The notes under the pieces: model-generated
The model's input: only the letters and a program-made list of their open reading frames with translations
Database searches by the model: none
Told to the model about the DNA's origin: nothing
Program-made: the position numbers and the translations under genes
Part shown: in pieces, positions 1 through 64,000 of the stretch
Layout of the letters: each line of letters starts with the position of its first letter
Position numbering within the stretch: position 1 is the first letter of the stretch
Assembly (NCBI GenBank): GCA_009781635.1
Contig: WQXU01000002.1
Coordinates: 62,001 to 126,000, forward strand
Reading direction: 5' to 3'
Origin: Treponema sp.
GTDB taxonomy: Bacteria > Spirochaetota > Spirochaetia > Treponematales > Breznakiellaceae
DNA: 64,000 nt

Positions 1-2431
1 TGTTTTTCAGAGTAAGTACATAGAGTTTTTCTTCTGTGTAATCCTGTTTAAAAACCGGTACGTAATTTTCCGGTCTTACAACGCGCCATGTAATACCGGT
101 AATATTGATAAAATATTCATTGTTTATTTCCTGAATATCTTTTGATTTAACAAGTTCGATCCTGGAAATATCACGCATATCAACGGTAAAATATTCCTTC
201 CCTGAACATTTAAAGATTAAAATTTGTTTTTCATTTCCGGTTTTCTTGTATTTATCAACTGTCAGGGAGAATTGCTGCGCCGCATCTTTCTGAATATCCT
301 CAATGCCCATAAACCGCATGATTCCTGCAGCGTTCAGAATTGTAACAGCTTTTCCGTTGCCTAAAACCGTTACGCTTGAATAACATGGGCAGTTCTGCAA
401 GTATATGGGAAGCGGTTTTACAAGCACCTGCTCTGTATCCAGTGCATTATCTATTAAAAGCGCAAATCTTTTTCCGTCTGATTTTAATACAAGACATTTT
501 GTAACACTGGCAGCCATGTATTTTTCAAGTACTTCGTCAGCGGAAACCGGCTGAGTATTTTTTGCTTTAGCTTCTATCTCATTCATGGTTATAACTGGGA
601 TAATCAGTTCGTTATAAATTAAAACAAGAGATTTATTTACCTTTTCAAGCCGTATTGAAACAGTATTGTTGCAAATACGTACAATGTGTTCCACATTTAA
701 TTCCGGTACTGCATAAGAAATTGAATCAATATTTACAATAAGAGTATTTATAACCGACAGAGTAAGCGGCATTTTCAAACGAACAGTCGTTCCATGTCCC
801 GGCTCGGATTCAATTTCAATGGAACCGCCGGATTTTTCTATATTTGTTTTAACGATATCCATTCCAACGCCGCGTCCGGAAAGGTTTGTTACCTGTTTAG
901 CGGTTGAAATGCCGGGTTTAAAAATTAAATTGTAAACTTCACTTTCCGGCATTGAGGCAAGCATTTCTTCAGTCACTATTCCGCGTTCAACAGCTTTGTT
1001 TTTAAGAGCGTTTATGTCGATGCCTGCACCATCATCAATTACTTCAATAATGGCTGAACCGTCACGCATATAAGCATCAAGTGTGATTGTACCCTTAACA
1101 GGTTTACCTGCTGCTGCGCGCTGCTGGGCAGACTCCATGCCGTGATCAGTTGAATTCTTTACAAGCTGTGTAATAGGGTCTGTAAGCTCTTCCAGTAAAT
1201 ATTTGTCAAGCGTTATGTCGTCTCTTAAAATGTTAACCGTTATATCTTTATTCAAAGCCTTTGCGGTATCACGTATTATCCGCGGGAATTTATTTAAGAT
1301 AACGCTTATTGGCTGCATTCTTGTAAACATGATTCTTTCGTGGATTTCGCTGGTAAGATGGTTTACATCATGTAAAAGCGGCGCAAAGCCGGGAATTGAT
1401 TTTTTATGATTTGCCACGGCGGAAAAAAGCTGGTTGCGTACCAGGATCAATTCGTTTGCTAAATCCATTATCTTGTTGATGTCTGTTATATCCAGCCGGA
1501 TTGAAAGATTATTATCTCTGGAAGATTTACTATTCTGTTTGCTTTTAGGCACAAAAGCCGGAACCTGATTCGTCATTATTGCCTTTTCTTCGGCTTCTTC
1601 GCCGAAAACAGTTTTCTTTGGCAAAAGGAATATATTGCTTTTATCCACTCCAACTGCTTTTTGAAAAAGGGAAAGCTCTAAAATACTGGTTGCAAGTATT
1701 TCCAGAGTAGAAGTATCATGTTCTTTTAACGTATTAATTAATTCTTCTGTAAAAGCTGCATTGTCAGAATTTTCCAGCTTTTTTCCGTCACTGCCTGCAG
1801 TGCCGCCGCTGCTTACGATTGCCTGCACAATTGATCCAATAGAAATTATATTTTCTATCATTCCGCTGGGGTTTTTATAGTATTTGCCAAGGCTTCTGTT
1901 GAAATTTATATTTACATAGTATATTTTTTGCCCGCGCTTGGCGGCATTTCTGAGAGTCTTTTCCGTATGTTCATCATTAAAATTAAAAGGTATATGCGCT
2001 TCTGTACCGGAAGCAACACTGAGTGATTCAAAATTTTCAGCATCATTATTTTTATTTTGGGTATAATCTTTAAGCGTTTTAATAATTTTTTTAATGCAAA
2101 TTTCATCGTCATTATGTAAATGATCCAATAATTCCTTCAGGCAATCTACGCTTTGAAGTACGATATCTGCAATTTCTTCATTTATAATCAAAACATCATC
2201 TTTAATATGCGACAGGATATTTTCCAGCTCATGTGTAATTGCAACAATTTTTTCAAGTGATAAAAAACCCGCTGTCCCCTTAATGCTGTGCGCCGCACGG
2301 AAGACAGAATTCATCAGCTTGAGATCATCCGAGAACACAGAAATATCCAGAAATGCAGTTTCTATCTTCTCTATGTGTATTCTTGCCTCTGCTTCAAAAT
2401 CACCAAGAAAAATACTTGTATCAAAATTCAT
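1..2431 (-). CDS. cheA: Chemotaxis histidine kinase CheA (C-terminus beyond window)
   Basis: Cytoplasmic kinase that receives signals from chemoreceptor arrays and phosphorylates CheY-type receivers. Translating the minus strand from the ATG at 2431 gives one open frame to base 1, about 810 residues. In order: a P1 phosphotransfer domain with the acceptor His48 (AAHSIKG), a long variable linker, the P3 dimerisation helices near residue 310, the ATPase domain with its N box (NSTDHGMES, about 430) and G box (GRGVGMD, about 520), a CheW-like domain from about 550, and the beginning of what appears to be a second one from about 725. The start codon overlaps the stop of the upstream double-receiver gene (ATGA), so the two are translationally coupled. 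Tandem CheW-like domains would be less usual than one. The 3' end is missing. Confidence 0.92.
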   Translation of the reverse strand, partial: MNFDTSIFLGDFEAEARIHIEKIETAFLDISVFSDDLKLMNSVFRAAHSIKGTAGFLSLEKIVAITHELENILSHIKDDVLIINEEIADIVLQSVDCLKELLDHLHNDDEICIKKIIKTLKDYTQNKNNDAENFESLSVASGTEAHIPFNFNDEHTEKTLRNAAKRGQKIYYVNINFNRSLGKYYKNPSGMIENIISIGSIVQAIVSSGGTAGSDGKKLENSDNAAFTEELINTLKEHDTSTLEILATSILELSLFQKAVGVDKSNIFLLPKKTVFGEEAEEKAIMTNQVPAFVPKSKQNSKSSRDNNLSIRLDITDINKIMDLANELILVRNQLFSAVANHKKSIPGFAPLLHDVNHLTSEIHERIMFTRMQPISVILNKFPRIIRDTAKALNKDITVNILRDDITLDKYLLEELTDPITQLVKNSTDHGMESAQQRAAAGKPVKGTITLDAYMRDGSAIIEVIDDGAGIDINALKNKAVERGIVTEEMLASMPESEVYNLIFKPGISTAKQVTNLSGRGVGMDIVKTNIEKSGGSIEIESEPGHGTTVRLKMPLTLSVINTLIVNIDSISYAVPELNVEHIVRICNNTVSIRLEKVNKSLVLIYNELIIPVITMNEIEAKAKNTQPVSADEVLEKYMAASVTKCLVLKSDGKRFALLIDNALDTEQVLVKPLPIYLQNCPCYSSVTVLGNGKAVTILNAAGIMRFMGIEDIQKDAAQQFSLTVDKYKKTGNEKQILIFKCSGKEYFTVDMRDISRIELVKSKDIQEINNEYFINITGITWRVVRPENYVPVFKQDYTEEKLYVLTLKN

Positions 2432-3288
2432 GGGTTATCACTTGTTTTATTTTTATTGCAATGCCCGGCGGCAACAGCAATAATATTTTCGTATGATACA
2501 GGTTTTACTAAAATATCATTCATACCTGCTCTAAGGCACAATTCAATTTCTTTTTCATCAGCAGATGCAGTTACGGCAATAATGGGAATTTCGCGGGCAT
2601 TTTCGCAAGAAAGGCGTCTTATAGCTCTTGTTGCTTCCAGCCCGTCCATAACAGGCATTTGAACATCCATTAAAATAAGAGAATACAAATTAGGGGCTTT
2701 TGAAAATTTATCAACGGCTTCTTTTCCGTTTGATGCAAATTCAACTGTCAGCCCTTCAATTCCGGAAAGGACTGTTTTAATAATATCCCTGTTCAATTCA
2801 ACATCGTCAGCTACAAGAATTGTTTTATTAACCAAAACCATTTCCGGAGCATTTTCGCCGGAGGATAAACCTTCATTGCTGCTGATAAGTTTTTTTTCGT
2901 TTTCGCTTGAGTTAATGCGGAGTTTAATGCGGTTGATTAATGCATCAGCAGTACCGGGTCTTTTGGCGGAATAGTCAACAGCGCCCATGGCAAATGCAGT
3001 ATTTTCATCATCATCGTTGCCTCTTTCTGTTAAAAATGTAATAGGAATATTTTTACTTTTGGCAAAACCAAATATTTCGGTAAATATAGAAAATGCCATC
3101 TTGCGGTTTTCATAAATATAAATAACGATAGCAGACATTTCATATATTTCCATTGCAGCAAGCGCTGCTGTGCTTGTAGCAGTAATGCTTATATCAAAAT
3201 GATCTGTAAGTTCCGATTTTAATTCAGCTAATACGCGCGGCTCTTCGCTGATAATAAGTATATGTTTCTTTTCCTGATGGTTTATCAA
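2428..3288 (-). CDS. Double-receiver response regulator
   Basis: A 286-residue cytoplasmic protein made of two receiver domains with no output domain. The C-terminal receiver (from about residue 155) is complete: acidic pair D161/D162, phosphoacceptor D208 in LILMDVQMPVMDG, and the conserved lysine in a VKPVS motif. The N-terminal one (residues 8-125) keeps the fold pattern and a lysine (AKRPG), but the acceptor position lies in a hydrophobic stretch (SAIVIYIYE) with no aspartate, so it is probably a pseudo-receiver. It overlaps cheA by four bases and is a likely phosphorylation partner of that CheA. A role as phosphate sink or adaptor is inference. A direct-repeat promoter lies 61-93 bases upstream. 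Confidence 0.85.
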   Translation of the reverse strand: MINHQEKKHILIISEEPRVLAELKSELTDHFDISITATSTAALAAMEIYEMSAIVIYIYENRKMAFSIFTEIFGFAKSKNIPITFLTERGNDDDENTAFAMGAVDYSAKRPGTADALINRIKLRINSSENEKKLISSNEGLSSGENAPEMVLVNKTILVADDVELNRDIIKTVLSGIEGLTVEFASNGKEAVDKFSKAPNLYSLILMDVQMPVMDGLEATRAIRRLSCENAREIPIIAVTASADEKEIELCLRAGMNDILVKPVSYENIIAVAAGHCNKNKTSDNP

Positions 3289-3348
3289 AGCAAAATTACC
3301 TCAATTTATATAATTGTCGTTTAAATAATTAATGGTAAAATTTGGAAT

Positions 3349-3381
3349 ATAGTAACATATAAAGTGTACCAAAACTGTACC
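3349..3381 (-). promoter_or_regulatory. Direct-repeat promoter of the double-receiver/cheA operon
   Basis: Read on the minus strand: GGTACA, five bases, GGTACA, ten bases, then TACTAT as the -10 box (3349-3354). The two six-base units are exact direct repeats with an 11-base period. The same arrangement is found at 4281-4313 and 7482-7514. No -35 hexamer is present where the repeats sit, as expected of an activator-dependent promoter. Confidence 0.6.
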
Positions 3382-3452
3382 TGTCAACATAAAACTCTAT
3401 ACATTGTTCCAATATTCTTAAAGGATTTATATGCACAGCAGAAAAGGAATGC

Positions 3453-4250
3453 CTATTTTGATTCATTTAATTTCCATTTTGGCGCTTCGGCCCAGCTGTA
3501 TTGATTCATATACTGCCCCCTGTAAGCGTTTATACAGGCAGGGTTGCCCTTCATAAATCCGTAAATGTCACAAACGATTTTATCCGGCACAATAGCAATA
3601 TTTTTATGCTGTTTTATTAAAATATCTTCCGCGCCGATTTCTCTTAGCGCTTTATACAAGTCGCTTATCAATTTTCGCAAATATGCCTTAAGGTTTTCCG
3701 TGTCCTCTTCATTTTCCCATAACACAGCGCAAAGCTCATTTATACATGCTGAAGCCCCATTACGGTCGATCAAATATGCAATTAGTTCTTTGGTTTTACT
3801 GTAACTGAATTTCATAGGCGTACCGTATGAATAGATTTCAAAATTTCCAAAGGTCTGGGCATATATAAGCGAGTTTTTCTTTTGATCAATCGGATGACGC
3901 AAGTTTTCAATTTCGCGTTCTACTGCTTCCTTCATAACCGGTTTTAAAATAAAACCGCTGGGATAAAGCTCAAATGCTTCGCATGCATGTTTGGAATAGG
4001 CTGTTACAAAAATGATATTTATCCTGGGATTAAGTTCTTTTAATTCCTTTGCGACTTCAAGTCCGTTCATACCCCACATTTGAATGTCTAAAAAAGCGAT
4101 GTCGCAGGAGTTTTCTTTTGCGAATGCAAGCAATTCCGATGGCTTGGTAAATGCAAAAATCTGCGCTGACGGCTGTGCCTCTGCAATAGAATTGGTCAGC
4201 AGCTTTAAAGCGCGTTCGCTGTCGTCAATAGCTAATACTTTCATGTTCAT
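3453..4250 (-). CDS. Response regulator with SARP-like DNA-binding domain
   Basis: A 265-residue two-component regulator of the 'SAPR' type. Residues 3-120 form a receiver with acidic D9/D10, phosphoacceptor D55 (IAFLDIQMWG) and a conserved lysine (ILKPV). Residues from about 130 form an OmpR-like winged helix of the kind found in SARP activators (TFGNFEIYSYG, then a helix-turn-helix), followed by a short, truncated BTAD-like segment. It probably receives phosphate from one of the two LytS-type kinases encoded just upstream on the same strand. SARP proteins typically bind direct repeats with an 11-base period next to the -10 box, and exactly such repeats precede this gene, the double-receiver gene and the chemoreceptor gene, so autoregulation is likely. 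A second in-frame ATG at 4244 is an alternative start. Confidence 0.85.
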   Translation of the reverse strand: MNMKVLAIDDSERALKLLTNSIAEAQPSAQIFAFTKPSELLAFAKENSCDIAFLDIQMWGMNGLEVAKELKELNPRINIIFVTAYSKHACEAFELYPSGFILKPVMKEAVEREIENLRHPIDQKKNSLIYAQTFGNFEIYSYGTPMKFSYSKTKELIAYLIDRNGASACINELCAVLWENEEDTENLKAYLRKLISDLYKALREIGAEDILIKQHKNIAIVPDKIVCDIYGFMKGNPACINAYRGQYMNQYSWAEAPKWKLNESK

Positions 4251-4280
4251 AAAACATCCAAATTATTCAATATATTAGCC

Positions 4281-4313
4281 ATTATATCAAATAAAGCGTA
4301 CCAAAAGCGCAAC
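4281..4313 (-). promoter_or_regulatory. Direct-repeat promoter of the SARP-type regulator gene
   Basis: On the minus strand: GTTGCG, five bases, GGTACG, ten bases, then a perfect TATAAT (4281-4286), about 30 bases before the start codon. The upstream repeat unit is the most diverged of the three related sites. The normal -35 position is occupied by the repeats. Confidence 0.6.
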
Positions 4314-4344
4314 AAATAAACATTTTTTTTAAATTCGCAACAGT

Positions 4345-5865
4345 TTATGATTTTGTTTTAGGTATTTTTATTACAACAATTGTTCCTTTTTCCGGTTTGC
4401 TTGATATTTCAAGCATTCCGCCGCATTGACCCTCTATCCTTCGCCTTACGTTCTGTATACCGATATGTTTCTGATTGTCCTGATGCATAAAAACCTGGGT
4501 TTCATCCATGTTAAAACCTGCGCCATCGTCGGCTACTGTCACAAGAAAATCATTGTCTGTTTCGCGGACTGTCAGTGTTATTGTCCCGCCGCCTTCCTTT
4601 TTACCGATTCCATGCCTGACTGCGTTTTCCGCAATAGGCTGTATTGACAGCGGAGGCAGCATAAAACCTCCGGCTTCGATATGATAAATAACATTCAACG
4701 CACCCTTGTAAATTTCCTTCTCTAAATCAAGATAGCCTTTCACGTGGCTTATTTCTTTTTCAATGCTTATTAAGCCTTTATCATTCAGCGATTCCATATT
4801 GCTCCGCAAATATACGGAGAAGTCCATGATGGTTTTTTTTGCTTTAACCGGGTCTTCATCGCAAAGCTGCGCGATGGCGGTCAGCGCATTATATAAAAAA
4901 TGCGGCTGTATCTGCGAAAGCATAATCGCAATTTTATATTTGGTAAGTTCCAATTCATTGGCAATGGCATCACTTTGCAGAATATTATTCGCGGATAAAA
5001 GATCATTTTTTACTTTTCGAAGTTCCAAATTATTTTGAAAAAGAAAAGAAATAAGAATACTTATGCTAAGACCTGCAAATATTAAAAACCAGGTTTCAGG
5101 ATGTTCATACCATGAACGCAGCGGAAAAATACGGAAATACCAGTTGGCATTATGAATCGTTACGAGTCTCTCAACATAAGAAACATTTGCGTTTGAATGT
5201 CTGTTGCCGCTTGCTATTATCTGCTGCTCTCCTGTGTCAGGATTAATTCTCCACAGATCGTATGAAAAACCATGATGTTCCAGCATTGAAATCCCCGTGT
5301 TTTCCAAAGCATCAGGAAATTTTAATGTTACAGAAACCAGCCCCCAGAAATTATTTTTTTCTGTATATACAGGGTATCTTCCAACCAGTCCCAAAAACCC
5401 CTGCAATACAATAAAGGGACCTGCCATTACAAGCTCGCCAGTATCCCGCGCAAGTATCGCTTCCTTATTCCCGGCATAAGTATCATTAAAAAAATCCAGG
5501 CCTATAACAGCTTTGCTTTCCTCTCTGGGGTAGACATCTGTTACAATGCCGCCGGGAGCCAATAGAACATTTGCAATAGCAGGTTCATCTGATGTAATAA
5601 CTGCAGCTATCTGCTGAAAATTATTTACAACTCCGTTTCCCTGAATTACCAATGCTGCCAATGCTTTTGTTTTATATAATTTTTTTGAAATTTCTTCATG
5701 TAATCTGTAACTGCTTTCAAGGATAAGGCGTTCCATTTGCAGCGTTTCGATATTCATTTTATTTTGAATTGAGAAAATAATGGCGAGAGAACATACAAAT
5801 AATGTTAATAAAAATGAGATGATTGTTCTTCCGTATATTTTCTTTCTGAAAAAAATATTTTGCAT
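4345..5865 (-). CDS. CHASE-domain LytS-type sensor histidine kinase
   Basis: A 506-residue membrane kinase. One transmembrane helix (about 13-31), an extracytoplasmic CHASE-like sensor domain (about 45-245), a second membrane helix (about 260-278), a short coiled region, then a LytS/YehU-type kinase with acceptor His322 (QIQPHFLYNALTAIAQ) and a HATPase domain (N box AENAVRHGIGK, then DDGAGF and the glycine-rich lid). The frame stays open 24 codons further upstream inside the chemoreceptor gene. The ATG at 5865 is preferred because it lies just after that gene's stop and gives a normal N-terminus; ATG 5901 is an alternative. The kinase half is nearly identical to that of the gene at 7552-8856, so the two are paralogues with different sensors. 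Confidence 0.85.
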   Translation of the reverse strand: MQNIFFRKKIYGRTIISFLLTLFVCSLAIIFSIQNKMNIETLQMERLILESSYRLHEEISKKLYKTKALAALVIQGNGVVNNFQQIAAVITSDEPAIANVLLAPGGIVTDVYPREESKAVIGLDFFNDTYAGNKEAILARDTGELVMAGPFIVLQGFLGLVGRYPVYTEKNNFWGLVSVTLKFPDALENTGISMLEHHGFSYDLWRINPDTGEQQIIASGNRHSNANVSYVERLVTIHNANWYFRIFPLRSWYEHPETWFLIFAGLSISILISFLFQNNLELRKVKNDLLSANNILQSDAIANELELTKYKIAIMLSQIQPHFLYNALTAIAQLCDEDPVKAKKTIMDFSVYLRSNMESLNDKGLISIEKEISHVKGYLDLEKEIYKGALNVIYHIEAGGFMLPPLSIQPIAENAVRHGIGKKEGGGTITLTVRETDNDFLVTVADDGAGFNMDETQVFMHQDNQKHIGIQNVRRRIEGQCGGMLEISSKPEKGTIVVIKIPKTKS

Positions 5866-5875
5866 GAAAATATGC

Positions 5876-7459
5876 TTAAGAAGCAATAATTTCTTTGGCA
5901 TTTTCCAAAACTGTTGATATCTGCCTGCTGGCTTCATTTACCTCTTTTACTTTTTGTGTAACGTTTCCGGAAATTTGCTGCAATTTCTGCATTTCATTGA
6001 AAATTGAGCCGCTCTGCGTTTGTATATCTTCACTCCCTGTACGCACTATTCCGGTTTCATTTTTAATTGAGGAAATCGCTGTAAGAATTTGAGAGCCGCC
6101 TTCCGCCTGTTCTTTTATCGCGTCACTAACTTGAGCAAAGGCGCTGTCCAGTGTTTTTATTTCGTTAAACATCAAATTCATGGACTTGACGGTCTCTTCT
6201 GTTACACCGCCGATGCTTTTAATGGATATATCCATATTTTTAATTTCTTCTTTAATGTGCTTTGATTCCTTCCCGGCAATTTCTGCAAGTTTCCGTATTT
6301 CATCCGAGACAACCGCAAACCCCTTCCCGCTTTCTCCTGCATGAGCTGCTTCGATAGCTGCATTCATGGCAAGAAGATTGGTTTTTGCGGAAATATCCTG
6401 TATTATCTTATTCGCTTCCTGCAGCGTTACAGCTCTTTCACGCAGGTTTTCTACTTCTACAGAAAGTCTTTTCATTTTTTCATTACCGGTTGCGGATGCC
6501 TGAGCCAGGTTATCAGCCGTCTTAGTTATCTCGTTTGTTATTGAACGGATAGATTCGATATTTGCAACCATTTGTTCAATAGATGCTGAAGAAGTGCTTA
6601 TATGTGAAGCCTGCGATTCAACCGCTTCTTCAAGATTATTTATGGATTTGACTATTTGTGAAATATGTTCTGATGTAAGTTCAACAGATTTCAACTGGGT
6701 GGTGGTTTCAGCAAGAGTATCCTCGGTATTTCCATGAATTACATTTAAAGCATAGGAAGATTCTTGAATAACATTATTAAGTTTTTCTCCGTTTGTGGTT
6801 GCTTTCTCTAAATGAGCGGAAATATCAGCAGTTGCCTTTTCCACTTCTTTTTTCAGGTTGTCCCTTTCTTTATTTAGTTCGGCGTTCAGGATTGCTTCTT
6901 TTTTATCCTTTAGTATGCCGACATATTCAAAAACAATTGTTAAAGCAAGGATAAAAATATAGCCCGCTATGTACCTGAATTTTATTGCAGTTTCCATTTC
7001 ATAAGCAACAGTCCCCGGCATATATAACAATACAGAAGCTGCAATAATAACCGCAGTAGATTTTATTACTCCCAGGATCATCTTGCATAAAAAAATCGAT
7101 ATTAACGGGAATGTAAACAGCCAGATTGATACCCACAAATTTAAAGTGCCGTTATAAAGAAGGAATACGCAGTAGGCCCCGTACATTATAACAGTCGGTA
7201 TTGGTATGAATTTCAAGGGTATCTTCGAACGCATTGCTATCAGCGTCCCTAATGCTGCTATTGATATGGCAAAGTTAATCGTGGCTCTTGTAGAGTCTGC
7301 AGACAACCCTTGTATACCAAATATTAACAAAGGAACTACAGCAATCATGAATATAGTATTCATGATCATATATCTTACCTGATCATTAACATTTGCAAGC
7401 TGAAAATAGCGTTTTCCCATAAACAGGGTTTTAAATGTACTTTGTTTTTTGTTATTCAT
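5876..7459 (-). CDS. Methyl-accepting chemotaxis protein with a multi-pass membrane sensor
   Basis: A 527-residue chemoreceptor. Instead of a periplasmic ligand domain it begins with about six membrane helices (residues 30-185), followed by a long coiled coil and the MCP signalling tip with the conserved hairpin ([18 protein letters not shown], 367-384). There is no HAMP motif that I can see. The first 185 residues are clearly related to the start of the membrane kinase at 42624-44570: both carry GKRY, then a conserved NV-DQVRYM-MN block, then RSKIPLKF, and both end in ILKD-KE. The signalling half should engage CheA and CheW. The 5' end carries a direct-repeat promoter like that of the SARP-type regulator gene. 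Confidence 0.9.
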
Positions 7460-7481
7460 ATTTCTTAATATAAACTATTTT

Positions 7482-7514
7482 TATATATTTTGTAAAGCGT
7501 TCCAAAGCTGTACT
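7482..7514 (-). promoter_or_regulatory. Direct-repeat promoter of the chemoreceptor gene
   Basis: On the minus strand: AGTACA, five bases, GGAACG, ten bases, then TATATA as the -10 box (7482-7487), 22 bases before the start codon. It is the third member of the family described at 3349 and 4281, with the same internal spacings. Confidence 0.6.
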
Positions 7515-7551
7515 AGCTAACAAAAATATATATATTTAAAGCAGATTAGTT

Positions 7552-8856
7552 TTAATGCTTTGTTTTTGGTATTTTAATCACAGCTGTTGTCCCTGTCCCT
7601 TTTTCACCGGAAATCTCAAGCGTTCCGCCGCATTGCTCTTCGAGCCTTCGCCTTACATTCTCAATACCGATATGTTTTTGACTGTCCTGATGCAGGTTTG
7701 CCTTGTCATATCCTGCGCCGTTGTCCAATACTGTTACAAGAAATTCATTGTCTGTTTCGCGGACTGAAAGCGTTAATGTCCCTCCGCCTTCCTTTTTACC
7801 TATACCGTGCTTAACTGCGTTTTCTACGATGGGTTGAATAGTGAGCGGAGGCAGCATAAAGTCTCCGGCTTCGATATGATAAATAACATTCAGCGCATTC
7901 CCGTAAATAGCCTTCTCTAAATCAAGATAGCCTTTCACATGATCTATTTCTTTTTCAATATGTATCAAACCCTTATTATTTAACGATTCCATATTGTTCC
8001 GCAGGTACGCGGAGAATTCCACTGTTACCTTTTTTGCTTTAACCGGGTCTTCGTCGCAAAGCTGGGCAATGGCAGATAAAGCGTTGTACAGAAAGTGGGG
8101 CTGTATCTGCGAAAACATAATGGCGATACTGCTTCTTGTCAGTTCCAGCTCCTTTTGTTTAATTTGCTGCGATAACTCGCTCTGGATACTTGCGTAATAA
8201 AGAAAGACTATAAGCGTTATGGAAAAATTGATTAACGCCAGTCTAAAGAAGTATAGCTCCAGTAAAACAGCCGCTGCCGGCAGAACTATGTATGACAAGA
8301 GGGTTAAGAATTCTCTTCTGCTCAAAAATTTTCTATGCGCTATAAGAAGGCCTGTACCGATAGCCATACAGCTAATCGAAAGAATATAGCTGAACAGGAA
8401 CCAGTTATAGAACTCGTCATACACCAGGTTGAAGCTTGGTGCTGTCATGCGGTACATGGCAAAAGACAGCAAAATAATAGTACTTATGATATTAATAATA
8501 CAAAAAAACGTCGCTATGTACCCGGCTATTTCGGCGGCTTTTGAAACCGCAGTTTTCTCTTTAAATATGGTTAAAATTAAATCAATGAAAAACATCAGTA
8601 TGACCGGTCCGCCAAGAGGAATTAACATAACCAGCGCCTTTTTTAAATAAATATTTTCCGGAAAATTATTGATGTTCAAAATATTATCCGCGATTATTAT
8701 GAATAAACCTGCAATTTGGACAATAATAATACGGATGAAAATACGGCTGCGTTTTAATTTTCTGTGCTCGCTTGCTGCCAGAAAAGACAGGATAAGCAGG
8801 CATATAATAGCGCCGATAATATTAATCGTTACATTTATATAACTTACTGCATTCAT
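7552..8856 (-). CDS. LytS-type sensor histidine kinase with multi-pass membrane domain
   Basis: A 434-residue integral membrane kinase. Residues 1-225 are hydrophobic, with about six to seven membrane helices and no obvious extracytoplasmic domain. They are followed by a short linker and a LytS/YehU-type kinase with acceptor His254 (FSQIQPHFLYN), N box (VENAVKHGIGK) and a DNGAGY motif. The C-terminal 190 residues closely match the kinase at 4345-5865, pointing to a duplication with sensor replacement. It may phosphorylate the SARP-type regulator encoded downstream. A TATAAT box lies at 8880-8885, 23 bases before the start, with only a weak resemblance to the direct-repeat operators upstream of it. 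Confidence 0.85.
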   Translation of the reverse strand: MNAVSYINVTINIIGAIICLLILSFLAASEHRKLKRSRIFIRIIIVQIAGLFIIIADNILNINNFPENIYLKKALVMLIPLGGPVILMFFIDLILTIFKEKTAVSKAAEIAGYIATFFCIINIISTIILLSFAMYRMTAPSFNLVYDEFYNWFLFSYILSISCMAIGTGLLIAHRKFLSRREFLTLLSYIVLPAAAVLLELYFFRLALINFSITLIVFLYYASIQSELSQQIKQKELELTRSSIAIMFSQIQPHFLYNALSAIAQLCDEDPVKAKKVTVEFSAYLRNNMESLNNKGLIHIEKEIDHVKGYLDLEKAIYGNALNVIYHIEAGDFMLPPLTIQPIVENAVKHGIGKKEGGGTLTLSVRETDNEFLVTVLDNGAGYDKANLHQDSQKHIGIENVRRRLEEQCGGTLEISGEKGTGTTAVIKIPKTKH

Positions 8857-8954
8857 GTTATTTGTGTGCTCTATCCTTTATTATAAAAGTACAGAGAACC
8901 TGTAAAACTATAGATGCTTTTCTCAAATGTTCTGTTGCTTAATAATAAATTTAT

Positions 8955-9027
8955 AGCCAAGAGCGGGAATCGAACCCGCGACCTGTTCATTACGAGTGAA
9001 CTGCGCTGCCAACTGAGCCATCTTGGC
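8955..9027 (-). tRNA. tRNA-Thr (anticodon CGU)
   Basis: A complete cloverleaf on the minus strand. The acceptor arms are GCCAAGA and TCTTGGC, the anticodon stem is GTTCA/TGAAC around a CTCGTAA loop, and the T loop is TTCGATT. The anticodon CGT reads ACG (threonine). The terminal CCA is not encoded. Confidence 0.95.
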
Positions 9028-9076
9028 TTGTGCCGGAAATTATATCAGCTATGGCCTCTGTTATTCAAGGCGCATT

Positions 9077-10435
9077 TTAAAATACAAGTTCCACTGCGCC
9101 TTTGGGCCTGATTCGCAAGGGTGTTACAGCTCCGGCGCCGAATATTTTTTCAATGCAGGCGTTATAGGCATTCATCGCATCCGCAGGAATAATAACCTGA
9201 ATGGTGCCGGCAAAACCGCCGCCGTGAACCCTGCACGCGCCGCGTAGTTTTTGTCTGCGGAAAAAATCTTTTGTTATTGCCAGAGCTGCGGCAACTCCCT
9301 GGCTTGATGGATTATTTGCAGGGTATACATTCTGCAAAAGTTTCCAGGAAGAGTCTCCCGATTCATTTGCCAAATCCAGGTATAAATTAAATAAATTTAT
9401 TTTTTCTGTTTTATCAATATTGTTTTCCATTTTTAACAAAACCCCTGTCATTGCATCTACTCTGGCGTTTTCATCAAAGAAATGAAGCGCTCTGAGCAAG
9501 GCCCTGTCTCCAAGGGATTTTCGCACTTCACCGGCCCTGTCAAAGACAGTTTCCCTGTCCAATTCTGCAAGAACTGATTTGCCGAAGAAAGCTGCAACTG
9601 CTTTCATTTCCGCCGGTATCGATGCATATTCAGAAGTTAGATCAGCATGGCTGCCGCCTGTATTAACTATGCAAAGAATATATCCTGCGGCGGAAATATC
9701 AAAATTAATCTGTTTAATAACAGGATCAAGAGTTTTATCCAATGCTGTCTGCGTAAAATCAATGGCCGCAGCGCCGCCGCAGGAGCAGGCTGCCTGATCC
9801 ATTAATCCGCATGGTTTTCCAAAATAGACATTTTCCGCAATCTGACCGATACGTGCAATTTCCAGCGCACTCAAACCTTTGCCGTAAAGCGAGTCAAATA
9901 TGCGGCCTATAAGCACTTCAACCGCCGCAGAAGATGAAAGGCCGGAGCCGGGAAGCACAGCCGATTCGGCGTTAGCTGAAAACCCGCCGGTATCAAAGCC
10001 GCGGCGGCGCAGCTCTGCGGCAATTCCTCTTATAAGGGCTTTTGCTGTTCCTGCTTCCTCTGGTTTTGGCTGCAGATCGGGCGCTCCTGAAAAGTCCGTC
10101 AGTTTTATACTTATATCCTGGAAACCTGCGGAACGGAAAAATACCGTGTTGTCATTTCGTTTTTGTACAATTGCAATGCAGTCCAATTGAATTGATGCAG
10201 CCAAGATTTTTCCGCAATTGTGATCCGTATGATTACCGGCAAGTTCGGTTCTTCCCGGAGCTGTAAATATGCGCAGAGGTTCTTCTGTTTTGGGAAAATA
10301 ACTGTCTTGCGTTCCCGGAATTAACGCTGCGTAACGCCGGCGCGCAGAATCAATTTCGTTCTCTCCGTATAATTCTCTGAATATTTGCGCAGCGCTTTTT
10401 GAATTTATTTTTTCCAAAAGACTGCCGCTAGTCAT
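9077..10435 (-). CDS. galK: Galactokinase
   Basis: A 452-residue GHMP-family sugar kinase that phosphorylates galactose to galactose-1-phosphate with ATP. The galactokinase signature is near residue 60 (GRTELAGNHTDHN), the ATP-binding glycine/serine motif is PGSGLSSSAAVEV, and a C-terminal GHMP motif reads GACRVHGGGFAGT. It is about 70 residues longer than the E. coli enzyme. The frame is open further upstream, but the ATG at 10435 is chosen because it overlaps the pgsA stop by eight bases, as in a coupled operon. It is the last gene of the murJ-der-pgsA-galK run, with tRNA-Thr downstream. The NHTDHN variant of the signature is seen in a subgroup of bacterial galactokinases, so another sugar substrate is possible. 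Confidence 0.85.
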   Translation of the reverse strand: MTSGSLLEKINSKSAAQIFRELYGENEIDSARRRYAALIPGTQDSYFPKTEEPLRIFTAPGRTELAGNHTDHNCGKILAASIQLDCIAIVQKRNDNTVFFRSAGFQDISIKLTDFSGAPDLQPKPEEAGTAKALIRGIAAELRRRGFDTGGFSANAESAVLPGSGLSSSAAVEVLIGRIFDSLYGKGLSALEIARIGQIAENVYFGKPCGLMDQAACSCGGAAAIDFTQTALDKTLDPVIKQINFDISAAGYILCIVNTGGSHADLTSEYASIPAEMKAVAAFFGKSVLAELDRETVFDRAGEVRKSLGDRALLRALHFFDENARVDAMTGVLLKMENNIDKTEKINLFNLYLDLANESGDSSWKLLQNVYPANNPSSQGVAAALAITKDFFRRQKLRGACRVHGGGFAGTIQVIIPADAMNAYNACIEKIFGAGAVTPLRIRPKGAVELVF

Positions 10436-11087
10436 TAATATGCAGCTCTTTTTTTGTTTTTTGATAGATATAAAGATAATCAATAAAAGATAAGACGGCG
10501 ATAACTACGGATATAATAAAAATAACAAGTGCGCCTGTCTTAACATACGGTAAAAGCGATTCATAAACAGCAAGCCTTTCAAGACTGACGGCGAGCAGGG
10601 CTGCGCCTACCGCAATAATATAGGCGAAAGTTTTTATTTTGCCGCCCATGCGCGCGCCAAGAGTAATGCCTTTTTTTAACATCAGATTGCGGATAAAAAG
10701 AATGCCAAACTCGCGGTAGATAACAAGTAAAAGTAAAATAGGAGGAATTATATTATCACCCCAAAGGCCGTCAATAATAAAACAGAGAAAGCAGGTTATT
10801 TGAACAAGGGTATCGGCAAAGGGATCAAAGAGTTTTCCGAAATCGCTTGTCTGCTTCAGCATACGGGCTGCAAGGCCGTCAAAATAATCAGTTAACTCGG
10901 AAACAATAAAAATAATCCAAAGCGCAGGTATTATCCATGCTGTCTGTGCGGCAAACAGCGAAGGATAAAAACGCGGTAAAAGATAGATAATAAAGAACAC
11001 AGGAGCAAGCATTATTCTGAAGAGAGTTAATTTATTTGCAAGATTAAAAACAGGAGTTTTATTTCCGCTGCCATTATTGGAATTCAT
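10428..11087 (-). CDS. pgsA: CDP-alcohol phosphatidyltransferase (PgsA type)
   Basis: A 219-residue integral membrane enzyme, probably making phosphatidylglycerophosphate from CDP-diacylglycerol and glycerol-3-phosphate. It carries the family's metal-binding motif of two aspartates, glycine, alanine and arginine followed by two more aspartates (TDYFDGLAAR, then GKLFDPFAD), and about five to six membrane helices. It lies 30 bases after der and overlaps galK by eight bases. Which alcohol it uses cannot be read from the motif, but the length and the D-x3-D spacing fit PgsA. Confidence 0.85.
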   Translation of the reverse strand: MNSNNGSGNKTPVFNLANKLTLFRIMLAPVFFIIYLLPRFYPSLFAAQTAWIIPALWIIFIVSELTDYFDGLAARMLKQTSDFGKLFDPFADTLVQITCFLCFIIDGLWGDNIIPPILLLLVIYREFGILFIRNLMLKKGITLGARMGGKIKTFAYIIAVGAALLAVSLERLAVYESLLPYVKTGALVIFIISVVIAVLSFIDYLYIYQKTKKELHIND

Positions 11088-11117
11088 ATTTTATTTTGGC
11101 TTGTAGCAGCGGATATG

Positions 11118-12464
11118 TCAAGAAGAACTTTTTATCTCAAGCAGAACAGGAACAAGTGAAAATCCAAGATCTTTGCGGATTTTGTTTCTTAAATAAGAAA
11201 CATATGAATCGCTTACCGCTCTTGTGCGTGATGTAAAAAAAATAAAATGCACAGGGCTGGAAGATTTTTGAATGGCATACTTTACTTTAAAACGGGTTCT
11301 GGGGCCGGAAGGCGGAGGATATTCCTGCAGCCATTTTTCCAGCGCCTGATTCAACTGGGATGTTCCTATAAAGGTGTTCAGCTGCGCATGCATTTTTACC
11401 GCAGCGCTTAAAATTTTGTCTACGCCTGTTCCTTCTTTTGCGCTGACAGGAATTATCGGCGCATATTCCATCTGTCCGAACTGAAAATGAATTTTATCTT
11501 CTGCTGTCTTAAAGGCGCTTTTTGTCTGAGGCATTGTGTCCCATTTGTTAAGCGCCATAATTATTCCCCTGCCTTTGTCATGCGCAAGAGCTGCAATTTT
11601 TTTGTCTTGATCAGAAAGTCCTTCTGCGGCATCTATCATCAATACAATAATATCAGCGTCATTAATTGTTTTTATCGCGCGGTTCACAGAATAGTATTCT
11701 ATATTTTCTGTCACCTTTGCCTTCCGCCGGATGCCTGCAGTGTCAAGAATAATAAATTCTCTGGACTTCCAGCGGAAGCGGCCTTCGACAGTATCCCTTG
11801 TTGTTCCGGGAATATCGCTTACGATGGATGTGTTTGCTCCAATCAGCCGGTTTGAAAGAGTTGATTTACCGGTATTGGGTTTTCCCAAAAGAGCAATGCG
11901 GATAAGCTTATTCTCTTCGCTGTCTTGCCGTATTTCTTCGACCCTGGAAAAATCAAGACGCCTTAATATTTCCTGCTGAAGTTCTCCGATATTATCGCCG
12001 TGTTCTGCGGAGATCATCAAAACTTTTTCAAATCCGAATGCAAGAACATTCCATGCATCTGCCTGATGCCTTCCGCCTTCGGTTTTGTTAACTGTAACTA
12101 TCAATTTTTTATGATACGGACGCAGAATTTTTATCAGTTCTTCGTCTTCGCTTGTTATCTCTCCGGCTTCAAGCAAAAGGACAACAAGGTCTGCTTTTTT
12201 AATTGCTTCAAGAGTTTTTTCTACAACCAGTTTGTCAATGCTGTCGCAGTCAGCAAGCTTGAAGCCGCCCGTGTCGATAAGGCGCAGAGGTTTTTCGTCA
12301 ATCAGGCATTCAGCTTCGACAGGGTCGCGCGTTACGCCGGGAGTAGGGTCTGTGATTGCCCTGCGTTTCCGCAGCAGCCGGTTAAAGAGAGTGGATTTTC
12401 CCACATTGGGACGCCCGGCCAGAACTACTGAAGGAAGATTTTTATATTTTATATTTAATGCCAT
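11118..12464 (-). CDS. der: Ribosome-assembly GTPase Der (EngA)
   Basis: A 448-residue protein with two tandem GTPase domains and a C-terminal KH-like domain, required for 50S subunit maturation. Domain 1 has GRPNVGKST, DTGG and NKTE. Domain 2 has GKPNTGKST, DTAG and NKWD. The KH-like end contains PSGPRTRFKVKY and FTSRTRAV. Length and domain order are typical. It starts ten bases after murJ ends. Confidence 0.97.
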   Translation of the reverse strand: MALNIKYKNLPSVVLAGRPNVGKSTLFNRLLRKRRAITDPTPGVTRDPVEAECLIDEKPLRLIDTGGFKLADCDSIDKLVVEKTLEAIKKADLVVLLLEAGEITSEDEELIKILRPYHKKLIVTVNKTEGGRHQADAWNVLAFGFEKVLMISAEHGDNIGELQQEILRRLDFSRVEEIRQDSEENKLIRIALLGKPNTGKSTLSNRLIGANTSIVSDIPGTTRDTVEGRFRWKSREFIILDTAGIRRKAKVTENIEYYSVNRAIKTINDADIIVLMIDAAEGLSDQDKKIAALAHDKGRGIIMALNKWDTMPQTKSAFKTAEDKIHFQFGQMEYAPIIPVSAKEGTGVDKILSAAVKMHAQLNTFIGTSQLNQALEKWLQEYPPPSGPRTRFKVKYAIQKSSSPVHFIFFTSRTRAVSDSYVSYLRNKIRKDLGFSLVPVLLEIKSSS

Positions 12465-12474
12465 GCTGCACTCC

Positions 12475-14085
12475 TTAATCAGACGTTCTTTTTCTGATCA
12501 TATTTATTATTCCTGTAAAGTATTTGTCTTTTACAAGCGCCAGCATGACCAGCCCAAGAGCAATATATACAATGGCGCATAATGCCAGAGGTATGCCGAA
12601 AGATACAATGCGCGCATGTCCTGCAAAAATAGCACGTAACACAGGAGAGAGAAAATAAACAGGAATAATTGCAAGGGCAGAAAGTATCAGTATCTTTAAA
12701 ATATAAAGCAGGGCAGGGCCTGCTACAGAACCTAATTTTATATTTGGGTTCCTGCCAAGAAAGACAATCAGAAGAATCGTGTTAACTGCGCTGGCTGCGG
12801 TCAGGGCAAAGGCGATGCCTGCTCCGCGGAATTGCCCGACTAAAACAGAGGCAAGGCTGATATTAACGGCAAAGGACAGAATACCCGCCAGAGTGGGAGA
12901 TTTGGTGTCGCTTTGCGCATAAAAAGCAGGAGCGATAATGCGGTTAAGCGCGATGAATAAAAGGCCAGGCATATGAAATGTAAAAGCTGCCATAGTAAGA
13001 GCAACTGAAGTTTCATCGAAACTATGGCTTTGAAATAAAAGCCGGATTAAACTCTGTCCTTCCATGAGCGCAAAGAAAGTAACAGGGATTGTTATAAGCG
13101 CAATTATATTTATGGAAGAAATTAACCTCTTGTTATAAATATCCCATCTGGAAGTTTTTGCATACTCTGTAAGGTTTGGAAGCAGTACTGTACCAATCGA
13201 AACTGCGAAAACGCCAAGAAACAATTCCTGAAGCCGCAGCGAATATTGAAGGCTGGATACAATTCCTTCGCCGGCTCTTCCTGCCAGGGCTGTAGAAACC
13301 AAATCATTTATTTGATAAGCCGCCATCCCTATAATTGTAGGACCAACAAGGCGCAGCGTTTTCCGGACGCCGGGGTTATTAAAAGCGCGTTTTAATCCGG
13401 TGATAAAAAAAGTCTGCCCGTTTTTTATAACAAACGGCAGTTGAATTGCAGCTTCAAGAAAACCGCCGATTAAAACGCCGGCTGCCATTGCCCGGGCCGG
13501 ATTTGCGGTATAGGGACTAAGCGCGTAGGCGCAAATAATGGTAGCAATATTTAATAATATTGGCGCTAAACCTGACGGAGTAAAAATGTGAAGGCTGTTT
13601 AAAACTCCCTGAAACAAGGCTGCAATCGAAATAAATCCAAGGAACGGAAACATTATCCTTGTAAGAAAAACAGTTTCATCAAATTCTTCTACCCCGAAAA
13701 TACGTACAAGCAGGGGAGCGGCAAGAATTCCCGCGCAAACAAATATTGTTACAATGAACGTAAGGAAGGTGAACATGCAGGACAGAAACTCCCGCACTTT
13801 TTCCCTGTTTGCTTCCAGCAGATATTCCTTAAAAGTGGGAATAAAGGCAACCGAGATGGAACCTTCCGCGAACAGGCGGCGGAATAAATTCGGAAGCAGG
13901 AAAGCCACAGAAAAAGCATCCGACAGCGCAGTAGTTCCAAGAAATCTTGCTTTTACCATCTCCCTTATAAGCCCGAGAATTCGTGATGCAAATGTAAGGA
14001 GTGATAAGGCTGATCCGTGACGGATAAGCGAAGCTGCCGTTTGAGGGGGTGGAGGTTGAGGATTTTGCATCTTCGGTTCTTCCAT
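12475..14085 (-). CDS. murJ: Lipid II flippase MurJ
   Basis: A 536-residue MOP-superfamily membrane protein that translocates lipid II for peptidoglycan synthesis. Features: a short proline-rich cytoplasmic N-terminus, then the family-typical start (SALSLLTFASRILGLIREM), the conserved AFSVAFLLPNLFRRLFAEG block with its arginines, and about 14 membrane helices. It heads the murJ-der-pgsA-galK run. A TATAAT box at about 14099-14104 lies 13 bases before the start codon. The gene is divergent from the plus-strand gene at 14249. Confidence 0.95.
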   Translation of the reverse strand: MEEPKMQNPQPPPPQTAASLIRHGSALSLLTFASRILGLIREMVKARFLGTTALSDAFSVAFLLPNLFRRLFAEGSISVAFIPTFKEYLLEANREKVREFLSCMFTFLTFIVTIFVCAGILAAPLLVRIFGVEEFDETVFLTRIMFPFLGFISIAALFQGVLNSLHIFTPSGLAPILLNIATIICAYALSPYTANPARAMAAGVLIGGFLEAAIQLPFVIKNGQTFFITGLKRAFNNPGVRKTLRLVGPTIIGMAAYQINDLVSTALAGRAGEGIVSSLQYSLRLQELFLGVFAVSIGTVLLPNLTEYAKTSRWDIYNKRLISSINIIALITIPVTFFALMEGQSLIRLLFQSHSFDETSVALTMAAFTFHMPGLLFIALNRIIAPAFYAQSDTKSPTLAGILSFAVNISLASVLVGQFRGAGIAFALTAASAVNTILLIVFLGRNPNIKLGSVAGPALLYILKILILSALAIIPVYFLSPVLRAIFAGHARIVSFGIPLALCAIVYIALGLVMLALVKDKYFTGIINMIRKRTSD

Positions 14086-14248
14086 AGTATTTATCCAGAT
14101 TATACGTTCCGGGCCTTATTTTCAACTATTGAAAAAGTTAAACAGATTTTATACTATAAGTTACACATTTGTTGCGCTATTTATTGTAAATTATTTTTTA
14201 AGGAGTCACCGGCCGTTTGACAGGTTAATTACTTTAAGGAATGGAATA

Positions 14249-14785
14249 ATGTTATCAGTTGAAACAGTAAGCAATTGTGACTCATCCAGAGCCAAGAGCG
14301 CGGCGTTTGCCCTTGCTACAGGCTGGGAAAATTATATGAACAGTAACAGCGATAAAATCAGCAGTTGCTTAAGCGAAATGAGGAAAACAGCCATTGATGT
14401 TATTTGTCAATTTAAATATGCCGACGATTCCGTTTACGACAGCCTGGAAAAATCATATATTAATAATTTAATATGCGCATCTCCGGATTATGAAGAAATA
14501 AAGAAATCACTGGACGCTCTGGCTGCGATAAACACCGACAAGGCTGTTAATTTGCTTTATGTGTTTTTACAGGGACTTCATCAGAAAAAGTTTATCGGCA
14601 TGTGGGGCCAAAGAGAAAATCAAATTTTTCCATGGGTTGTAAGCAGCCTTGGCGTAACAAAAATTACATCCAGAAATATATGGAACCTTCTTGTTGTTAT
14701 TTTCCGCAATGAAAAATATTCAGTAAAAGAACGCCTGCATGTTAAAGATGCTTTGGTTAAAATAAAAGCAGCCTTAAGCGCATAA
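14249..14785 (+). CDS. Uncharacterised helical protein
   Basis: A 178-residue protein that I do not recognise. The frame is open for 40 codons further upstream, but the ATG at 14249 has an AAGGA ribosome-binding site at a suitable distance and avoids a region that reads like untranslated leader. The sequence is alpha-helical, with short repeated helices (LDALAAINTDKAVNLLYVFL, then VKERLHVKDALVKIKAALS) that suggest a HEAT-like or armadillo-like fold. No signal peptide, membrane segment or catalytic motif is visible. It stands alone between divergent murJ and convergent groEL and is followed by a shared terminator. Confidence 0.65.
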   Translation: MLSVETVSNCDSSRAKSAAFALATGWENYMNSNSDKISSCLSEMRKTAIDVICQFKYADDSVYDSLEKSYINNLICASPDYEEIKKSLDALAAINTDKAVNLLYVFLQGLHQKKFIGMWGQRENQIFPWVVSSLGVTKITSRNIWNLLVVIFRNEKYSVKERLHVKDALVKIKAALSA

Positions 14786-14834
14786 TTGAAACTCTTTTAT
14801 ATTCATGTTTTATCCTCCAAATCTCCTGACAAAT

Positions 14835-14859
14835 AAGGCGGGCTTTTTACGCCCGCCTT
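14835..14859. terminator. Bidirectional terminator between the helical gene and groEL
   Basis: A perfect nine-base stem (AAGGCGGGC / GCCCGCCTT) with a seven-base loop, lying between two convergent genes. A short T-run follows it on the plus strand and TTATTT follows it on the minus strand. Confidence 0.8.
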
Positions 14860-14887
14860 TGTAATTACTGTAAGTTGTGCCTAGGGA

Positions 14888-16549
<1,662 letters not shown>

Positions 16550-16563
16550 TTATTTATAGAAAA

Positions 16564-16577
16564 GTTCAAACTTGAAC
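16564..16577 (-). promoter_or_regulatory. Inverted repeat upstream of groEL
   Basis: Six-base arms (GTTCAA / TTGAAC) separated by two bases, placed five bases upstream of a TATAAA box at 16553-16558 on the minus strand. It therefore overlaps the spacer and -35 zone of the groEL promoter. It does not match the CIRCE consensus. An operator role is inference. Confidence 0.35.
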
Positions 16578-16675
16578 CTGTTTATAAGCTATCAAATTAG
16601 CTTAATCTGGGCAATAGGGGTTGATTCTAAATTATAGGGAAGGGAAACTCTGCGTTCAATGAGCAAGGACGCTGA

Positions 16676-16909
16676 TTAATTTCCTTCTTTGGCAAGCGCA
16701 AAGACCAGCAATTCAGCCAAAGCAGCAGCTTCGCCTTCGGTCAGGGTGACCCCCTTGCCCATTTTTTCATGGTTTGGCGCCCAGTCCCTTACATCGAGTT
16801 TGGGAGCTCTTCCGCTCCATGACACAAGGTTCAGTTCCTTCTGCCAGCCGCTCTTTTCTGATGAGATAACACCGAAATGCTTAACAATTTCATAACTAAA
16901 ATTATCCAT
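16676..16909 (-). CDS. PC4/YdbC-family single-stranded nucleic-acid-binding protein
   Basis: A 77-residue protein with the bacterial YdbC pattern of the PC4 transcriptional-coactivator fold: an FSYEIVKHFGV strand, GWQKELNLVSW, then RDWAPNHEKMGKGVTL. The family forms dimers that bind single-stranded DNA or RNA, and its bacterial function is poorly defined. It lies about 145 bases upstream of groEL on the same strand. Confidence 0.8.
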   Translation of the reverse strand: MDNFSYEIVKHFGVISSEKSGWQKELNLVSWSGRAPKLDVRDWAPNHEKMGKGVTLTEGEAAALAELLVFALAKEGN

Positions 16910-17021
16910 AAAACAAGTCCTTTTTACTTTTTTTTGTAGTTATCTATAAAAAACAAGCTTTTTAAAAACTTATGTTTTAAACAGCCGCATCAACAAAATA
17001 TCAAAAAATTAAGAAACTGTC

Positions 17022-17050
17022 TTGAAAAACTGATGTCTTAAGTGTATACT
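17022..17050 (+). promoter_or_regulatory. Vegetative promoter of the lipoprotein/LysM operon
   Basis: TTGAAA (17022-17027), a 17-base spacer, then TATACT (17045-17050). It is followed by an AGGAGG ribosome-binding site at 17083, six bases before the start codon at 17094. Confidence 0.7.
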
Positions 17051-17093
17051 CATACCGAAGAAATTGAAATCCCAATTTAAATAAGGAGGGCTG

Positions 17094-18173
17094 ATGAAAA
17101 AAAATATCTTTTTTCTATTGTTAATACTGTCAGTAACTGTATTAATATGTATTTCCTGTGCGTCCACCCCGGATGCTCCCGGTGCTGGAGGCGCAACTGC
17201 TCCTGAAAGCAGCGGTGTGTATACCCATTTAGTCGGCGTATCTACAATGAATGCAGAAGCTGCCAGAAGGCGTGGGATTGATTTTACCGCTCCGGATTAT
17301 TTTCCAAGCGACTGGGAAAGTGTCGAGTCTCAATTTTCACATGCCAGGTCAATGCCTGAATCGACTGATGATGAAGTAATAGCGGCAGCCGCAGCTCTTG
17401 ATGCTGTAGCGCATGAATATGACGTTCTTTTTTGGAAAACAACTCCGCTTTATGCCCAGGCCAGAGAAGATGAAATTATGGAACACAGAGAACATATTGT
17501 TCACTCTGGATTTTCGGGAGTTTTTCCGCAATACTTAAAGAAGGCGGATGACATAGCTCTTGCTTCAAAGGCGCAATACGATGCTGGCGCTTACTATAAT
17601 GCCAGGGATCTTGCCGATGAAGCGCTGGTGGAATACGAAACTCTTCATTTGGGTTCCCGTGTATATGCAGCAAGACAGGAAATCGTCGATCGCGGTTTTA
17701 TTGAATATGACCCTGAGAATTTTTTAAGGGCCGATGAAATTGCAAGATCAGCGCTGACAGCTTATGAAGCCGGCAACAGGGAAACAGCGACGGCAAATGC
17801 AGAGGAAGCCCTGCTTCGTTACAACATAGTGCGTGAAAACGGGTGGACATCCTATGCTTCCGTACGCAGAGACGGAGCTGTCAAAGAAAGAGAGCTTGCT
17901 CTTGAGGAAAGAGCCAATGTCGCATCCCGTGAAACATACAGAGAAGCCGAGGTTTCTTTTAACCGCGCAGAAGAAAATCTGGCGGCAAGAAATTTCACTG
18001 CTGCAGGACTTGCATATATTGACGCAGAAGCGATGTTTGCAATTTCCAGAAAGGAAACAGTGGAAAGACGCCAAAGAGCGGAAGAAGCAATAAGACAGGC
18101 TGAAGAAAAGATTGGAGAGAGCAGTGAATCAGCTGTAGAAGCTGAAAGAATAATTGAAGGAGGTTCAAGATGA
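17094..18173 (+). CDS. Lipoprotein with TPR-like helical repeats
   Basis: A 359-residue exported lipoprotein: a hydrophobic signal peptide ends in a lipobox with the acylated cysteine at about residue 22 (ICISCAS). The mature part is helical, acidic and repetitive. At least three related segments combine a tyrosine, alanines and an EAL motif (YYNARDLADEAL, ETATANAEEALLRYN, FTAAGLAYIDAEAMF), reminiscent of TPR helices. The next gene has the same segments, and its start codon overlaps this stop (ATGA), so the two products probably act together in the envelope. No enzyme motif is visible. Function is unknown; a scaffold or peptidoglycan-associated role is a guess from the LysM partner. Confidence 0.75.
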   Translation: MKKNIFFLLLILSVTVLICISCASTPDAPGAGGATAPESSGVYTHLVGVSTMNAEAARRRGIDFTAPDYFPSDWESVESQFSHARSMPESTDDEVIAAAAALDAVAHEYDVLFWKTTPLYAQAREDEIMEHREHIVHSGFSGVFPQYLKKADDIALASKAQYDAGAYYNARDLADEALVEYETLHLGSRVYAARQEIVDRGFIEYDPENFLRADEIARSALTAYEAGNRETATANAEEALLRYNIVRENGWTSYASVRRDGAVKERELALEERANVASRETYREAEVSFNRAEENLAARNFTAAGLAYIDAEAMFAISRKETVERRQRAEEAIRQAEEKIGESSESAVEAERIIEGGSR

Positions 18174-18952
18174 GCCGTAAAGTATTCCTGGTTTTATTTA
18201 TATCCATGTTTGCAGCAGTTTCGGTATTCGCCGATCATGATTTTACAGAGCTGGATATACAAGTTCCTGTATTCAGGACCGTAACATTCTTCGCAGCGGC
18301 AGTTCCTGGCGGTGCGGAAAGTTCAATTCCGCAGACTATCAGCAACAATGAGTTTTATGTTGAAAGCCTGCGTTTGACAAGGCTTGCTCAGGAAACTTTT
18401 GAGTATGGCGATTACGATGCTTCCGCAAACTTTGCCGAAGAAGCAATCCGCTATGCGCAGCTTTCTGATGAGTATGTATCTGTTCAGCTGATCGCAGAAG
18501 CAAAACGTCTTTTGGATTGGGCGGACGCCAATGACATCCAGACAAGCCATGCCAATGATTACAACGAAAGCAAAGGATTTTATGATGTCAGCCTGATTGC
18601 GTATGCAAATGAAGAATGGGATGAATCAATTGCGAACGCGATTAACTCAATCGAAATTCTTGCAAGGCTGGAGTCCGGCAGAATTACGATGGGCGGTGAG
18701 CCGGCAGCAGGTCTTCCAAGGCAGTATACAGTCAGAACATGGGCCAACGAAAAAGATTGTCTGTGGAACATTGCAGCCTACCCATGGGTCTACGGAGATC
18801 CCTGGAGATGGAGAGAGCTTTACAATGCCAACAGATCCCGGATGCCCGATCCTAACAACCCGGATTTAATTGAACCCGGATTTGTTCTGGAAATTCCAAG
18901 CATAAGAGGCGAGGCCCGTCAGGGAATGTGGGATCCTCGGAGCAGCAGATAA
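18170..18952 (+). CDS. Secreted LysM-domain protein with helical repeats
   Basis: A 260-residue exported protein with an N-terminal signal peptide ending near residue 20 (SVFA). Two TPR-like helical segments related to those of the preceding lipoprotein (FEYGDYDASANFAEEAIRYA and WDESIANAINSIEI) are followed by a C-terminal LysM-type domain (from about residue 185: YTVRTW, CLWNIA, WRELYNANR, PGFVLEIP). LysM domains bind N-acetylglucosamine polymers, usually peptidoglycan. The start overlaps the previous stop, indicating coupling. Confidence 0.8.
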   Translation: MSRKVFLVLFISMFAAVSVFADHDFTELDIQVPVFRTVTFFAAAVPGGAESSIPQTISNNEFYVESLRLTRLAQETFEYGDYDASANFAEEAIRYAQLSDEYVSVQLIAEAKRLLDWADANDIQTSHANDYNESKGFYDVSLIAYANEEWDESIANAINSIEILARLESGRITMGGEPAAGLPRQYTVRTWANEKDCLWNIAAYPWVYGDPWRWRELYNANRSRMPDPNNPDLIEPGFVLEIPSIRGEARQGMWDPRSSR

Positions 18953-18994
18953 TTCCCCGGTAACTTGTCCGGCACCTGAATCCTTGGGCGCTGG

Positions 18995-19573
18995 ATGAGG
19001 TTTATTTTGAATAAAGATCATTTAATCTGGACAGAAAAAAGCCGTAGACAAGTTTTTGAAAGCAAGGTTTTTTCTGTTTGCGAATCTAATTGCAAATCAC
19101 CTGTTTCAAAACAAGAAAATGAGACTCTTCCCTTTACAGTTATCGAGGCAAAGGACTGGGCTATTGTAATTCCTGTTATAAAGACGGCGGAAGGAAAGAA
19201 ATTTCTAATGGTGTGGCAATGGCGGCATGGTTCCCAGGCTTTAAGCCTGGAATTCCCCGGCGGCGTTTTTGAAGGCGGCGAAAACCCGGAAGAAGCCGCC
19301 GCCAGAGAGTTATATGAAGAGACGGGTTATAAGCCGCAAAATATAAAAAAACTGGGAGAGTTTTCTCCCAATCCCGCTATAATGTCTAACAAGGTGCATT
19401 TTTTTCTTGCAGAAGATCTTCTGGATACCGGAAAACAAAAACTTGATAAGGATGAGTATGTTGATGTTGCCCTTGTTGATGCGGAAGAAGTAATTAAGGG
19501 AATGGGAAAACCTCCGTACATCCATGCGCTAATGGGAGCAGCTTTAAGCCTCTATAATGCAATACTTGAGTAA
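18995..19573 (+). CDS. NUDIX hydrolase, ADP-ribose pyrophosphatase-like
   Basis: A 192-residue cytoplasmic pyrophosphohydrolase. The NUDIX box is complete and in one piece (GGVFEGGENPEEAAA, then RELYEETGY), supplying the metal-binding glutamates. Length and the flanking WRHGSQALSLEFPGG resemble ADP-ribose pyrophosphatases, but the substrate is not fixed by sequence. It begins the plus-strand run that includes thyA, folA and mnmA, so nucleotide-pool housekeeping is plausible. No good ribosome-binding site precedes the ATG at 18995. Confidence 0.85.
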   Translation: MRFILNKDHLIWTEKSRRQVFESKVFSVCESNCKSPVSKQENETLPFTVIEAKDWAIVIPVIKTAEGKKFLMVWQWRHGSQALSLEFPGGVFEGGENPEEAAARELYEETGYKPQNIKKLGEFSPNPAIMSNKVHFFLAEDLLDTGKQKLDKDEYVDVALVDAEEVIKGMGKPPYIHALMGAALSLYNAILE

Positions 19574-19597
19574 TTTGAAAAAAGGCAGGACATATTA

Positions 19598-20464
19598 ATG
19601 AAAGCATACCTTGATATCGTTCAAAAAATTCTTTCCTGCGGTTTTCGCAAAACAAACCGCACCGGTGTAGACGCCCTGTCCATTGCCGGAGTGATGTTTG
19701 AGCATGATATGTCAGAAGGCTTTCCCCTGCTTACTACAAGAAAAGTGCCTTTCCGCATGGTAAGATCCGAACTGGAATTTTTTATTCGCGGCATGACTGA
19801 CAAAGAATGGCTAAGAGAACAAAAAAATTCCATTTGGGATGAATGGTGCAGCCCCGATATTGTTCCCTACGGCAATGATGAAGAGACCAAGGCAAAAATG
19901 ATGAGCGAAAGGGAACTGGGTCCCCTGTACGGCTGGCAGTGGCGCAATTTCGGCGCGCAGTACATAGCGCATAACGCCCAGCCTTCCGGACAGGGCATTG
20001 ATCAGCTGCAGAAACTTGTGCAGACCCTTAAAACAGACCCCGATAACAGACGCATGATAGTAAGCGCATGGAACCCCTGCGATCTTCATCGTATGGCATT
20101 GCCGCCCTGTCATTACTGTTTTCAGGTAACGGTTATTGACGGCAGGTTAAATCTGCTTTGGAATCAGCGTTCTGTTGATGTTGCCCTGGGGCTGCCGTTT
20201 AATATTGCAAGTTACGGCTGCCTTCTGCATCTGCTGGCCAAAGAAGCGAATTTAAGCGAGGGCAGGCTTGTCGGCTTTTTGGGTGATACGCACATTTATG
20301 TTAACCATATCGAAGCTATTCGCCTGCAGATTGAGCGCGAGCCAAGAGCGCTGCCGCAAATAAAGACAGAGAAGTTTACGTCGATCTTTGACTGGCATTA
20401 CAACGATACAGTCATCGAGAACTACGATCCTCATCCTGCGGTAAAATTTGAGATAGCAGTGTAA
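19598..20464 (+). CDS. thyA: Thymidylate synthase
   Basis: A 288-residue enzyme converting dUMP to dTMP with methylenetetrahydrofolate. The nucleophilic cysteine is in LPPCHYCFQ, with RRMIVSAWNP before it, QRSVDVALGLPFNIASY after it, and HIYVNH near the C-terminus. It is slightly longer than the 264-residue E. coli enzyme because of an insertion around residues 90-120. folA, which regenerates its folate cofactor, begins two bases after its stop. Confidence 0.98.
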   Translation: MKAYLDIVQKILSCGFRKTNRTGVDALSIAGVMFEHDMSEGFPLLTTRKVPFRMVRSELEFFIRGMTDKEWLREQKNSIWDEWCSPDIVPYGNDEETKAKMMSERELGPLYGWQWRNFGAQYIAHNAQPSGQGIDQLQKLVQTLKTDPDNRRMIVSAWNPCDLHRMALPPCHYCFQVTVIDGRLNLLWNQRSVDVALGLPFNIASYGCLLHLLAKEANLSEGRLVGFLGDTHIYVNHIEAIRLQIEREPRALPQIKTEKFTSIFDWHYNDTVIENYDPHPAVKFEIAV

Positions 20465-20465
20465 T

Positions 20466-20933
20466 ATGCAGGAAATTATTTTAATTGCCGCGATGGCGGA
20501 AAACAGAGTTATTGGAAAAGACAATGCAATGCCCTGGTCAGTCAAGGGAAACCTTGCGCGCTTTAAAGAGATGACAATGGGCTGGCCCTGTATCATGGGC
20601 AGAAAAACCTGGGAATCGCTTCCGAAAAAACCATTACCCGGACGGCTTAACATTATTATTTCCAAAACAATGGCTGCGGAGAATTCGCAGGATGTCAAAA
20701 TATTTTCATCATTATCCGCCGCAATTGAATATTGCGTCTGTTATGAAAAGGTTTTTATCTGCGGCGGAGAATCTGTTTACGCTCAGGCGATGCCCCTTGC
20801 AAATAAAATCGAACTGACATTAATTCCGGGGCAGTATGAAGGCGATACTTTTTTTCCGGAAATAGATGACAGCTGGAAAATAATTAATACTGTCAATTAT
20901 GATAACTTTTCAATTAATACATATGAAAGATAA
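20466..20933 (+). CDS. folA: Dihydrofolate reductase
   Basis: A 155-residue enzyme that reduces dihydrofolate with NADPH, completing the thymidylate cycle with the adjacent thyA. The DHFR landmarks are present: VIGKDNAMPW, the MGRKTWESLP nucleotide-binding turn, LPGRLNIIIS, and GGESVYAQAMP. One oddity: the residue aligned with the catalytic Asp27 of E. coli (ADLAWF) is Asn29 here (GNLARF, codon AAC). That acid is conserved as Asp or Glu in most DHFRs, so activity may be lower or protonation may be achieved differently. Confidence 0.95.
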   Translation: MQEIILIAAMAENRVIGKDNAMPWSVKGNLARFKEMTMGWPCIMGRKTWESLPKKPLPGRLNIIISKTMAAENSQDVKIFSSLSAAIEYCVCYEKVFICGGESVYAQAMPLANKIELTLIPGQYEGDTFFPEIDDSWKIINTVNYDNFSINTYER

Positions 20934-20942
20934 GGAGCAAAG

Positions 20943-21863
20943 ATGAAAGGCCCAATTTTAGTTGTGCTTGCAGCAGGCATGGGAAGCCGTTACGGCGGAC
21001 TTAAACAGATGGATAAAATCGGAAAGAACGGCGAAGTTTTGCTGGATTACTCGGTATTCGACGCTGTTAAAAGCGGATTTGAAAAAATTGTATTTATTAT
21101 CCGCAGCGATATAGAAAAAGATTTCAGTGAACTTGTTCTTGCGCGGATGGGATCGAAGGTTAAATGCGAGCTGGCTTTCCAAAACCTGGACAGCCTGATC
21201 CCTGAGAATATTTTTAAAGCAGCGCAGGAAGCAGGGCGTACAAAACCCTGGGGAACAGGACATGCCCTGTTATGCGCGGCAGACAAACTTGATGCGCCGT
21301 TCACAGTTATAAACGCCGATGATTTTTACGGAAGGGAAGCCTTCGCCGTTATGGGCAAACATCTTGCAGGCTCCGAAGAAGACAAGTCCTCGATTGTTCC
21401 TTACAGGCTGGAGAAAACACTCAGCCTGATGGGAACTGTAACGCGCGGCGTATGCGCAGTTGAAGATGGTTTTCTGACAGGGGTTGATGAACTTACCGCT
21501 ATCGGGGAAAAAGACGGGCGCATTTTTAATACTGCCGCAGACGGTTCAATCCGCGAGCTTGCGCCGGAAACTCCGGTATCGATGAATTTCTGGGGGTTCT
21601 CACCCTGTCTTCTGCCCGAGCTTGAAAAATATTTTACAGATTTTCTGAATGCCTTCGCGGCGGATGTGAAGGGAAAGATTAAAGAAGAATGTTTTATTCC
21701 AAAGGCTGTAGATTATTTTATTAAAAAGGGAATCATCAAAGTAAAAGTTCTTCCTGCAAATTCAAACTGGTTCGGAGTTACATACAAAGAAGACAGGGAA
21801 GATGCAATAAAAAAAATAGAAGAAATGACGGCATCAGGTACGTACCCGTCTTTGCTTTGGTAA
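20943..21863 (+). CDS. Sugar-phosphate nucleotidyltransferase
   Basis: A 306-residue NTP-transferase-fold enzyme. The N-terminal nucleotide-binding signature is LAAGMGSRYGGLKQ and a metal-binding aspartate motif follows (NADDFYG). It probably activates a sugar phosphate (hexose-1-phosphate with UTP, dTTP or CTP). The YGGLKQ variant belongs to a subfamily whose substrate is not well defined, so no gene name is given. It starts nine bases after folA and ends just before the DUF368 gene. Confidence 0.8.
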   Translation: MKGPILVVLAAGMGSRYGGLKQMDKIGKNGEVLLDYSVFDAVKSGFEKIVFIIRSDIEKDFSELVLARMGSKVKCELAFQNLDSLIPENIFKAAQEAGRTKPWGTGHALLCAADKLDAPFTVINADDFYGREAFAVMGKHLAGSEEDKSSIVPYRLEKTLSLMGTVTRGVCAVEDGFLTGVDELTAIGEKDGRIFNTAADGSIRELAPETPVSMNFWGFSPCLLPELEKYFTDFLNAFAADVKGKIKEECFIPKAVDYFIKKGIIKVKVLPANSNWFGVTYKEDREDAIKKIEEMTASGTYPSLLW

Positions 21864-21883
21864 AATTAAATGAGCAGGATAAT

Positions 21884-22747
21884 ATGGGAATTATTAAATT
21901 AGCATCAATTGGGTTTGCGCTTGGTATTACAGCGGTAATACCGGGGATTTCAGTTGCAACAATGGCGGTGGTATTCGGTGTTTATGATCGTCTTATAAAC
22001 GTGATTGTACCGGATGTAAAAAAAATACTTGCAGCATGGATGTTTTGGCTTCCTTTGGCGGCAGGAGGCGTTGCAGGCATTTTCTTCTCCAGCAAGGTAT
22101 TAACAATTCTTTTTAATAATTACAGTGTTCCTACTTACTGGTTTTTAATAGGCGTTATCGCAGGCAGTATTCCCCTTGTTTATTCAAAGGTTTGCCGGAC
22201 CTCATCCCCGGATTATCCGGAGCAAAGAAAATTTGCGCCGCCTTCTGTTTTGTCTGTAATTTGCTTTGTTATTGCGCTTGCTTTAATGATTTTTATGGCA
22301 GTAATAAAACCGGAAGAAGGAAATGTTGTTTACACAGAACTTTCCCCCGGAGTTTTTGGATTGCTTGTATTGGCCGGTGCGCTTGCGGCAACTGCCATGA
22401 TTATCCCCGGGATTTCCGGCGCATTTGTCCTTCTTGTAATCGGATTATACCGCACTGTACTTAAATCTGTTTCCGATATGAATATCCTTTTAATATTACC
22501 GGTTATTTTAGGTGCAGTAATCGGGCTTTTGCTAAGCGCTGCCTTTGTACGTTTTCTGCTGGCAAAGGCGCCAAGGGAAACATACGGCGCTGTTTTGGGA
22601 CTTGTAACAGGATCAATTATTATTTTGTATCCAAAGGGAATCGGAGAAGGTATCTTTATATTTGTTTCGATAGTATGCGTGCTTGCCGGTTTTGCATTTT
22701 CATTTATAATGTCCAGAGATGCGCGAAAAGCAGCGGACTCAATCTGA
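21884..22747 (+). CDS. DUF368 membrane protein, PopT-like undecaprenyl-phosphate transporter
   Basis: A 287-residue polytopic membrane protein of the DUF368 family, with about eight to nine membrane helices and the two family motifs arranged as an inverted repeat (TAVIPGISVATMAVVFGVYD and ATAMIIPGISGAFVLLVIGL). DUF368 proteins of the PopT type are reported to recycle undecaprenyl phosphate across the membrane for cell-envelope synthesis. The ATG at 21884 is preferred to an in-frame TTG at 21857 that would overlap the upstream gene. Its 3' end overlaps the mnmA start by 29 bases. Confidence 0.85.
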   Translation: MGIIKLASIGFALGITAVIPGISVATMAVVFGVYDRLINVIVPDVKKILAAWMFWLPLAAGGVAGIFFSSKVLTILFNNYSVPTYWFLIGVIAGSIPLVYSKVCRTSSPDYPEQRKFAPPSVLSVICFVIALALMIFMAVIKPEEGNVVYTELSPGVFGLLVLAGALAATAMIIPGISGAFVLLVIGLYRTVLKSVSDMNILLILPVILGAVIGLLLSAAFVRFLLAKAPRETYGAVLGLVTGSIIILYPKGIGEGIFIFVSIVCVLAGFAFSFIMSRDARKAADSI

Positions 22748-23798
22748 AATTACACGCGCAGTATGCGCAATGTCAGGCGGCGTTGACAGTTCTGTTGCCG
22801 CTGCCCTGAGCTTGGAACAGGGCTTTAAATGCACCGGCATGACGCTTAAACTTTTTAAAAAGCGCATACCGGGCTTTCAAACTGATGAAGCGGATGATGC
22901 AAGAAATGTAGCTTTCAATCTTGGCATGGATCACTATGTATTGGATTTTTCGGATGAGTTTGATAAAAAAGTTGTCCGCCGTTTTGTAGAAACCTACGAA
23001 CAGGGCTTAACACCCAATCCCTGTATAGAATGCAACCGCAATATAAAATTTAATTTTCAGCTTATGCATGCCTATATGCCTGATTTTGACATTCTTGTTA
23101 CAGGCCATTATGCGCGTATTACAAGGGATCCTGCAAACGGCAGATGCCTTCTTCAAAAAGCGGTCGATGAAAAAAAAGATCAAAGTTATGTGCTTTACTG
23201 CCTTACCCGGCAGCAGCTTGAAAAATCTTTTTTTCCGCTGGGAGCCTTGTCAAAAAATGAAGTGCGTAAAATTGCCGAAAGCAGGAAATTTGCAAATGCG
23301 GACAAGACAGAGAGCCAGGACATTTGCTTTGTGCCTGACGGAAATTATGGCAACTTTATAGAAGAGTATACAGGGAAAAAATATCTGCCCGGAGATATAA
23401 TCGATTCTGAAGGAAGGCTCCTTGGCAGGCACAGGGGTCTAATCCGCTACACAATAGGCCAGAGGCGCGGGCTTGGAGTTGCCGCTAATACTCCTGTCTA
23501 TGTCGCCGCAAAATCAATTGCAGCTAACACCGTGACTCTTGCCGCAGACGAAGCTCTTTACAGCAAATCGCTTGACGCAAAAGATATCAATTTAATTGCC
23601 TGTGATGATCTGAAAAAGCCAATGCGCGTAATGGTAAAAACCCGTTATTTACAGACTGCGCAGAGCGCTGTTGCAGAGCAGACAGGAGAAAACAGCCTTC
23701 ACATTGAATTTGATTTTCCCCAGCGCGCAATCACTCCAGGGCAGGCAGCAGTAATATATGACGGAGACATTGTTGTAGGCGGCGGTACGATAGAGTAA
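22719..23798 (+). CDS. mnmA: tRNA-specific 2-thiouridylase MnmA
   Basis: A 359-residue enzyme that makes 2-thiouridine at the wobble base of Lys, Glu and Gln tRNAs. It has the PP-loop ATP motif (SGGVDSSVAA), the two catalytic cysteine contexts (NPCIECNR and QDICFVPDG), a GHYAR motif, and the C-terminal beta-barrel domains. Full length for the family. It is the last gene of the plus-strand run from 18995; the next gene is convergent, three bases away. Confidence 0.97.
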   Translation: MREKQRTQSEITRAVCAMSGGVDSSVAAALSLEQGFKCTGMTLKLFKKRIPGFQTDEADDARNVAFNLGMDHYVLDFSDEFDKKVVRRFVETYEQGLTPNPCIECNRNIKFNFQLMHAYMPDFDILVTGHYARITRDPANGRCLLQKAVDEKKDQSYVLYCLTRQQLEKSFFPLGALSKNEVRKIAESRKFANADKTESQDICFVPDGNYGNFIEEYTGKKYLPGDIIDSEGRLLGRHRGLIRYTIGQRRGLGVAANTPVYVAAKSIAANTVTLAADEALYSKSLDAKDINLIACDDLKKPMRVMVKTRYLQTAQSAVAEQTGENSLHIEFDFPQRAITPGQAAVIYDGDIVVGGGTIE

Positions 23799-23801
23799 AC
23801 T

Positions 23802-24329
23802 CTAGGAGCCGTTTAATATTCTTGTCAATGACGGAGATGAGTACCAAAGAGTGACAGGATCGCCGCCGCGGGTATTTACCTTTAAATAGATGTATCCGTT
23901 TGATAAATTCCAGGATGTTTCATAGGTGCGTACTTCCCGCAGCATGGCCTCGTGAAGCAGTGTAGGGCCGTATTTCAATACAAGTTCATCTTGCAAAGTG
24001 GTATAGCACTGCCTTAGTTCATCAATATTTTTAGTGTCAAAATAATATGTTCCGCCTTCAAGTCCGCTCCGCGAAAAAAAAGCAACCATAAAAGCCTGAT
24101 ATCCTGACACTTGTACATTTTCATAAATCAATGATTGAAACCCGTTAAATACATCGGTATGTACGGGATTTCCCATTCTGGCTTTAAACGTATCCATGCT
24201 GGTTCCCCATGCAAAATTATGGAACCCTACTGTAGCTTCACCCTGCGCAAATAATGCTGATGTAATTAGCAAGGCGATAATGAATAATGGCAGCTTTTTA
24301 ATGGTACACCCCCGTTTCATTATCGGCAT
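23802..24329 (-). CDS. Secreted protein of unknown function
   Basis: A 175-residue exported protein with a signal peptide ending in ALFAQG at about residue 29. The mature domain (about 145 residues) begins GFHNFAWGTSMDTFKARMG, a pattern common in small secreted proteins of unknown function in which a 'WG' motif is followed by an amphipathic helix. An internal methionine at codon 4 (24320) is an alternative start. No catalytic residues can be assigned. A TATAAA box lies 14 bases before the start. Confidence 0.65.
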   Translation of the reverse strand: MPIMKRGCTIKKLPLFIIALLITSALFAQGEATVGFHNFAWGTSMDTFKARMGNPVHTDVFNGFQSLIYENVQVSGYQAFMVAFFSRSGLEGGTYYFDTKNIDELRQCYTTLQDELVLKYGPTLLHEAMLREVRTYETSWNLSNGYIYLKVNTRGGDPVTLWYSSPSLTRILNGS

Positions 24330-24427
24330 AAAAGATGAGGAGATTTATACGGATTGACGGTTTTTTATGAGATTGTAAACACTTCTTTTTGTAAATAAGA
24401 GAGCTATTAATTGAGGAATTACCACTT

Positions 24428-24510
24428 TGCCGGCGATGAGACTCGAACTCATACCCCCTTACGAGGAGGGGATTTTAAGTCCCCAGTGTCTGCCATTCCA
24501 CCACGCCGGC
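24428..24510 (-). tRNA. tRNA-Leu (anticodon UAA)
   Basis: A class II tRNA on the minus strand with a long variable arm. The acceptor arms are GCCGGCG and CGCCGGC, the anticodon stem is GGGGA/TCCCC around CTTAAAA, and the T loop is TTCGAGT. The anticodon TAA reads TTA. CCA is not encoded. Confidence 0.95.
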
Positions 24511-24577
24511 TGTTATGCCTATTTTACCGTTTTTGGCAATTATTGGCAATATAGTATTAAATGGCTGTGTAATCCGC

Positions 24578-25762
24578 TTACTCTGCCGCTAGATTATAAA
24601 TTGCCTGCGCGTCCTTTGAGTCAAGTTTGCGGTAGTTGCCAATTGGGCCAAAATGAACAACGCGTTTTGCCATTTCCGGAATGCGGCTTGTATCGATATT
24701 TGCATCCTTTAAACGGGTCGGCATGCCGATCGATTTAAAAAAGTTTTCCATGCGGAATATTCCTTCCAGCGCAGCCTGCCTGTAATCATAAAAAGCGCCG
24801 TCTACACCCCAGACTTTTACCGCAAAACGCGCAAGGCGTGACATAGATTCCAATGAGCTGTCTTCATTTACATTGTATTTCAGCCATGCCGGAAAAATAA
24901 TCGCAAGGCCTGCGCCGTGAGCAATGTCAAACAGGGCAGACAGTTCATGATCAAGGGCGTGGCTGGCCCAGTCTCCGATACGGCCGGTATCCAGTATGCC
25001 GTTATGCGCAACTGCGCCTGCCCACATTATTTCCGCTCTTGCATCGTAATTATTTTCTCCGCCGGAGAATATTTTACGGCCATTGCGGATAATTGCCCTT
25101 AATGCGCCTTCGCAAAGCTCATCTGTAAATTCTACATGCTGCTCCCTTGTAAAATATCTTTCCATTATATGCGCCATCATATCTGTTATTCCGCATGCAG
25201 TTTGAAAAGGGGGCAGTGAATATGTCAGCTCCGGATTCATAATCGAAAAAACCGGACGGTTAAAAACAGAGTGCATCCCTCTTTTCCATGGGCCTTCCTC
25301 GTTGGTAATAACGCAGCTTGTGCTTGATTCGCTTCCTGCCGCCGGAATCGTAACAATTGTTCCGACAGGAAGAGCGCCTTGCAGGGTTTTCCTGCGTTCA
25401 AAATAATCCCATAAATCGCCGTCATTAACAGCTCCTGCTGCGATGGCTTTAGCGGAGTCAATCGCAGAACCGCCGCCGACTGCAAGAACAAAATCCAGTT
25501 TTTCATTTTTAACAATATCGACGCCTTCCTTAACAAGCGAAAGGCGCGGATTCGGTTGAACGCCTGTTAACTCAACCCAGGCGACACCGGCCTCTTTTAA
25601 ACTGTTCTTTACATTTTCGATAAGGCCTGAGCGTACCGCAGAACCGCCTGAGTGGTGCAGTAATATCCGCCTGGCAAAAATGGCTGTTTCCTTTCCAGCC
25701 TGATTTTCAGTTCCTCTTCCGAAGATAATTTTTGTTTTATTGCAATATTCAAAGTTTTGCAT
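24578..25762 (-). CDS. Iron-containing alcohol dehydrogenase (YqhD/Bdh-like)
   Basis: A 394-residue group III alcohol dehydrogenase, probably reducing aldehydes to alcohols with NAD(P)H during fermentation. It has the nucleotide-binding GGGSAIDSAKAIA motif and the metal ligands in the expected contexts (ITDMMAHIMERYF for Asp/His, DHELSALFDIAHGAGLAI for two further His). The sequence resembles the YqhD/butanol dehydrogenase subgroup. The ATG at 25762 is chosen because AGGAGG lies seven bases upstream; the seven extra codons upstream of it would lie over that site. Confidence 0.92.
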   Translation of the reverse strand: MQNFEYCNKTKIIFGRGTENQAGKETAIFARRILLHHSGGSAVRSGLIENVKNSLKEAGVAWVELTGVQPNPRLSLVKEGVDIVKNEKLDFVLAVGGGSAIDSAKAIAAGAVNDGDLWDYFERRKTLQGALPVGTIVTIPAAGSESSTSCVITNEEGPWKRGMHSVFNRPVFSIMNPELTYSLPPFQTACGITDMMAHIMERYFTREQHVEFTDELCEGALRAIIRNGRKIFSGGENNYDARAEIMWAGAVAHNGILDTGRIGDWASHALDHELSALFDIAHGAGLAIIFPAWLKYNVNEDSSLESMSRLARFAVKVWGVDGAFYDYRQAALEGIFRMENFFKSIGMPTRLKDANIDTSRIPEMAKRVVHFGPIGNYRKLDSKDAQAIYNLAAE

Positions 25763-26063
25763 GTTAATTCCTCCTGCCGGCAAAATATTGAATGCCGGAA
25801 ATCCTGCGTAACATTGTCAGGCATACATTTCAACATTTTTTACTATACACTTTTATTAGTCAATGGTAAACTAATTAGATGGGTTCAGGATTTTCAACCA
25901 GATTTTGCCGAAAGTGTCTGGCGCTTTCTCTCCCTGTCGATGTTATGAATCGTTTTGTCAAAATGACAAATCCGGAATACGGCTTACAATCAATTACAAA
26001 CCGCCCGGAAAATCCGGCTTACCAAAAAAATTAATTATGAGAAAACATGGTTGTGAGGTTTAA
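25763..26063. other. Intergenic region between the dehydrogenase and rnfC
   Basis: About 300 A/T-rich bases between divergent genes. It holds the AGGAGG site of the dehydrogenase at one end and a GAGG ribosome-binding site for rnfC about eight bases before 26064 at the other. I see no credible gene, structured RNA or terminator in it, and no promoter with both good boxes. Confidence 0.6.
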
Positions 26064-27437
26064 ATGAAGATAAAGCTGAAGAAGGCCCTGATTTTCACTT
26101 TTAAACGGGGCATCTACCCAAAAGAGCAAAAACAGTTTACAGAAGATGTTCCCATAAATACGCTGCTTCCTGCCGAGGGCAGTGAAATTGTTTTTCCCCT
26201 TTTAATGCATATGGGAACTGCGAATAGTCCGCTTGTCGAAAAGGGGCAGAGGGTGCTGCTCGGAGAAAAAATAGGAGACAGCGATGCTTTCATAAGCGCG
26301 CCCGTTCATTCAAGCGTATCGGGAATTGTTAAAGATATACGTCCGCATTTAACAATTGCAGGCACAATTATCAATTCAGTAATAATTGAAAATGACGGCA
26401 AGTTTGAGGAACATGAGAATATAAAACCGCGTGACGGATATGATAATCTTTCGAGAGAGGAAATTTTAAAAATCATCCGCGAAGCGGGAATAGTCGGGCT
26501 TGGGGGAGCAGGTTTTCCGACGCATGTAAAACTTTCTCCGCCGCCTGAAAAAAAAATCGATACAGTTATAATAAACGGCTGTGAGTGTGAGCCGTATCTT
26601 ACAACTGACAATAGAATTATGATCGAAGAGTCCGGCCGCATTGTAACAGGTTTAAAAATAATTTTAAAAGTTATACAAACCGCAAGGGGAATCATCGCAA
26701 TCGAAGATAATAAACCGGAAGCAATAGAACATCTTAAAGAATATTGCGCAAACATTCCGGATATAAAAGTGGCGGTTGTTAAAACTAAGTATCCTCAAGG
26801 GTGCGAGAAACAGCTTGTAGATGCGATAACAGGAAGAGAAGTTCCATCCGGAGGAATCCCGATTGATGTTGGATGCATTGTTCACAATGTTGATACTGTT
26901 ATAGCAATACACCGCGCAATAATCCGCGGACGCCCTCTTATGCGCAAGGTTGTAACGCTTACAGGCGGCGCGATAAGGAATCCTGGAAATTATAAAATGC
27001 GTATAGGCACATTGCTAAGCGATTTAGTAGAGATGGCCGGCGGTTATAAATCCAATCCTGCAAAAATTGTCGTGGGCGGACCGATGATGGGGACTGCAAT
27101 TTTCGACACTGATGTGCCGATTGTAAAAACAACGGAAGGCGTAATTTTTCTGACAGAAGATGAAGCGTATATTCCTCCGGAAAAAAACTGCATACGCTGC
27201 GGATGCTGTGTAGAGCGCTGTCCTTCCGGGCTTATACCGACGGAATTAAATGCGGATATTTTAAAAGAAAACAGCGAGGCATTCATAAAACATAACGGAC
27301 TTGACTGTATCGAGTGCGGCAGTTGTTCCTATATTTGCCCTGCAAAGCGGCGCCTGTCGCAGGCAATCCGTACAATCAGAAGAGTTGAACTTGCAAAGCT
27401 GCAGGCAAGCAGGCAAAAAAAGCAGGAGCCGAAATGA
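26064..27437 (+). CDS. rnfC: Rnf complex subunit RnfC
   Basis: A 457-residue membrane-associated subunit that carries the NADH/FMN-binding module of the ferredoxin:NAD+ oxidoreductase. The flavin/NADH loop is GLGGAGFPTHVK, followed by INGCECEPYLTTD. Two [4Fe-4S] ferredoxin motifs lie near the C-terminus (CIRCGCCVERCP and CIECGSCSYICP). It heads rnfCDGEAB, in which neighbouring genes overlap by one to four bases. It lacks the long C-terminal repeat extension found in proteobacterial RnfC. Confidence 0.97.
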   Translation: MKIKLKKALIFTFKRGIYPKEQKQFTEDVPINTLLPAEGSEIVFPLLMHMGTANSPLVEKGQRVLLGEKIGDSDAFISAPVHSSVSGIVKDIRPHLTIAGTIINSVIIENDGKFEEHENIKPRDGYDNLSREEILKIIREAGIVGLGGAGFPTHVKLSPPPEKKIDTVIINGCECEPYLTTDNRIMIEESGRIVTGLKIILKVIQTARGIIAIEDNKPEAIEHLKEYCANIPDIKVAVVKTKYPQGCEKQLVDAITGREVPSGGIPIDVGCIVHNVDTVIAIHRAIIRGRPLMRKVVTLTGGAIRNPGNYKMRIGTLLSDLVEMAGGYKSNPAKIVVGGPMMGTAIFDTDVPIVKTTEGVIFLTEDEAYIPPEKNCIRCGCCVERCPSGLIPTELNADILKENSEAFIKHNGLDCIECGSCSYICPAKRRLSQAIRTIRRVELAKLQASRQKKQEPK

Positions 27438-28417
27438 AAATAGTAATAAATCAGATAATGACCGTTTCCTCTCCGCCGCATATGTACGGCACAGCATCAA
27501 TAGAAGCAAGAATGCGTGATGTGCTGATTGCGCTGTCTCCCGCTTTTTGCGCGGCTATTTATCATTACGGTGTAAAGGCATTGCACACAACAGCAATCGC
27601 TGTAATTGCCGCATTAGCAGCGGAATATCTGTACCAGAGAGTTATGCAAAAACCTGTTACGATAAATGATTACAGCGCGGCAATTACAGGCCTTTTGCTT
27701 GGTTTTAACCTTCCGCCGGATGTTCCGTTCTGGATACCTGCAGCGGGAAGTTTTTTTGCGATTATCGTTGTCAAGCAATTGTTTGGCGGCCTTGGCTCAA
27801 ACTTTATTAATCCTGCGCTTGCAGCCAGGGCCTTCCTTCTTGCATCGTTCCCTGTGCACATGACAAACTGGACATTGGCTCCCGACGCTGTATCAGGCGC
27901 AACTTATCTTGCGATGATCAAGGAAAACCCGCTCTTTGTTCCGGAGCTCTCCGATTACACTGCGCTTCTTATTGGGAAAGTAGGCGGCTGTGTCGGCGAA
28001 ACAAGCGCAGTAGCGCTTTTAGTTGGCGGAGTGTATTTGCTTGCAAGAAGGATCATAAACTGGCGCATCCCGTTTTTTTACATAGGAAGTTTTGCATTCT
28101 TTGCATTTATTTTCGGAAGGACAGGTTTCTTCACAGGACACAATATACTGTTTGAAGTGTTAAACGGCGGTTTAATAATGGGCGCTTTTTTTATGGCGAC
28201 AGATTATGCGACAAGCCCTATTACATCTAACGGTAAAATTGTTATGGGGATTGGCTGCGGTTTTCTGACAGTATTTATAAGGTTTTTTGGCGGCTATCCG
28301 GAAGGCGTAAGTTACGCGATCATCATTATGAATCTTTTTGTGCCTCTTATAGATAAATATGTAAGGCCGCGCGTTTACGGCAAGGGAGTTCGCAACAGAA
28401 GGAGGAAGGCAGCATGA
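27434..28417 (+). CDS. rnfD: Rnf complex subunit RnfD
   Basis: A 327-residue integral membrane subunit with about ten helices. The motif SGATYL (about residue 155) supplies the threonine that covalently binds FMN in this family. It starts with GSSFFAIIVVKQLFGGLGSN-type transmembrane sequence typical of RnfD/NqrB. The start overlaps the rnfC stop by four bases and the end overlaps rnfG by four bases. Confidence 0.96.
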   Translation: MKIVINQIMTVSSPPHMYGTASIEARMRDVLIALSPAFCAAIYHYGVKALHTTAIAVIAALAAEYLYQRVMQKPVTINDYSAAITGLLLGFNLPPDVPFWIPAAGSFFAIIVVKQLFGGLGSNFINPALAARAFLLASFPVHMTNWTLAPDAVSGATYLAMIKENPLFVPELSDYTALLIGKVGGCVGETSAVALLVGGVYLLARRIINWRIPFFYIGSFAFFAFIFGRTGFFTGHNILFEVLNGGLIMGAFFMATDYATSPITSNGKIVMGIGCGFLTVFIRFFGGYPEGVSYAIIIMNLFVPLIDKYVRPRVYGKGVRNRRRKAA

Positions 28418-29001
28418 AAAGCATTATTAAGCCGGCTGTTACTCTTTTAATAACCGCCGTGATTACCGTAGCGGCTCTTAGCCTGGTGTACAATCTTACT
28501 CTTGAACCTATAGAAAAACAAAAACGCAGAACACAGGAGACAGCGCTAAGAGATGTTATGCCGCGTGCCTCTGAATACAGGGAAATAAGTATCGATAAAG
28601 AAGGCAGCATTACCGCTGTATTTGAATGTTATCTTGACATTGACGCTTTAAATTTTATCGGCTATGTAGTGCAGCTTTCTCCGGAGGGGTACAGCGGTAA
28701 AATAGATCTAATGGTGGGAATATCAAGCTCCGATGAAAGAATCACAGGCATGCGCGTACTCCGGCACACAGAGACGCCGGGATTGGGCGCACTTGCAGTC
28801 AAAGAAGATTTTTTCCGCCGTTATGACGGTTTAAAACTTGTGCCGCTGGGAGTTGTAAGATCTAATCCCGGTGAAAATGAAATACAGGCCATAACAAGTG
28901 CAACTATTACAACCAGAGCCATAACAAAGGCAGTTAACGAAGCGATTGATTGGTATCACCGTAATGCAAAGCAAATGTCAGATGACAGGAGAGGTGAATA
29001 A
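28414..29001 (+). CDS. rnfG: Rnf complex subunit RnfG
   Basis: A 195-residue subunit with one N-terminal membrane helix (about 10-28) and an extracytoplasmic FMN-binding domain. The covalent flavin site is read as ITSATITTRAI near residue 160, where the first two residues of the usual S-G-A-T motif are T-S; the flavin-bearing threonine is kept. It contains the family's TPGLGALAV motif. The stop overlaps the rnfE start by one base. Confidence 0.94.
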   Translation: MKSIIKPAVTLLITAVITVAALSLVYNLTLEPIEKQKRRTQETALRDVMPRASEYREISIDKEGSITAVFECYLDIDALNFIGYVVQLSPEGYSGKIDLMVGISSSDERITGMRVLRHTETPGLGALAVKEDFFRRYDGLKLVPLGVVRSNPGENEIQAITSATITTRAITKAVNEAIDWYHRNAKQMSDDRRGE

Positions 29002-29621
29002 TGAAATATTTTGATCTTCTTAGAGACGGTATATATCGTAAAAATCCGATATTTGTACAGGTACTGGCATTGTGCCCCCTGTTAGCTGTTACAACATCCG
29101 CCATTAACGCAGTTACCATGGGGCTTGCAACAACTGCTGTGATGATTTGCGCAAGCGCCGCTATTTCACTTGTACGTAAATTGATTCCGACCGAAGTCAG
29201 GATTGCCGCAGCTGTTATTATTGTAGCAGGCTTTGTTACCGTTCTTCAGCTTTTACTGGATGCGTATGCGCCTCCCGATATAACAGCCGCTCTTGGCATT
29301 TTTATTCCTCTTATTGTTGTTAACTGCATTTTATTTGCGCGCCTGGAATCATTTGCATCCAAAAATAAATTATTTGCATCGATCATTGATGCGCTTGGCA
29401 TGGGGCTTGGTTTTACTTTAGGCCTCTTTGTTGTCGGCGTGATACGTGAATTGCTTGGAAGCGGTTCAATTTTTGGAATTGAGCTTTTGCATGATCAGAA
29501 TGCGCATATGCTTATCATGATTATGCCGGCAGGAGCTTTTTTTACGCTTGGAATGATTATTATGGTGCGCAAGCATCTTCAGTTTTCCAGGCTTGGCGCA
29601 AAGAAAAAGGCAGGTAAATAA
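29001..29621 (+). CDS. rnfE: Rnf complex subunit RnfE
   Basis: A 206-residue subunit with six membrane helices, paralogous to RnfA and oppositely oriented in the membrane. The VNCILFAR motif contains the cysteine that helps bind a [2Fe-2S] cluster shared with RnfA in the membrane core. GMGLGFTLGLFVVG is the second conserved stretch. It overlaps rnfG and rnfA by one base each. Confidence 0.96.
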   Translation: MKYFDLLRDGIYRKNPIFVQVLALCPLLAVTTSAINAVTMGLATTAVMICASAAISLVRKLIPTEVRIAAAVIIVAGFVTVLQLLLDAYAPPDITAALGIFIPLIVVNCILFARLESFASKNKLFASIIDALGMGLGFTLGLFVVGVIRELLGSGSIFGIELLHDQNAHMLIMIMPAGAFFTLGMIIMVRKHLQFSRLGAKKKAGK

Positions 29622-30211
29622 TGGAACTTTTATTTATACTTTTCAGCGCAGTTTTTATAAACAACTATGTTCTTGTTCAGTTTTTGGGGATGTGTCCGTA
29701 TTTCGGCGTATCAAAAAAGACCGAGACTGCTCTTGGCATGGGGCTTTCTGTCATGTTTGTCATGACGCTTGCTTCGGTTTTTACATTTCTTTTTTATGAA
29801 TATGTAATGGTGCCGCTTGGTATAACATATCTGCGGACAGTTGTGTTTATTTTAATCATCGCTTCGATTGTGCAATTTGTAGAAGTGTTCATGAAAAAAA
29901 TGTTTAAAGTGCTTTATGCCATGCTGGGCGTCTATCTTCCGCTTATAACTGTTAACTGCGCGATATTCGGCGTAACGCTTATCAATATACAAAACAGATA
30001 TTCAATGGATAATTATTCGTTTGTTGAATCAATTGTAAACAGCCTTGGCGCAGGCGCCGGTTTTACGCTTGCCATGCTGCTTCTTGCAGGTATTCGTGAA
30101 AAGTATGAAAACAATCCTGATGTTCCCGAAGTCTTTAACGGATTTCCGCTTGCATTGTTTTCTGCAGGACTTATGAGTATTGCATTTATGGGATTTATGG
30201 GGTTGATATGA
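29621..30211 (+). CDS. rnfA: Rnf complex subunit RnfA
   Basis: A 196-residue six-helix membrane subunit. It begins with the conserved NNYVLVQFLGMCP and has VNCAIFGV, the counterpart of the RnfE cysteine motif, and GAGAGFTLAMLLLAG. Together RnfA and RnfE form the pathway for electrons and coupled ions. The end overlaps rnfB by four bases. Confidence 0.97.
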   Translation: MELLFILFSAVFINNYVLVQFLGMCPYFGVSKKTETALGMGLSVMFVMTLASVFTFLFYEYVMVPLGITYLRTVVFILIIASIVQFVEVFMKKMFKVLYAMLGVYLPLITVNCAIFGVTLINIQNRYSMDNYSFVESIVNSLGAGAGFTLAMLLLAGIREKYENNPDVPEVFNGFPLALFSAGLMSIAFMGFMGLI

Positions 30212-31020
30212 TGGAAGGATTAATGCTGGAAAATATCCTGTTTCCGATAATCTGCGTTGGAGGGCTTGCGCTTCTCTTTGGAATTATCCTTGGCCTGTCT
30301 GCCAGAAAATTTGCCGTTGAATCTGATCCTCAGGTAGATCGGATCATAAATGTTCTGCCGGGCGCAAACTGCGGCGGCTGCGGTTATCCGGGCTGTACTG
30401 TGTTTGCAGAGCGTGTAGTACAGGGCAAGGCAAGTTACCGCGGCTGTCCTCCGGGCGGCCCGTCAGCCGCTTCTGAAATTGCAAAAGAAATGGGAATTGA
30501 CGCGGCTCCTACAAGCAAGAAAATCGCCTTTATTAAATGCAACGGGACAAACGACAATATAAAAAGAAATTATATTTATGACGGACCAAAAAGCTGCGTA
30601 TCCGCATCACAGCTTGCCACAGGCGGAAACAAAACATGCACCTACAGCTGCATAGGGCTTGAGAGCTGCAAAAACGCCTGTCCGTTTAATGCTATTAAAA
30701 TGGTTGACAGTATCGCAATTGTTATAGGTGAAAGATGCACCGCCTGCGGAAGATGCGTTAAGGTCTGCCCGAAAAACCTGATAGAGATTGTGCCTTATAA
30801 GAGCAATGTCCGCGTTTTGTGCAATTCAAGGGACAAGGCAAGGCTGGTAAAGGAAAGCTGCCGCGCCGGCTGTTTCGGCTGCAATCTGTGCCAGAAAATC
30901 TGCAAGGAAGGCGCTATCACAGTTGCAGATAACATCGCGCATATCGATTATGAAAAATGCAATCTATGCATGGAGTGCATTGACAAATGCCCCTCCAAGG
31001 CAATCAAGTTGATGGGTTAA
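30208..31020 (+). CDS. rnfB: Rnf complex subunit RnfB
   Basis: A 270-residue iron-sulfur subunit, the entry point for electrons from reduced ferredoxin. It has an N-terminal membrane helix (about 8-27), the cluster-binding GANCGGCGYPGC motif, and ferredoxin-type motifs at CTACGRCVKVCP, CFGCNLCQKICK and CNLCMECIDKCP. The complex couples ferredoxin oxidation and NAD+ reduction to Na+ or H+ export, which suits a fermentative anaerobe. The last 40 bases, including the stop, reappear imperfectly at 34201-34240, at the far edge of the accessory block that follows. Confidence 0.97.
   Translation: MMEGLMLENILFPIICVGGLALLFGIILGLSARKFAVESDPQVDRIINVLPGANCGGCGYPGCTVFAERVVQGKASYRGCPPGGPSAASEIAKEMGIDAAPTSKKIAFIKCNGTNDNIKRNYIYDGPKSCVSASQLATGGNKTCTYSCIGLESCKNACPFNAIKMVDSIAIVIGERCTACGRCVKVCPKNLIEIVPYKSNVRVLCNSRDKARLVKESCRAGCFGCNLCQKICKEGAITVADNIAHIDYEKCNLCMECIDKCPSKAIKLMG
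30981..31020 (+). repeat. 3' end of rnfB, left copy of a 40-base direct repeat
   Basis: 31 of 40 bases match 34201-34240 without gaps, including the stop codon. The best-conserved part is TCCAA, CAATCAAG and ATGG. In both copies the frame reads PSKAIK followed by two to three residues and a stop. Confidence 0.6.
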
Positions 31021-31150
31021 ATTCGTTATTGTCCAATACTTTAGGGAAAGATTTGTGCGGGGAATGAACGAAGCTGCCGATCAAAAGCAAAACCGGAACT
31101 TGAGCCGCTCTCAGGCTTTTAAGTTGCGAAAGTATTGTATAAATAAATAA

Positions 31151-31444
31151 TCATAAATATTTTGGCAAATCCCATGAAGCCCTTAAAATACGGGATATTT
31201 CAATTTTTTTCTCTTCCTCAATAATTTTATACATTACAATATAATTATCTACAATCATACGGCGATAATCAGAGTTTTCTTGGTAGACCGGGTACATATA
31301 TGGATTCTGTTTTAATTGAGCAATTTGCTTTTTAAGTGTTGTGGTAAATCGCCTTGGTGTCTCAGGATAAAATTGAGATAGGTACCTTTTTATCTCATTT
31401 TTATCTTCTTTAGCTGAGATAGAAAAAAGGGCATTATATATCAA
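31151..31444 (-). CDS. ParE/RelE-type toxin
   Basis: A 97-residue protein of the RelE/ParE toxin superfamily. It has the N-terminal helix pair (SAKEDKNEIKRYLSQFYPETPRRF) and the C-terminal strand pattern (YRRMIVDNYIVMYKIIEE, then RILRASWD) typical of ParE-like toxins, which act on gyrase or ribosome-bound mRNA. Its start overlaps the antitoxin gene by four bases. The subfamily target cannot be read from the sequence. Confidence 0.85.
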   Translation of the reverse strand: MIYNALFSISAKEDKNEIKRYLSQFYPETPRRFTTTLKKQIAQLKQNPYMYPVYQENSDYRRMIVDNYIVMYKIIEEEKKIEISRILRASWDLPKYL

Positions 31445-31644
31445 TCGTCATTTTCCCAGAATTCTTCTTCTTTTAGCCATTTGGCATTAGGTTCTGCCAT
31501 CTCTCGCTCGGCTTCTGCAAGTTTTTCAGCAACATAAGCAGCGTGGGCTTTTTGAGATAAATAATCAATGTAATTAGCCGCTTCTTGAAATAATGCAGTC
31601 GGTAGTGCTTCAGCTTTTCGTATCAATAATTCAGTTTCCGGCAT
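31441..31644 (-). CDS. Antitoxin partner of the ParE-type toxin
   Basis: A 67-residue acidic protein encoded just before the toxin with a four-base overlap, the usual order. The N-terminal half (KAEALPTALFQEAANYIDYL) resembles the DUF2281-type antitoxin dimerisation region, and the acidic C-terminus (NAKWLKEEEFWENDD) would wrap the toxin. Function is assigned from context and pattern. Confidence 0.75.
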   Translation of the reverse strand: MPETELLIRKAEALPTALFQEAANYIDYLSQKAHAAYVAEKLAEAEREMAEPNAKWLKEEEFWENDD

Positions 31645-31756
31645 TTGTTATTCTCCTACCGTTAATATATCACTTTTTAGATTTTTTTGGAAGAGTTTTT
31701 CAATCAAAAGTTTGAATATCCGATTGAGATATTATTCATAATATAGAATAATAATC

Positions 31757-31858
31757 ATGCATTTTTCTGATTCTAATGATCAATATGAAAAATTGAAAGA
31801 GCATATTGAAAATATTTTAAAATATGGTTTAATAAATGATAAAAGGAAAATAATATGA
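31757..31858 (+). CDS. Small ORF (33 residues) coupled to the FGE-fold gene
   Basis: An ATG at 31757 opens a 33-residue frame (MHFSDSNDQYEKLKEHIENI..) whose TGA overlaps the next gene's start as ATGA. The overlap suggests translational coupling. The peptide is charged and helical with no recognised family. No strong ribosome-binding site precedes it. It could be a leader peptide, a remnant of a longer gene, or chance. Confidence 0.3.
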   Translation: MHFSDSNDQYEKLKEHIENILKYGLINDKRKII

Positions 31859-32712
31859 AAAAATTAACGTTTTTAGTTGTTATGGCATGTTTTATCATAT
31901 ACGGTTTAGCCGCGCAACAAAACAACATGGTACGCATTAACGGCGGAACATTTACTATGGGAAGCTCTGTAAATGAAGCAGGTCGTGAGAGTGATGAAAC
32001 TCAAAGGGAAGTTACAGTTAGTTCATTTAGCATTGGTAAATATCCTGTAACAGTTGGAGAATTCCGCCGCTATGCGGCAAACAATCAAACAGTTGCTGAA
32101 TTACTTGGAGGCGGGTTTATTATTGAAAATGGCCAATTGGTACAAAAAGCAGACGCTAACTGGAGAAATCCATATATTAGTCAGGCAGATAATCATCCGG
32201 TAGTAATGATTAGCTTTTTTGACGCTATATTTTATTGTAACTGGTTAAGTGAACAGGAAAACCTTACTCCTGCGTACACGGTAGATGCTGAATTAAATGT
32301 AACATGGAATCGTAACACAAACGGTTATAGATTGCCTACAGAAGCTGAATGGGAATACGCCTGTAGAGCCGGAACAACAACAGCATATAATACAGGAGCA
32401 AGCGTAACAGCGAGTCAGGCAAATTATATTATTAACATAAGCAGAACGACAACTCCCGTAGGTAATTATCCGGCAAACGCATGGGGATTACATGATATGC
32501 ATGGAAATGTATGGGAATGGTGCTGGGACTGGTATGGAGCTTATGCAACCGGAGCACAAACTAATCCCGCAGGAGCGGTCTCTGGATCGCTCCGTGTGAT
32601 ACGCGGCGGGGGCTGGACCAGCATCGGGCAGCGCCTTCGTTCTGCGCGGCGGGACAAAGACTCCCCATGGAACACGTACTACTTCAGCGGCTTCCGGCTT
32701 GTTCGTCCCTGA
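31855..32712 (+). CDS. Secreted FGE-sulfatase / C-type-lectin-fold protein with candidate DGR variable region
   Basis: A 285-residue exported protein with a signal peptide (about 20 residues, cut after GLAA). The rest is a formylglycine-generating-enzyme-type domain: VRINGGTFTMGS, YPVTVGEF, HPVVMISFFDAIFYCNWLS, YRLPTEAEWEYACRAGT, GLHDMHGNVWEW, and the C-terminal RVIRGGGW...GFRLVRP. The two catalytic cysteines of true FGE, expected after RGG-W, are absent, so it is not a sulfatase-maturing enzyme. The fold is also that of Treponema TvpA, a ligand-binding protein diversified by a retroelement. The first 240 codons are A/T-rich; the last 45 are sharply G/C-rich with many NNC codons. It follows a 33-residue ORF with an ATGA overlap. 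Confidence 0.88.
   Translation: MKKLTFLVVMACFIIYGLAAQQNNMVRINGGTFTMGSSVNEAGRESDETQREVTVSSFSIGKYPVTVGEFRRYAANNQTVAELLGGGFIIENGQLVQKADANWRNPYISQADNHPVVMISFFDAIFYCNWLSEQENLTPAYTVDAELNVTWNRNTNGYRLPTEAEWEYACRAGTTTAYNTGASVTASQANYIINISRTTTPVGNYPANAWGLHDMHGNVWEWCWDWYGAYATGAQTNPAGAVSGSLRVIRGGGWTSIGQRLRSARRDKDSPWNTYYFSGFRLVRP
32602..32709 (+). other. Candidate DGR variable region (VR)
   Basis: The last 36 codons of the FGE-fold gene. Constant blocks (CGCGGC, CTTCGTTCTGCG, GGCTTCCGGCTTGTTCGT) alternate with codons mostly of the form NNC: ACC AGC ATC, GAC, GAC, AAC, TAC TAC TTC AGC. This is what adenine mutagenesis of AAC codons in a template repeat would leave. Base composition differs sharply from the upstream gene. 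No reverse transcriptase or template repeat is in the window. Confidence 0.55.
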
Positions 32713-32745
32713 ATTCTGCGAAAAATCGAAGGGCAAGCAACGGAA

Positions 32746-32772
32746 CGCCGCAGTCCGCCACAGCGGACGGCG
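32746..32772 (+). other. GC-rich hairpin downstream of the candidate variable region
   Basis: A perfect six-base stem (GTCCGC / GCGGAC) with a CACA tetraloop at 32753-32768, extended by CGCC/GGCG outside a three-base bulge. It lies 41 bases after the stop codon. Short hairpins with four-base loops just downstream of the VR assist retrohoming in known DGRs. There is no T-run, so it is a poor terminator. Confidence 0.5.
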
Positions 32773-32895
32773 AGCGTGCTCTTCGCTGGAACTAAAAAAT
32801 ATTTGTTATAAATAAAAAAAATGTATCACTCTGAAGGTAGGCAAATTTTATTCTAAATTATTTACACCAGAATAAGAACATTAAAATACGGGATA

Positions 32896-33195
32896 TTAGT
32901 CATCTTCATCATTATCATCATCATCATCATCGTTATCGTCTCCGCCCCTTTTTACCAAATCCGCCCAATCTGCTACACAGGTAAATACATTTTCTAATAT
33001 GTGGTCATCCCATGCGAAAGAGAATTCTTCTGCTTTTCTGATAAACTTATTTAAATACTTTCCTTTGTCGTTTAGTAATTCGCTTTCCGAATTTTCCTTT
33101 ACCCATGTTTTTAACTGTTCCAGGAAAGCGGCTTCTGCTTCTTCCTTGTGATTGTTTGACAGTTCCTCTAATTCAGAAACAACCTTTTCCAGCAA
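32896..33195 (-). CDS. Small acidic protein with poly-aspartate tail
   Basis: A 99-residue protein with no recognised family. The first 80 residues are charged helices with two tryptophans (WVKENSESELL, FSFAWDDHILENVF). The last 15 are almost only aspartate, encoded by a GAT-rich trinucleotide tract at about 32898-32945 that could vary in length by slippage. No signal peptide. It sits in the accessory block, upstream of and on the opposite strand to the FGE-fold gene. Confidence 0.6.
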   Translation of the reverse strand: MLEKVVSELEELSNNHKEEAEAAFLEQLKTWVKENSESELLNDKGKYLNKFIRKAEEFSFAWDDHILENVFTCVADWADLVKRGGDDNDDDDDDNDEDD

Positions 33196-33258
33196 TTTTT
33201 ACTCTCACTCATTTTTTTTCTTCTGTCTTAATAATTTTTATCGGTATTCAAAAACTAC

Positions 33259-34068
33259 CTATAAATCAAAACTGATAAACCTGTATATCATCCCTCCATG
33301 CTGATACTGCCCTAAATCTTCCGCAATAATCAATAACGCCCTGTTTTCAAACGGGCTTAAAAAATATCCGCAAACATGTACATCAAAAAGCCAACGATAA
33401 GGAGTGAAGTTGCCAATAACTTTTCTTTCATTGTTTACTGTAGCCAAAACTGTATATTTTAACATAGTCTCGCCAAGCATCCAATGCTCGTCCTCTCCGT
33501 ATTCAATATCAATAATCTGAACATCATAAACAATATTGTTTCTTGTAATTGGAAATGCCAAAAATTCCGTTTCCTGTCTTATAATTTCATGTGTTCTGAA
33601 AGCGTCAATTATCTGATCTTCTAACAAATTAAATAATTCTTCGCCTTCAAGATAATCATTATCATATGTTGGTTCCCCGCTTAATGAAAAGATAACTTCA
33701 TTTATATTAAAATCAAAAATAATAAAATCAATTTGATATGACGATTCACTGTTTATATAACCTTCAAAAGAATAAGCCAACTTTCCATTGCCTGACCAGC
33801 CCCATATCCTGAGATAACGGGTAACATAGTCTTTTTGCTCAGAATCAGTATACTGAAGGAGATTTATTACTTTTTGCGGGAAGTCAGATTTTGTTTCAGT
33901 ATTTACAGCTTTTGCTTCGCTGTTTGTAATATTCGTAGATTCAGTTAAAACGCTTTCTGTTGCTGCTTCAACATTATTATCGTTTGCTGCATTATTTTTT
34001 TGTGAACATGCCGGGAATAATATGATCATGCAAAACACCAAAATTGTTAAAAGTATTTTCATTATCAT
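33259..34068 (-). CDS. Lipoprotein of unknown function
   Basis: A 269-residue lipoprotein: signal peptide with lipobox FPACS (cysteine at about residue 21), a low-complexity N/E/T-rich linker to about residue 65, and a globular domain rich in beta-strand patterns and aromatic residues. I do not recognise the domain. A second start at codon 3 (34062) is possible. Codon use is A/T-rich like its accessory neighbours. Confidence 0.7.
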   Translation of the reverse strand: MIMKILLTILVFCMIILFPACSQKNNAANDNNVEAATESVLTESTNITNSEAKAVNTETKSDFPQKVINLLQYTDSEQKDYVTRYLRIWGWSGNGKLAYSFEGYINSESSYQIDFIIFDFNINEVIFSLSGEPTYDNDYLEGEELFNLLEDQIIDAFRTHEIIRQETEFLAFPITRNNIVYDVQIIDIEYGEDEHWMLGETMLKYTVLATVNNERKVIGNFTPYRWLFDVHVCGYFLSPFENRALLIIAEDLGQYQHGGMIYRFISFDL

Positions 34069-34200
34069 TATTATTTAATTATACTTTAAAATAATATTCT
34101 GTCAATATATAATTATCCTGATAATTCCTGCCAGTTTGGCCTCAATATCGTGTAACGCTTTAGATAAGGCAAGCTGCCAAAGAGCGGCGCGGCGGTTAGT

Positions 34201-34240
34201 TTGCAAACGTCCTTCCAAAGCAATCAAGGTAATGGATTAA
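34201..34240 (+). repeat. Right copy of the rnfB 3'-end direct repeat
   Basis: Ungapped 31/40 match to 30981-31020, in the same orientation. It runs into the last codons of the MFS transporter gene, read on the other strand. Upstream of 34201 the similarity to rnfB stops. Confidence 0.6.
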
Positions 34241-35477
34241 CTTCTTCTTCTTTCTTAATCATTGCGGCATAAATACTGCTGATTAATCCAAGAAGAGCGG
34301 ACAATGTAAAGAGAGTTTCAATTCCCGCAACTTTCCAAATCCATCCGCCTATTAAGGCTATTGTTACGCTGAAAATATGATTAACAGAAATTCCTGTTGA
34401 CAGGGTAGCGGTAATTTCTTCCCTGTCCGAAGAAATACGCTGGACGTATACGTTATTTGCCATACTTGCAACAGAGATAACCTGATCCAGAATAAAATTA
34501 CAGCAAATTACTATGAATGCAATGCCCGGGCTGAATAATCTGTGCGAAAAGCCGTACAAGAGACAGACAACAACAAGAATAAGAGTATCTGTCACCATTA
34601 CTTTTTTATATCCAACCTTGTCTATGAGCCTGCCTATTAAGGGACTGCAGAACATGATAAAAACAGAACAAATTGCCAAAAGCAGAGCCATCATCGAAGG
34701 ATCTGTTTTGTATTCACGGACAAGTACATAAGGTGCAAAGGTAAGGAATATTTGTTTTCGCGAGCCGTAAAAAACTTCCATTATGTAGTATTTGGTAAAT
34801 TTTTTTGCAAAGTAAAAACGCTGTCTTGGAGCTTTAAGGGTTGTCTCTTTAAGAGCCGCCGCTACAAGCGCTGCTGTTGTCATCAACGCTGTGGCTATGC
34901 CAAATACAATTCTGTATCCTATAATATCAGTTCTGGAATAACCTGTTTTTTCCAGAATAAAAAAAATTCCTGTAACAAGAAGAAGTCCTGTTATTGTGCC
35001 AAGCTGACTGATTGATGTAGTTATTCCCAATGACGCTCCGGATTTTTCCCGTTTGGCAAGCTCCATTGCAATTGTGCTGCGTACCGGCATTATAATATGC
35101 TCGCCTGTGCTGAAAAGCACCATAAAAATAACTACAATGAATTTTGCCATAAAAAAATCACTGCTGCTTGTAAGCAAGAGGCCAGCCATTCCTCCTGCCA
35201 TCAGGGCAATGCCTATTTTAAAAACTTTGCTGTCTGCGAACCTGTACATTAAAGCAAGAATAAATATCAATAACAGTCCGGGAAGTTCTCTGAAAGCATC
35301 CACAACTCCGCGTTCAAACTCATCTATATTAACTATCTCTGACAGGTAATTATTCTGAACGCCGTGTTTCAAACCAATGGCTATTCCAAAAATCACAAGA
35401 ACGCTTAAAAACCTCCCAATCTTCACATCAGGGAGGTAAATATTATCTAAAAAGGCAGGACGTGATTTAATCATCAT
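34224..35477 (-). CDS. MFS transporter
   Basis: A 417-residue major facilitator protein with about 12 membrane helices and the inter-helix motif in the second half (GRLIDKVGYKKVMV). The first 25 residues are cytoplasmic. Substrate unknown; there is no diagnostic neighbour. Its start lies inside the end of miaA (11-base overlap); a second ATG is three bases in. Its last residues (EEEVNPLP) fall in the duplicated rnfB-end sequence, so the original C-terminus may have been replaced. Confidence 0.85.
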   Translation of the reverse strand: MMIKSRPAFLDNIYLPDVKIGRFLSVLVIFGIAIGLKHGVQNNYLSEIVNIDEFERGVVDAFRELPGLLLIFILALMYRFADSKVFKIGIALMAGGMAGLLLTSSSDFFMAKFIVVIFMVLFSTGEHIIMPVRSTIAMELAKREKSGASLGITTSISQLGTITGLLLVTGIFFILEKTGYSRTDIIGYRIVFGIATALMTTAALVAAALKETTLKAPRQRFYFAKKFTKYYIMEVFYGSRKQIFLTFAPYVLVREYKTDPSMMALLLAICSVFIMFCSPLIGRLIDKVGYKKVMVTDTLILVVVCLLYGFSHRLFSPGIAFIVICCNFILDQVISVASMANNVYVQRISSDREEITATLSTGISVNHIFSVTIALIGGWIWKVAGIETLFTLSALLGLISSIYAAMIKKEEEVNPLP

Positions 35478-36468
35478 TCTTCCTTAAATTATAATTATTA
35501 ATTTCCAGTTTAATAAGCTCGGCTGTCTTGGCTTCATTATTACCGCATTCTATCCATTTAACATCCGGTATTCCGGCAAAAAAAGTGATCTGCCGTTTTG
35601 CATAACGCCTGCTGTTTTGCGCGATCAATGCCTGCACTCCGTCGGTGTCATGCGAGAGCCGCCATTTTTTTTCTGTGCCGGTATCTTCAATATTTTCTAT
35701 AAAAAATTCCCGGTATCCAATTGCGCGTAAACCAGGATCATCTGGTGTGTATCCTGATTCAAAGAGAGAACGCACCTCGGCGGCAAGGCCTTCATGAAAC
35801 ATCTGCGCGCAGCGCATGTTAATCCGGCTGTATAATTCATCTCTGGGGCGTGAAAGCCCGATAACGATAAACCGGAAATTACCGCAGGCTGATTTTGCAT
35901 TGCAGGAGTTGGCTTCAAATGATGAGAGAGGCCTGCCGCAGGTGCGGTACACTTCCAGCGCGCGAAGCATGCGGTACTTGTCATTTACATGGATACGCTG
36001 CGCGCTGACAGGATCGCATAAAGTAAGCTCCTGCATAAGAGCATCGCCGCCCTTTTGCTCTAACTCAAGTTTTAACTGTTCCCGGATTGTTTTATCAGAA
36101 GGAGGCGCCTCGCTTAAACCCATTATAAAATTTTTTAAATAGAACCCCGTTCCTCCAGAAACCACAGGCATTTTTCCGCGGGATGCAATTTGCCGGCATG
36201 CATCAGAGGCAAGGCGCACAAAGTCTCCGGCGTTAAATTGTTCAGAAGGGTCGCGGATATCAATTAAATGATGCGGGAGTTTTTCCCTCTGCTGCGCCGA
36301 TGGTTTGGCAGTACCTATATTCATACCGCGGTAAACCTGCATGGAATCGGCGGAAACAACCTCGGCCCTTAATTCATTTAAGAGGTTAAAAAGTTCAAGG
36401 AGTATACCGGTTTTACCGGATGCTGTCGGCCCAAACAGGACCAGTACCGGAATTTGGTCGGCTTCCAA
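35467..36468 (-). CDS. miaA: tRNA dimethylallyltransferase MiaA
   Basis: A 333-residue enzyme that prenylates A37 of tRNAs reading UNN codons. P-loop GPTASGKT, then SADSMQVYRGMNIGTAKPS and LPHHLIDIRDPSEQF, and ending with RRYAKRQITFFAG. Full length. It lies three bases after rpoZ and overlaps the MFS gene by 11 bases, forming an rpoZ-miaA-MFS run. Confidence 0.97.
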   Translation of the reverse strand: MEADQIPVLVLFGPTASGKTGILLELFNLLNELRAEVVSADSMQVYRGMNIGTAKPSAQQREKLPHHLIDIRDPSEQFNAGDFVRLASDACRQIASRGKMPVVSGGTGFYLKNFIMGLSEAPPSDKTIREQLKLELEQKGGDALMQELTLCDPVSAQRIHVNDKYRMLRALEVYRTCGRPLSSFEANSCNAKSACGNFRFIVIGLSRPRDELYSRINMRCAQMFHEGLAAEVRSLFESGYTPDDPGLRAIGYREFFIENIEDTGTEKKWRLSHDTDGVQALIAQNSRRYAKRQITFFAGIPDVKWIECGNNEAKTAELIKLEINNYNLRKNDD

Positions 36469-36473
36469 ATGTT

Positions 36474-36671
36474 TTATTCAGCTTCCAGCCGGAATTGGAC
36501 TTCTTTGGTAAAAACCTGCAGAGCGGCAAGGGCGACCATTTTACCGTCGTAATCCTCTTTTTCATCTTTTTCCAGCACAGAGGAAAGCTGATAAGCCCTG
36601 CGTGAGGCTGCTGTGGTTACTTCGTACATGTTATCACTGTATTCAATAAGGTCTTTTAAAGGAAAAATCAT
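36474..36671 (-). CDS. rpoZ: RNA polymerase omega subunit
   Basis: A 65-residue protein with the spirochaetal omega pattern (MIFPLKDLIEYSDNMYEV, then AASRRAYQL, and DYDGKMVALAALQVF). Omega assists assembly of the beta' subunit. The frame is open 18 codons further upstream, but a -10 box lies in that part, so the ATG at 36671 is preferred and the mRNA would begin almost at the start codon. No ribosome-binding site precedes it. Confidence 0.75.
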   Translation of the reverse strand: MIFPLKDLIEYSDNMYEVTTAASRRAYQLSSVLEKDEKEDYDGKMVALAALQVFTKEVQFRLEAE

Positions 36672-36679
36672 AATGAAGG

Positions 36680-36708
36680 ATTGTATCAAATTTAAGTTTT
36701 TATGTCCA
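36680..36708 (-). promoter_or_regulatory. Leaderless-type promoter of rpoZ-miaA
   Basis: On the minus strand: TGGACA, 17 bases, then TGA-extended TACAAT (36680-36685), eight bases before the ATG at 36671. Transcription would start within one or two bases of the start codon. Confidence 0.6.
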
Positions 36709-36737
36709 GTCAAGGGCAGACCCATATTCCGGAACTT

Positions 36738-37610
36738 TCAACTCAAAAACGTTTTCTCCAGAAATACTGCAAGCCCTTCTTCGGTGTTGGGGCCGTATAC
36801 ATAATCTGCAGCCTCGCGGATTTTTTCCCGTGCATTTTCAGGGGCGCAGGCAAAACCTGCAACCGAGAACATCGGAGCGTCGTTTTCCTCATCTCCAAAG
36901 GCGATGACTTCCTCAGGTTTAAGGCCTCTGTGCTCCATGGCTATTTTTAGCCCTTCACCCTTTGAGACTCCTGCGTTTATTACTTCCAGAAATGTCGGAT
37001 AACTGCGCATAACATTGATTTTACCGCCGAAACGGTTTTTCATTCTCTGCCGTACTTCATCGTGCAGGGAAGGATCGGCTATAAACATCCCCTTTATACA
37101 GCCTGCAAGGGGAAAAGCCGCGATTTTTTTTAAATCCTTTAAGACAGGAATAATGCCTGTATGGTTTTTGTAATATTCCGCTTCGGAACCGTATTTTTCC
37201 GTTAAAAGAGTTTCCCGTATTTGTTTTGGATCCTCTTTTCCGGTATCGGGTGAAATGCCTGCCGGCAGATAAATCTGATAGTGAATATCAAGCTCGCGGG
37301 CAATGTCGGTCCCAAAATCTACAACATCCATACCGATGCAGTTTGTGTACAGTATTTTGCCGGAAGGAAGATCCGCAACCTCGGCGCCGTTAAAAAAAAT
37401 CATCGGACCTTCTGCGCCGATTGCGATGCGGTATTTTTCAGCCGATTCAATCGCTCTGCCTGTAGAAATTATTATCTGCATCCCTTTATTTAACAGTTTT
37501 ATAAGGCAATCCCTTGTCCGGCTGCCCAGAATTCCGTCAGGAAGCAGCGTAGTCCCGTCAAGATCAATGGCCAAACCCTTAATCATTTCCGGTTTAAAAG
37601 TCCTGCTCAT
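36738..37610 (-). CDS. HAD-superfamily phosphatase (Cof type)
   Basis: A 290-residue Cof-like phosphatase of the haloacid dehalogenase superfamily. Motif I is AIDLDGTTL (nucleophile Asp near residue 16), motif II is ISTGRA, and motifs III/IV are KGEGLKIAME and AFGDEENDAPMF. The central type II cap (residues 90-190) decides the substrate, usually a sugar phosphate; which one is not evident. A GGAGG site precedes the ATG. Confidence 0.9.
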   Translation of the reverse strand: MSRTFKPEMIKGLAIDLDGTTLLPDGILGSRTRDCLIKLLNKGMQIIISTGRAIESAEKYRIAIGAEGPMIFFNGAEVADLPSGKILYTNCIGMDVVDFGTDIARELDIHYQIYLPAGISPDTGKEDPKQIRETLLTEKYGSEAEYYKNHTGIIPVLKDLKKIAAFPLAGCIKGMFIADPSLHDEVRQRMKNRFGGKINVMRSYPTFLEVINAGVSKGEGLKIAMEHRGLKPEEVIAFGDEENDAPMFSVAGFACAPENAREKIREAADYVYGPNTEEGLAVFLEKTFLS

Positions 37611-37850
37611 GTATGCCTCCGTTTAATATGCAGCAGTATACTGACAAGAGGGCATGTAATCAACAGACTTGCTTGACATCATAAATTGCTATTTAAAATA
37701 ATTTGCATTAAGATGTAAAAGTGATTATTTAAAGACTGAATATCATAAAAAACTTCCCGTGCAGCTTGAATAAAAATGTATATTTAATAAAAGGGTGTAA
37801 AATTTCTTAAAACTGAAGTTTTTGGAAGTTCCCTTATTGCAGGAGCTAAT

Positions 37851-38870
37851 ATGAAAGTTATCACTCTGGGTGAAATAATGCTGCGTCTGGCGCCGGAAGG
37901 CTATTCTCGTTTTGTTCAGGCTGTTTCATACGGCGCAAGCTACGGCGGAGGAGAGGCCAATGTTGCAGTCTCTCTGGCCGGTTACGGCATCGATGCTGCC
38001 TTTGTGACAAAACTGCCGAAGCACGAAATAGGGCAGGGCGCTGTTAATAAATTGAGGGAATTCGGAGTGGATACTTCCTTTATAATCCGCGGAGGCGGCA
38101 GGGTAGGAATATATTATCTTGAAAAAGGCGCATCTCAGAGGCCGTCAAAGGTGATTTATGACCGCGCCAATTCATCAATTGCAACTGCCGCGCAGGCTGA
38201 CTTTGACTGGGATAAAATATTTGACAGAGCTTCATGGTTTCATTTTACGGGGATTACTCCTGCGCTTTCCGAATCCGCCGCAGCAATCTGTATGGCGGCT
38301 TGCAAAGCTGCAAAACAAAAAGGCATTACAGTTTCATGCGACCTTAATTACAGGGCCAATCTCTGGACCCGCGAAAAAGCCGGAGAAGTAATGGGCGGGC
38401 TTATGGAGTATGTAAACCTGTGCATTGCAAACGAGGAAGACTCATCCGATGTTTTTGGAATTAAAGCGCCGGATAGTGATGTGACAAGCGGCAAAATCAG
38501 CCATGACGGCTATAAGGAAGTTGCCGCCGCTCTTGCAAAACGTTTTGGTTTTAAACAGGTTGCAATTACGCTCAGGGAATCAATTTCAGCTAACGATAAT
38601 AACTGGGGAGCCATGCTCTATGACGGTAATGATTATTATTTCTCCAAAAAGTATTCTGTTCACATTGTAGACAGAGTCGGCGGCGGCGACAGTTTCGGAG
38701 CAGGACTTATATATGCAAATCTTAAGGGTATGCCGGCGCAGGAAGGACTGGAGTTTGCAGTAGCCGCAAGCTGTCTTAAGCACACAATCGAAGGCGACTT
38801 TAATCTTGTCAGCGCAGATGAGGTAAAAAAACTTGCAGACGGCAATGCTTCGGGCAGGGTGCAGCGGTAG
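37851..38870 (+). CDS. kdgK: PfkB-family sugar kinase, 2-keto-3-deoxygluconate kinase-like
   Basis: A 339-residue ribokinase-family enzyme. The N-terminal GGEANVAVSLAGYG is the sugar-binding region. The C-terminal VGGGDSFGAGLIYA holds the catalytic aspartate and anion hole. The overall pattern (GEIMLRLAPEG, AFVTKLPKHEIGQGA) resembles KdgK, which phosphorylates 2-dehydro-3-deoxygluconate in uronate breakdown, but the substrate is inferred. An AGGAG site lies upstream, and a TTGACA at 37673 may belong to its promoter, though no matching -10 is clear. Confidence 0.85.
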   Translation: MKVITLGEIMLRLAPEGYSRFVQAVSYGASYGGGEANVAVSLAGYGIDAAFVTKLPKHEIGQGAVNKLREFGVDTSFIIRGGGRVGIYYLEKGASQRPSKVIYDRANSSIATAAQADFDWDKIFDRASWFHFTGITPALSESAAAICMAACKAAKQKGITVSCDLNYRANLWTREKAGEVMGGLMEYVNLCIANEEDSSDVFGIKAPDSDVTSGKISHDGYKEVAAALAKRFGFKQVAITLRESISANDNNWGAMLYDGNDYYFSKKYSVHIVDRVGGGDSFGAGLIYANLKGMPAQEGLEFAVAASCLKHTIEGDFNLVSADEVKKLADGNASGRVQR

Positions 38871-38896
38871 CTGAATGACAGGTGATGGAGAGCAAT

Positions 38897-41281
38897 ATGA
38901 CAAGTAATTCTAATACTGAACTAATGTCTGAATGTCATCAAAAGCTCTTACATACGGTTAATGCAACTGCGCGGATACTTCTTGCCGCAATTGATGAAGA
39001 AACATTTGAAGCATCGGTTCTTGAAGGTATGAATATAATTTCCCAATGCCTTGGATTTGATCGCGGTTATATCTGGCAAAATGAAATGAGAAACGGCGTT
39101 CTTCACTATGCCATGCGTTTTGAATGGCAGAATGATTACGGACGGCAGCATAATCCCGTTGAAAATAAAATTGCTTTTCCCTACAGCGATATTCCGGGAT
39201 GGGCAAAGAAATTCTCTAAAGAAGAATGCGTAAACGGCCCGCTGCATAATTTATCTGAAGATGAACAAATAAGGCTTAAACCTCACGGCATGATGTCTGT
39301 TTTTGCCGTTCCAATTTACATGCAGGAATCTTTCTGGGGATACGTGAGTTTTGACGATTGCCATAATGAGCGCGTTCTTGCCGATCAGGAAATCAATATA
39401 CTCCGCTCTGTCAGTTTTATGATAGTTAATGCGATTAACCGTAATGAACAGACAATTAAAAACCGTGATGAGCACAGGCACCGGAACAGATTGTTAAACA
39501 TGGTAAACAATACCGCAGCAGTTTTGCTTCAGGCTGAAGTTGATGGATTTGAAAATGCATTATCGCTCTGCATGGGAATGATGGGTGAGGAATTATTGGT
39601 CGACCGCGTTTATATCTGGAAAAATCATACCGTAGACGGAAAGTTATACTGTACGCAATTGTATGAGTGGTCGGAAGGCGCGGAGCCGCAGCAGGAAAAT
39701 AAATACACAATAGACATACCGTATAGTGAGAAAATACCAGGATGGGAAGAGATACTTTCTGGCGGACAGTGCGTAAACGGCCCGGTACGCGAAATGGATG
39801 CTGCTGTCCAGGCGCAATTGTCGCCTCAGGGAATATTATCTGTACTGGTAGTGCCGGTTTTTCTGCGGGATCAATTCTGGGGTTTTGTCGGTTTCGATGA
39901 CTGTCACAGAGAGCGGATTTTTTCTGATAACGAAGAATCAATATTGAGATCGGGAAGCCTTTTAATCGCCCATGCAATGCTGCGCAACGATTTAACCCTT
40001 GGTTTGCGCGAGACAGCGATTGAGCTTGAAAAAGCGCTTGAAGAAGCGCAGGCCGCAAGCCGCGCAAAGAGCAATTTTCTTTCCAACATGAGCCATGAAA
40101 TGCGCACGCCTATGAATGCAATTATCGGTATGACGCAAATCGGCAAATCGGCTGCAAGCATGGAAAAGAAAGACTATTCATTTGAAAAAATACAGGGCGC
40201 ATCAAATCATTTGTTAGGTGTAATTAATGATATACTTGATATGTCAAAAATAGAAGCCGGGAAGTTTGAGTTACTTGCTGTTGATTTTAATTTTGGGAAG
40301 ATGCTGCAGAAAGCAATAAGCATTACCAGTTTCCGCATAGAAGAAAAAAAGCAGAATTTCACGCTCTATCTGGATTCAGATATTCCAGGATATTTATCAG
40401 GTGATGATCAAAGGCTAACGCAGATTATAACAAATCTTTTAACCAATGCCGTCAAGTTTACGCCGGAAGAAGGTTCAATCTGGCTGAAGGCGCATCTGGA
40501 AAGCAATACGGATGAAATGTGCACAATTAAAATCGAAGTAAAGGATACGGGAATCGGTATTTCCTCCGAACAGAATATGCGCCTGTTTTCCTCTTTTGAG
40601 CAGGCAGAATCCAGCACCTCGCGGAAATTCGGCGGTACAGGACTTGGGCTTGCAATTTGCAAAAGGATTGTCGAACTTATGGGCGGCAGTATATGGGTAG
40701 AATCCGATCTTGGCAAAGGAGCGGCATTTGTTTTTACTGTTCAGTTAAAACACAGCGCAGGAAAAAAAGAGGAGACAGCTTCGTCTGAGGAAAATAAAAT
40801 AAATGATAAAAAGCCGCAAACATTTCTGGGCCGCCGCCTTCTGTTAGCTGAAGATGTGGAAATAAACCGCGAAATTGTAATATCACTCCTTGAACCTTCA
40901 GAAATTGATATAGAATGCGCGGCGAACGGCGCAGAAGCGGTAAAGATGTTCACTGCTTCTCCTCAGCGGTACGACATGATCCTGATGGATATGCAAATGC
41001 CGCAAATGGACGGACTGGATGCCACGCGTATTATAAGAGAATTTGAAGCAGAGCGGAAAAAACATGACAGCGCCGTTTTAAATGAAGATGAAACCCAAAG
41101 CAGCAATAAAAGTTTGAGTACGCAAATTCCTATTGTTGCAATGACAGCTAACGTTTTCAAGGAAGATGTTAACAGGTGCCTGGAAGCAGGAATGAATGCG
41201 CATATAGGAAAGCCCCTGGATCTTAACGAATTAATGGATGTATTAAACAGGTATATTGGTCAGGGCGCAAGTAAAAAATAA
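38897..41281 (+). CDS. Hybrid sensor histidine kinase with two GAF domains
   Basis: A 794-residue cytoplasmic hybrid kinase. Two GAF-like sensor domains in tandem (about 10-170 and 200-365) are related to each other (both contain CVNGP and GF/GY-DDCH motifs). A coiled linker leads to the HisKA domain (acceptor His in NMSHEMRTPMNAI), the HATPase domain (NLLTNAVKFTPE, DTGIGI, GGTGLGLAIC) and a C-terminal receiver (acceptor Asp in MILMDMQMPQMDG) with a polar insertion before its last part. No membrane segment. The start at 38897 has GGAG six bases upstream; GTG 38882 and ATG 38885 are alternatives. The ligand of the GAF domains is unknown. Confidence 0.9.
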   Translation: MTSNSNTELMSECHQKLLHTVNATARILLAAIDEETFEASVLEGMNIISQCLGFDRGYIWQNEMRNGVLHYAMRFEWQNDYGRQHNPVENKIAFPYSDIPGWAKKFSKEECVNGPLHNLSEDEQIRLKPHGMMSVFAVPIYMQESFWGYVSFDDCHNERVLADQEINILRSVSFMIVNAINRNEQTIKNRDEHRHRNRLLNMVNNTAAVLLQAEVDGFENALSLCMGMMGEELLVDRVYIWKNHTVDGKLYCTQLYEWSEGAEPQQENKYTIDIPYSEKIPGWEEILSGGQCVNGPVREMDAAVQAQLSPQGILSVLVVPVFLRDQFWGFVGFDDCHRERIFSDNEESILRSGSLLIAHAMLRNDLTLGLRETAIELEKALEEAQAASRAKSNFLSNMSHEMRTPMNAIIGMTQIGKSAASMEKKDYSFEKIQGASNHLLGVINDILDMSKIEAGKFELLAVDFNFGKMLQKAISITSFRIEEKKQNFTLYLDSDIPGYLSGDDQRLTQIITNLLTNAVKFTPEEGSIWLKAHLESNTDEMCTIKIEVKDTGIGISSEQNMRLFSSFEQAESSTSRKFGGTGLGLAICKRIVELMGGSIWVESDLGKGAAFVFTVQLKHSAGKKEETASSEENKINDKKPQTFLGRRLLLAEDVEINREIVISLLEPSEIDIECAANGAEAVKMFTASPQRYDMILMDMQMPQMDGLDATRIIREFEAERKKHDSAVLNEDETQSSNKSLSTQIPIVAMTANVFKEDVNRCLEAGMNAHIGKPLDLNELMDVLNRYIGQGASKK

Positions 41282-41297
41282 ATATTATGGAGAAATC

Positions 41298-41618
41298 ATG
41301 TTTATTCAAAGTTACGCAATAATTATTATACTTGTTATAGTAATCATAATTGGCAGCGTTATTTTTGCCGTTTATACGATTATCAGAAATATAATAAAAA
41401 ATATGAAAAGAGAAAAATATGAGCAGGAAATAATTAAAGTTGCCGATGCAATAATCTATTACCGGGAAAACAAAGATATAAAAGAAATGGAAAAACTGCA
41501 GGAATATATCAATATACCAAAGACAATGAAAATTACAGAAGAAAATAATGAGGTGAAAATTTCATATATGAATTTAATTTATAATGTAGAAAAAGGCAGG
41601 TTTATAATTAATTTCTAA
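41298..41618 (+). CDS. Small membrane-anchored protein
   Basis: A 106-residue protein with one strong N-terminal membrane helix (about 6-30) followed by a charged cytoplasmic helical part (KNMKREKYEQEIIKVADAII) and a short C-terminal strand. Not recognised. The ATG at 41298 has GGAG six bases upstream and lies 16 bases after the hybrid kinase, with which it may be co-transcribed. The 42 bases of open frame before this ATG belong to the end of the kinase gene. Confidence 0.65.
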   Translation: MFIQSYAIIIILVIVIIIGSVIFAVYTIIRNIIKNMKREKYEQEIIKVADAIIYYRENKDIKEMEKLQEYINIPKTMKITEENNEVKISYMNLIYNVEKGRFIINF

Positions 41619-41658
41619 AATTTGGAAATTTTATGATAGTTAGACAGGAGCATCGTGC

Positions 41659-41687
41659 TTGACATTTATTCATTTTTGTATTATAAA
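41659..41687 (+). promoter_or_regulatory. Consensus promoter of the CheY/CheX/kinase operon
   Basis: TTGACA (41659-41664), 17 bases, then TATAAA (41682-41687). This leaves an untranslated leader of about 78 bases before the CheY start. It is the best -35/-10 match in the window. Confidence 0.75.
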
Positions 41688-41771
41688 TTAAATATCTAAA
41701 TCTATGTTGGTTTTTTAAAAAATAAGGACTTTTTAAAGCATAATACAAGAAAAAAGAGAGGTTATCTGTTT

Positions 41772-42149
41772 ATGGTAAAAATTCTTGTTGTTGACGACAG
41801 CTTAATAATGAGGAATATTGTAAAAAACACCTTCGCGGAAATGAAAATTAACCACCAATGCCTGGAGGCGGAGAACGGCAAACAGGCGCTGAAAATACTG
41901 GAAGGAAATAATGTAACGATAGTGTTCCTGGACTGGAATATGCCGGGAATGGACGGTATTGAGTTTTTAAAAATTGTAAGGGAGAAACCTGAATATAAGG
42001 ATTTACCGATTATTATGGTTACTTCAGAAAGAGGAAAATTCAGCGTAATCGAAGCTCTTCAAAGCGGAGCCACCGATTATATGATAAAACCTGTTCAGGC
42101 AAAAATATTTAAAGAAAAAGTGCAGGAAATTCTGGTGTTAGCGAGGTAG
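41772..42149 (+). CDS. CheY-like single-domain response regulator
   Basis: A 125-residue stand-alone receiver: acidic VVDDS, phosphoacceptor in VFLDWNMPGMDG, the threonine of MVTSE and the lysine of MIKPV. It starts a three-gene operon with a CheX-type phosphatase and a membrane kinase, so it is probably their shared phosphate carrier. It is a CheY by fold; whether it binds the flagellar motor cannot be told. Confidence 0.92.
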   Translation: MVKILVVDDSLIMRNIVKNTFAEMKINHQCLEAENGKQALKILEGNNVTIVFLDWNMPGMDGIEFLKIVREKPEYKDLPIIMVTSERGKFSVIEALQSGATDYMIKPVQAKIFKEKVQEILVLAR

Positions 42150-42153
42150 AAAG

Positions 42154-42627
42154 ATGGAACAGTATATTCAGCCTTTTATTGAAGGCACAGAAGAAGTTTT
42201 CCGTGATTTATGCAACACGGAAGTAGTAGCAGGCAGGGCATACTTTGTTTCAAAGGATGAGTTTGAAACAATTTGGGATTTATCCGGAATCATCGGGCTC
42301 TCAGGTGAAGCGCATGGAGCTGTTGCCATATCACTGAAAGAAGAGGCCGCTTTTAAACTTACAAATATCCTGACAGGCATGGAGTTTACTTCTGTAGAAA
42401 GAGAAGTTACCGACATGCTTGGGGAAATTGTAAATATTATCACCGGAAATGTTAAAAATGTTTTTGAAAAGAAACACAGAATCAAAATATCAATGCCTTC
42501 TATTATAAAAGGTAAAGCGCATACCATTGTCTGGCCCTCAGAGAAAGCAAGAATTATTTGCATTCCTTTTAAAATATTCGGAGATCAGGAATTCTGTCTT
42601 TCGGTAGCGGTAGAACAAGTAAAATGA
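42154..42627 (+). CDS. CheX-type CheY-phosphatase
   Basis: A 157-residue protein of the CheC/CheX/FliY family, which dephosphorylates CheY-P. The signature helix with its glutamate and asparagine is present (MLGEIVNIITGNVKN); CheX has one such motif and forms dimers. It sits four bases after the CheY-like gene and overlaps the kinase gene by four bases (ATGA). Confidence 0.88.
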   Translation: MEQYIQPFIEGTEEVFRDLCNTEVVAGRAYFVSKDEFETIWDLSGIIGLSGEAHGAVAISLKEEAAFKLTNILTGMEFTSVEREVTDMLGEIVNIITGNVKNVFEKKHRIKISMPSIIKGKAHTIVWPSEKARIICIPFKIFGDQEFCLSVAVEQVK

Positions 42628-44570
42628 AAAAACAAAGCAAAGTAAAAAGTATATTACTTTCAATCTTTCTGGGTAAACGTTATTACGAGCTTACTAATGT
42701 AAAAGACCAGGTAAGGTACATGACCATGAACTGGATTTTCATGGTTGCCACTTTTCCGCTTGTAATTCTTGGCATTACATTAATCTATGTAGATATATCC
42801 AGAACTATCATGTGCTTTACAATCGCGTTTTTATGTTTAGCCGCTCTTATAATGATTCGTTCAAAAATACCTTTGAAATTTGTTCCTGTTTTTCCGGTAA
42901 CGGTTTTCGGAGCGTATTGCTGTTATCTGTTATATCTGGGTGATTACGGCCTTTGGGCTGCCATATGGATATTTGCGTTTCCGCCGATAGTTATCTTTTT
43001 ATGTCAGATGACAGTAGGAGTTATTGAATCAATAATCGTTCTGATTGTTTCTGTTATATTTATGTTTACCCCATTATCGAGTATAGTGCCTGGTGATGAA
43101 ATACGAATAAGGTTTATTGGCGCATACATTCTTATTGCAAGCCTGTCTGTAATATATGAGTGGATAAGTATTCTTAAAGATCGCAAGGAAGACGAACTTA
43201 AGGGAGAGCTTGCCCAGGAAAGAGACATGGTTCAGACCATGAAGGATAATATTAATCAGGGAATATTCCTCATGGATAAGGATTTGACTATTCTTCCCCA
43301 GTATTCACGCACATTAATTTCTATTCTTTCCTATTATGAATCGGATTTGACAGGCAAGAGTTTCCTTGATATTATCCGCGCTTCGCTTGACGCAAGGCAG
43401 ATTCAGGTCATGAAAGGCTATTTTGCTATGGTCTTTTCAAAGGAAAAAACCGCAAAAGTTCTGGAAGCCGCCAATCCGCTTTCCGAGTTTGAGCTTAAGG
43501 TTGATGATGAAATAAAATATTTAAACACAAGGTTCCAGTTGATCGAGCAGGCCAATTCGGACCCTGTTATCATAGGAATCATACAGGACGTATCAAGAGA
43601 AAGAGAAATTGAAAATGAACTTCAGGCTCAAAAAGAAGTCCAGGAAATTGAAATGAAGAACATGTTCGATGTTATCAAGGTTGATCCTCTTGTCTTCCAG
43701 AACTTTATAGAAGATACCGAATCCAACTTTAATAGTATTAATAAACTTTTAAAAGACCGAAACCTCTCGGAAAAAGAAGTAGTTGTAAGAATTTTTCAGT
43801 ATGTTCATGCCATTAAGTCCAATGCTGTTATTCTTGATCTTGAAAGCCTTGCCAATAAACTTCATGTTCTGGAAGATGACATTAAAGCTCTTTCCAATAA
43901 AGAGAGGGTTTTTACAAATGACATGCTTAGTCTTGCCGTTAAAATAGAAACCTTTATGCAGGAAATGGATTCCTATGTTGCAATTACAAAGAAAATCACC
44001 GCATACAAATCTACCAATCAGATGGACACAATCCTTACAAGTTCTCTGTCCAAAGCTGTGGACAAATTGTCGGGAGAACTTCATAAAAAAGTAAAAATAA
44101 AAGCCGGCCTTATTGATTTGGCCATTCTTGAGTCGAAACTGCGTAAACCAATAAAAGACATTTTATTCCAATGCGTAAGAAATTCCATTTATCACGGCAT
44201 TGAAACAGTAGAGGAAAGAATCAGGAAAAACAAGAATCCCCAGGGACTTTTAACATTTAATATTAAGAATGTAGAGGGCAAGGCGGAAGTTTCATTTTCT
44301 GATGACGGCCGCGGTCTTGACTGGAATAAGATAAAGAAAAAGTTTCAGGAAAGAAACCCCGGCGTAAAAGTGGACAAAAAAGTTCTTTTGGGATCCATTT
44401 TCTCACCGGAGTTTTCTACAGCCGAAGAAGGCAGCGACAGCCTCCATGCCGGACGGGGTGTAGGATTAAGCCTTGTAAGGGACATTATAAAAGAATACAA
44501 CGGCTCCATTAATGTCAATTCCGGAGAATCCGGCCTTACGTTTAAATTTACATTTCCCATAACAGGATAA
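42624..44570 (+). CDS. Membrane CheA-like histidine kinase without a CheW domain
   Basis: A 648-residue protein. Residues 1-195 form a multi-pass membrane module related to that of the chemoreceptor at 5876-7459. Then a PAS-like domain (about 205-325), a phosphotransfer domain with acceptor His in QYVHAIKSNAV (near residue 395), a linker, and a CheA-type ATPase (CVRNSIYHGIETVEER, then SDDGRGL and GRGVGLSL). It stops right after the ATPase, so the CheW-binding regulatory domain is missing and no clear P3 dimerisation domain is visible. It should work as a self-contained membrane sensor that phosphorylates the CheY encoded two genes upstream. Confidence 0.85.
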   Translation: MKKQSKVKSILLSIFLGKRYYELTNVKDQVRYMTMNWIFMVATFPLVILGITLIYVDISRTIMCFTIAFLCLAALIMIRSKIPLKFVPVFPVTVFGAYCCYLLYLGDYGLWAAIWIFAFPPIVIFLCQMTVGVIESIIVLIVSVIFMFTPLSSIVPGDEIRIRFIGAYILIASLSVIYEWISILKDRKEDELKGELAQERDMVQTMKDNINQGIFLMDKDLTILPQYSRTLISILSYYESDLTGKSFLDIIRASLDARQIQVMKGYFAMVFSKEKTAKVLEAANPLSEFELKVDDEIKYLNTRFQLIEQANSDPVIIGIIQDVSREREIENELQAQKEVQEIEMKNMFDVIKVDPLVFQNFIEDTESNFNSINKLLKDRNLSEKEVVVRIFQYVHAIKSNAVILDLESLANKLHVLEDDIKALSNKERVFTNDMLSLAVKIETFMQEMDSYVAITKKITAYKSTNQMDTILTSSLSKAVDKLSGELHKKVKIKAGLIDLAILESKLRKPIKDILFQCVRNSIYHGIETVEERIRKNKNPQGLLTFNIKNVEGKAEVSFSDDGRGLDWNKIKKKFQERNPGVKVDKKVLLGSIFSPEFSTAEEGSDSLHAGRGVGLSLVRDIIKEYNGSINVNSGESGLTFKFTFPITG

Positions 44571-44608
44571 ACGGAAGAATAACAGCTCTGCGATCTCTGC
44601 ATGCTTTG

Positions 44609-44617
44609 TGATACAAT
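44609..44617 (+). promoter_or_regulatory. Extended -10 box of the 7TM receptor gene
   Basis: TGA followed by TACAAT, ending six bases before the ATG at 44624. The upstream -35 zone is poor, as is allowed with an extended -10. No ribosome-binding site exists, so the mRNA would be leaderless. The nine-base box is identical to the one before rpoZ. Confidence 0.55.
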
Positions 44618-44623
44618 ACCCCA

Positions 44624-45949
44624 ATGAAAGAAAAATTCAAAAATTTATTTCCTTTATTTATTCTCCCGATAATCCTTGTAATTTGCGCAGGTCTTTGGGT
44701 TGGACTTTCATCAGGCCGATATGAAAACGTACAAAGCGATGAAACCGGAACATGGGATTTAAGATATTTTGATTTTAATAAAACCAATGCACGATTAACA
44801 GGTGCTGTGGAATTTATCCCGAATGTATTACTGACTCCGGATGAATTTACCGCCCGCGAAAACGAGAGTATCGCAGGTTTCCCGGCAGAAAAAGCGGATT
44901 TTTCGACAAGCCGGATAAGGCTTCTTGTCCCGGAGGGAAATTACACTTTTTCAAGAATTAGTACAGATTATGCTGACCGTATTTTTATAAACGGGATCTG
45001 GCTGCACGATGTGGGAAACCCTGCGAAAGATCTAAAAGACGGCACAGCGTTTACATCAAGGGTTACATTTACAGTGCAAGCTGTCGACGGAATAATCGAA
45101 ATAATTCAGCAAACTTCCAATTTTTCACTTAGAGGCAAAAACAGGGATGCACAGGATTGGATTATTGGAAAATATAATTACGCTTATTCCGTTTTACAAG
45201 CGGATTTTACCGTATCAATAATAATTGGCTGTTATCTTGTCATGTTCTTTATTTTCGCTTCAATGTATTTTTTTATGAACAGTTACCGTCCGTCATTGTA
45301 TTTTGCTTTGTTTTGCCTGATGTGGTTTTTCCGCTCGGGAATAACAGGATCAAGGATATTCGCTTCGCTGCTGCCGTGGCTTTCCGGTTATTTATCAATG
45401 CGGATAGAATATATCTCCTTGCCTGTGGCGGCAGTTTTAACAGTGGCTATCATCAGTTATTTATTCCCGGGAGTTTTGCATAATATTTTTTGCAAAATCC
45501 TGAATATTGTATCGGCGATATTGGCGGTTCTTATTGCTGTATTAGATATACTTTTAATTGTCCATATAGTTTTAATATGCCAGATTTTTTATTTTTTATG
45601 TATTGTTTATATACTTGTAAAAGCTGTAATAAAGGTTCGCAAAATTGATATTGTAAAAAGTATTTTTTTAATTGGCGCCGGAATTTTTTTATACGGTGCA
45701 ATACGGGATTTCTCATATTATAGTTTTTCATTTATTCCGCTTTTACCGCCGTTTTCGGATGCGAATTTTACTCAAATTACCGTATTGTCATTTGCATTAT
45801 GCAAAGCGACAGCCGTCTTTATTTCTACAATGAGAAAAATGCGTGATATCGAAGTAAAAAATATGTCTCTGGAAACCGAAATTGACTTTTTGCAAAAACG
45901 GCTTAATATTCTGCAGGAAATAAAAAAAGGCAGGGGGTTGAAGAAATAA
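44624..45949 (+). CDS. 7TMR-DISM-type receptor
   Basis: A 441-residue receptor. A first membrane helix (about 8-26) is followed by a predicted extracytoplasmic sensor domain (about 30-190, with a jelly-roll-like DISMED2 pattern), then seven membrane helices (about 195-410), and a short cytoplasmic coiled coil (LETEIDFLQKRLNILQ). The frame ends soon after. The overlapping -1 frame continues, without a stop, into a winged-helix domain, so the gene may encode two products: a receptor, and a receptor-transcription factor fusion made by frameshifting at 45922-45928. It probably starts transcription at its own ATG. Confidence 0.82.
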   Translation: MKEKFKNLFPLFILPIILVICAGLWVGLSSGRYENVQSDETGTWDLRYFDFNKTNARLTGAVEFIPNVLLTPDEFTARENESIAGFPAEKADFSTSRIRLLVPEGNYTFSRISTDYADRIFINGIWLHDVGNPAKDLKDGTAFTSRVTFTVQAVDGIIEIIQQTSNFSLRGKNRDAQDWIIGKYNYAYSVLQADFTVSIIIGCYLVMFFIFASMYFFMNSYRPSLYFALFCLMWFFRSGITGSRIFASLLPWLSGYLSMRIEYISLPVAAVLTVAIISYLFPGVLHNIFCKILNIVSAILAVLIAVLDILLIVHIVLICQIFYFLCIVYILVKAVIKVRKIDIVKSIFLIGAGIFLYGAIRDFSYYSFSFIPLLPPFSDANFTQITVLSFALCKATAVFISTMRKMRDIEVKNMSLETEIDFLQKRLNILQEIKKGRGLKK

Positions 45950-45962
45950 TCCTAAACCCTTT
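45922..45962 (+). promoter_or_regulatory. Candidate -1 ribosomal frameshift signal
   Basis: The heptamer A-AAA-AAA (45922-45928) lies in the correct phase for -1 slippage of the receptor frame. AGGA (45915-45918) just upstream resembles an internal Shine-Dalgarno stimulator. Three bases downstream a stem forms between 45932-45939 and 45955-45962 (AGGGGGTT with AACCCTTT: six Watson-Crick pairs, two G-U) around a 15-base loop that contains the zero-frame stop. Confidence 0.5.
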
Positions 45963-45975
45963 TAAGTTAAATACG

Positions 45976-46236
45976 GTGTCAAACATGGCATTTATAAATG
46001 ATGTTGATATGATGCTTACGCCTAAAGAATTTTCCCTGCTTCTGATTTTTATTAAAAACGAGGGGCGTGTTTTAAGCGCGGAATACATTTATGGAAATAT
46101 ATGGAATCAGCAATTGGAAAATAATAATATAAGTACATTAAAAAAGACCATCTCAAATTTACGAAAAAAAATTGAGCCTTCAGGTTATACAATAGATGCA
46201 TCCTACCGCAAAGGTTATGTTTTTGAGCGTATTTAA
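45976..46236 (+). CDS. OmpR-type winged-helix domain, in -1 frame to the 7TM receptor
   Basis: An OmpR/PhoB C-terminal-type DNA-binding domain: LTPKEFSLLLIFIKNEGRV, then an AEYIYGNIW recognition-helix region and a wing (DASYRKGYVFERI). Counted as a separate gene it would start at GTG 45976 or ATG 45985 with no ribosome-binding site and would lack the domain's first strand. The frame is open back to 45907, and the residues there (EEIILNPFKLNTV) supply that strand, so the natural product is probably a fusion to the receptor. Either a programmed frameshift or a disabling one-base deletion would explain this. Confidence 0.7.
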   Translation: MSNMAFINDVDMMLTPKEFSLLLIFIKNEGRVLSAEYIYGNIWNQQLENNNISTLKKTISNLRKKIEPSGYTIDASYRKGYVFERI

Positions 46237-46294
46237 TGAAGACCCACGCCTTTCAATTAACATATTCTGTTTTAAATGTGAAATTTTGGTAACC

Positions 46295-46339
46295 TTTCAT
46301 TTTTGACTAAAAAATTAATGTATTATTTGAAAAATGAAA
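46295..46339 (+). promoter_or_regulatory. Inverted repeat in the promoter region of the cysteine-rich lipoprotein
   Basis: A perfect ten-base inverted repeat (TTTCATTTTT at 46295-46304, AAAAATGAAA at 46330-46339) with a 25-base centre. A TTGACT lies at its inner edge. It may be an operator or an attenuating hairpin; no T-run follows. The gene's own AAGGAAGG ribosome-binding site comes after it. Confidence 0.35.
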
Positions 46340-46360
46340 TAAAGTCACAAGGAAGGTTTT

Positions 46361-47467
46361 ATGAAAAGTACAAAATTTTTTAGGCTATTTATCGCACTTA
46401 TCGCAATAATTGGCTATGTGTTTATAACAATGGCTTTGACAGGGTGCAATGACGGCGGCAGCGCGCCAATCAGCCAGCAGCCTTGCGCCGACTGCGGCGA
46501 GCTTCCATGCGAGTGTCCGCCCGAACCCTGTGATGACTGCGGCGAGCTTCCATGCGAGTGTCCGCCCGAACCCTGTGATGACTGCGGCGAGCTTCCATGC
46601 GAGTGTCCGACTGAGCCCTGTGATGTATGCGGCGAGCTTCCATGCGAATGTCCGCCCGAACCCTGTGATGTATGCGGCGAGCTTCCATGCGAGTGTCCGC
46701 CCGAACCCTGTGATGTATGCGGCGAGCTTCCATGCGAATGTCCACCCGAGCCCTGTGATGTATGCGGCGAGCCGGAAGCAGACTGTACCTGTGACGAAAG
46801 CGGCGATATATGTGATGTATGCGGCGAACCGGAAGCAGACTGTACCTGTGACGAAAGCGGCGATATATGTGATGTATGCGGCGAACCGGAAGCAGACTGT
46901 ACCTGTGACGAAGGCGGCGATACATGTGATGTATGCGGCGAACCGGAAGCAGACTGTACCTGTGACGAAAGCGGCGATATATGTGATGTATGCGGCGAAC
47001 CGGAAGCAGACTGTACCTGTGACGAAAGCGGCGATATATGTGATGTATGCGGCGAGCCGGAAGCAGACTGTACCTGCGATGAAGGCGGCGATATATGTGA
47101 TGTATGCGGCGAGCTCCTCTGCGAGTGTCCCCAGGGTGATATAAACATCAGCTTTGTTATTAGTGGTAACAATCTGGAGTTATACCAGGATAACAGCGTA
47201 CTTTCTCTGAATGCGGATGATCATATCACCATAACCGGCGAAGGCGATTTTGATTCTTATGATATATTTGTTGATGGTGTTTTTTACGCTCATATAGATG
47301 AGCCGGAAATCGATTATATGTTTGGCGTAGAAGAGTTATACAATTTTGCCATAAATGAACTTGGCTATTCCGAAGACAGAGCGTTTGGACTATATAAAAT
47401 AATGATTGTTGTGCGGAAAAACGGTGTGCCTTATTCCAGTGAAATATCTGTCACATTAGAACCATAA
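46361..47467 (+). CDS. Cysteine-rich tandem-repeat lipoprotein
   Basis: A 368-residue lipoprotein: signal peptide and lipobox (ALTGC, about residue 28), then 13 tandem units each with four cysteines, then a 110-residue globular domain with no cysteine. Units 1-6 are 15 residues (C-D-x-C-G-E-L-P-C-E-C-P-P-E-P). Units 7-12 are 19 residues (CDVCGEPEADCTC followed by DESGDI). Unit 13 is a truncated first type. The CxxCG cores resemble zinc-ribbon knuckles or metal-binding sites, in an acidic, proline-rich setting that suggests a stiff surface stalk. Metal binding is inference. It is followed ten bases later by another lipoprotein gene. Confidence 0.8.
   Translation: MKSTKFFRLFIALIAIIGYVFITMALTGCNDGGSAPISQQPCADCGELPCECPPEPCDDCGELPCECPPEPCDDCGELPCECPTEPCDVCGELPCECPPEPCDVCGELPCECPPEPCDVCGELPCECPPEPCDVCGEPEADCTCDESGDICDVCGEPEADCTCDESGDICDVCGEPEADCTCDEGGDTCDVCGEPEADCTCDESGDICDVCGEPEADCTCDESGDICDVCGEPEADCTCDEGGDICDVCGELLCECPQGDINISFVISGNNLELYQDNSVLSLNADDHITITGEGDFDSYDIFVDGVFYAHIDEPEIDYMFGVEELYNFAINELGYSEDRAFGLYKIMIVVRKNGVPYSSEISVTLEP
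46484..46753 (+). repeat. Six 45-base tandem repeats (15-residue cysteine units)
   Basis: Six in-frame copies starting at TGC 46484, nearly identical at the DNA level, with variation mostly in the second codon (GCC, GAC or GTA). Near-identity suggests recent expansion or gene conversion. Confidence 0.9.
46754..47095 (+). repeat. Six 57-base tandem repeats (19-residue cysteine units)
   Basis: Six in-frame copies starting at TGT 46754, 46811, 46868, 46925, 46982 and 47039. Copies differ at a few bases (AGC or GGC at one codon). The first bases match the 45-base family, so the two families share an origin. Confidence 0.9.
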
Positions 47468-47477
47468 GGAGAAAAAA

Positions 47478-49907
47478 ATGAAAAAATTATTTAACATAGC
47501 GCTGATAAGCGCCGCATTGATTTTAATGTTAACCGGATGTCCAAACCCTTTTACGCCCGGAGAGTATGATTCGTTGGCAAACAGAGGATTGGAGATAAAC
47601 CTTGGCGGTCTTGCGCAAAAAACGCTATTGCCAAATATACCGGATGCGGATTATTTTGACAGTTTTGAAATTCAATTTCATTGGAATGGAGAGGACGAGC
47701 AAGAGCGTGACAATATAATTCTGAACGATGGCTCTATATCCACGGTAGTAACTGGCTTGGCGGACGGACAGTGGCTTATCATAGTTACTGGAAAAGTCGG
47801 CGATGATATTGTCGCGCAGGGTTCTGATACTGTAACTGTAGAGTCTAACAGCTTTCAGTCTGTCACCATAGATTTGGAAATACTTCCGTACTTTGGCGAA
47901 GATGACGGCATTTTCGAGTATGAAGTAATTTTTCCTTTTGGCAAGGTAGTTGAAGGAGAAATGTTTATTACTTGTTTACTGACAGATGAAACTTTTAATG
48001 ATCATGTCTATTATGATGATGAACGAATAGGCAGTATTTATCTTCCTGCAGGCTTCTACATTATAACTATAAAACTTGAAACCCTCGGCAAATATTTTAC
48101 AAAAAGCACTGTTGCGCACATCTATTCAAACATGACAACCGTTGGAGTTTTTGATTTTACAGATTACCAGTTCCCGGAATTAACATTAGAGTCGCTTGCC
48201 AGAAGCATTAAAAAGTTTTTTTCCCATAGAACTCTCGAATTTGAGGAATCTGGTCCTTATCAGTTTAACTTGACGTATTCGGGAATGACTTCTTTTTATT
48301 TATACGAATTGGTCAATTTCCTGGGAAACCTTGGCTTTGAAGAGTTTGCATCCGACAGCTGGTGGTGGGAAACATTCGATCATGGTTTTTATATTTATGC
48401 TGAAATCTCGTCAGGCAATCTGGTAATTCAAATTAGTAAAATTCCAGCGGCTGTAGCTCAAGCGGCGGCGGATATAAACGCATTTTTGAAAAACAGAGAA
48501 CTGGAAATCGAGTGGCAGGGTTGCCTCAGAGGACTTGTAGATGAAGATGTTGGATACGAAGCAGGATATAAAAATGCTGCTAATTCAGACTTTACTGCGT
48601 TAGTTGCCGAGCTAGAAAGCAAAGGTTTGAATAGAGACATTCTTGAATCTGACCGGTGGCGCGGATACGGAAACGGTTTGGGAATTCTTGTTAACATCGA
48701 CGGCAACGAAATAACAATCAGTATCTGGCTTGACGATTATGAACCGGAAGTTTTGGATCCAATAATCGAAGCATGGGTTGAAGATATTATAGAATTTTTA
48801 ACCCTCGAAGGAGCCAATCTTAAATCTACTGATAGCGGAAGCGATTGGTGCGGAATATCTTTTGAGAATTTACAGCAAAGTATGTTAAATAATTTCTACG
48901 CTTGGCTGATAAGCGAAGGTTTTACCGTGTACCCGCCCGGTGATGGAACATGGCACGGATTCGGACATGGTTTAAGGATAAATACCTATGTGTATCACGG
49001 CGGCGATGTTGAAATCAATATCTGGTTTGGAGATCCGCCGGACTATGAACCGGATTATGATCTTGAAGAATTGATGGATGCAATTAAAGTTTTTTTAAAC
49101 GATAAAGGAGCAACATTTAATTTTGAATATCTCTACAGCACAGGCGGCTGCGAGATTGGATATAATGGCGTATCCAATGAAATATTAGAATTATTTACCG
49201 CATGGCTTGTAAGCATTGATTTTAAAAAGATCACCGGTGAAGGATCTTGGCGAGGACAGGGACACGGCTTTGAAATTTCTATTTGGGTTTATGGCGGCGG
49301 TTATATTGAAATTGACATCAGACCTGAAGACGGCGGCGATATGCATGAATTGCTAAGCGGGGCAGTTGAATTTGTCTGCGGGTTTTTTGAAGGTTTGGGC
49401 GCTGAATTTGATTTAATCGATAATGATTACGAATGGATAGAAATGAAATTTACTAATGTAAATATTAGTATGGTTAATAATTTTATTGATATGATGGGTG
49501 ACTCCTATTTCGAAGAGCTGGAGCCCAATCAATGGAGAGCAATCATTGAAGGTATAGGAATTAGGCTCGTTCTTGACGGTACTGTGCTTTATGTAGATAT
49601 TTGGCTTGATCTTGATTTCGATATTGATCCCGAACTACAAGAAGCTGTGGAAATGATCATAGATTTTTTTGAAACCCGAGATGCCGTGCTTGAATATTTT
49701 GAGTCATATTATGATTATATCGAAATGGATTTTTCCGACGTAGATATGGCCATGGTTGAAGAATTTATTAATTGGCTGGAAGGTTTAGGTTTTACTGTGG
49801 ATTTTGATGGGGTTGAAGATGAATGGGATGGATTTAATAACGGCTTGGGAATGAGGTTCTGGTTATCAGGTGACAGCTATTTTGGGATAGATATTTGGCT
49901 GGATTAG
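47478..49907 (+). CDS. Large acidic lipoprotein with six repeat domains
   Basis: An 809-residue lipoprotein: lipobox LTGC at about residue 21, an N-terminal region (about 40-235) with two beta-sandwich-like parts, and six consecutive repeats of about 95 residues beginning near residues 237, 328, 427, 528, 624 and 719. Each repeat has a helix (IIDFFE/VFLNDKGA), an acidic strand (EIGYNGV/EMKFTNV), a second helix ending in a W/L-G-F turn, a W-x-G-x-G-HG motif, and a final strand ending in IDIWLD. The protein is very acidic and rich in tryptophan. I do not recognise the repeat. It lies ten bases after the cysteine-rich lipoprotein gene and is followed by a terminator, so the two form an operon. 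Confidence 0.8.
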   Translation: MKKLFNIALISAALILMLTGCPNPFTPGEYDSLANRGLEINLGGLAQKTLLPNIPDADYFDSFEIQFHWNGEDEQERDNIILNDGSISTVVTGLADGQWLIIVTGKVGDDIVAQGSDTVTVESNSFQSVTIDLEILPYFGEDDGIFEYEVIFPFGKVVEGEMFITCLLTDETFNDHVYYDDERIGSIYLPAGFYIITIKLETLGKYFTKSTVAHIYSNMTTVGVFDFTDYQFPELTLESLARSIKKFFSHRTLEFEESGPYQFNLTYSGMTSFYLYELVNFLGNLGFEEFASDSWWWETFDHGFYIYAEISSGNLVIQISKIPAAVAQAAADINAFLKNRELEIEWQGCLRGLVDEDVGYEAGYKNAANSDFTALVAELESKGLNRDILESDRWRGYGNGLGILVNIDGNEITISIWLDDYEPEVLDPIIEAWVEDIIEFLTLEGANLKSTDSGSDWCGISFENLQQSMLNNFYAWLISEGFTVYPPGDGTWHGFGHGLRINTYVYHGGDVEINIWFGDPPDYEPDYDLEELMDAIKVFLNDKGATFNFEYLYSTGGCEIGYNGVSNEILELFTAWLVSIDFKKITGEGSWRGQGHGFEISIWVYGGGYIEIDIRPEDGGDMHELLSGAVEFVCGFFEGLGAEFDLIDNDYEWIEMKFTNVNISMVNNFIDMMGDSYFEELEPNQWRAIIEGIGIRLVLDGTVLYVDIWLDLDFDIDPELQEAVEMIIDFFETRDAVLEYFESYYDYIEMDFSDVDMAMVEEFINWLEGLGFTVDFDGVEDEWDGFNNGLGMRFWLSGDSYFGIDIWLD

Positions 49908-49921
49908 AGCAGGATTAGCAA

Positions 49922-49940
49922 AACGGTAGCAGCTACCGTT
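49922..49940. repeat. Perfect nine-base inverted repeat after the lipoprotein operon
   Basis: AACGGTAGC and its complement around a single base, 15 bases after the stop codon. It precedes the strong terminator and could be a protein-binding site or part of the 3' mRNA structure. Confidence 0.5.
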
Positions 49941-49952
49941 TAAAGTGAGGTG

Positions 49953-49984
49953 GGCGCGCGGCTTTCGGGTTGCGCGCCTTTTTT
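49953..49984 (+). terminator. Intrinsic terminator of the lipoprotein operon
   Basis: A seven-base G/C stem (GGCGCGC / GCGCGCC), a 12-base loop, and a run of six T. Confidence 0.85.
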
Positions 49985-50013
49985 GCCCGGAAGAAGACTC
50001 GAACCCTCCACCT
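49985..50013 (-). other. Possible relic of a tRNA 3' end
   Basis: On the minus strand this reads like a T arm and acceptor strand (GGAGGGTTCGAGTC, then CCGGGC). The T-stem pairing is poor, and no matching 5' half is found upstream. It sits between two terminators. It may be a leftover of an integration site, or a chance match. Confidence 0.2.
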
Positions 50014-50045
50014 GTTTCGTGGTTCCGGCCGTGTGCGGCATGCAC

Positions 50046-50092
50046 AAAAAAAGTGGCTGTCCGAGAAGTAATCTTGGACAGCCACTTTTTTT
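50046..50092. terminator. Strong bidirectional terminator
   Basis: A ten-base stem (GTGGCTGTCC / GGACAGCCAC) flanked by seven A on one side and seven T on the other, giving about 17 paired bases. It ends the minus-strand TPM operon and would also stop plus-strand read-through. Confidence 0.9.
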
Positions 50093-50097
50093 AAGCC

Positions 50098-50871
50098 TTA
50101 ATATTTGCCTCCGCCGCCGCCGTGGCTTCTGCCTGATGAACTTGTGCGGACGCCTCCGCCGCTGGAAGTATTGCTTTCAGTCTGCCGCTTTGTTCTTGAA
50201 ATTGTACTAAAAAGGAAATTATCTTTTTTCTCTCTAAACTCAAGACTGCCCGAAACCACATAGGCAGCGGCATGAGTCTTTGCAAGAGCGGTATTCATGC
50301 CGGACTTCCAAATTTGAACAATAATAACTCCGGTTAAAAAAGCAAGCAGCCATGCAACAGAAACAAAAACAAGATTATACCGGGTTAAAACATTGTATTT
50401 TCTGCCGACGGCATCAAACGCAAGAAAGTGTTCCCAATTTGTAAGAAAGACATGGTATGCTCCGTAGTTATCTCCCGCTCTTAAAAATCTTATTACATCT
50501 GTTTCCAGTTTACTTAATGCAGAAGGGTTTAATACTTTTATCGCCCTTCCTTCTGTGCTGAAAAAGTAATCCCTGCTTTCTGTAACATGAAGGAAGATAC
50601 AGCCATCCCTTGCCGGGCCAAGGCTTTCAAAGAAATCTGCAGCATAATTTGCAGGCGCATGCGGTTCAATGTTTCTTTCCGTCAATATCACAAGATCAAA
50701 GTTATACCGTGAAGAAAGAATTGATATATAATGCAGAAGGCTTTCTCTTTGCCCGGAACTTAAAAGACCGGCATTGTCAATAACTCTTGGCTGCGGTCCC
50801 GGTGTTTCCTGGGCATATGCGGGAATAATTAAAAATAGCAATACAATTAACAGATAACATTTTATTTTCAT
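50098..50871 (-). CDS. TPM-domain (YgcG-like) membrane protein
   Basis: A 257-residue exported protein: signal peptide ending AYAQ (about 20), a TPM domain (about 28-150, with the opening VIDNAGLLSSGQRESL), one membrane helix (about 172-192), and a cytoplasmic or low-complexity tail rich in serine and glycine (SHGGGGGKY). TPM domains act as phosphatases or assembly factors in some systems. It is the last gene of a three-gene unit with a zinc-ribbon protein and an SPFH/virion-core-like protein, an arrangement that recurs in bacteria but has no firm function. Confidence 0.8.
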   Translation of the reverse strand: MKIKCYLLIVLLFLIIPAYAQETPGPQPRVIDNAGLLSSGQRESLLHYISILSSRYNFDLVILTERNIEPHAPANYAADFFESLGPARDGCIFLHVTESRDYFFSTEGRAIKVLNPSALSKLETDVIRFLRAGDNYGAYHVFLTNWEHFLAFDAVGRKYNVLTRYNLVFVSVAWLLAFLTGVIIVQIWKSGMNTALAKTHAAAYVVSGSLEFREKKDNFLFSTISRTKRQTESNTSSGGGVRTSSSGRSHGGGGGKY

Positions 50872-50881
50872 TTAATGACTC

Positions 50882-51970
50882 CTACATAAATATGCTCAGG
50901 GCTTGAATTATAAGTGTAAGAATAATACCGAAAAGTCCTGTAAACATAAGGCGGTACATCCATGATTTGCCGGGATCGGAAGGCAGTTTTCCGACAAGAC
51001 GGCCTGTTTGACCGTTCATCAAAAACATGTAATTTTCTTTTTTATACTTTGTATTGAGTATCCAAACCGGAAACAGACTGTAATTTACATTCCCGCCTTC
51101 AACATCGACAGTGGAACTTTCCCTTATAATTGACGCATAACCTGTAACGGATTTGGAAAACTCTGTTTCTATAGTTGACTTGATCCTCTGCCCCGCTCTT
51201 TCTCTGCTTTTCTCCGCATCAATATCGTACTTCTCCGCAATGTAACCTGAGAGAAAGGCAGTTTGAAAATCTTTCAGATCGGCATATTCGAACGGTTCAA
51301 TGGCATCCATGTAGTTGTTGTCCATTTTTTCCGAACCGTCTACGGGAACTTTTTCAAATGCCATGCTGCCGTCCCTGATGACTGAATAGTGATCGGTTTT
51401 TATATAGTTATAATTTGAGTCGAACCAGGCTTTTACTTTGGTTGCCTTAAAACGCATATGACCGCTTGCTTTTGCATCAAAGAGCCAAAAAGGAAGATAA
51501 ACGCCCTGTATACTGTTAATCTTGTTTTCCTTTTTGAAACAATCAGGAAGGAGCCTCTTGTCTTTGTAAAAGTTTTTTAATGCCTCCACTGCTGTTTTTT
51601 TATCCAGTTTGAAGGGGATAAGATAATCAGGTTTTAACATTCCTGTAAGCCGTCTTAAAACAATCTGAGTATTTCCGCAATTGGGGCAAACCATTGCTGT
51701 TGTGTTTTTATCGCCTAAAAGTTCAGCTCCGCAGGAAGGACAGGAACCCTGAGCCAGTTCATTCAAATCATCTGATTCCCATTCCTTTGGCCCGCTGTCT
51801 TCATCCCATCCAAATTTGTCTTTTTCCGGGAGCGAGATTTCTTTCTGGTATTCTTCCAGAGCCTGTATCTCAAACTCCGCGTCGCAGTAGGGGCATTTCA
51901 TGCTTTGCGTTGCGCTGTCGAATTTAACCGCACCTCCGCAGTTGGGACATTTATACTCTTTTATTTCCAT
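50882..51970 (-). CDS. Zinc-ribbon membrane protein
   Basis: A 362-residue protein with two N-terminal zinc ribbons (CPNCGGAVKFD ... CPYCDAEF, and CPSCGAELLG ... CPNCGNTQIV), a central domain of unknown function (about 110-320), and a C-terminal membrane helix (about 340-360). The ribbons resemble those of TFIIB or DnaJ. The middle part appears in 'primosomal/zinc-ribbon' proteins next to TPM genes. The ATG at 51970 is preferred to a TTG one codon upstream. Function unknown. Confidence 0.8.
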   Translation of the reverse strand: MEIKEYKCPNCGGAVKFDSATQSMKCPYCDAEFEIQALEEYQKEISLPEKDKFGWDEDSGPKEWESDDLNELAQGSCPSCGAELLGDKNTTAMVCPNCGNTQIVLRRLTGMLKPDYLIPFKLDKKTAVEALKNFYKDKRLLPDCFKKENKINSIQGVYLPFWLFDAKASGHMRFKATKVKAWFDSNYNYIKTDHYSVIRDGSMAFEKVPVDGSEKMDNNYMDAIEPFEYADLKDFQTAFLSGYIAEKYDIDAEKSRERAGQRIKSTIETEFSKSVTGYASIIRESSTVDVEGGNVNYSLFPVWILNTKYKKENYMFLMNGQTGRLVGKLPSDPGKSWMYRLMFTGLFGIILTLIIQALSIFM

Positions 51971-51973
51971 CAA

Positions 51974-53260
51974 CTAATCCCTGGACTTACCGCACTCTGC
52001 GCAGAACTTGCCGGTGTTTCCCGCATGGCCGCATGAGCATGTCCATTCGCCTGAAGCCGGCGCCGGTTTTCCGCACTCTGCGCAGAATCTTCCGGTGTTT
52101 CCTGCATGGCCGCATGGGCATGCCCAGCCTAGGGCTGGTGCCGGGTTTCCGCACCCGCCGCAGAACTTGCCTGTGTTTCCCGCATGGCCGCACGAGCATG
52201 CCCAGCCGCTTGCCTGCTGAACAGGCGCTTGTTGTGCAGGCTGCTGCTGTTGGGGTTGAGCTGCTCCCATCTGGAAAAGCGCCTGCGGATTCATGCCGCC
52301 GGCCTGAGTTGCCATGCCCATTCCCATAAAGCCTGTCATGGCTCCGGCTGCATTCCCCGCTGCAGTGCGCATTGCATCGCTCTGGGCGTTTACCAAAGTT
52401 GCAGCTGCCATGGTCGGGTCGCGCATTACTGCTGCAGACTGAAGCTGCTTTATACGGTTTTCATCTTCTTCTGAAGCTGTACAGGTAATTCCAAAATTGA
52501 CAATCTCTATACCGCGGACATCACGCCACTTATTACTGAGCGCTTCGTTAAGAATTTCAGCCAGCTTGTCGGTATGGAATGAAATTTCGTGATACTCCAT
52601 TCCGCTTCCCAGTTTTGCCAATGAGGGGCCAAGAACAGTAATTATTTCGCTTTTAAGCTGGCTGTCGATTTTATCTCTTGTATAATCTTCATCAGCATTG
52701 CCGCATACGTTTGCGTAAAATAATATCGGGTTTATCATCCGGTATGAGTACTCGCCGTTTGCGCGCAGGCTTATTGTCAGGCGAAGATTGATATTTGGGT
52801 CGATAACAAGATATGGAATAGGATTCGGCGTACCGTACTTGTTTCCAAGTATTTCCTTTGTATTAAAATAATAAATACGCTGATCTTTTCCGGGGCTTCC
52901 GCCGTGTCTAAAACGTTCATCTATATTTTTTAATGCGCCGATGATGCCCTTGCCCAGGCCTCCGTAAAAAATACTGGACTCGCTCGATTTATCGTAGGTA
53001 TAATGCCCTTCTTCAGAGCAGAATTCCATGATACGTCCGTTATCAACAATTATCGCAGCCTGTCCCTTGTTAACTACAATACCCGAACCATTGGAGATAA
53101 TATTGTCTTCTCCCTTGGTATTTGAACTTCTTTTGCTTGTTCGTTTCTGGCCTTTTGCTGCAAGAACATTCGCATCCAGGCTTTCGCAGACAAAGAACTC
53201 AAGCCATTGATCTGCCAGGACTCCGCCTACGGCTCCTGTTAACGCTTTAATTAATCCCAT
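51974..53260 (-). CDS. SPFH-domain 'virion core' protein (YdjI-like) with three C-terminal zinc ribbons
   Basis: A 428-residue protein of the COG4260 type. A short N-terminus containing ALTGAVGGVLADQWLEFF is followed by the SPFH/stomatin-like core (about 55-290), a glutamine/proline-rich linker, and three tandem zinc ribbons, each of the form GW-C-x-CGHAGNTG-FC-x-x-CG. The ribbons are near-identical in the DNA (about 85-base period), so the array has been duplicated recently. Membrane-associated scaffold function is inferred from SPFH relatives. AGGAGG lies upstream of the start. It heads the operon with the zinc-ribbon and TPM genes. Confidence 0.85.
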   Translation of the reverse strand: MGLIKALTGAVGGVLADQWLEFFVCESLDANVLAAKGQKRTSKRSSNTKGEDNIISNGSGIVVNKGQAAIIVDNGRIMEFCSEEGHYTYDKSSESSIFYGGLGKGIIGALKNIDERFRHGGSPGKDQRIYYFNTKEILGNKYGTPNPIPYLVIDPNINLRLTISLRANGEYSYRMINPILFYANVCGNADEDYTRDKIDSQLKSEIITVLGPSLAKLGSGMEYHEISFHTDKLAEILNEALSNKWRDVRGIEIVNFGITCTASEEDENRIKQLQSAAVMRDPTMAAATLVNAQSDAMRTAAGNAAGAMTGFMGMGMATQAGGMNPQALFQMGAAQPQQQQPAQQAPVQQASGWACSCGHAGNTGKFCGGCGNPAPALGWACPCGHAGNTGRFCAECGKPAPASGEWTCSCGHAGNTGKFCAECGKSRD

Positions 53261-53349
53261 AACAATCCTCCTCTGGATTCTTCATTGTACCATAATATAC
53301 TAATTGATAACATAGAATAAATTAATAAAGAAGCTTATTTAAAAACCAG

Positions 53350-53378
53350 TTGACATATGTTACTAGCGGCAATAATGT
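53350..53378 (+). promoter_or_regulatory. Promoter of thrC with very short leader
   Basis: A perfect TTGACA (53350-53355), 17 bases, then TAATGT (53373-53378), nine bases before the thrC ATG. Transcription would begin about three bases before the start codon. No ribosome-binding site. Confidence 0.5.
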
Positions 53379-53387
53379 TAATTTTAA

Positions 53388-54728
53388 ATGCAGTTTCGCT
53401 CCACTCGGTCCAAACTCCCGCTTGTCTCATATAAGGATGCAGTATTAAACTGCCTGCCTGCAGACGGCGGCCTTTATGTGCCCGATCAGGCAGCGGATTT
53501 CCGGCAGTTTCTTCTGCAAATGGACGAGAAGACCAGCTTTAATGAGCTTATAGCGGCGGCAGCGCCTTTGCTTCTGGAAAGCGGGCTTGATTCTGTCTCT
53601 GCATCCAGAGTTGCGAAGAACGCCTTTAATTTTAAACCCGAATTAATTGAACTTGATGAGGGTTTCTCGCTGCTCAATCTTTACAACGGGCCTACGGGAG
53701 TTTTCAAGGATTTTAGCATTGCATTTATGTCTGCGATGTTCGAGGAGTTTATAAAGGAAGGAGGGAAGCGCAGCCGGACCAAAGCTCCGCTTTTAGTTCT
53801 GGCCGCTGCAAAGCCCGATACCGGCGTGAGTATGGCTCATGCTTTTGGCGGTAAAGAGGGAATCTCGCTTGTCCTGTTATATCCGTCAGGGCAACTCCGC
53901 GGGCTTGATCCTTCCGCATTTGCGCAAAACGGCGGGAACATTATCCCCATTCAGGTAAGAGGAACATTTGATGACTGTCAGCGTCTTGTTATCGAAGCGA
54001 TAAATGATCGTGATTTTTCCGTTCCCTACAATGTAACAAGCGCAAATACGATGAATCCCGGAAGGCTTCTCCCTCAGATTTTTTATTATTTTTATGCTTT
54101 TATTCAATTAAAAAACAGGCTTACAGGCGATTTAATTTTCAGCGTTCCTTCGGGGAATTTCGGAAATCTTACTGCAGGGCTTTATGCCTGGAAATTCGGC
54201 ATGCCTGTAAACGGATTCATATCTGCAATGAATGCAAACAATGCAAACAATGCAATAGGCTCCTGTATTTACGGCGAGCCGTTTATTCCAAAACCTCTTG
54301 TGCATACCAATTCACCGGCTCTTGATGTAAGCATGCCCGTTAATTATGAACGTCTTGCGTCATTCTACGATGAGGCTCCCGCCGTGATGCGCAATATGGT
54401 ATACCCGGCATCGATAGACGATCCCTTGACTCTTGAAACAATGGAATATATCTATAAAAAATACAGCGCCTACATTGATCCTCACACGGCTGTCGCTGTT
54501 GCTGCGGCGCGGAAAATTGCAGACGAACGCAAATGGAGCGGGAATACATATACAGTTGTTTTAGCTACAGGGCATCCTGCCAGATCGCCTAACATGGCGG
54601 AGGAGGCAACCGGCAAAGCAATCAAGGTGCCGGGTTCTCTGAAAAAATTATGGAAAAAGTGCGAGCCGATAGCGCTTATTCCTCCCGTGCTTGATGCTTT
54701 TGAAAGCGCAATCGCAAGCTGCTTTTGA
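53388..54728 (+). CDS. thrC: Threonine synthase
   Basis: A 446-residue PLP enzyme converting O-phosphohomoserine to threonine. The N-terminal domain is typical (MQFRSTRSK, then PADGGLYVPD), the PLP lysine is in GPTGVFKDFS, and the phosphate loop appears as SVPSGNFGNLTAG. Length fits the fungal/E. coli-type ThrC. No other threonine gene is adjacent. Confidence 0.96.
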   Translation: MQFRSTRSKLPLVSYKDAVLNCLPADGGLYVPDQAADFRQFLLQMDEKTSFNELIAAAAPLLLESGLDSVSASRVAKNAFNFKPELIELDEGFSLLNLYNGPTGVFKDFSIAFMSAMFEEFIKEGGKRSRTKAPLLVLAAAKPDTGVSMAHAFGGKEGISLVLLYPSGQLRGLDPSAFAQNGGNIIPIQVRGTFDDCQRLVIEAINDRDFSVPYNVTSANTMNPGRLLPQIFYYFYAFIQLKNRLTGDLIFSVPSGNFGNLTAGLYAWKFGMPVNGFISAMNANNANNAIGSCIYGEPFIPKPLVHTNSPALDVSMPVNYERLASFYDEAPAVMRNMVYPASIDDPLTLETMEYIYKKYSAYIDPHTAVAVAAARKIADERKWSGNTYTVVLATGHPARSPNMAEEATGKAIKVPGSLKKLWKKCEPIALIPPVLDAFESAIASCF

Positions 54729-54767
54729 TCCGGGAAAAAAAGCGTACGAAGGAGTAAAGGAATTTTT

Positions 54768-56138
54768 ATGAGATTATTATCAATTTTTTTAACTGTTGTT
54801 TTTTTATTATCGCCGTTTGTTTTTTTAACTTCGCAGGAATTAATTGCCGGTGAGCAGAATGATACTGAGGAACAGGCGGAAACTGCCGCCGAAGAAATCA
54901 CCGAAAACACAGAAGAGGAAAAAGATGCGGATGCTGTAACGTCTGCAAGTCCTGTAATACCGGAGTTTAGAAGTCCATTAATAAACGAACTGCATTTTCT
55001 GCAGAGATTGGGTATTGCGCTGGCTATAATTGCAGGGCAGGCAATTTTAATAAAGCTTGTCTGGTATTTATTTAAACGGCTGAATAACAGGCTTGAATAT
55101 GCAGCCAAAGATAAAATAAAGCCTCTTGTGATTAAAAAACGCAAAATACTTACATCCATGCAGATTGTTAAAGTAATAGAAGTTTTTCTGCGGGCGCTGA
55201 AAATTGTTATCACAGGCCTTCAGCTCTTTCTTACAATACCTATGGTTTTCAGTTTGTTCGAAGCGACGCAAAATCTTGCATCTGTGTTATTCGGCTATAT
55301 TTTAAATCCGGTAAAGAATATTGTTATGAGCACAATAGGAAATATTCCCAATATTCTTATGATCATTGTTATTGTTATTGTTACGCGTTACGTGCTAAAA
55401 GCTCTTAAATTTTTCGCTGTAAATATTGAAAAAGGCAAACTTGTCATTCCCGGATTTTACACTGAGTGGGCTGCGCCGACCTATAAAATATTGCAGGTGC
55501 TTTTGTGGGCTTTTACTGTTGCGGTTGCATATCCGTATTTGCCGGGCTCTGATTCAAGGGCTTTTCAGGGGGTTTCTGTTTTTATCGGCATTATTTTTTC
55601 GCTTGGATCTACCACAGCAATCGGCAATCTTGTAGCGGGGCTTGTTATTACATATATGCGTCCGTTCAAGATAGGCGACCGGGTTAATATAAAAGATATA
55701 ACCGGTTTTGTTATAGAAAAAAATCTGATGGTAGTGCGGCTTAAAACGCATAAAAATGAGTATGTAACATTTCCGAATCTGGTTATTTTGGGATCGAATA
55801 TCATCAATTACAATACATCTTCCGATGAAGACGAGGAAGGTTTAATTATTTTTGCGGAAGTTACATTCGGCTATTCAACGCCGTGGCAGACGATCCACGA
55901 TATACTGATTAATGCGGCTCTTGCGACAGAGCATGTTCAGAAGAAACCCGAACCCTTTGTGCTTCAGACAAAACTGGATGATTTTTATGCGTGTTATCAG
56001 ATTAATTGTTATACGAAAGAAGTCGGCAAGGTGCCGCGGATTTATACCATGCTGTATGAAAATATTCAAAATGGTTTCCGCGAATCAGGCCTGGATTTGA
56101 CTAGCGCGCATTACCGCGTGATTGCTTCAGGCAAATAA
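54768..56138 (+). CDS. MscS-family mechanosensitive channel
   Basis: A 456-residue membrane protein: signal peptide (about 1-25), an acidic linker rich in E and A (about 26-65), four to five membrane helices, and the MscS core. The pore helix and beta domain appear as GSTTAIGNLVAGLVITYMRP, FKIGDRVNI and VTFPNLVILGSNIINY. It releases solutes during osmotic downshock. An AAGGAG site precedes the start. Confidence 0.93.
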   Translation: MRLLSIFLTVVFLLSPFVFLTSQELIAGEQNDTEEQAETAAEEITENTEEEKDADAVTSASPVIPEFRSPLINELHFLQRLGIALAIIAGQAILIKLVWYLFKRLNNRLEYAAKDKIKPLVIKKRKILTSMQIVKVIEVFLRALKIVITGLQLFLTIPMVFSLFEATQNLASVLFGYILNPVKNIVMSTIGNIPNILMIIVIVIVTRYVLKALKFFAVNIEKGKLVIPGFYTEWAAPTYKILQVLLWAFTVAVAYPYLPGSDSRAFQGVSVFIGIIFSLGSTTAIGNLVAGLVITYMRPFKIGDRVNIKDITGFVIEKNLMVVRLKTHKNEYVTFPNLVILGSNIINYNTSSDEDEEGLIIFAEVTFGYSTPWQTIHDILINAALATEHVQKKPEPFVLQTKLDDFYACYQINCYTKEVGKVPRIYTMLYENIQNGFRESGLDLTSAHYRVIASGK

Positions 56139-56162
56139 TAAGAAGCCGTAAAAACATGAGAG

Positions 56163-56191
56163 TTGATAATATAATTTTATTATATTATACT
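56163..56191 (+). promoter_or_regulatory. Leaderless-type promoter of the oligopeptide-binding protein
   Basis: TTGATA (56163-56168), 17 bases, then TATACT (56186-56191), six bases before the ATG at 56198. Both boxes and the spacing are near consensus, and no ribosome-binding site is present. The transcript should start at or next to the start codon. Confidence 0.7.
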
Positions 56192-56197
56192 TAATTC

Positions 56198-57862
56198 ATG
56201 ATTAATCATAAAAATTTACTGCTCTTTGCGCTGTGTGCGCTGCTGGCTGCCTGTCAGAGCCCGCAGGTTCAGAAGGAACCGGAGGAAGTCAGAGATACCG
56301 ACGGCATCGCAGAAATGCGGCCGGAGAACATTAAGCTTGATGAGCTTACAGTTGCATTTTCACGTCATGATATAGAACTGGATTTCCGCAAATCCTACTT
56401 TGCAAGCGAAGCGCAAATTTTTACGGCGGTTTATGAAGGACTTTTTTCGTATCATCCCCTAACGCTGGAACCTGTGCCGGCATTGGCTGAGCGATGGGAA
56501 ATTTCCGAGGACAAGACACAGTGGACATTTACAATAAGGCGAAACGCGCGCTTCTGGAACGGCGATCCTGTGCGGGCGGAAGATTTCCGCGCTGCATGGA
56601 TTTCCCTTCTTGCGCCCCATCGCGACTCTCCGTATTCAAGTTTATTCGATGTTATTGAAGGCGCGCGGGATTACCGCAACGGCATTGAAAGGGATTCTGA
56701 CAAGGTTGGAATCAGGGCTGTTGATACAAGGACACTTGTTGTAAAATTAAACTCCCCCGCATCATTCTTTCCTGCTATGCTTTGTCATCATTCATTCAGC
56801 CCCATACATCCTTCGATGGTGAATAAGACAGAATGGTCGCCGCAGAGAACCCAGGGAAACTGGATGCCGCCTGTTTCAAACGGGCCTTTCCGTATTATTT
56901 CCATGAATAATGAAAGCATTGTTATGCAAAAATGCGATCAGTACTGGGACAGAAGCAGCGTTGCGCTTAACAAGATAACAATTAAATTTACAGGTACTTC
57001 TGATGAGGCTTCCTATTTATGGAACTCAGGAGAAGCCCGCTGGATATCCGGCGATGTGAATGTTGACGCTCTTACAGATCGATCAGGCATTCAGGTTAAT
57101 GTAATGTTTGCAACACATTATTATTTTATCCGTTCTTCGGAAAAACCCTGGAGTGATTACAGAGTCCGCCGCGCAATGGCTCTTGTTCTGCCCTGGAACG
57201 AAATCCGCGGAAATTATTTTCTGCCTGCCGAAACATTGATTTTTCCCGTGCTTGGGTATCCGGAAGTTGAAGGAATAACCGAAACAAATATAGAAGAGGC
57301 AAAAAGGCTGATGTCGGAAGCGGGGTATGCAAGCCTGGAAGGGATGCCGGATCTTGTTATACGGTTAACTCCCTCCCGCGATGCAGCGCGGGTCGGCGCC
57401 ATCATGGCTAACGCATGGAAAGATCTTCTTGGTTTTAATGTGCGCGTAGAGGTTATTCCCTTTGACAGATATTTTCAAACAATTAAAGATGACGGTTATA
57501 CAGTTGGTTCCAGCACATGGATTGGAGATTTTGCCGATCCTTATGCGTTCCTGCAAATGTGGCGGCGGGATTCAAATTTAAATGATGCCCGTTATGACGA
57601 TGCTGATTATGAAGATTTAATTGAAAGATCCATGATAGAGGAGGGAGATACGCGTCTTGCAACTCTTGCCGAAGCTGAAAAATTACTGCTGAACAGGGGA
57701 ACAGTCCTGCCGATATTTTTTAACCCGGCTTTAAATATTGTAGATACAGGTGAGCTTGACGGATGGTATCCGAATGCATTGGATATTCATCCATTCAAAT
57801 ATATATCTTTCAGGGCTGTCCGCCCGCTGCCTGGCGTTGCAATGCTGCCGGTTATGCGGTAA
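56198..57862 (+). CDS. Oligopeptide ABC transporter substrate-binding lipoprotein (OppA-like)
   Basis: A 554-residue class C solute-binding protein: lipobox LLAACQS (cysteine at about residue 19), then the SBP_bac_5 domain (PALAERWEISEDKTQWTFTI, RRNARFWNGDPVRAEDF, and the later WIGDFADPYAFLQMW). No permease genes are next to it, so it is an orphan binding protein that must work with a transporter encoded elsewhere. ispF starts three bases after its stop. Confidence 0.93.
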   Translation: MINHKNLLLFALCALLAACQSPQVQKEPEEVRDTDGIAEMRPENIKLDELTVAFSRHDIELDFRKSYFASEAQIFTAVYEGLFSYHPLTLEPVPALAERWEISEDKTQWTFTIRRNARFWNGDPVRAEDFRAAWISLLAPHRDSPYSSLFDVIEGARDYRNGIERDSDKVGIRAVDTRTLVVKLNSPASFFPAMLCHHSFSPIHPSMVNKTEWSPQRTQGNWMPPVSNGPFRIISMNNESIVMQKCDQYWDRSSVALNKITIKFTGTSDEASYLWNSGEARWISGDVNVDALTDRSGIQVNVMFATHYYFIRSSEKPWSDYRVRRAMALVLPWNEIRGNYFLPAETLIFPVLGYPEVEGITETNIEEAKRLMSEAGYASLEGMPDLVIRLTPSRDAARVGAIMANAWKDLLGFNVRVEVIPFDRYFQTIKDDGYTVGSSTWIGDFADPYAFLQMWRRDSNLNDARYDDADYEDLIERSMIEEGDTRLATLAEAEKLLLNRGTVLPIFFNPALNIVDTGELDGWYPNALDIHPFKYISFRAVRPLPGVAMLPVMR

Positions 57863-57865
57863 TTA

Positions 57866-58342
57866 ATGATACGAACAGGTCTTGGTTACGACATACACCG
57901 TTTAAAAAGAGGGCGGCGTTTTCTGCTCGGCGGTGTTGAAATTCCTTTTGCAAAAGGTGAAGACGGGCATTCTGACGGGGATGTTCTTGCGCATGCAGTA
58001 AGTGATGCGCTTCTTGGCGCCTGCGCCCTTGGCGATATCGGCGGGTTTTTTCCTCCTTCCGATCCGGCGTGGAAGGATGCCGATTCAATGGAATTATTGC
58101 GTAATGTTTATGCGCGCGTTAAACAATCCGGCTGGAAAGTTGTAAATCTTGACTGTGTAATTATTTGTGAAAAGCCAAAAATACTTCCATTCAGGGAGCT
58201 TATACGCAAATCTCTTGCAGAAGCGCTTGAAACACCGGTGGAAAATATATTTTTAAAAGGCAAGACTAAAGAAGGGCTGGGAACTGTTGGCATGGGAAAA
58301 GCGGTCGAAGTTATTGCCCAGTGTCTGTTAACAAAAGAATAA
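57866..58342 (+). CDS. ispF: 2-C-methyl-D-erythritol 2,4-cyclodiphosphate synthase
   Basis: A 158-residue single-domain IspF of the MEP isoprenoid pathway. It has the zinc ligands in GYDIHRL and GHSDGDVLAHA, the DIGGFFPPSDP loop, and KTKEGLGTVG at the C-terminus. It is not fused to IspD. Its TAA overlaps the nth start (TAATG). Confidence 0.97.
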   Translation: MIRTGLGYDIHRLKRGRRFLLGGVEIPFAKGEDGHSDGDVLAHAVSDALLGACALGDIGGFFPPSDPAWKDADSMELLRNVYARVKQSGWKVVNLDCVIICEKPKILPFRELIRKSLAEALETPVENIFLKGKTKEGLGTVGMGKAVEVIAQCLLTKE

Positions 58343-59013
58343 TGAGTAAAACAAAGCCAAAATGGGATGCGATTTTTATATCTCTGGAAAAATGGCGTGA
58401 TGATTTAAAATGCGAAGAGCCTTCTGTAACAACAGTGGCGGAACGTTACCGCCGGGACCCCTGGGCAGTGCTTGTTTCTACCATTCTAAGCCTGCGTACA
58501 AAAGACGAAGTAACTCTTGCAGCATCCGGACGCCTTTTGGAAAAAGCAGGCGAACCTCAGCTGTTAGCTGCAATGCAGGAAGAAAAAATCATTAAACTGA
58601 TTTATCCGGCCGGGTTTTACCGCAATAAAGCGGCATCCTTAAAGAAAATTGCAGCCATATTGCTTGAACAATATGACGGTAAAGTCCCTTCATCAATGGA
58701 TGCGCTGCTTGCTCTCCCCGGAGTAGGCAGAAAGACCGCCAATCTTGTGCTTTCGGAAGCATTTAATATTGACAGTATGTGCGTGGATATTCATGTTCAC
58801 CGTATAACCAACAGATGCGGATGGGTATGCAGCGGCAGTCCCGAAGAAACGGAAATGACATTACGGGAAATATTGCCGTTAAAATACTGGAAAAGAATAA
58901 ATTATCTTCTTGTTCTTTATGGTCAAAGGCTTTGCCGGCCCGTAAGTCCTTTTTGCTCATGCTGCGTCATCAGCCGGCATTGTTTGCGTAAAGGCGTCGG
59001 CAAACAGCGTTAA
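58342..59013 (+). CDS. nth: Endonuclease III (DNA glycosylase/AP lyase)
   Basis: A 223-residue base-excision-repair enzyme acting on oxidised pyrimidines. Helix-hairpin-helix with catalytic lysine (LPGVGRKTANLVL), catalytic aspartate (CVDIHVHRI), and the C-terminal [4Fe-4S] cysteines with the exact C-x6-C-x2-C-x5-C spacing. The start at 58342 forms a TAATG overlap with ispF; seven codons upstream is an alternative but is inside ispF. Confidence 0.96.
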   Translation: MSKTKPKWDAIFISLEKWRDDLKCEEPSVTTVAERYRRDPWAVLVSTILSLRTKDEVTLAASGRLLEKAGEPQLLAAMQEEKIIKLIYPAGFYRNKAASLKKIAAILLEQYDGKVPSSMDALLALPGVGRKTANLVLSEAFNIDSMCVDIHVHRITNRCGWVCSGSPEETEMTLREILPLKYWKRINYLLVLYGQRLCRPVSPFCSCCVISRHCLRKGVGKQR

Positions 59014-59043
59014 GTTAAACGCCGCTTGCCGACCTGAAGGTTG

Positions 59044-59343
59044 TTACTGTTTGGGTTTTTCTGCTTTTATGATACCCTTTAACGTCTTGGCAAGAGTTTT
59101 ATTGTTAGCTGCTTTTTCCAGGTCATATTCCATTTGCGCTAACAACCAGAACTCCGGTTTAGTAGAAAAATACTTGGCAAGACGAACAGCAATGGATGTG
59201 GTAATCCTGCTTTTGTCAAGGCTGATTAGCCTTAACGCGGTTTGACTGCACCTGATTTCCTTTGAAAGTCTGTTACAATTAATTTTATACATTTCAATAA
59301 AATCCAGAAGCAGCGACCCTGGCGATTGTTTTGTTTTTGGCAT
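59044..59343 (-). CDS. HigA-family antitoxin, orphan
   Basis: A 99-residue Xre-type helix-turn-helix protein of the HigA group: SPGSLLLDFIEMYKINCNRL, LAKYFSTKPEFWLLAQMEYD. HigA usually follows its toxin gene, but only about 60 non-coding bases separate it from the next upstream gene on this strand and no HigB frame is visible. It may be a solitary regulator. An AGGAG site precedes the start. Confidence 0.85.
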   Translation of the reverse strand: MPKTKQSPGSLLLDFIEMYKINCNRLSKEIRCSQTALRLISLDKSRITTSIAVRLAKYFSTKPEFWLLAQMEYDLEKAANNKTLAKTLKGIIKAEKPKQ

Positions 59344-59405
59344 ATTAACTCCTTAACTAGAATATAATAAAAATTGATCCTACAGTCGAGCATTATTTTT
59401 TATTT

Positions 59406-60281
59406 TTATAGTTTTTCTTTTTTCCATAGTACTTTTCCGTTTAACCTCCCGTTAAAAATTATATGTTCCTTAAAATCAGCTAAAATAAGAGTTTTTAACG
59501 CAATTTCATAACATCCGTCTATATGATTTGCGCAGTGCGCATCTGATGTAATAATTACCGGAATATCATATTCACGTATAATACGCAGAAAAGACAGCGA
59601 GGGATAAGTATCATTTATTTTTTTTCTGTTTAAACCGCCTGTATTAACTTCTATTACAAGGCCTGCGCCGGCAGCTGCGCGCGCAATCTCTTTCTGTCTG
59701 CTAAGTTCAGTTTCCTGCGTCCAATAATTTTTACCATTGCAATTTTTTTTTAATAAATCGGCATGTCCTAGTATTTCAAAACCTCCAATAGCGATCATTT
59801 CCAGAATTGCATCATAATAGCTGTGCATTAAAGCCTGCGCATCACCGTTATAGCCTTCGTTTAGTCCTCTTTCAAATTCATCTATTGGTCCGTCTACTGT
59901 AAAAAACCTGGCTCCATTTTCCGGAAAAAGATAATGAACGCTGCCGATTATATAGTCAAGATTTAGTTTTTTTATATCATCATCAGCAGGAGAACGCCTG
60001 TTTTTTATATAATCCGCTTCATATCCAAGAAAAACATTCAATTTTCCTCGCCAGCGTTCTTTGGCCGACAGCACTTCCGCAACATAATCATTAACGCGTT
60101 CATCTTTTATATTCCAGTGACTTTCACTTCCGATCTGTTTTTCTATGGGAGCATGCGCGCTGAATCCGATGGCATAAAGTTTTCTTTCGTATGCTGTACG
60201 GCACATTGTTTCTACATCATCTTTGCCGTCGCAAAAACAGGTATGAGTATGCATGCTGGAAAAAAGTGATTGTGATTTCAT
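59406..60281 (-). CDS. PHP-domain phosphoesterase, histidinol-phosphatase-like
   Basis: A 291-residue PHP-family metal-dependent phosphatase. Metal motifs: HTHTCFCDG, FSAHAP, IIGSVHYLF, LGHADLLKK and TSDAH. The pattern is of the HisK/HisJ type, which dephosphorylates histidinol phosphate. No histidine genes are near, so another substrate is possible. It overlaps the Rsm22-like gene by four bases. Confidence 0.88.
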   Translation of the reverse strand: MKSQSLFSSMHTHTCFCDGKDDVETMCRTAYERKLYAIGFSAHAPIEKQIGSESHWNIKDERVNDYVAEVLSAKERWRGKLNVFLGYEADYIKNRRSPADDDIKKLNLDYIIGSVHYLFPENGARFFTVDGPIDEFERGLNEGYNGDAQALMHSYYDAILEMIAIGGFEILGHADLLKKNCNGKNYWTQETELSRQKEIARAAAGAGLVIEVNTGGLNRKKINDTYPSLSFLRIIREYDIPVIITSDAHCANHIDGCYEIALKTLILADFKEHIIFNGRLNGKVLWKKEKL

Positions 60282-61414
60282 TTTACCTCTCTGATTTGAG
60301 CGCCGCTTTTTGCATCATGATGTCCGTTAAAGACGCTGTTTAAAACAATATCAAGCGCAGATAATTTATCTATATGGTTTTTATCGCCTGTCAGCAGAAT
60401 AAGTCCCTGAGCGGAGCAGCCGTAACGTCCAAAACGCCCGCCGGGCAGGGCAAAAGCATCAGATATAACGCGGATTGCGCAGGATTTGGATTCATTCTCA
60501 GGATTGAGCGCCGTTTTTGGCGTAATAGAAGCACCGGCTAATATAAAACTGAAAACAAGCCTTTCTTTGGGAAGTTTTGCCGCGGCAGAAAGACGCTGCA
60601 GTTCTTTTGGGGCGTCAAATGTTTCAAAAGCGAAATGGCACCACTTTTTGTTTCCCAACGGACAGTCAAGAGAGTGGGTACACGGCGCAAGCGCAAGTCT
60701 TTTTAATCTGATAAACTCATCACGTAAAAACGCAATAAACCTGCCTGATTGCGGAACGCCGGGTTCTACTGTAAGAATGGAAGCGTCCGGCAGGGCAATA
60801 TTATGCATAAAATGAGCGGCGTTAGCTGCCATGCGCTTTAATCCTTCCGTGTTGTTATGGGAAAGATTTTCATAAACCTCGTTAAAAATATTTATTGCGC
60901 AGACAAGAGAGGCTTTCATTGTTATATTCACGGTTTTTGGTTTTCTAAAATCAATATCTTCTTTTATCAGGTTTATTTTCCAGATATTATTTTGCATATC
61001 CGTATTTGTGCTTTTGCAAAGAGCGGAAAAAAACTTTTTTCCTGCTTCAAGCGCAGGGCCGCTGCGGTCTATACAGTTAAATTCCAGCGGAATTTTCCGG
61101 AGATCCGGCTGTGAAATCCAGAGCGCCGATGCAAGTGTCAGAGGGCCGCAGCCTAAATCTGTTATTGTACTGCCCGGAGAAAGGGAAAAGTTTAATTCCG
61201 GCAATAAAAGGCAAAGACGGTATAAATTCCACGGTAAAAAATAATGAAGATAAGCAGAAAGCAGATTTGGCCGCGTAAGATAGGAAAGGGATCTTGAGCC
61301 TCTGCGGTTTGTAAGCAGTTCTGAAAGTTCTTTAATTCCGGAGGGTAGAGCGCTTCTGAAACGCCCCGGAACCGGGAATGTACTGTTCAGTAAACCGGGA
61401 ATTGAATCTAACAT
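60278..61414 (-). CDS. Rsm22-like ribosomal methyltransferase-family protein
   Basis: A 378-residue protein of the Rsm22/METTL17 family associated with small-subunit ribosome assembly. The SAM-binding motif is ITDLGCGPLTLA, and a cysteine cluster of the family's iron-sulfur type (CTHSLDCPLGNKKWCHF) lies in the second half. Bacterial members are little studied. It overlaps the PHP gene by four bases and is six bases downstream of the deacetylase-like gene. Confidence 0.8.
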   Translation of the reverse strand: MLDSIPGLLNSTFPVPGRFRSALPSGIKELSELLTNRRGSRSLSYLTRPNLLSAYLHYFLPWNLYRLCLLLPELNFSLSPGSTITDLGCGPLTLASALWISQPDLRKIPLEFNCIDRSGPALEAGKKFFSALCKSTNTDMQNNIWKINLIKEDIDFRKPKTVNITMKASLVCAINIFNEVYENLSHNNTEGLKRMAANAAHFMHNIALPDASILTVEPGVPQSGRFIAFLRDEFIRLKRLALAPCTHSLDCPLGNKKWCHFAFETFDAPKELQRLSAAAKLPKERLVFSFILAGASITPKTALNPENESKSCAIRVISDAFALPGGRFGRYGCSAQGLILLTGDKNHIDKLSALDIVLNSVFNGHHDAKSGAQIREVK

Positions 61415-61420
61415 TTTATG

Positions 61421-63625
61421 TTATCTGACAACTGCAGATACCGGAACAATCTCGTATCCAGATCTTAGTAATGCATCAAGCAGTACATCTATGCGCTGAA
61501 AGAGGTATTCATCTCTGCCTCCGGGGAGTAACCCAAGGCGTATTGGAACTACTGCGCCGTTTCCTCTTCTTCTTGTAATTTGTTCGATCATTTCCGCGGA
61601 CGGAACCTGGCGTAAATGGTGCCTTAATGCATCTTCTCTGGATATATAATCACCGGGATCAATATTTCTTTCAACTGTTATATAACCTGCCGCCGCCGCC
61701 GCCGCATTTACCATGCCGGAACTGCTGTAGAAAGGAGGATGCCAGAGAATGGAAAGCTCCTTTCCCGTTGCGCGATGGAACTCATCTTCGTTACGCGCAA
61801 GACCCGCGGCGATAAATTCCCGCGTTATCCGGTACCTTGTATCAGAAAGATCGACAGGAGCATAGAAGAGCGAAGCTGTCTCATGCCCTGCGTTTGCAAT
61901 AACGGCGGCAGCCTGCGGATTACGGCGGATAAATTCTCCGTTCATGAAAAATGTCGCCCTTATATTGCGGCTGCGAAGAGCTGCCAAGACCTGCTGTAGA
62001 CCTGTGTCATCATCGTAGAGATCAAAACAAAGCGCCATTTGCACAGGACGGCCCAGCGTAAATGAATTATTGGCAGAATGCCTTGAAACAAGCGATATAG
62101 TGCCTGTGGAATGCATGCTGCGAATCATTGGGATATTTTTAAAATGCCCTGAAACTTGAGGATCAAGAAAAACACGAAAGCGATCCGAAGAAAGGGAAGC
62201 CCGCTGCAGCCGTGCGTTTGAAACAGCAGTCCATGCACTTCTTCCGTCGCTCGCAAACCATTCATTCCCGGCTTTTACAAGTATCTGTGATTCCCTGCTT
62301 GTATTTTCGCTAAAACCAAATTCTGCCGCAGAAGAAATACAAATCACTCTGCGCGGATATGAGGGGTTTGCAATATTAATTTCTTCTATATAGTTTATGT
62401 TTCCGGCTATTAATAACCTGTTATTGATCCAGGTACAGGAAAGAACAGCTTCGGAACCAAGTCTTTGAATCAGCCGCCAGTTGATATAATCCCAGAGTTC
62501 AAGCCCGTTTTCTCCCCAGAAAACAGCTCTTGTTCCGTCCGGAGACAATGCGGCGTTAGGTGATGACGGAGCGTTAACTGCAGCCGGTGATTTTACCGTA
62601 TCTGCGCCGGCTTCAAAGCGCCATACCCTTGTCTCACCCTGAAGAGAGTAAACCGCCGTAAGCAGGCCTGATGAATGCCAGAGAACATTGAAATTTTCCG
62701 CTCCAAAGGGAACCGGCATGTGGGGAAGAGGCGCAGCGCTGTTTCTGCTTTCACCTAAGGTAAACACAAAAAGGCCTCTGCCGCCCTTGTTAATTAAAAC
62801 AGAAAGCGAATCCGGCGCGATCCAGAAATGGTCAAAGCCGGAATCGAAATGAAACGGAAGAACTGCGGCAATTCTGCCGATAGAAAGAAAATCTCCGTAA
62901 ATTGTTCTTGTAAAAAGTTCAGGATTCGTTACGCGATATAAAGTATTTCCGGTTAAATAATAAAAATCACCGTGCTGTCCCCATAAAACAGATGTAATTC
63001 CGCCGGAACCTATCATTCTGAAGCGTTCGTCAACAAGGGCCGACAAATCGCTTAAAATAGGGAAATAAAAAAGCCTGCCTCCTTTTTCATAAACAAACAG
63101 CCGCGAATCGGGACTCCACTTTACAGGAAATTCAGCGCCGGGCAATTCCACTCTTTCGCTTATAACCCGTTTTGCGCCGCTTAAAATATCAATAAGAAGC
63201 AGATTTCCGTATCCATGGCTTGTAGGATCGATATGAATAATCCAGCGTCCGTCAGCGGAAGCCGCTATATCCTGAAGATTCCCTTTAAGAGGTATGCCGC
63301 CTTCTGAAAAAGAAGGATACCCCGGAAGCGGAGAGGGAAGTCCTCCGGATACCGGAATTCTAACCGCTCCGAATTTACATAGCGTGATAATTGTTCTGCC
63401 GTTTTCTGTCAGGTACATTTTTTCCGGAAAGGCAGTTAACTGTTTTATAGACATGTCGGAAAGTCTTGTTACAAAAAGAGCATGCCGCGATTCAAAATCA
63501 GCCTTGAATAAAAATTTGTCATCATGTGAAACATTTAGCCCTGTAAAATTAATGCCCCAAAGATTGAAGGCAGGCATGATAAAAAAAACAAGAAAAATGA
63601 TTTTTAATTTCTGACGGGCCTTCAT
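61421..63625 (-). CDS. Secreted beta-propeller / polysaccharide deacetylase-like fusion
   Basis: A 734-residue exported protein with a signal peptide (about 23 residues). Residues 30-500 form WD40/TolB-like propeller repeats (ADGRWIIHID, SPDSRLFVY, SPDGTRAVFWG). Residues about 530-734 resemble a NodB-type deacetylase (ALCFDLYDDDTG, NIRATFFMNGEFI, AGHETASL, ILWHPPF). The second metal motif, normally H-S/T-x-x-H, reads SLFYAP, and the third motif's arginine is histidine, so metal binding and activity are doubtful. It could be a noncatalytic glycan-binding relative. Confidence 0.75.
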   Translation of the reverse strand: MKARQKLKIIFLVFFIMPAFNLWGINFTGLNVSHDDKFLFKADFESRHALFVTRLSDMSIKQLTAFPEKMYLTENGRTIITLCKFGAVRIPVSGGLPSPLPGYPSFSEGGIPLKGNLQDIAASADGRWIIHIDPTSHGYGNLLLIDILSGAKRVISERVELPGAEFPVKWSPDSRLFVYEKGGRLFYFPILSDLSALVDERFRMIGSGGITSVLWGQHGDFYYLTGNTLYRVTNPELFTRTIYGDFLSIGRIAAVLPFHFDSGFDHFWIAPDSLSVLINKGGRGLFVFTLGESRNSAAPLPHMPVPFGAENFNVLWHSSGLLTAVYSLQGETRVWRFEAGADTVKSPAAVNAPSSPNAALSPDGTRAVFWGENGLELWDYINWRLIQRLGSEAVLSCTWINNRLLIAGNINYIEEINIANPSYPRRVICISSAAEFGFSENTSRESQILVKAGNEWFASDGRSAWTAVSNARLQRASLSSDRFRVFLDPQVSGHFKNIPMIRSMHSTGTISLVSRHSANNSFTLGRPVQMALCFDLYDDDTGLQQVLAALRSRNIRATFFMNGEFIRRNPQAAAVIANAGHETASLFYAPVDLSDTRYRITREFIAAGLARNEDEFHRATGKELSILWHPPFYSSSGMVNAAAAAAGYITVERNIDPGDYISREDALRHHLRQVPSAEMIEQITRRRGNGAVVPIRLGLLPGGRDEYLFQRIDVLLDALLRSGYEIVPVSAVVR

Positions 63626-63876
63626 GATGGTTTCCTGTCTGCAAGAAAAACATCCAGCTCATGTTCCAGGGCAGAAAGGCGTTCCTCCATCTCCTTGATG
63701 CGTTTAATCGAGTTTTTTATCTGCCGTTCTTTCAGACCTTCGAATGCCCTGTCAACAACATCACTGAAAGTGCAGGAATCGAATTTTTCCCTGGTTTTTA
63801 TACCTGATGCGCTTTTTACAGCAGCGGAATCCGGTCTTACTAACCGTGAACGGTCGAAATTATCATTTTGTGTCAT
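63622..63876 (-). CDS. Small coiled-coil protein
   Basis: An 84-residue protein with a polar N-terminus and a C-terminal coiled coil (IKNSIKRIKEMEERLSALEH). Not recognised. It overlaps the propeller-deacetylase gene start by four bases, so the two are probably co-translated. The N-terminal DRSRLVRP matches a motif (VSRLVKPVE) near the end of the next gene upstream, which may be chance. Confidence 0.6.
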   Translation of the reverse strand: MTQNDNFDRSRLVRPDSAAVKSASGIKTREKFDSCTFSDVVDRAFEGLKERQIKNSIKRIKEMEERLSALEHELDVFLADRKPS

Positions 63877-63895
63877 ATACTAATTGTAATGTATT

Positions 63896-64000
63896 TTATC
63901 GTGAAATTTCCACAGGTTTTACTAAACGGGACACTTCAGCGCTTTGCGCTTCGGTATGTATCTCTTCAGCTTCTGCAACATTAAAAGTACGTAGATATGT
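63896..64000 (-). CDS. C-terminal end of an unidentified protein (start beyond window)
   Basis: The minus strand is open from base 64000 to the TAA at 63898-63896, giving the last 34 residues of a protein (ending EVSRLVKPVEISR). It is acidic and too short to identify. Its stop lies 19 bases before the coiled-coil gene, so the two are probably in one operon. Confidence 0.45.
   Translation of the reverse strand, partial: TYLRTFNVAEAEEIHTEAQSAEVSRLVKPVEISR

Follow-up and report, generated by a model that had tools for sequence, protein, structure and literature searches.

An FGE-fold gene of a Treponema-family genome is probably a remote target left after loss of a Treponema denticola-type diversity-generating retroelement

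Main finding

The GC-rich 3' end of an FGE-fold surface-protein gene was analysed in a 64,000-nucleotide stretch of DNA from Treponema sp. (the window). This tail is probably a remote target that was left behind when a diversity-generating retroelement (DGR) of the Treponema denticola type was lost; the writing machinery appears to have been deleted from the genome, with about eleven diversified targets remaining. The observed basis consists of variation in adenine columns, tails shared across the genome, a hairpin behind the stop codon, a relic of an HRDC accessory gene and intact systems in relatives, together with the finding of no assembled cognate reverse transcriptase (RT) or template.

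The window gene and its GC-rich tail

The following features of the window were used:
31855..32712, + strand: gene for an FGE-fold (CLec-type) variable protein, DGR target, 285 aa, with an N-terminal hydrophobic signal-like stretch
32572..32709, + strand: variable region (VR), 138 nt, assigned by homology to 10 other tails of the genome and to same-genus template repeats (TR)
32710..32720, + strand: stop codon followed by TTCTGCG, the form that the VR/TR boundary takes on the VR side (IMH-like)
32727..32785, + strand: conserved target hairpin CGAAGGGC...GCTCTTCG, with conserved pairing and compensatory changes
32753-32768, + strand: inner stem-loop GTCCGC-CACA-GCGGAC, inside the 32727-32785 hairpin

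The product of 31855-32712 contained an FGE-sulfatase domain (Pfam PF03781, E 7.6e-60) and was homologous to TvpA (PDB 2y3c, E 6e-22) in an alignment that extended over the VR. Both matches indicate a CLec-fold domain gene with its VR at the 3' end, and the TvpA-like domain type named in an earlier note on this DNA was thereby recovered. An AlphaFold model calculated from five sequences had a mean pLDDT of 51 and was discarded as too poor. Formylglycine-generating enzyme has a catalytic cysteine pair in its C-terminal region; no cysteine was found in the aligned tail of the window protein. The variable face of the protein is predicted to bind a ligand.

GC content was 0.41 in 31855-32574, 0.65 in 32575-32709, 0.62 in 32713-32790 and 0.33 beyond, and the level of the tail was reached by just 0.25% of all 135-nt segments in the 64 kb scanned. 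The earlier note had described this change from an A/T-richer body to a strongly GC-rich tail and had listed constant codon blocks alternating with NNC codons; both descriptions were accurate, as was its statement that no RT, Avd or template lies in the window, which held in the list of open reading frames and in genome-wide searches. The gene is flanked on one side by a complete rnf operon (26064-31020) and on the other by an ORF without Pfam match, followed by MFS and IPP-transferase genes; no DGR parts were present in this neighbourhood. Searched as an exact DNA pattern, the VR core had 0 matches in GTDB contigs and viral contigs.

Homologous tails vary at template adenines

The genome (2.77 Mb, 51 contigs, estimated completeness 99.3%) was searched with 32560-32800 as the query, and ten more homologous tails were found on eight other contigs (C41, C33 with two, C44, C10, C37 with two, C15, C11 and C49), sitting in FGE-type reading frames wherever the sequence sufficed for a check. 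The aligned tails consist of NNC codons interspersed with constant blocks, and among nine alignable tails 33 of 132 columns show three or four bases. Adenine stands in the template of a same-genus relative, G159, at 28 of these 33 hypervariable columns and at 5 of the 99 other columns (Fisher p 1.2e-18); adenine specificity was judged here against relatives' templates alone, as no template of the genome's own was found for this tail. With the same reference, variation fell mainly at template adenines, as expected of a DGR target, in agreement with the adenine-specific mutagenesis scar proposed earlier. Mean pairwise identity of eight tails was 93% in non-A columns and 34% in A columns, and their flanks were 79% identical over 420 nt upstream and 72% downstream. 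Because ten homologous tails exist and the variable columns coincide with the adenines of a relative's template, chance is excluded for the window tail, and its earlier designation as a DGR variable region was upheld.

Some exceptions outside adenine columns fit a template unlike that of G159, for example AAG for AGG at one codon. At one codon, some tails read CNG and others TNT, so that more than one template was probably used over time. Outside the A columns, the tails on C10 and C44 agree at 83 of 84 positions, against 72% identity in the DNA upstream of them; the block was thus copied between genes that are otherwise dissimilar. The window VR has about one private non-A change, and the DGR therefore acted recently.

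Diversification of the tails by duplication, gene conversion and selection on the binding surface, with no DGR at all, would account for the genes being paralogues, and gene conversion could homogenise the constant blocks. We consider it highly improbable, since in variable codons the third position stays C and the first and second take 3-4 bases, the variable columns match the adenines of relatives' templates (p 1e-18) and direct TR/VR pairs are present in the genus.

Two further observations concern the surroundings of these genes. Near-identical nuclease/transposase-like ORFs (MDSNVNR..KSSVFSTLFSNPEVLREVYSAIEG) lie near the VR genes of C10 (L022/L005) and C44 (L021) and possibly have a role in target dispersal. 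A giant lipoprotein built of tandem FGE-Ig modules, in which every FGE has a VR of its own, is broken by the assembly at the end of C37 (L023:61-4025) and the start of C33 (L020:2-2182); the two parts may be halves of one gene.

A conserved hairpin follows the stop codon

The GC-rich hairpin with a four-base loop that had been noted 41 bases past the stop was found at that position and with that sequence: GTCCGC (32753-32758), the loop CACA (32759-32762) and GCGGAC (32763-32768). This inner stem begins 41 nt from the stop codon and the outer hairpin 14 nt from it, so that a hairpin/cruciform stands just 3' of the VR, as in DGR targets. Six VR genes were compared, namely the window gene, one more in the same genome (C41) and four in relatives (G159, G154, G190 and G157); all share CGAAGGGC...GCCCTTCG with the inner stem and a CNCA-type loop. 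Pairing was kept in 96 of 96 counted hairpin cells, of which 7 were changed on both sides, and the covariation score was reached by 0 of 500 shuffles and beat all slid controls. These results favour the view that the hairpin belongs to the conserved features of the DGR target. At the VR/TR boundary, TTCTGCG on the VR side of the window gene is set against CCCTGCG, TCCTGCG or CTCTGCG in templates; by analogy with BPP-1, the version behind the window VR may be regarded as IMH-like. Behind two VRs on contigs C15 and C10 (L028, L029), another hairpin, AAAAAATCAACATCCATGTTGATTTTTT, replaces the CGAAGGGC hairpin.

Intact systems in the same genus

A predicted all-AAC template was used as the query and matched in 50 of 200 family genomes, many of the matches being A-rich template repeats. 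The matching same-genus system has the overall order FGE target, HRDC accessory, RT, template and structured 3' RNA. G176 and G187 show it from FGE target to template, and in G188 and G155 HRDC accessory, RT and template follow in the same order. For G187, 19 of 19 VR differences fall at template adenines in the adjacent (cis) target and 18 of 20 in a target on another contig; the latter indicates that the HRDC-type system rewrites remote targets. Among 40 same-genus genomes, 5 contain a full-length HRDC-type RT, with partial remains in others, and 19 contain FGE-type tails or templates. Such remains include an HRDC gene with stops adjoining a VR in G189 and RT fragments in G160.

In G187 (L043) and G134 (L045), the template repeats contain a TAA that is in frame with the VR; TAA or TGA is kept there by VRs of G187 and G136 (L059), so that some variants encode truncated targets; the in-frame stop is a possible candidate for a template-encoded off state.

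Structured RNA element behind the templates

Directly 3' of FGE-type templates lies an element of ~110-190 nt (TGAGCCCTGCG...CGCAGAACAAACCGCTT...GAGTNACGCTTTCCTGTTGGTAC...GGAARACCGGAAAGCGTTTTTT), for which RNAalifold gave 19 pairs, 12 of them with compensatory changes. Single-sequence folding compared with shuffles gave z values of -2.0 to -4.0 for the elements behind templates and -0.85 for the decayed copy in the genome under study. Rfam returned no match above the gathering threshold (RAGATH-30 and RybB were weak and below it), and the element, being absent from Rfam, is a new lead. Its covariance model matched in 28 of 200 family genomes, and the element accompanies HRDC-type RTs across the family; on the window and the Avd-type loci the model gave chance-level scores only, all in the window. 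The spacer RNA after the TR of BPP-1 recruits the RT complex (PMC12875486), and by its position the present element may be the counterpart of that RNA and serve in RT recruitment.

The resident DGR and the missing cognate core

Features outside the window, on contigs C3 and C33 of the same genome, were:
C3:358-1116: Lcl_C target
C3:1191-1532: Avd
C3:1689-1805: Lcl-type template
C3:1879-3087: RT of an Avd-type DGR, the single intact RT of the genome
C33:2376-2447: HRDC accessory relic, 24 codons

On C3 (L018:358-3087), 19 of 20 TR/VR differences are at adenines. The C3 template bears no resemblance to the FGE tails, nor do the sequences that flank it resemble the FGE-type 3' element. Lcl-type VRs also occur beyond C3, with a second one on C42 and several more in G159.

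A template cognate to the window tail would match CTTCGTTCTGCG...CCATGG. The 2.77 Mb searched held VR-like copies only and no FGE-type template, and a template with the exact non-A sequence of the window VR was found nowhere. No HRDC-type RT was found in the genome with the HRDC-type RT profile; in a search of this genome, G159, G154 and G156 with that profile, two of the four gave a match, in each case to the Avd-type RT alone. Of the parts of a complete DGR serving the window target, the template with the same non-A sequence, the cognate RT and the HRDC accessory were thus all missing from the genome, and an intact FGE-type 3' RNA was not found there either. The 3' element behind the C11 VR has broken pairs (decayed) and that behind the C44 VR is truncated. 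On C33, in mid-contig, the HRDC accessory is reduced to its first 24 codons (71% identical), which stand between an FGE gene and an unrelated gene; this broken accessory probably marks the site where the DGR core was lost. The earlier claim of a remote DGR target accordingly stood as far as writing by a DGR is concerned and fell for an RT and template serving the gene from this genome, none cognate having been found; likewise, the template and RT search proposed as its refutation counts against current service from this genome and leaves past writing by a DGR untouched.

Trans diversification of the window gene by the resident C3 RT, via an unassembled FGE-type template, was considered because this is the sole RT here and an Avd-type RT is the sole one in G159, where the VR beside an RT-less FGE template has 17 of 17 differences at adenines. 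Since the template RNA of C3 has other flanks and nothing in it matches the FGE-type 3' RNA, which family-wide goes with HRDC-type RTs, such service is very unlikely.

An active remote target is an unlikely explanation, yet one with several points in its favour: an intact HRDC-type core with a matching template would be present in the cell or population, unassembled and still rewriting in trans. A contig end is no more than 1.6 kb away from six of the nine VR loci (p 3e-6), so that the gaps of a 51-contig assembly could contain a second, intact core; private non-A changes are few in the window VR, trans action of an HRDC-type DGR is seen in G187 (18 of 20 at A), and populations with mixed intact and degraded loci are known (PMC10907252). 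Against it stand the estimated completeness of 99.3%, the failure to find an HRDC-type RT, a template or an intact 3' RNA in the genome, and the HRDC relic and decayed 3' RNAs, which indicate loss. We infer that the cell itself, and not just the assembly, lacks the core and that rewriting of the window tail has presumably ceased.

RT-less templates in G159 and G154

Behind the FGE target stop, a template with the 3' element was found after 209 nt in G159 and after 216 nt in G154, with no RT in the flanks examined; the stand-alone template RNA of G159 spans L041:1463-1785. Up to the stop, the VR departs from the TR at 17 positions in each genome, all of them adenines (17 of 17 and 17 of 17). 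G159 contains an Avd-type RT only, and no RT was found in G154 (67% complete). Promoter-like sites end 10-14 nt before both templates, a weak finding given a chance expectation of 0.5-0.7 per scanned region. Possibly, though doubtfully, the DGR of the genus has been split into cassettes that lack an RT. Each would combine an FGE target and the target's hairpin with a free-standing template RNA that has a promoter of its own, a conserved 3' fold and a terminator, and would be driven by an RT encoded elsewhere. G159 and G154 would be carriers, and the genome under study would hold recombined remains in which a VR is joined to the 3' element (C11, C44). If such cassettes work in trans, the foldable template RNA would be a portable, non-autonomous hypermutation part.

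Proposed mechanism and implications

Under the preferred reading, loss of a T. denticola-type core, reverse transcription of the template-repeat RNA would have introduced errors at adenines, and the resulting cDNA would have taken the place of the gene's 3' end as far as the hairpin past the stop codon (mutagenic retrohoming). The writer would have been of the T. denticola type (FGE target, HRDC accessory, RT, template repeat and structured 3' RNA), which is still present in some species of the genus and would have lost its core in the present lineage. The remaining targets, the window gene included, would keep intact frames and fixed, formerly diversified TvpA-like binding faces.

DGR variable regions can thus be recognised, and the lost machinery reconstructed, from targets alone; an RT-based search on such genomes would report just the unrelated DGR. 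The 3' element without Rfam match provides a search model for RT-less templates.

Comparison with known systems

The DGR of T. denticola with TvpA (PDB 2y3c; PMC4891356) is alike in its FGE/CLec-fold target and in the HRDC accessory, which overlaps the RT in the relatives studied here. It also has remote targets, and T. denticola isolates without RT and TR retain their target genes (PMC4891356). In T. denticola the accessory gene has the TR on one side and the RT on the other (PMC4891356), whereas in the present genus the template comes after the RT; here, moreover, many more targets are present, in an uncultured, probably termite-gut, Treponema-family genome. In Thiohalocapsa PB-PSB1 (PMC10907252), templates elsewhere match VRs, loci without RT or TR occur, and a single population contains both intact and degraded DGR loci; diversification is shown there by population data, whereas the present case rests on an assembly without the matching template. 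The remote variable proteins of cyanobacteria (PMC7517822) are likewise encoded by numerous scattered CLec genes whose VRs lie at the 3' terminus, but those genomes keep RT and TR, unlike the genome studied here. BPP-1 (PMC3240598, PMC12875486) shares a GC-rich hairpin with a 4-nt loop 3' of the VR and a structured RNA after the TR. Its hairpin loop is GRNA, compared with CNCA here, where the outer hairpin is 14 nt and the inner stem 41 nt from the stop, and the 3' RNA, which matches no Rfam family, is likened to that of BPP-1 by position and not by sequence.

Follow-up and report, generated by a model that had tools for sequence, protein, structure and literature searches.

The window analysed here is a stretch of 64,000 nucleotides of Treponema sp. 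DNA, in which a 7TM receptor ORF runs into an open -1 frame that encodes a C-terminal winged helix (Table 1). A sequence-only reading of this DNA had placed both frames, and our ORF and Pfam analysis found its coordinates and frames to be correct. The receptor matches PF07695 (7TMR-DISM_7TM) with an E value of 2e-10 and 41.3 bits (cut-off 29). Its layout consists of an N-terminal membrane anchor, an extracytoplasmic domain of ~160 aa, the 7TMR-DISM_7TM domain at aa 196-397 and a coiled-coil linker. No Pfam match was obtained for the ~160 aa that separate the first membrane helix from the 7TM domain, DISMED1 and DISMED2 having been sought, and the predicted structure of a one-frame relative was too poor to use (pLDDT 35).

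Table 1. Features at the junction of the receptor and winged-helix frames, in window coordinates
Feature	Position	Strand	Remarks
Receptor ORF	44624..45949	+	441 aa; stop TAA 45947-45949
-1 open frame, C-terminal OmpR-type winged helix (Trans_reg_C)	45907..46236	+	
AGGA	45915..45918	+	3 nt before the heptamer
A-run, seven A's in phase as A_AAA_AAA	45922..45928	+	Site of the indel; one base shorter than in L021 (DNA alignment)
Possible hairpin	45932..45962	+	Arms 45932-45939 and 45955-45962; -8.5 kcal/mol

The downstream winged helix is certainly real coding sequence. It matches PF00486 (Trans_reg_C) with an E value of 4e-15 and 55.9 bits (cut-off 26.2), and the product of the -1 frame is homologous to the C-termini of four related loci (L021, L022, L024 and L025). 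The -1 frame has no ATG, GTG or TTG before the GTG at 45976, which falls within the first strands of the domain; the earlier claim that the first strand lies upstream of any usable start is thereby borne out. This in-frame GTG could in principle serve for translation of the winged helix alone, as an independent small regulator. Such a product is highly improbable: initiation at this codon removes the first strand of the domain, no obvious Shine-Dalgarno sequence precedes it (AAGTTAAATACG), and the domain is fused to the receptor in every full-length relative. Among the homologues, the winged helix was nowhere found as a gene of its own with a ribosome-binding site.

Directly upstream of the receptor, at 41772-44570, lie CheY-like, CheX-like and membrane histidine-kinase-like genes. 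The gene immediately downstream, at 46361-47467, is predicted to encode a lipoprotein; its Cys-rich tandem repeats, 45 and 57 bases long (CGELPCECPPEPCD and CDVCGEPEADCTCDESGDI), are present in six copies each. The neighbors of L021 differ from those in the window, and the receptor gene therefore moves between places.

One-frame relatives and selection on the tail

The closest relative of the window gene is L021 (L002 of genome G008), which is 84-85% identical and lies on contig WQXI01000063.1 of the Treponema MAG Emb289P3bin15. This MAG derives from the gut of Embiratermes neotenicus and was sequenced by Illumina (PMC7024585). L021 is a single open frame of 546 codons that spans the junction and includes the winged helix. 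In the DNA alignment of the junction, the window reads ATAAAA-AAAGGCAG and L021 reads ATAAAAGAAAGACAG, so that the window has one base fewer; this missing base of the A-run is the sole gap between the two genes from the start codon to 46093. Further full-length one-frame homologues occur in G029 (593 codons), G012 (595 codons) and G007 (615 codons). These are 25-35% identical to L002, and both Pfam domains are present in each.

Receptor and winged helix thus share one unbroken frame in all four full-length relatives, and the full-length matches in genomes sampled across the order included no further split gene. The sequence-only reading had held that the two parts belong to one protein, and four relatives encode exactly that. 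It had further proposed that they are joined through a programmed -1 frameshift. The same split with a conserved heptamer was not found in the homologues, and what was found instead, one-frame genes and a one-base difference, speaks against such a frameshift.

Selection on the tail was assessed between the window and L021. The dN/dS ratio was 0.22 upstream of the junction and 0.20 downstream, where the tail was read in the -1 frame, and the winged-helix tail contains no further stop or frame break. Since the ratio is equal on either side of the junction, translation of the tail has continued through most, if not all, of the period after the two lineages split. An old pseudogene is excluded by the dN/dS of ~0.2 in the tail. 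Selection on the tail is compatible with a break that is very recent, artefactual or rescued.

The end of the domain has a separate history. Window positions 46093-46233, which cover the recognition helix and wing, are 57% identical to L021, compared with 78-85% elsewhere, and synonymous sites there are near saturation (pS 0.85). This segment is nearer to L024 (63%), and the corresponding half of L021 is nearer to the plain response regulator L026 (61%). Judged from these identities, recombination appears to have exchanged the half of the winged helix that contacts DNA.

Junction elements and the background of one-base breaks

Programmed -1 ribosomal frameshifting as in dnaX would yield a fused receptor-regulator beside a receptor ending in the coiled coil, and the ratio of the two products had been suggested to regulate signalling. 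The parts named for this signal, an in-phase A_AAA_AAA, an upstream AGGA and a possible downstream hairpin, are all present, and the -1 frame is intact and under purifying selection; the spacing, the stem strength and the lack of conservation speak against it. Stimulatory Shine-Dalgarno sequences are spaced 9-14 nt from the slippery site for -1 shifting and 3 nt for +1 shifting (PMC5009743), so the AGGA stands at the +1 spacing. The same AGGA occurs in L021, where it is plain coding sequence (Gln-Glu). The stem has a z-score of -0.67 and was equalled or bettered by 50 of 200 shuffles. L021 has neither stem nor heptamer, its A-run being interrupted by a G, and both split and heptamer are absent from all the relatives.

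The heptamer is also common in the ORFs of this genome. In-phase A_AAA_AAA occurs at 545 sites in the 1047 long ORFs of 1.57 Mb, with at least one in 385 of these ORFs (37%); where the stop of an ORF sits inside a long -1 open frame, the overlap contains it in 8 of 188 cases. Given a common heptamer, an ordinary stem and an AGGA at the +1 spacing, the three elements together are not strong evidence. The genome also has a tRNA-Lys(CUU), in which it differs from the E. coli setting. With one-frame relatives on one side and similar breaks in unrelated conserved genes (below) on the other, the proposed dnaX-like frameshift and its two-product ratio are very unlikely.

In order to place the missing base against a background, frame breaks were surveyed between 1.57 Mb of this genome (G000) and 1.18 Mb of G008, which share 542 orthologous ORFs comprising ~165,000 residues. 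Automatic split hits included antisense and short shadow ORFs, and breaks were counted only if verified by DNA alignment. Among the 542 orthologues, three G000 genes besides the window gene are split by a single missing base, namely glgC, metH and a gene for a DEAH helicase. The break in glgC (contig C11, ~37857-39124, minus strand) shortens an A-run from A8 to A7 in a gene whose identity is otherwise 94-96%, and the genome holds no second copy of glgC. In G008, two adjoining NuoF/HydA-like genes (NADH-dehydrogenase or hydrogenase-like; contig C2, ~87.4-89.5 kb) are each one base short relative to G000. One-base losses thus affect ~0.3-0.6% of orthologues in both assemblies. Homopolymer depletion, a sign of long-read error, was not seen, A/T runs of 7-9 being about equally frequent in G000 and G008. 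Because breaks are rare and A/T runs are not depleted, the assembly has no gross homopolymer error problem. The loss in the sole glgC favors error as the source of part of the one-base losses.

Origin of the break

We consider the locus to be an ancestral fusion of a 7TM receptor and a transcription factor that has undergone a recent or artefactual one-base deletion, with a probability of roughly 0.87. Taken together, an error in sequencing or assembly and a recent, genuine slip in the homopolymer very probably account for the missing base. An ordinary slip is preferred to a programmed frameshift because the four closest full-length relatives are unbroken in one frame. Two observations weigh against the ancestral fusion with a one-base deletion: such breaks are rare (~0.5% of orthologues) in an assembly that is not grossly error-ridden, and an intact tail is equally expected from a frameshift that is in use.

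The intact protein would be a membrane one-component regulator in which an extracytoplasmic sensor is followed by the 7TMR-DISM domain in the membrane, and a coiled coil on the cytoplasmic side leads to the OmpR-type winged helix at the C-terminus. A ligand would be sensed outside the cytoplasm, and the coiled coil would pass the signal on to a dimer bound to DNA. With both functions in a single chain, a membrane receptor could control genes with no need of a partner protein. With one base gone from the junction A-run, the winged helix falls in the -1 frame. Should this break be real, a receptor ending in the coiled coil would be made, with little or no fused protein: no slippage by E. coli RNA polymerase was detected on runs shorter than eight A's (PMC6260861).

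That limit, and the ~9 A's used in the cases reviewed in PMC5009743, also bear on a real deletion partly rescued by slippage of RNA polymerase, or weakly of the ribosome, on the A-run, which would supply some fused protein. A spirochaete polymerase may differ from that of E. coli, poly-A rescue has a precedent in tssM1 with its A11 (PMC4256274), the winged-helix tail is without decay, and glgC of this genome has a like break from A8 to A7; a rescue on seven A's is nonetheless improbable. In a more specific form, the one-base loss would be real and fixed in the species, and slippage on the A-run would yield a small share of tethered transcription factor beside a receptor that lacks DNA-binding output. 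We assign this form a low probability; if true, a recoding switch specific to this lineage would have arisen recently in a 7TM receptor. Recoding of any kind accounts in total for a small part of the probability.

Comparison with known systems

The junction resembles the programmed -1 frameshift of dnaX in its A-rich heptamer, its Shine-Dalgarno-like motif and a possible hairpin nearby. It differs in that the Shine-Dalgarno spacing is wrong, the stem is ordinary, the elements are not conserved and the relatives need no shift; the dnaX heptamer, A_AAA_AAG, is also shiftier than the A_AAA_AAA found here. The poly-A transcriptional frameshift of tssM1 in Citrobacter rodentium (PMC4256274) is alike in that an ancestral single-frame gene is interrupted beside an A-run, although the run there has 11 A's compared with seven here, and the present case is known from sequence alone. 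The main lesson of the frameshift claim is that frame breaks at A-runs in draft genomes can imitate dnaX-type signals.

The known 7TMR-DISM receptors (PF07695), such as RetS, LadS, NicD and RgsP, likewise have a 7TM domain in the membrane, with the N-terminus outside the cytoplasm and an output module at the intracellular C-terminal end. This module is part of the same polypeptide in the four relatives and lies out of frame in the window. In the known receptors the output is a kinase, GGDEF or EAL domain, whereas here it is an OmpR-type winged helix. Direct interaction with DNA was reportedly already predicted for some members in the 2003 survey of 7TMR-DISM by Anantharaman and Aravind. Membrane-bound one-component regulators such as ToxR and CadC tether an OmpR-type winged helix to the inner membrane and act without a phosphorelay. 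Their winged helix is N-terminal and followed by one transmembrane helix, whereas in the present protein it forms the C-terminus and is preceded by seven helices and a coiled coil. 7TMR-DISM receptors are common in spirochaetes (PMC6107284), in the ChiS family 7TMR-DISM is known to be fused to a different DNA-binding domain (PMC8092284), and coiled-coil 'signalling helices' that join sensors to HTH domains have been recorded, though infrequently (PMC1592074). A 7TM receptor that carries a winged helix at its C-terminus in one chain represents a small, little-studied branch of this known receptor class in termite-gut Treponema.
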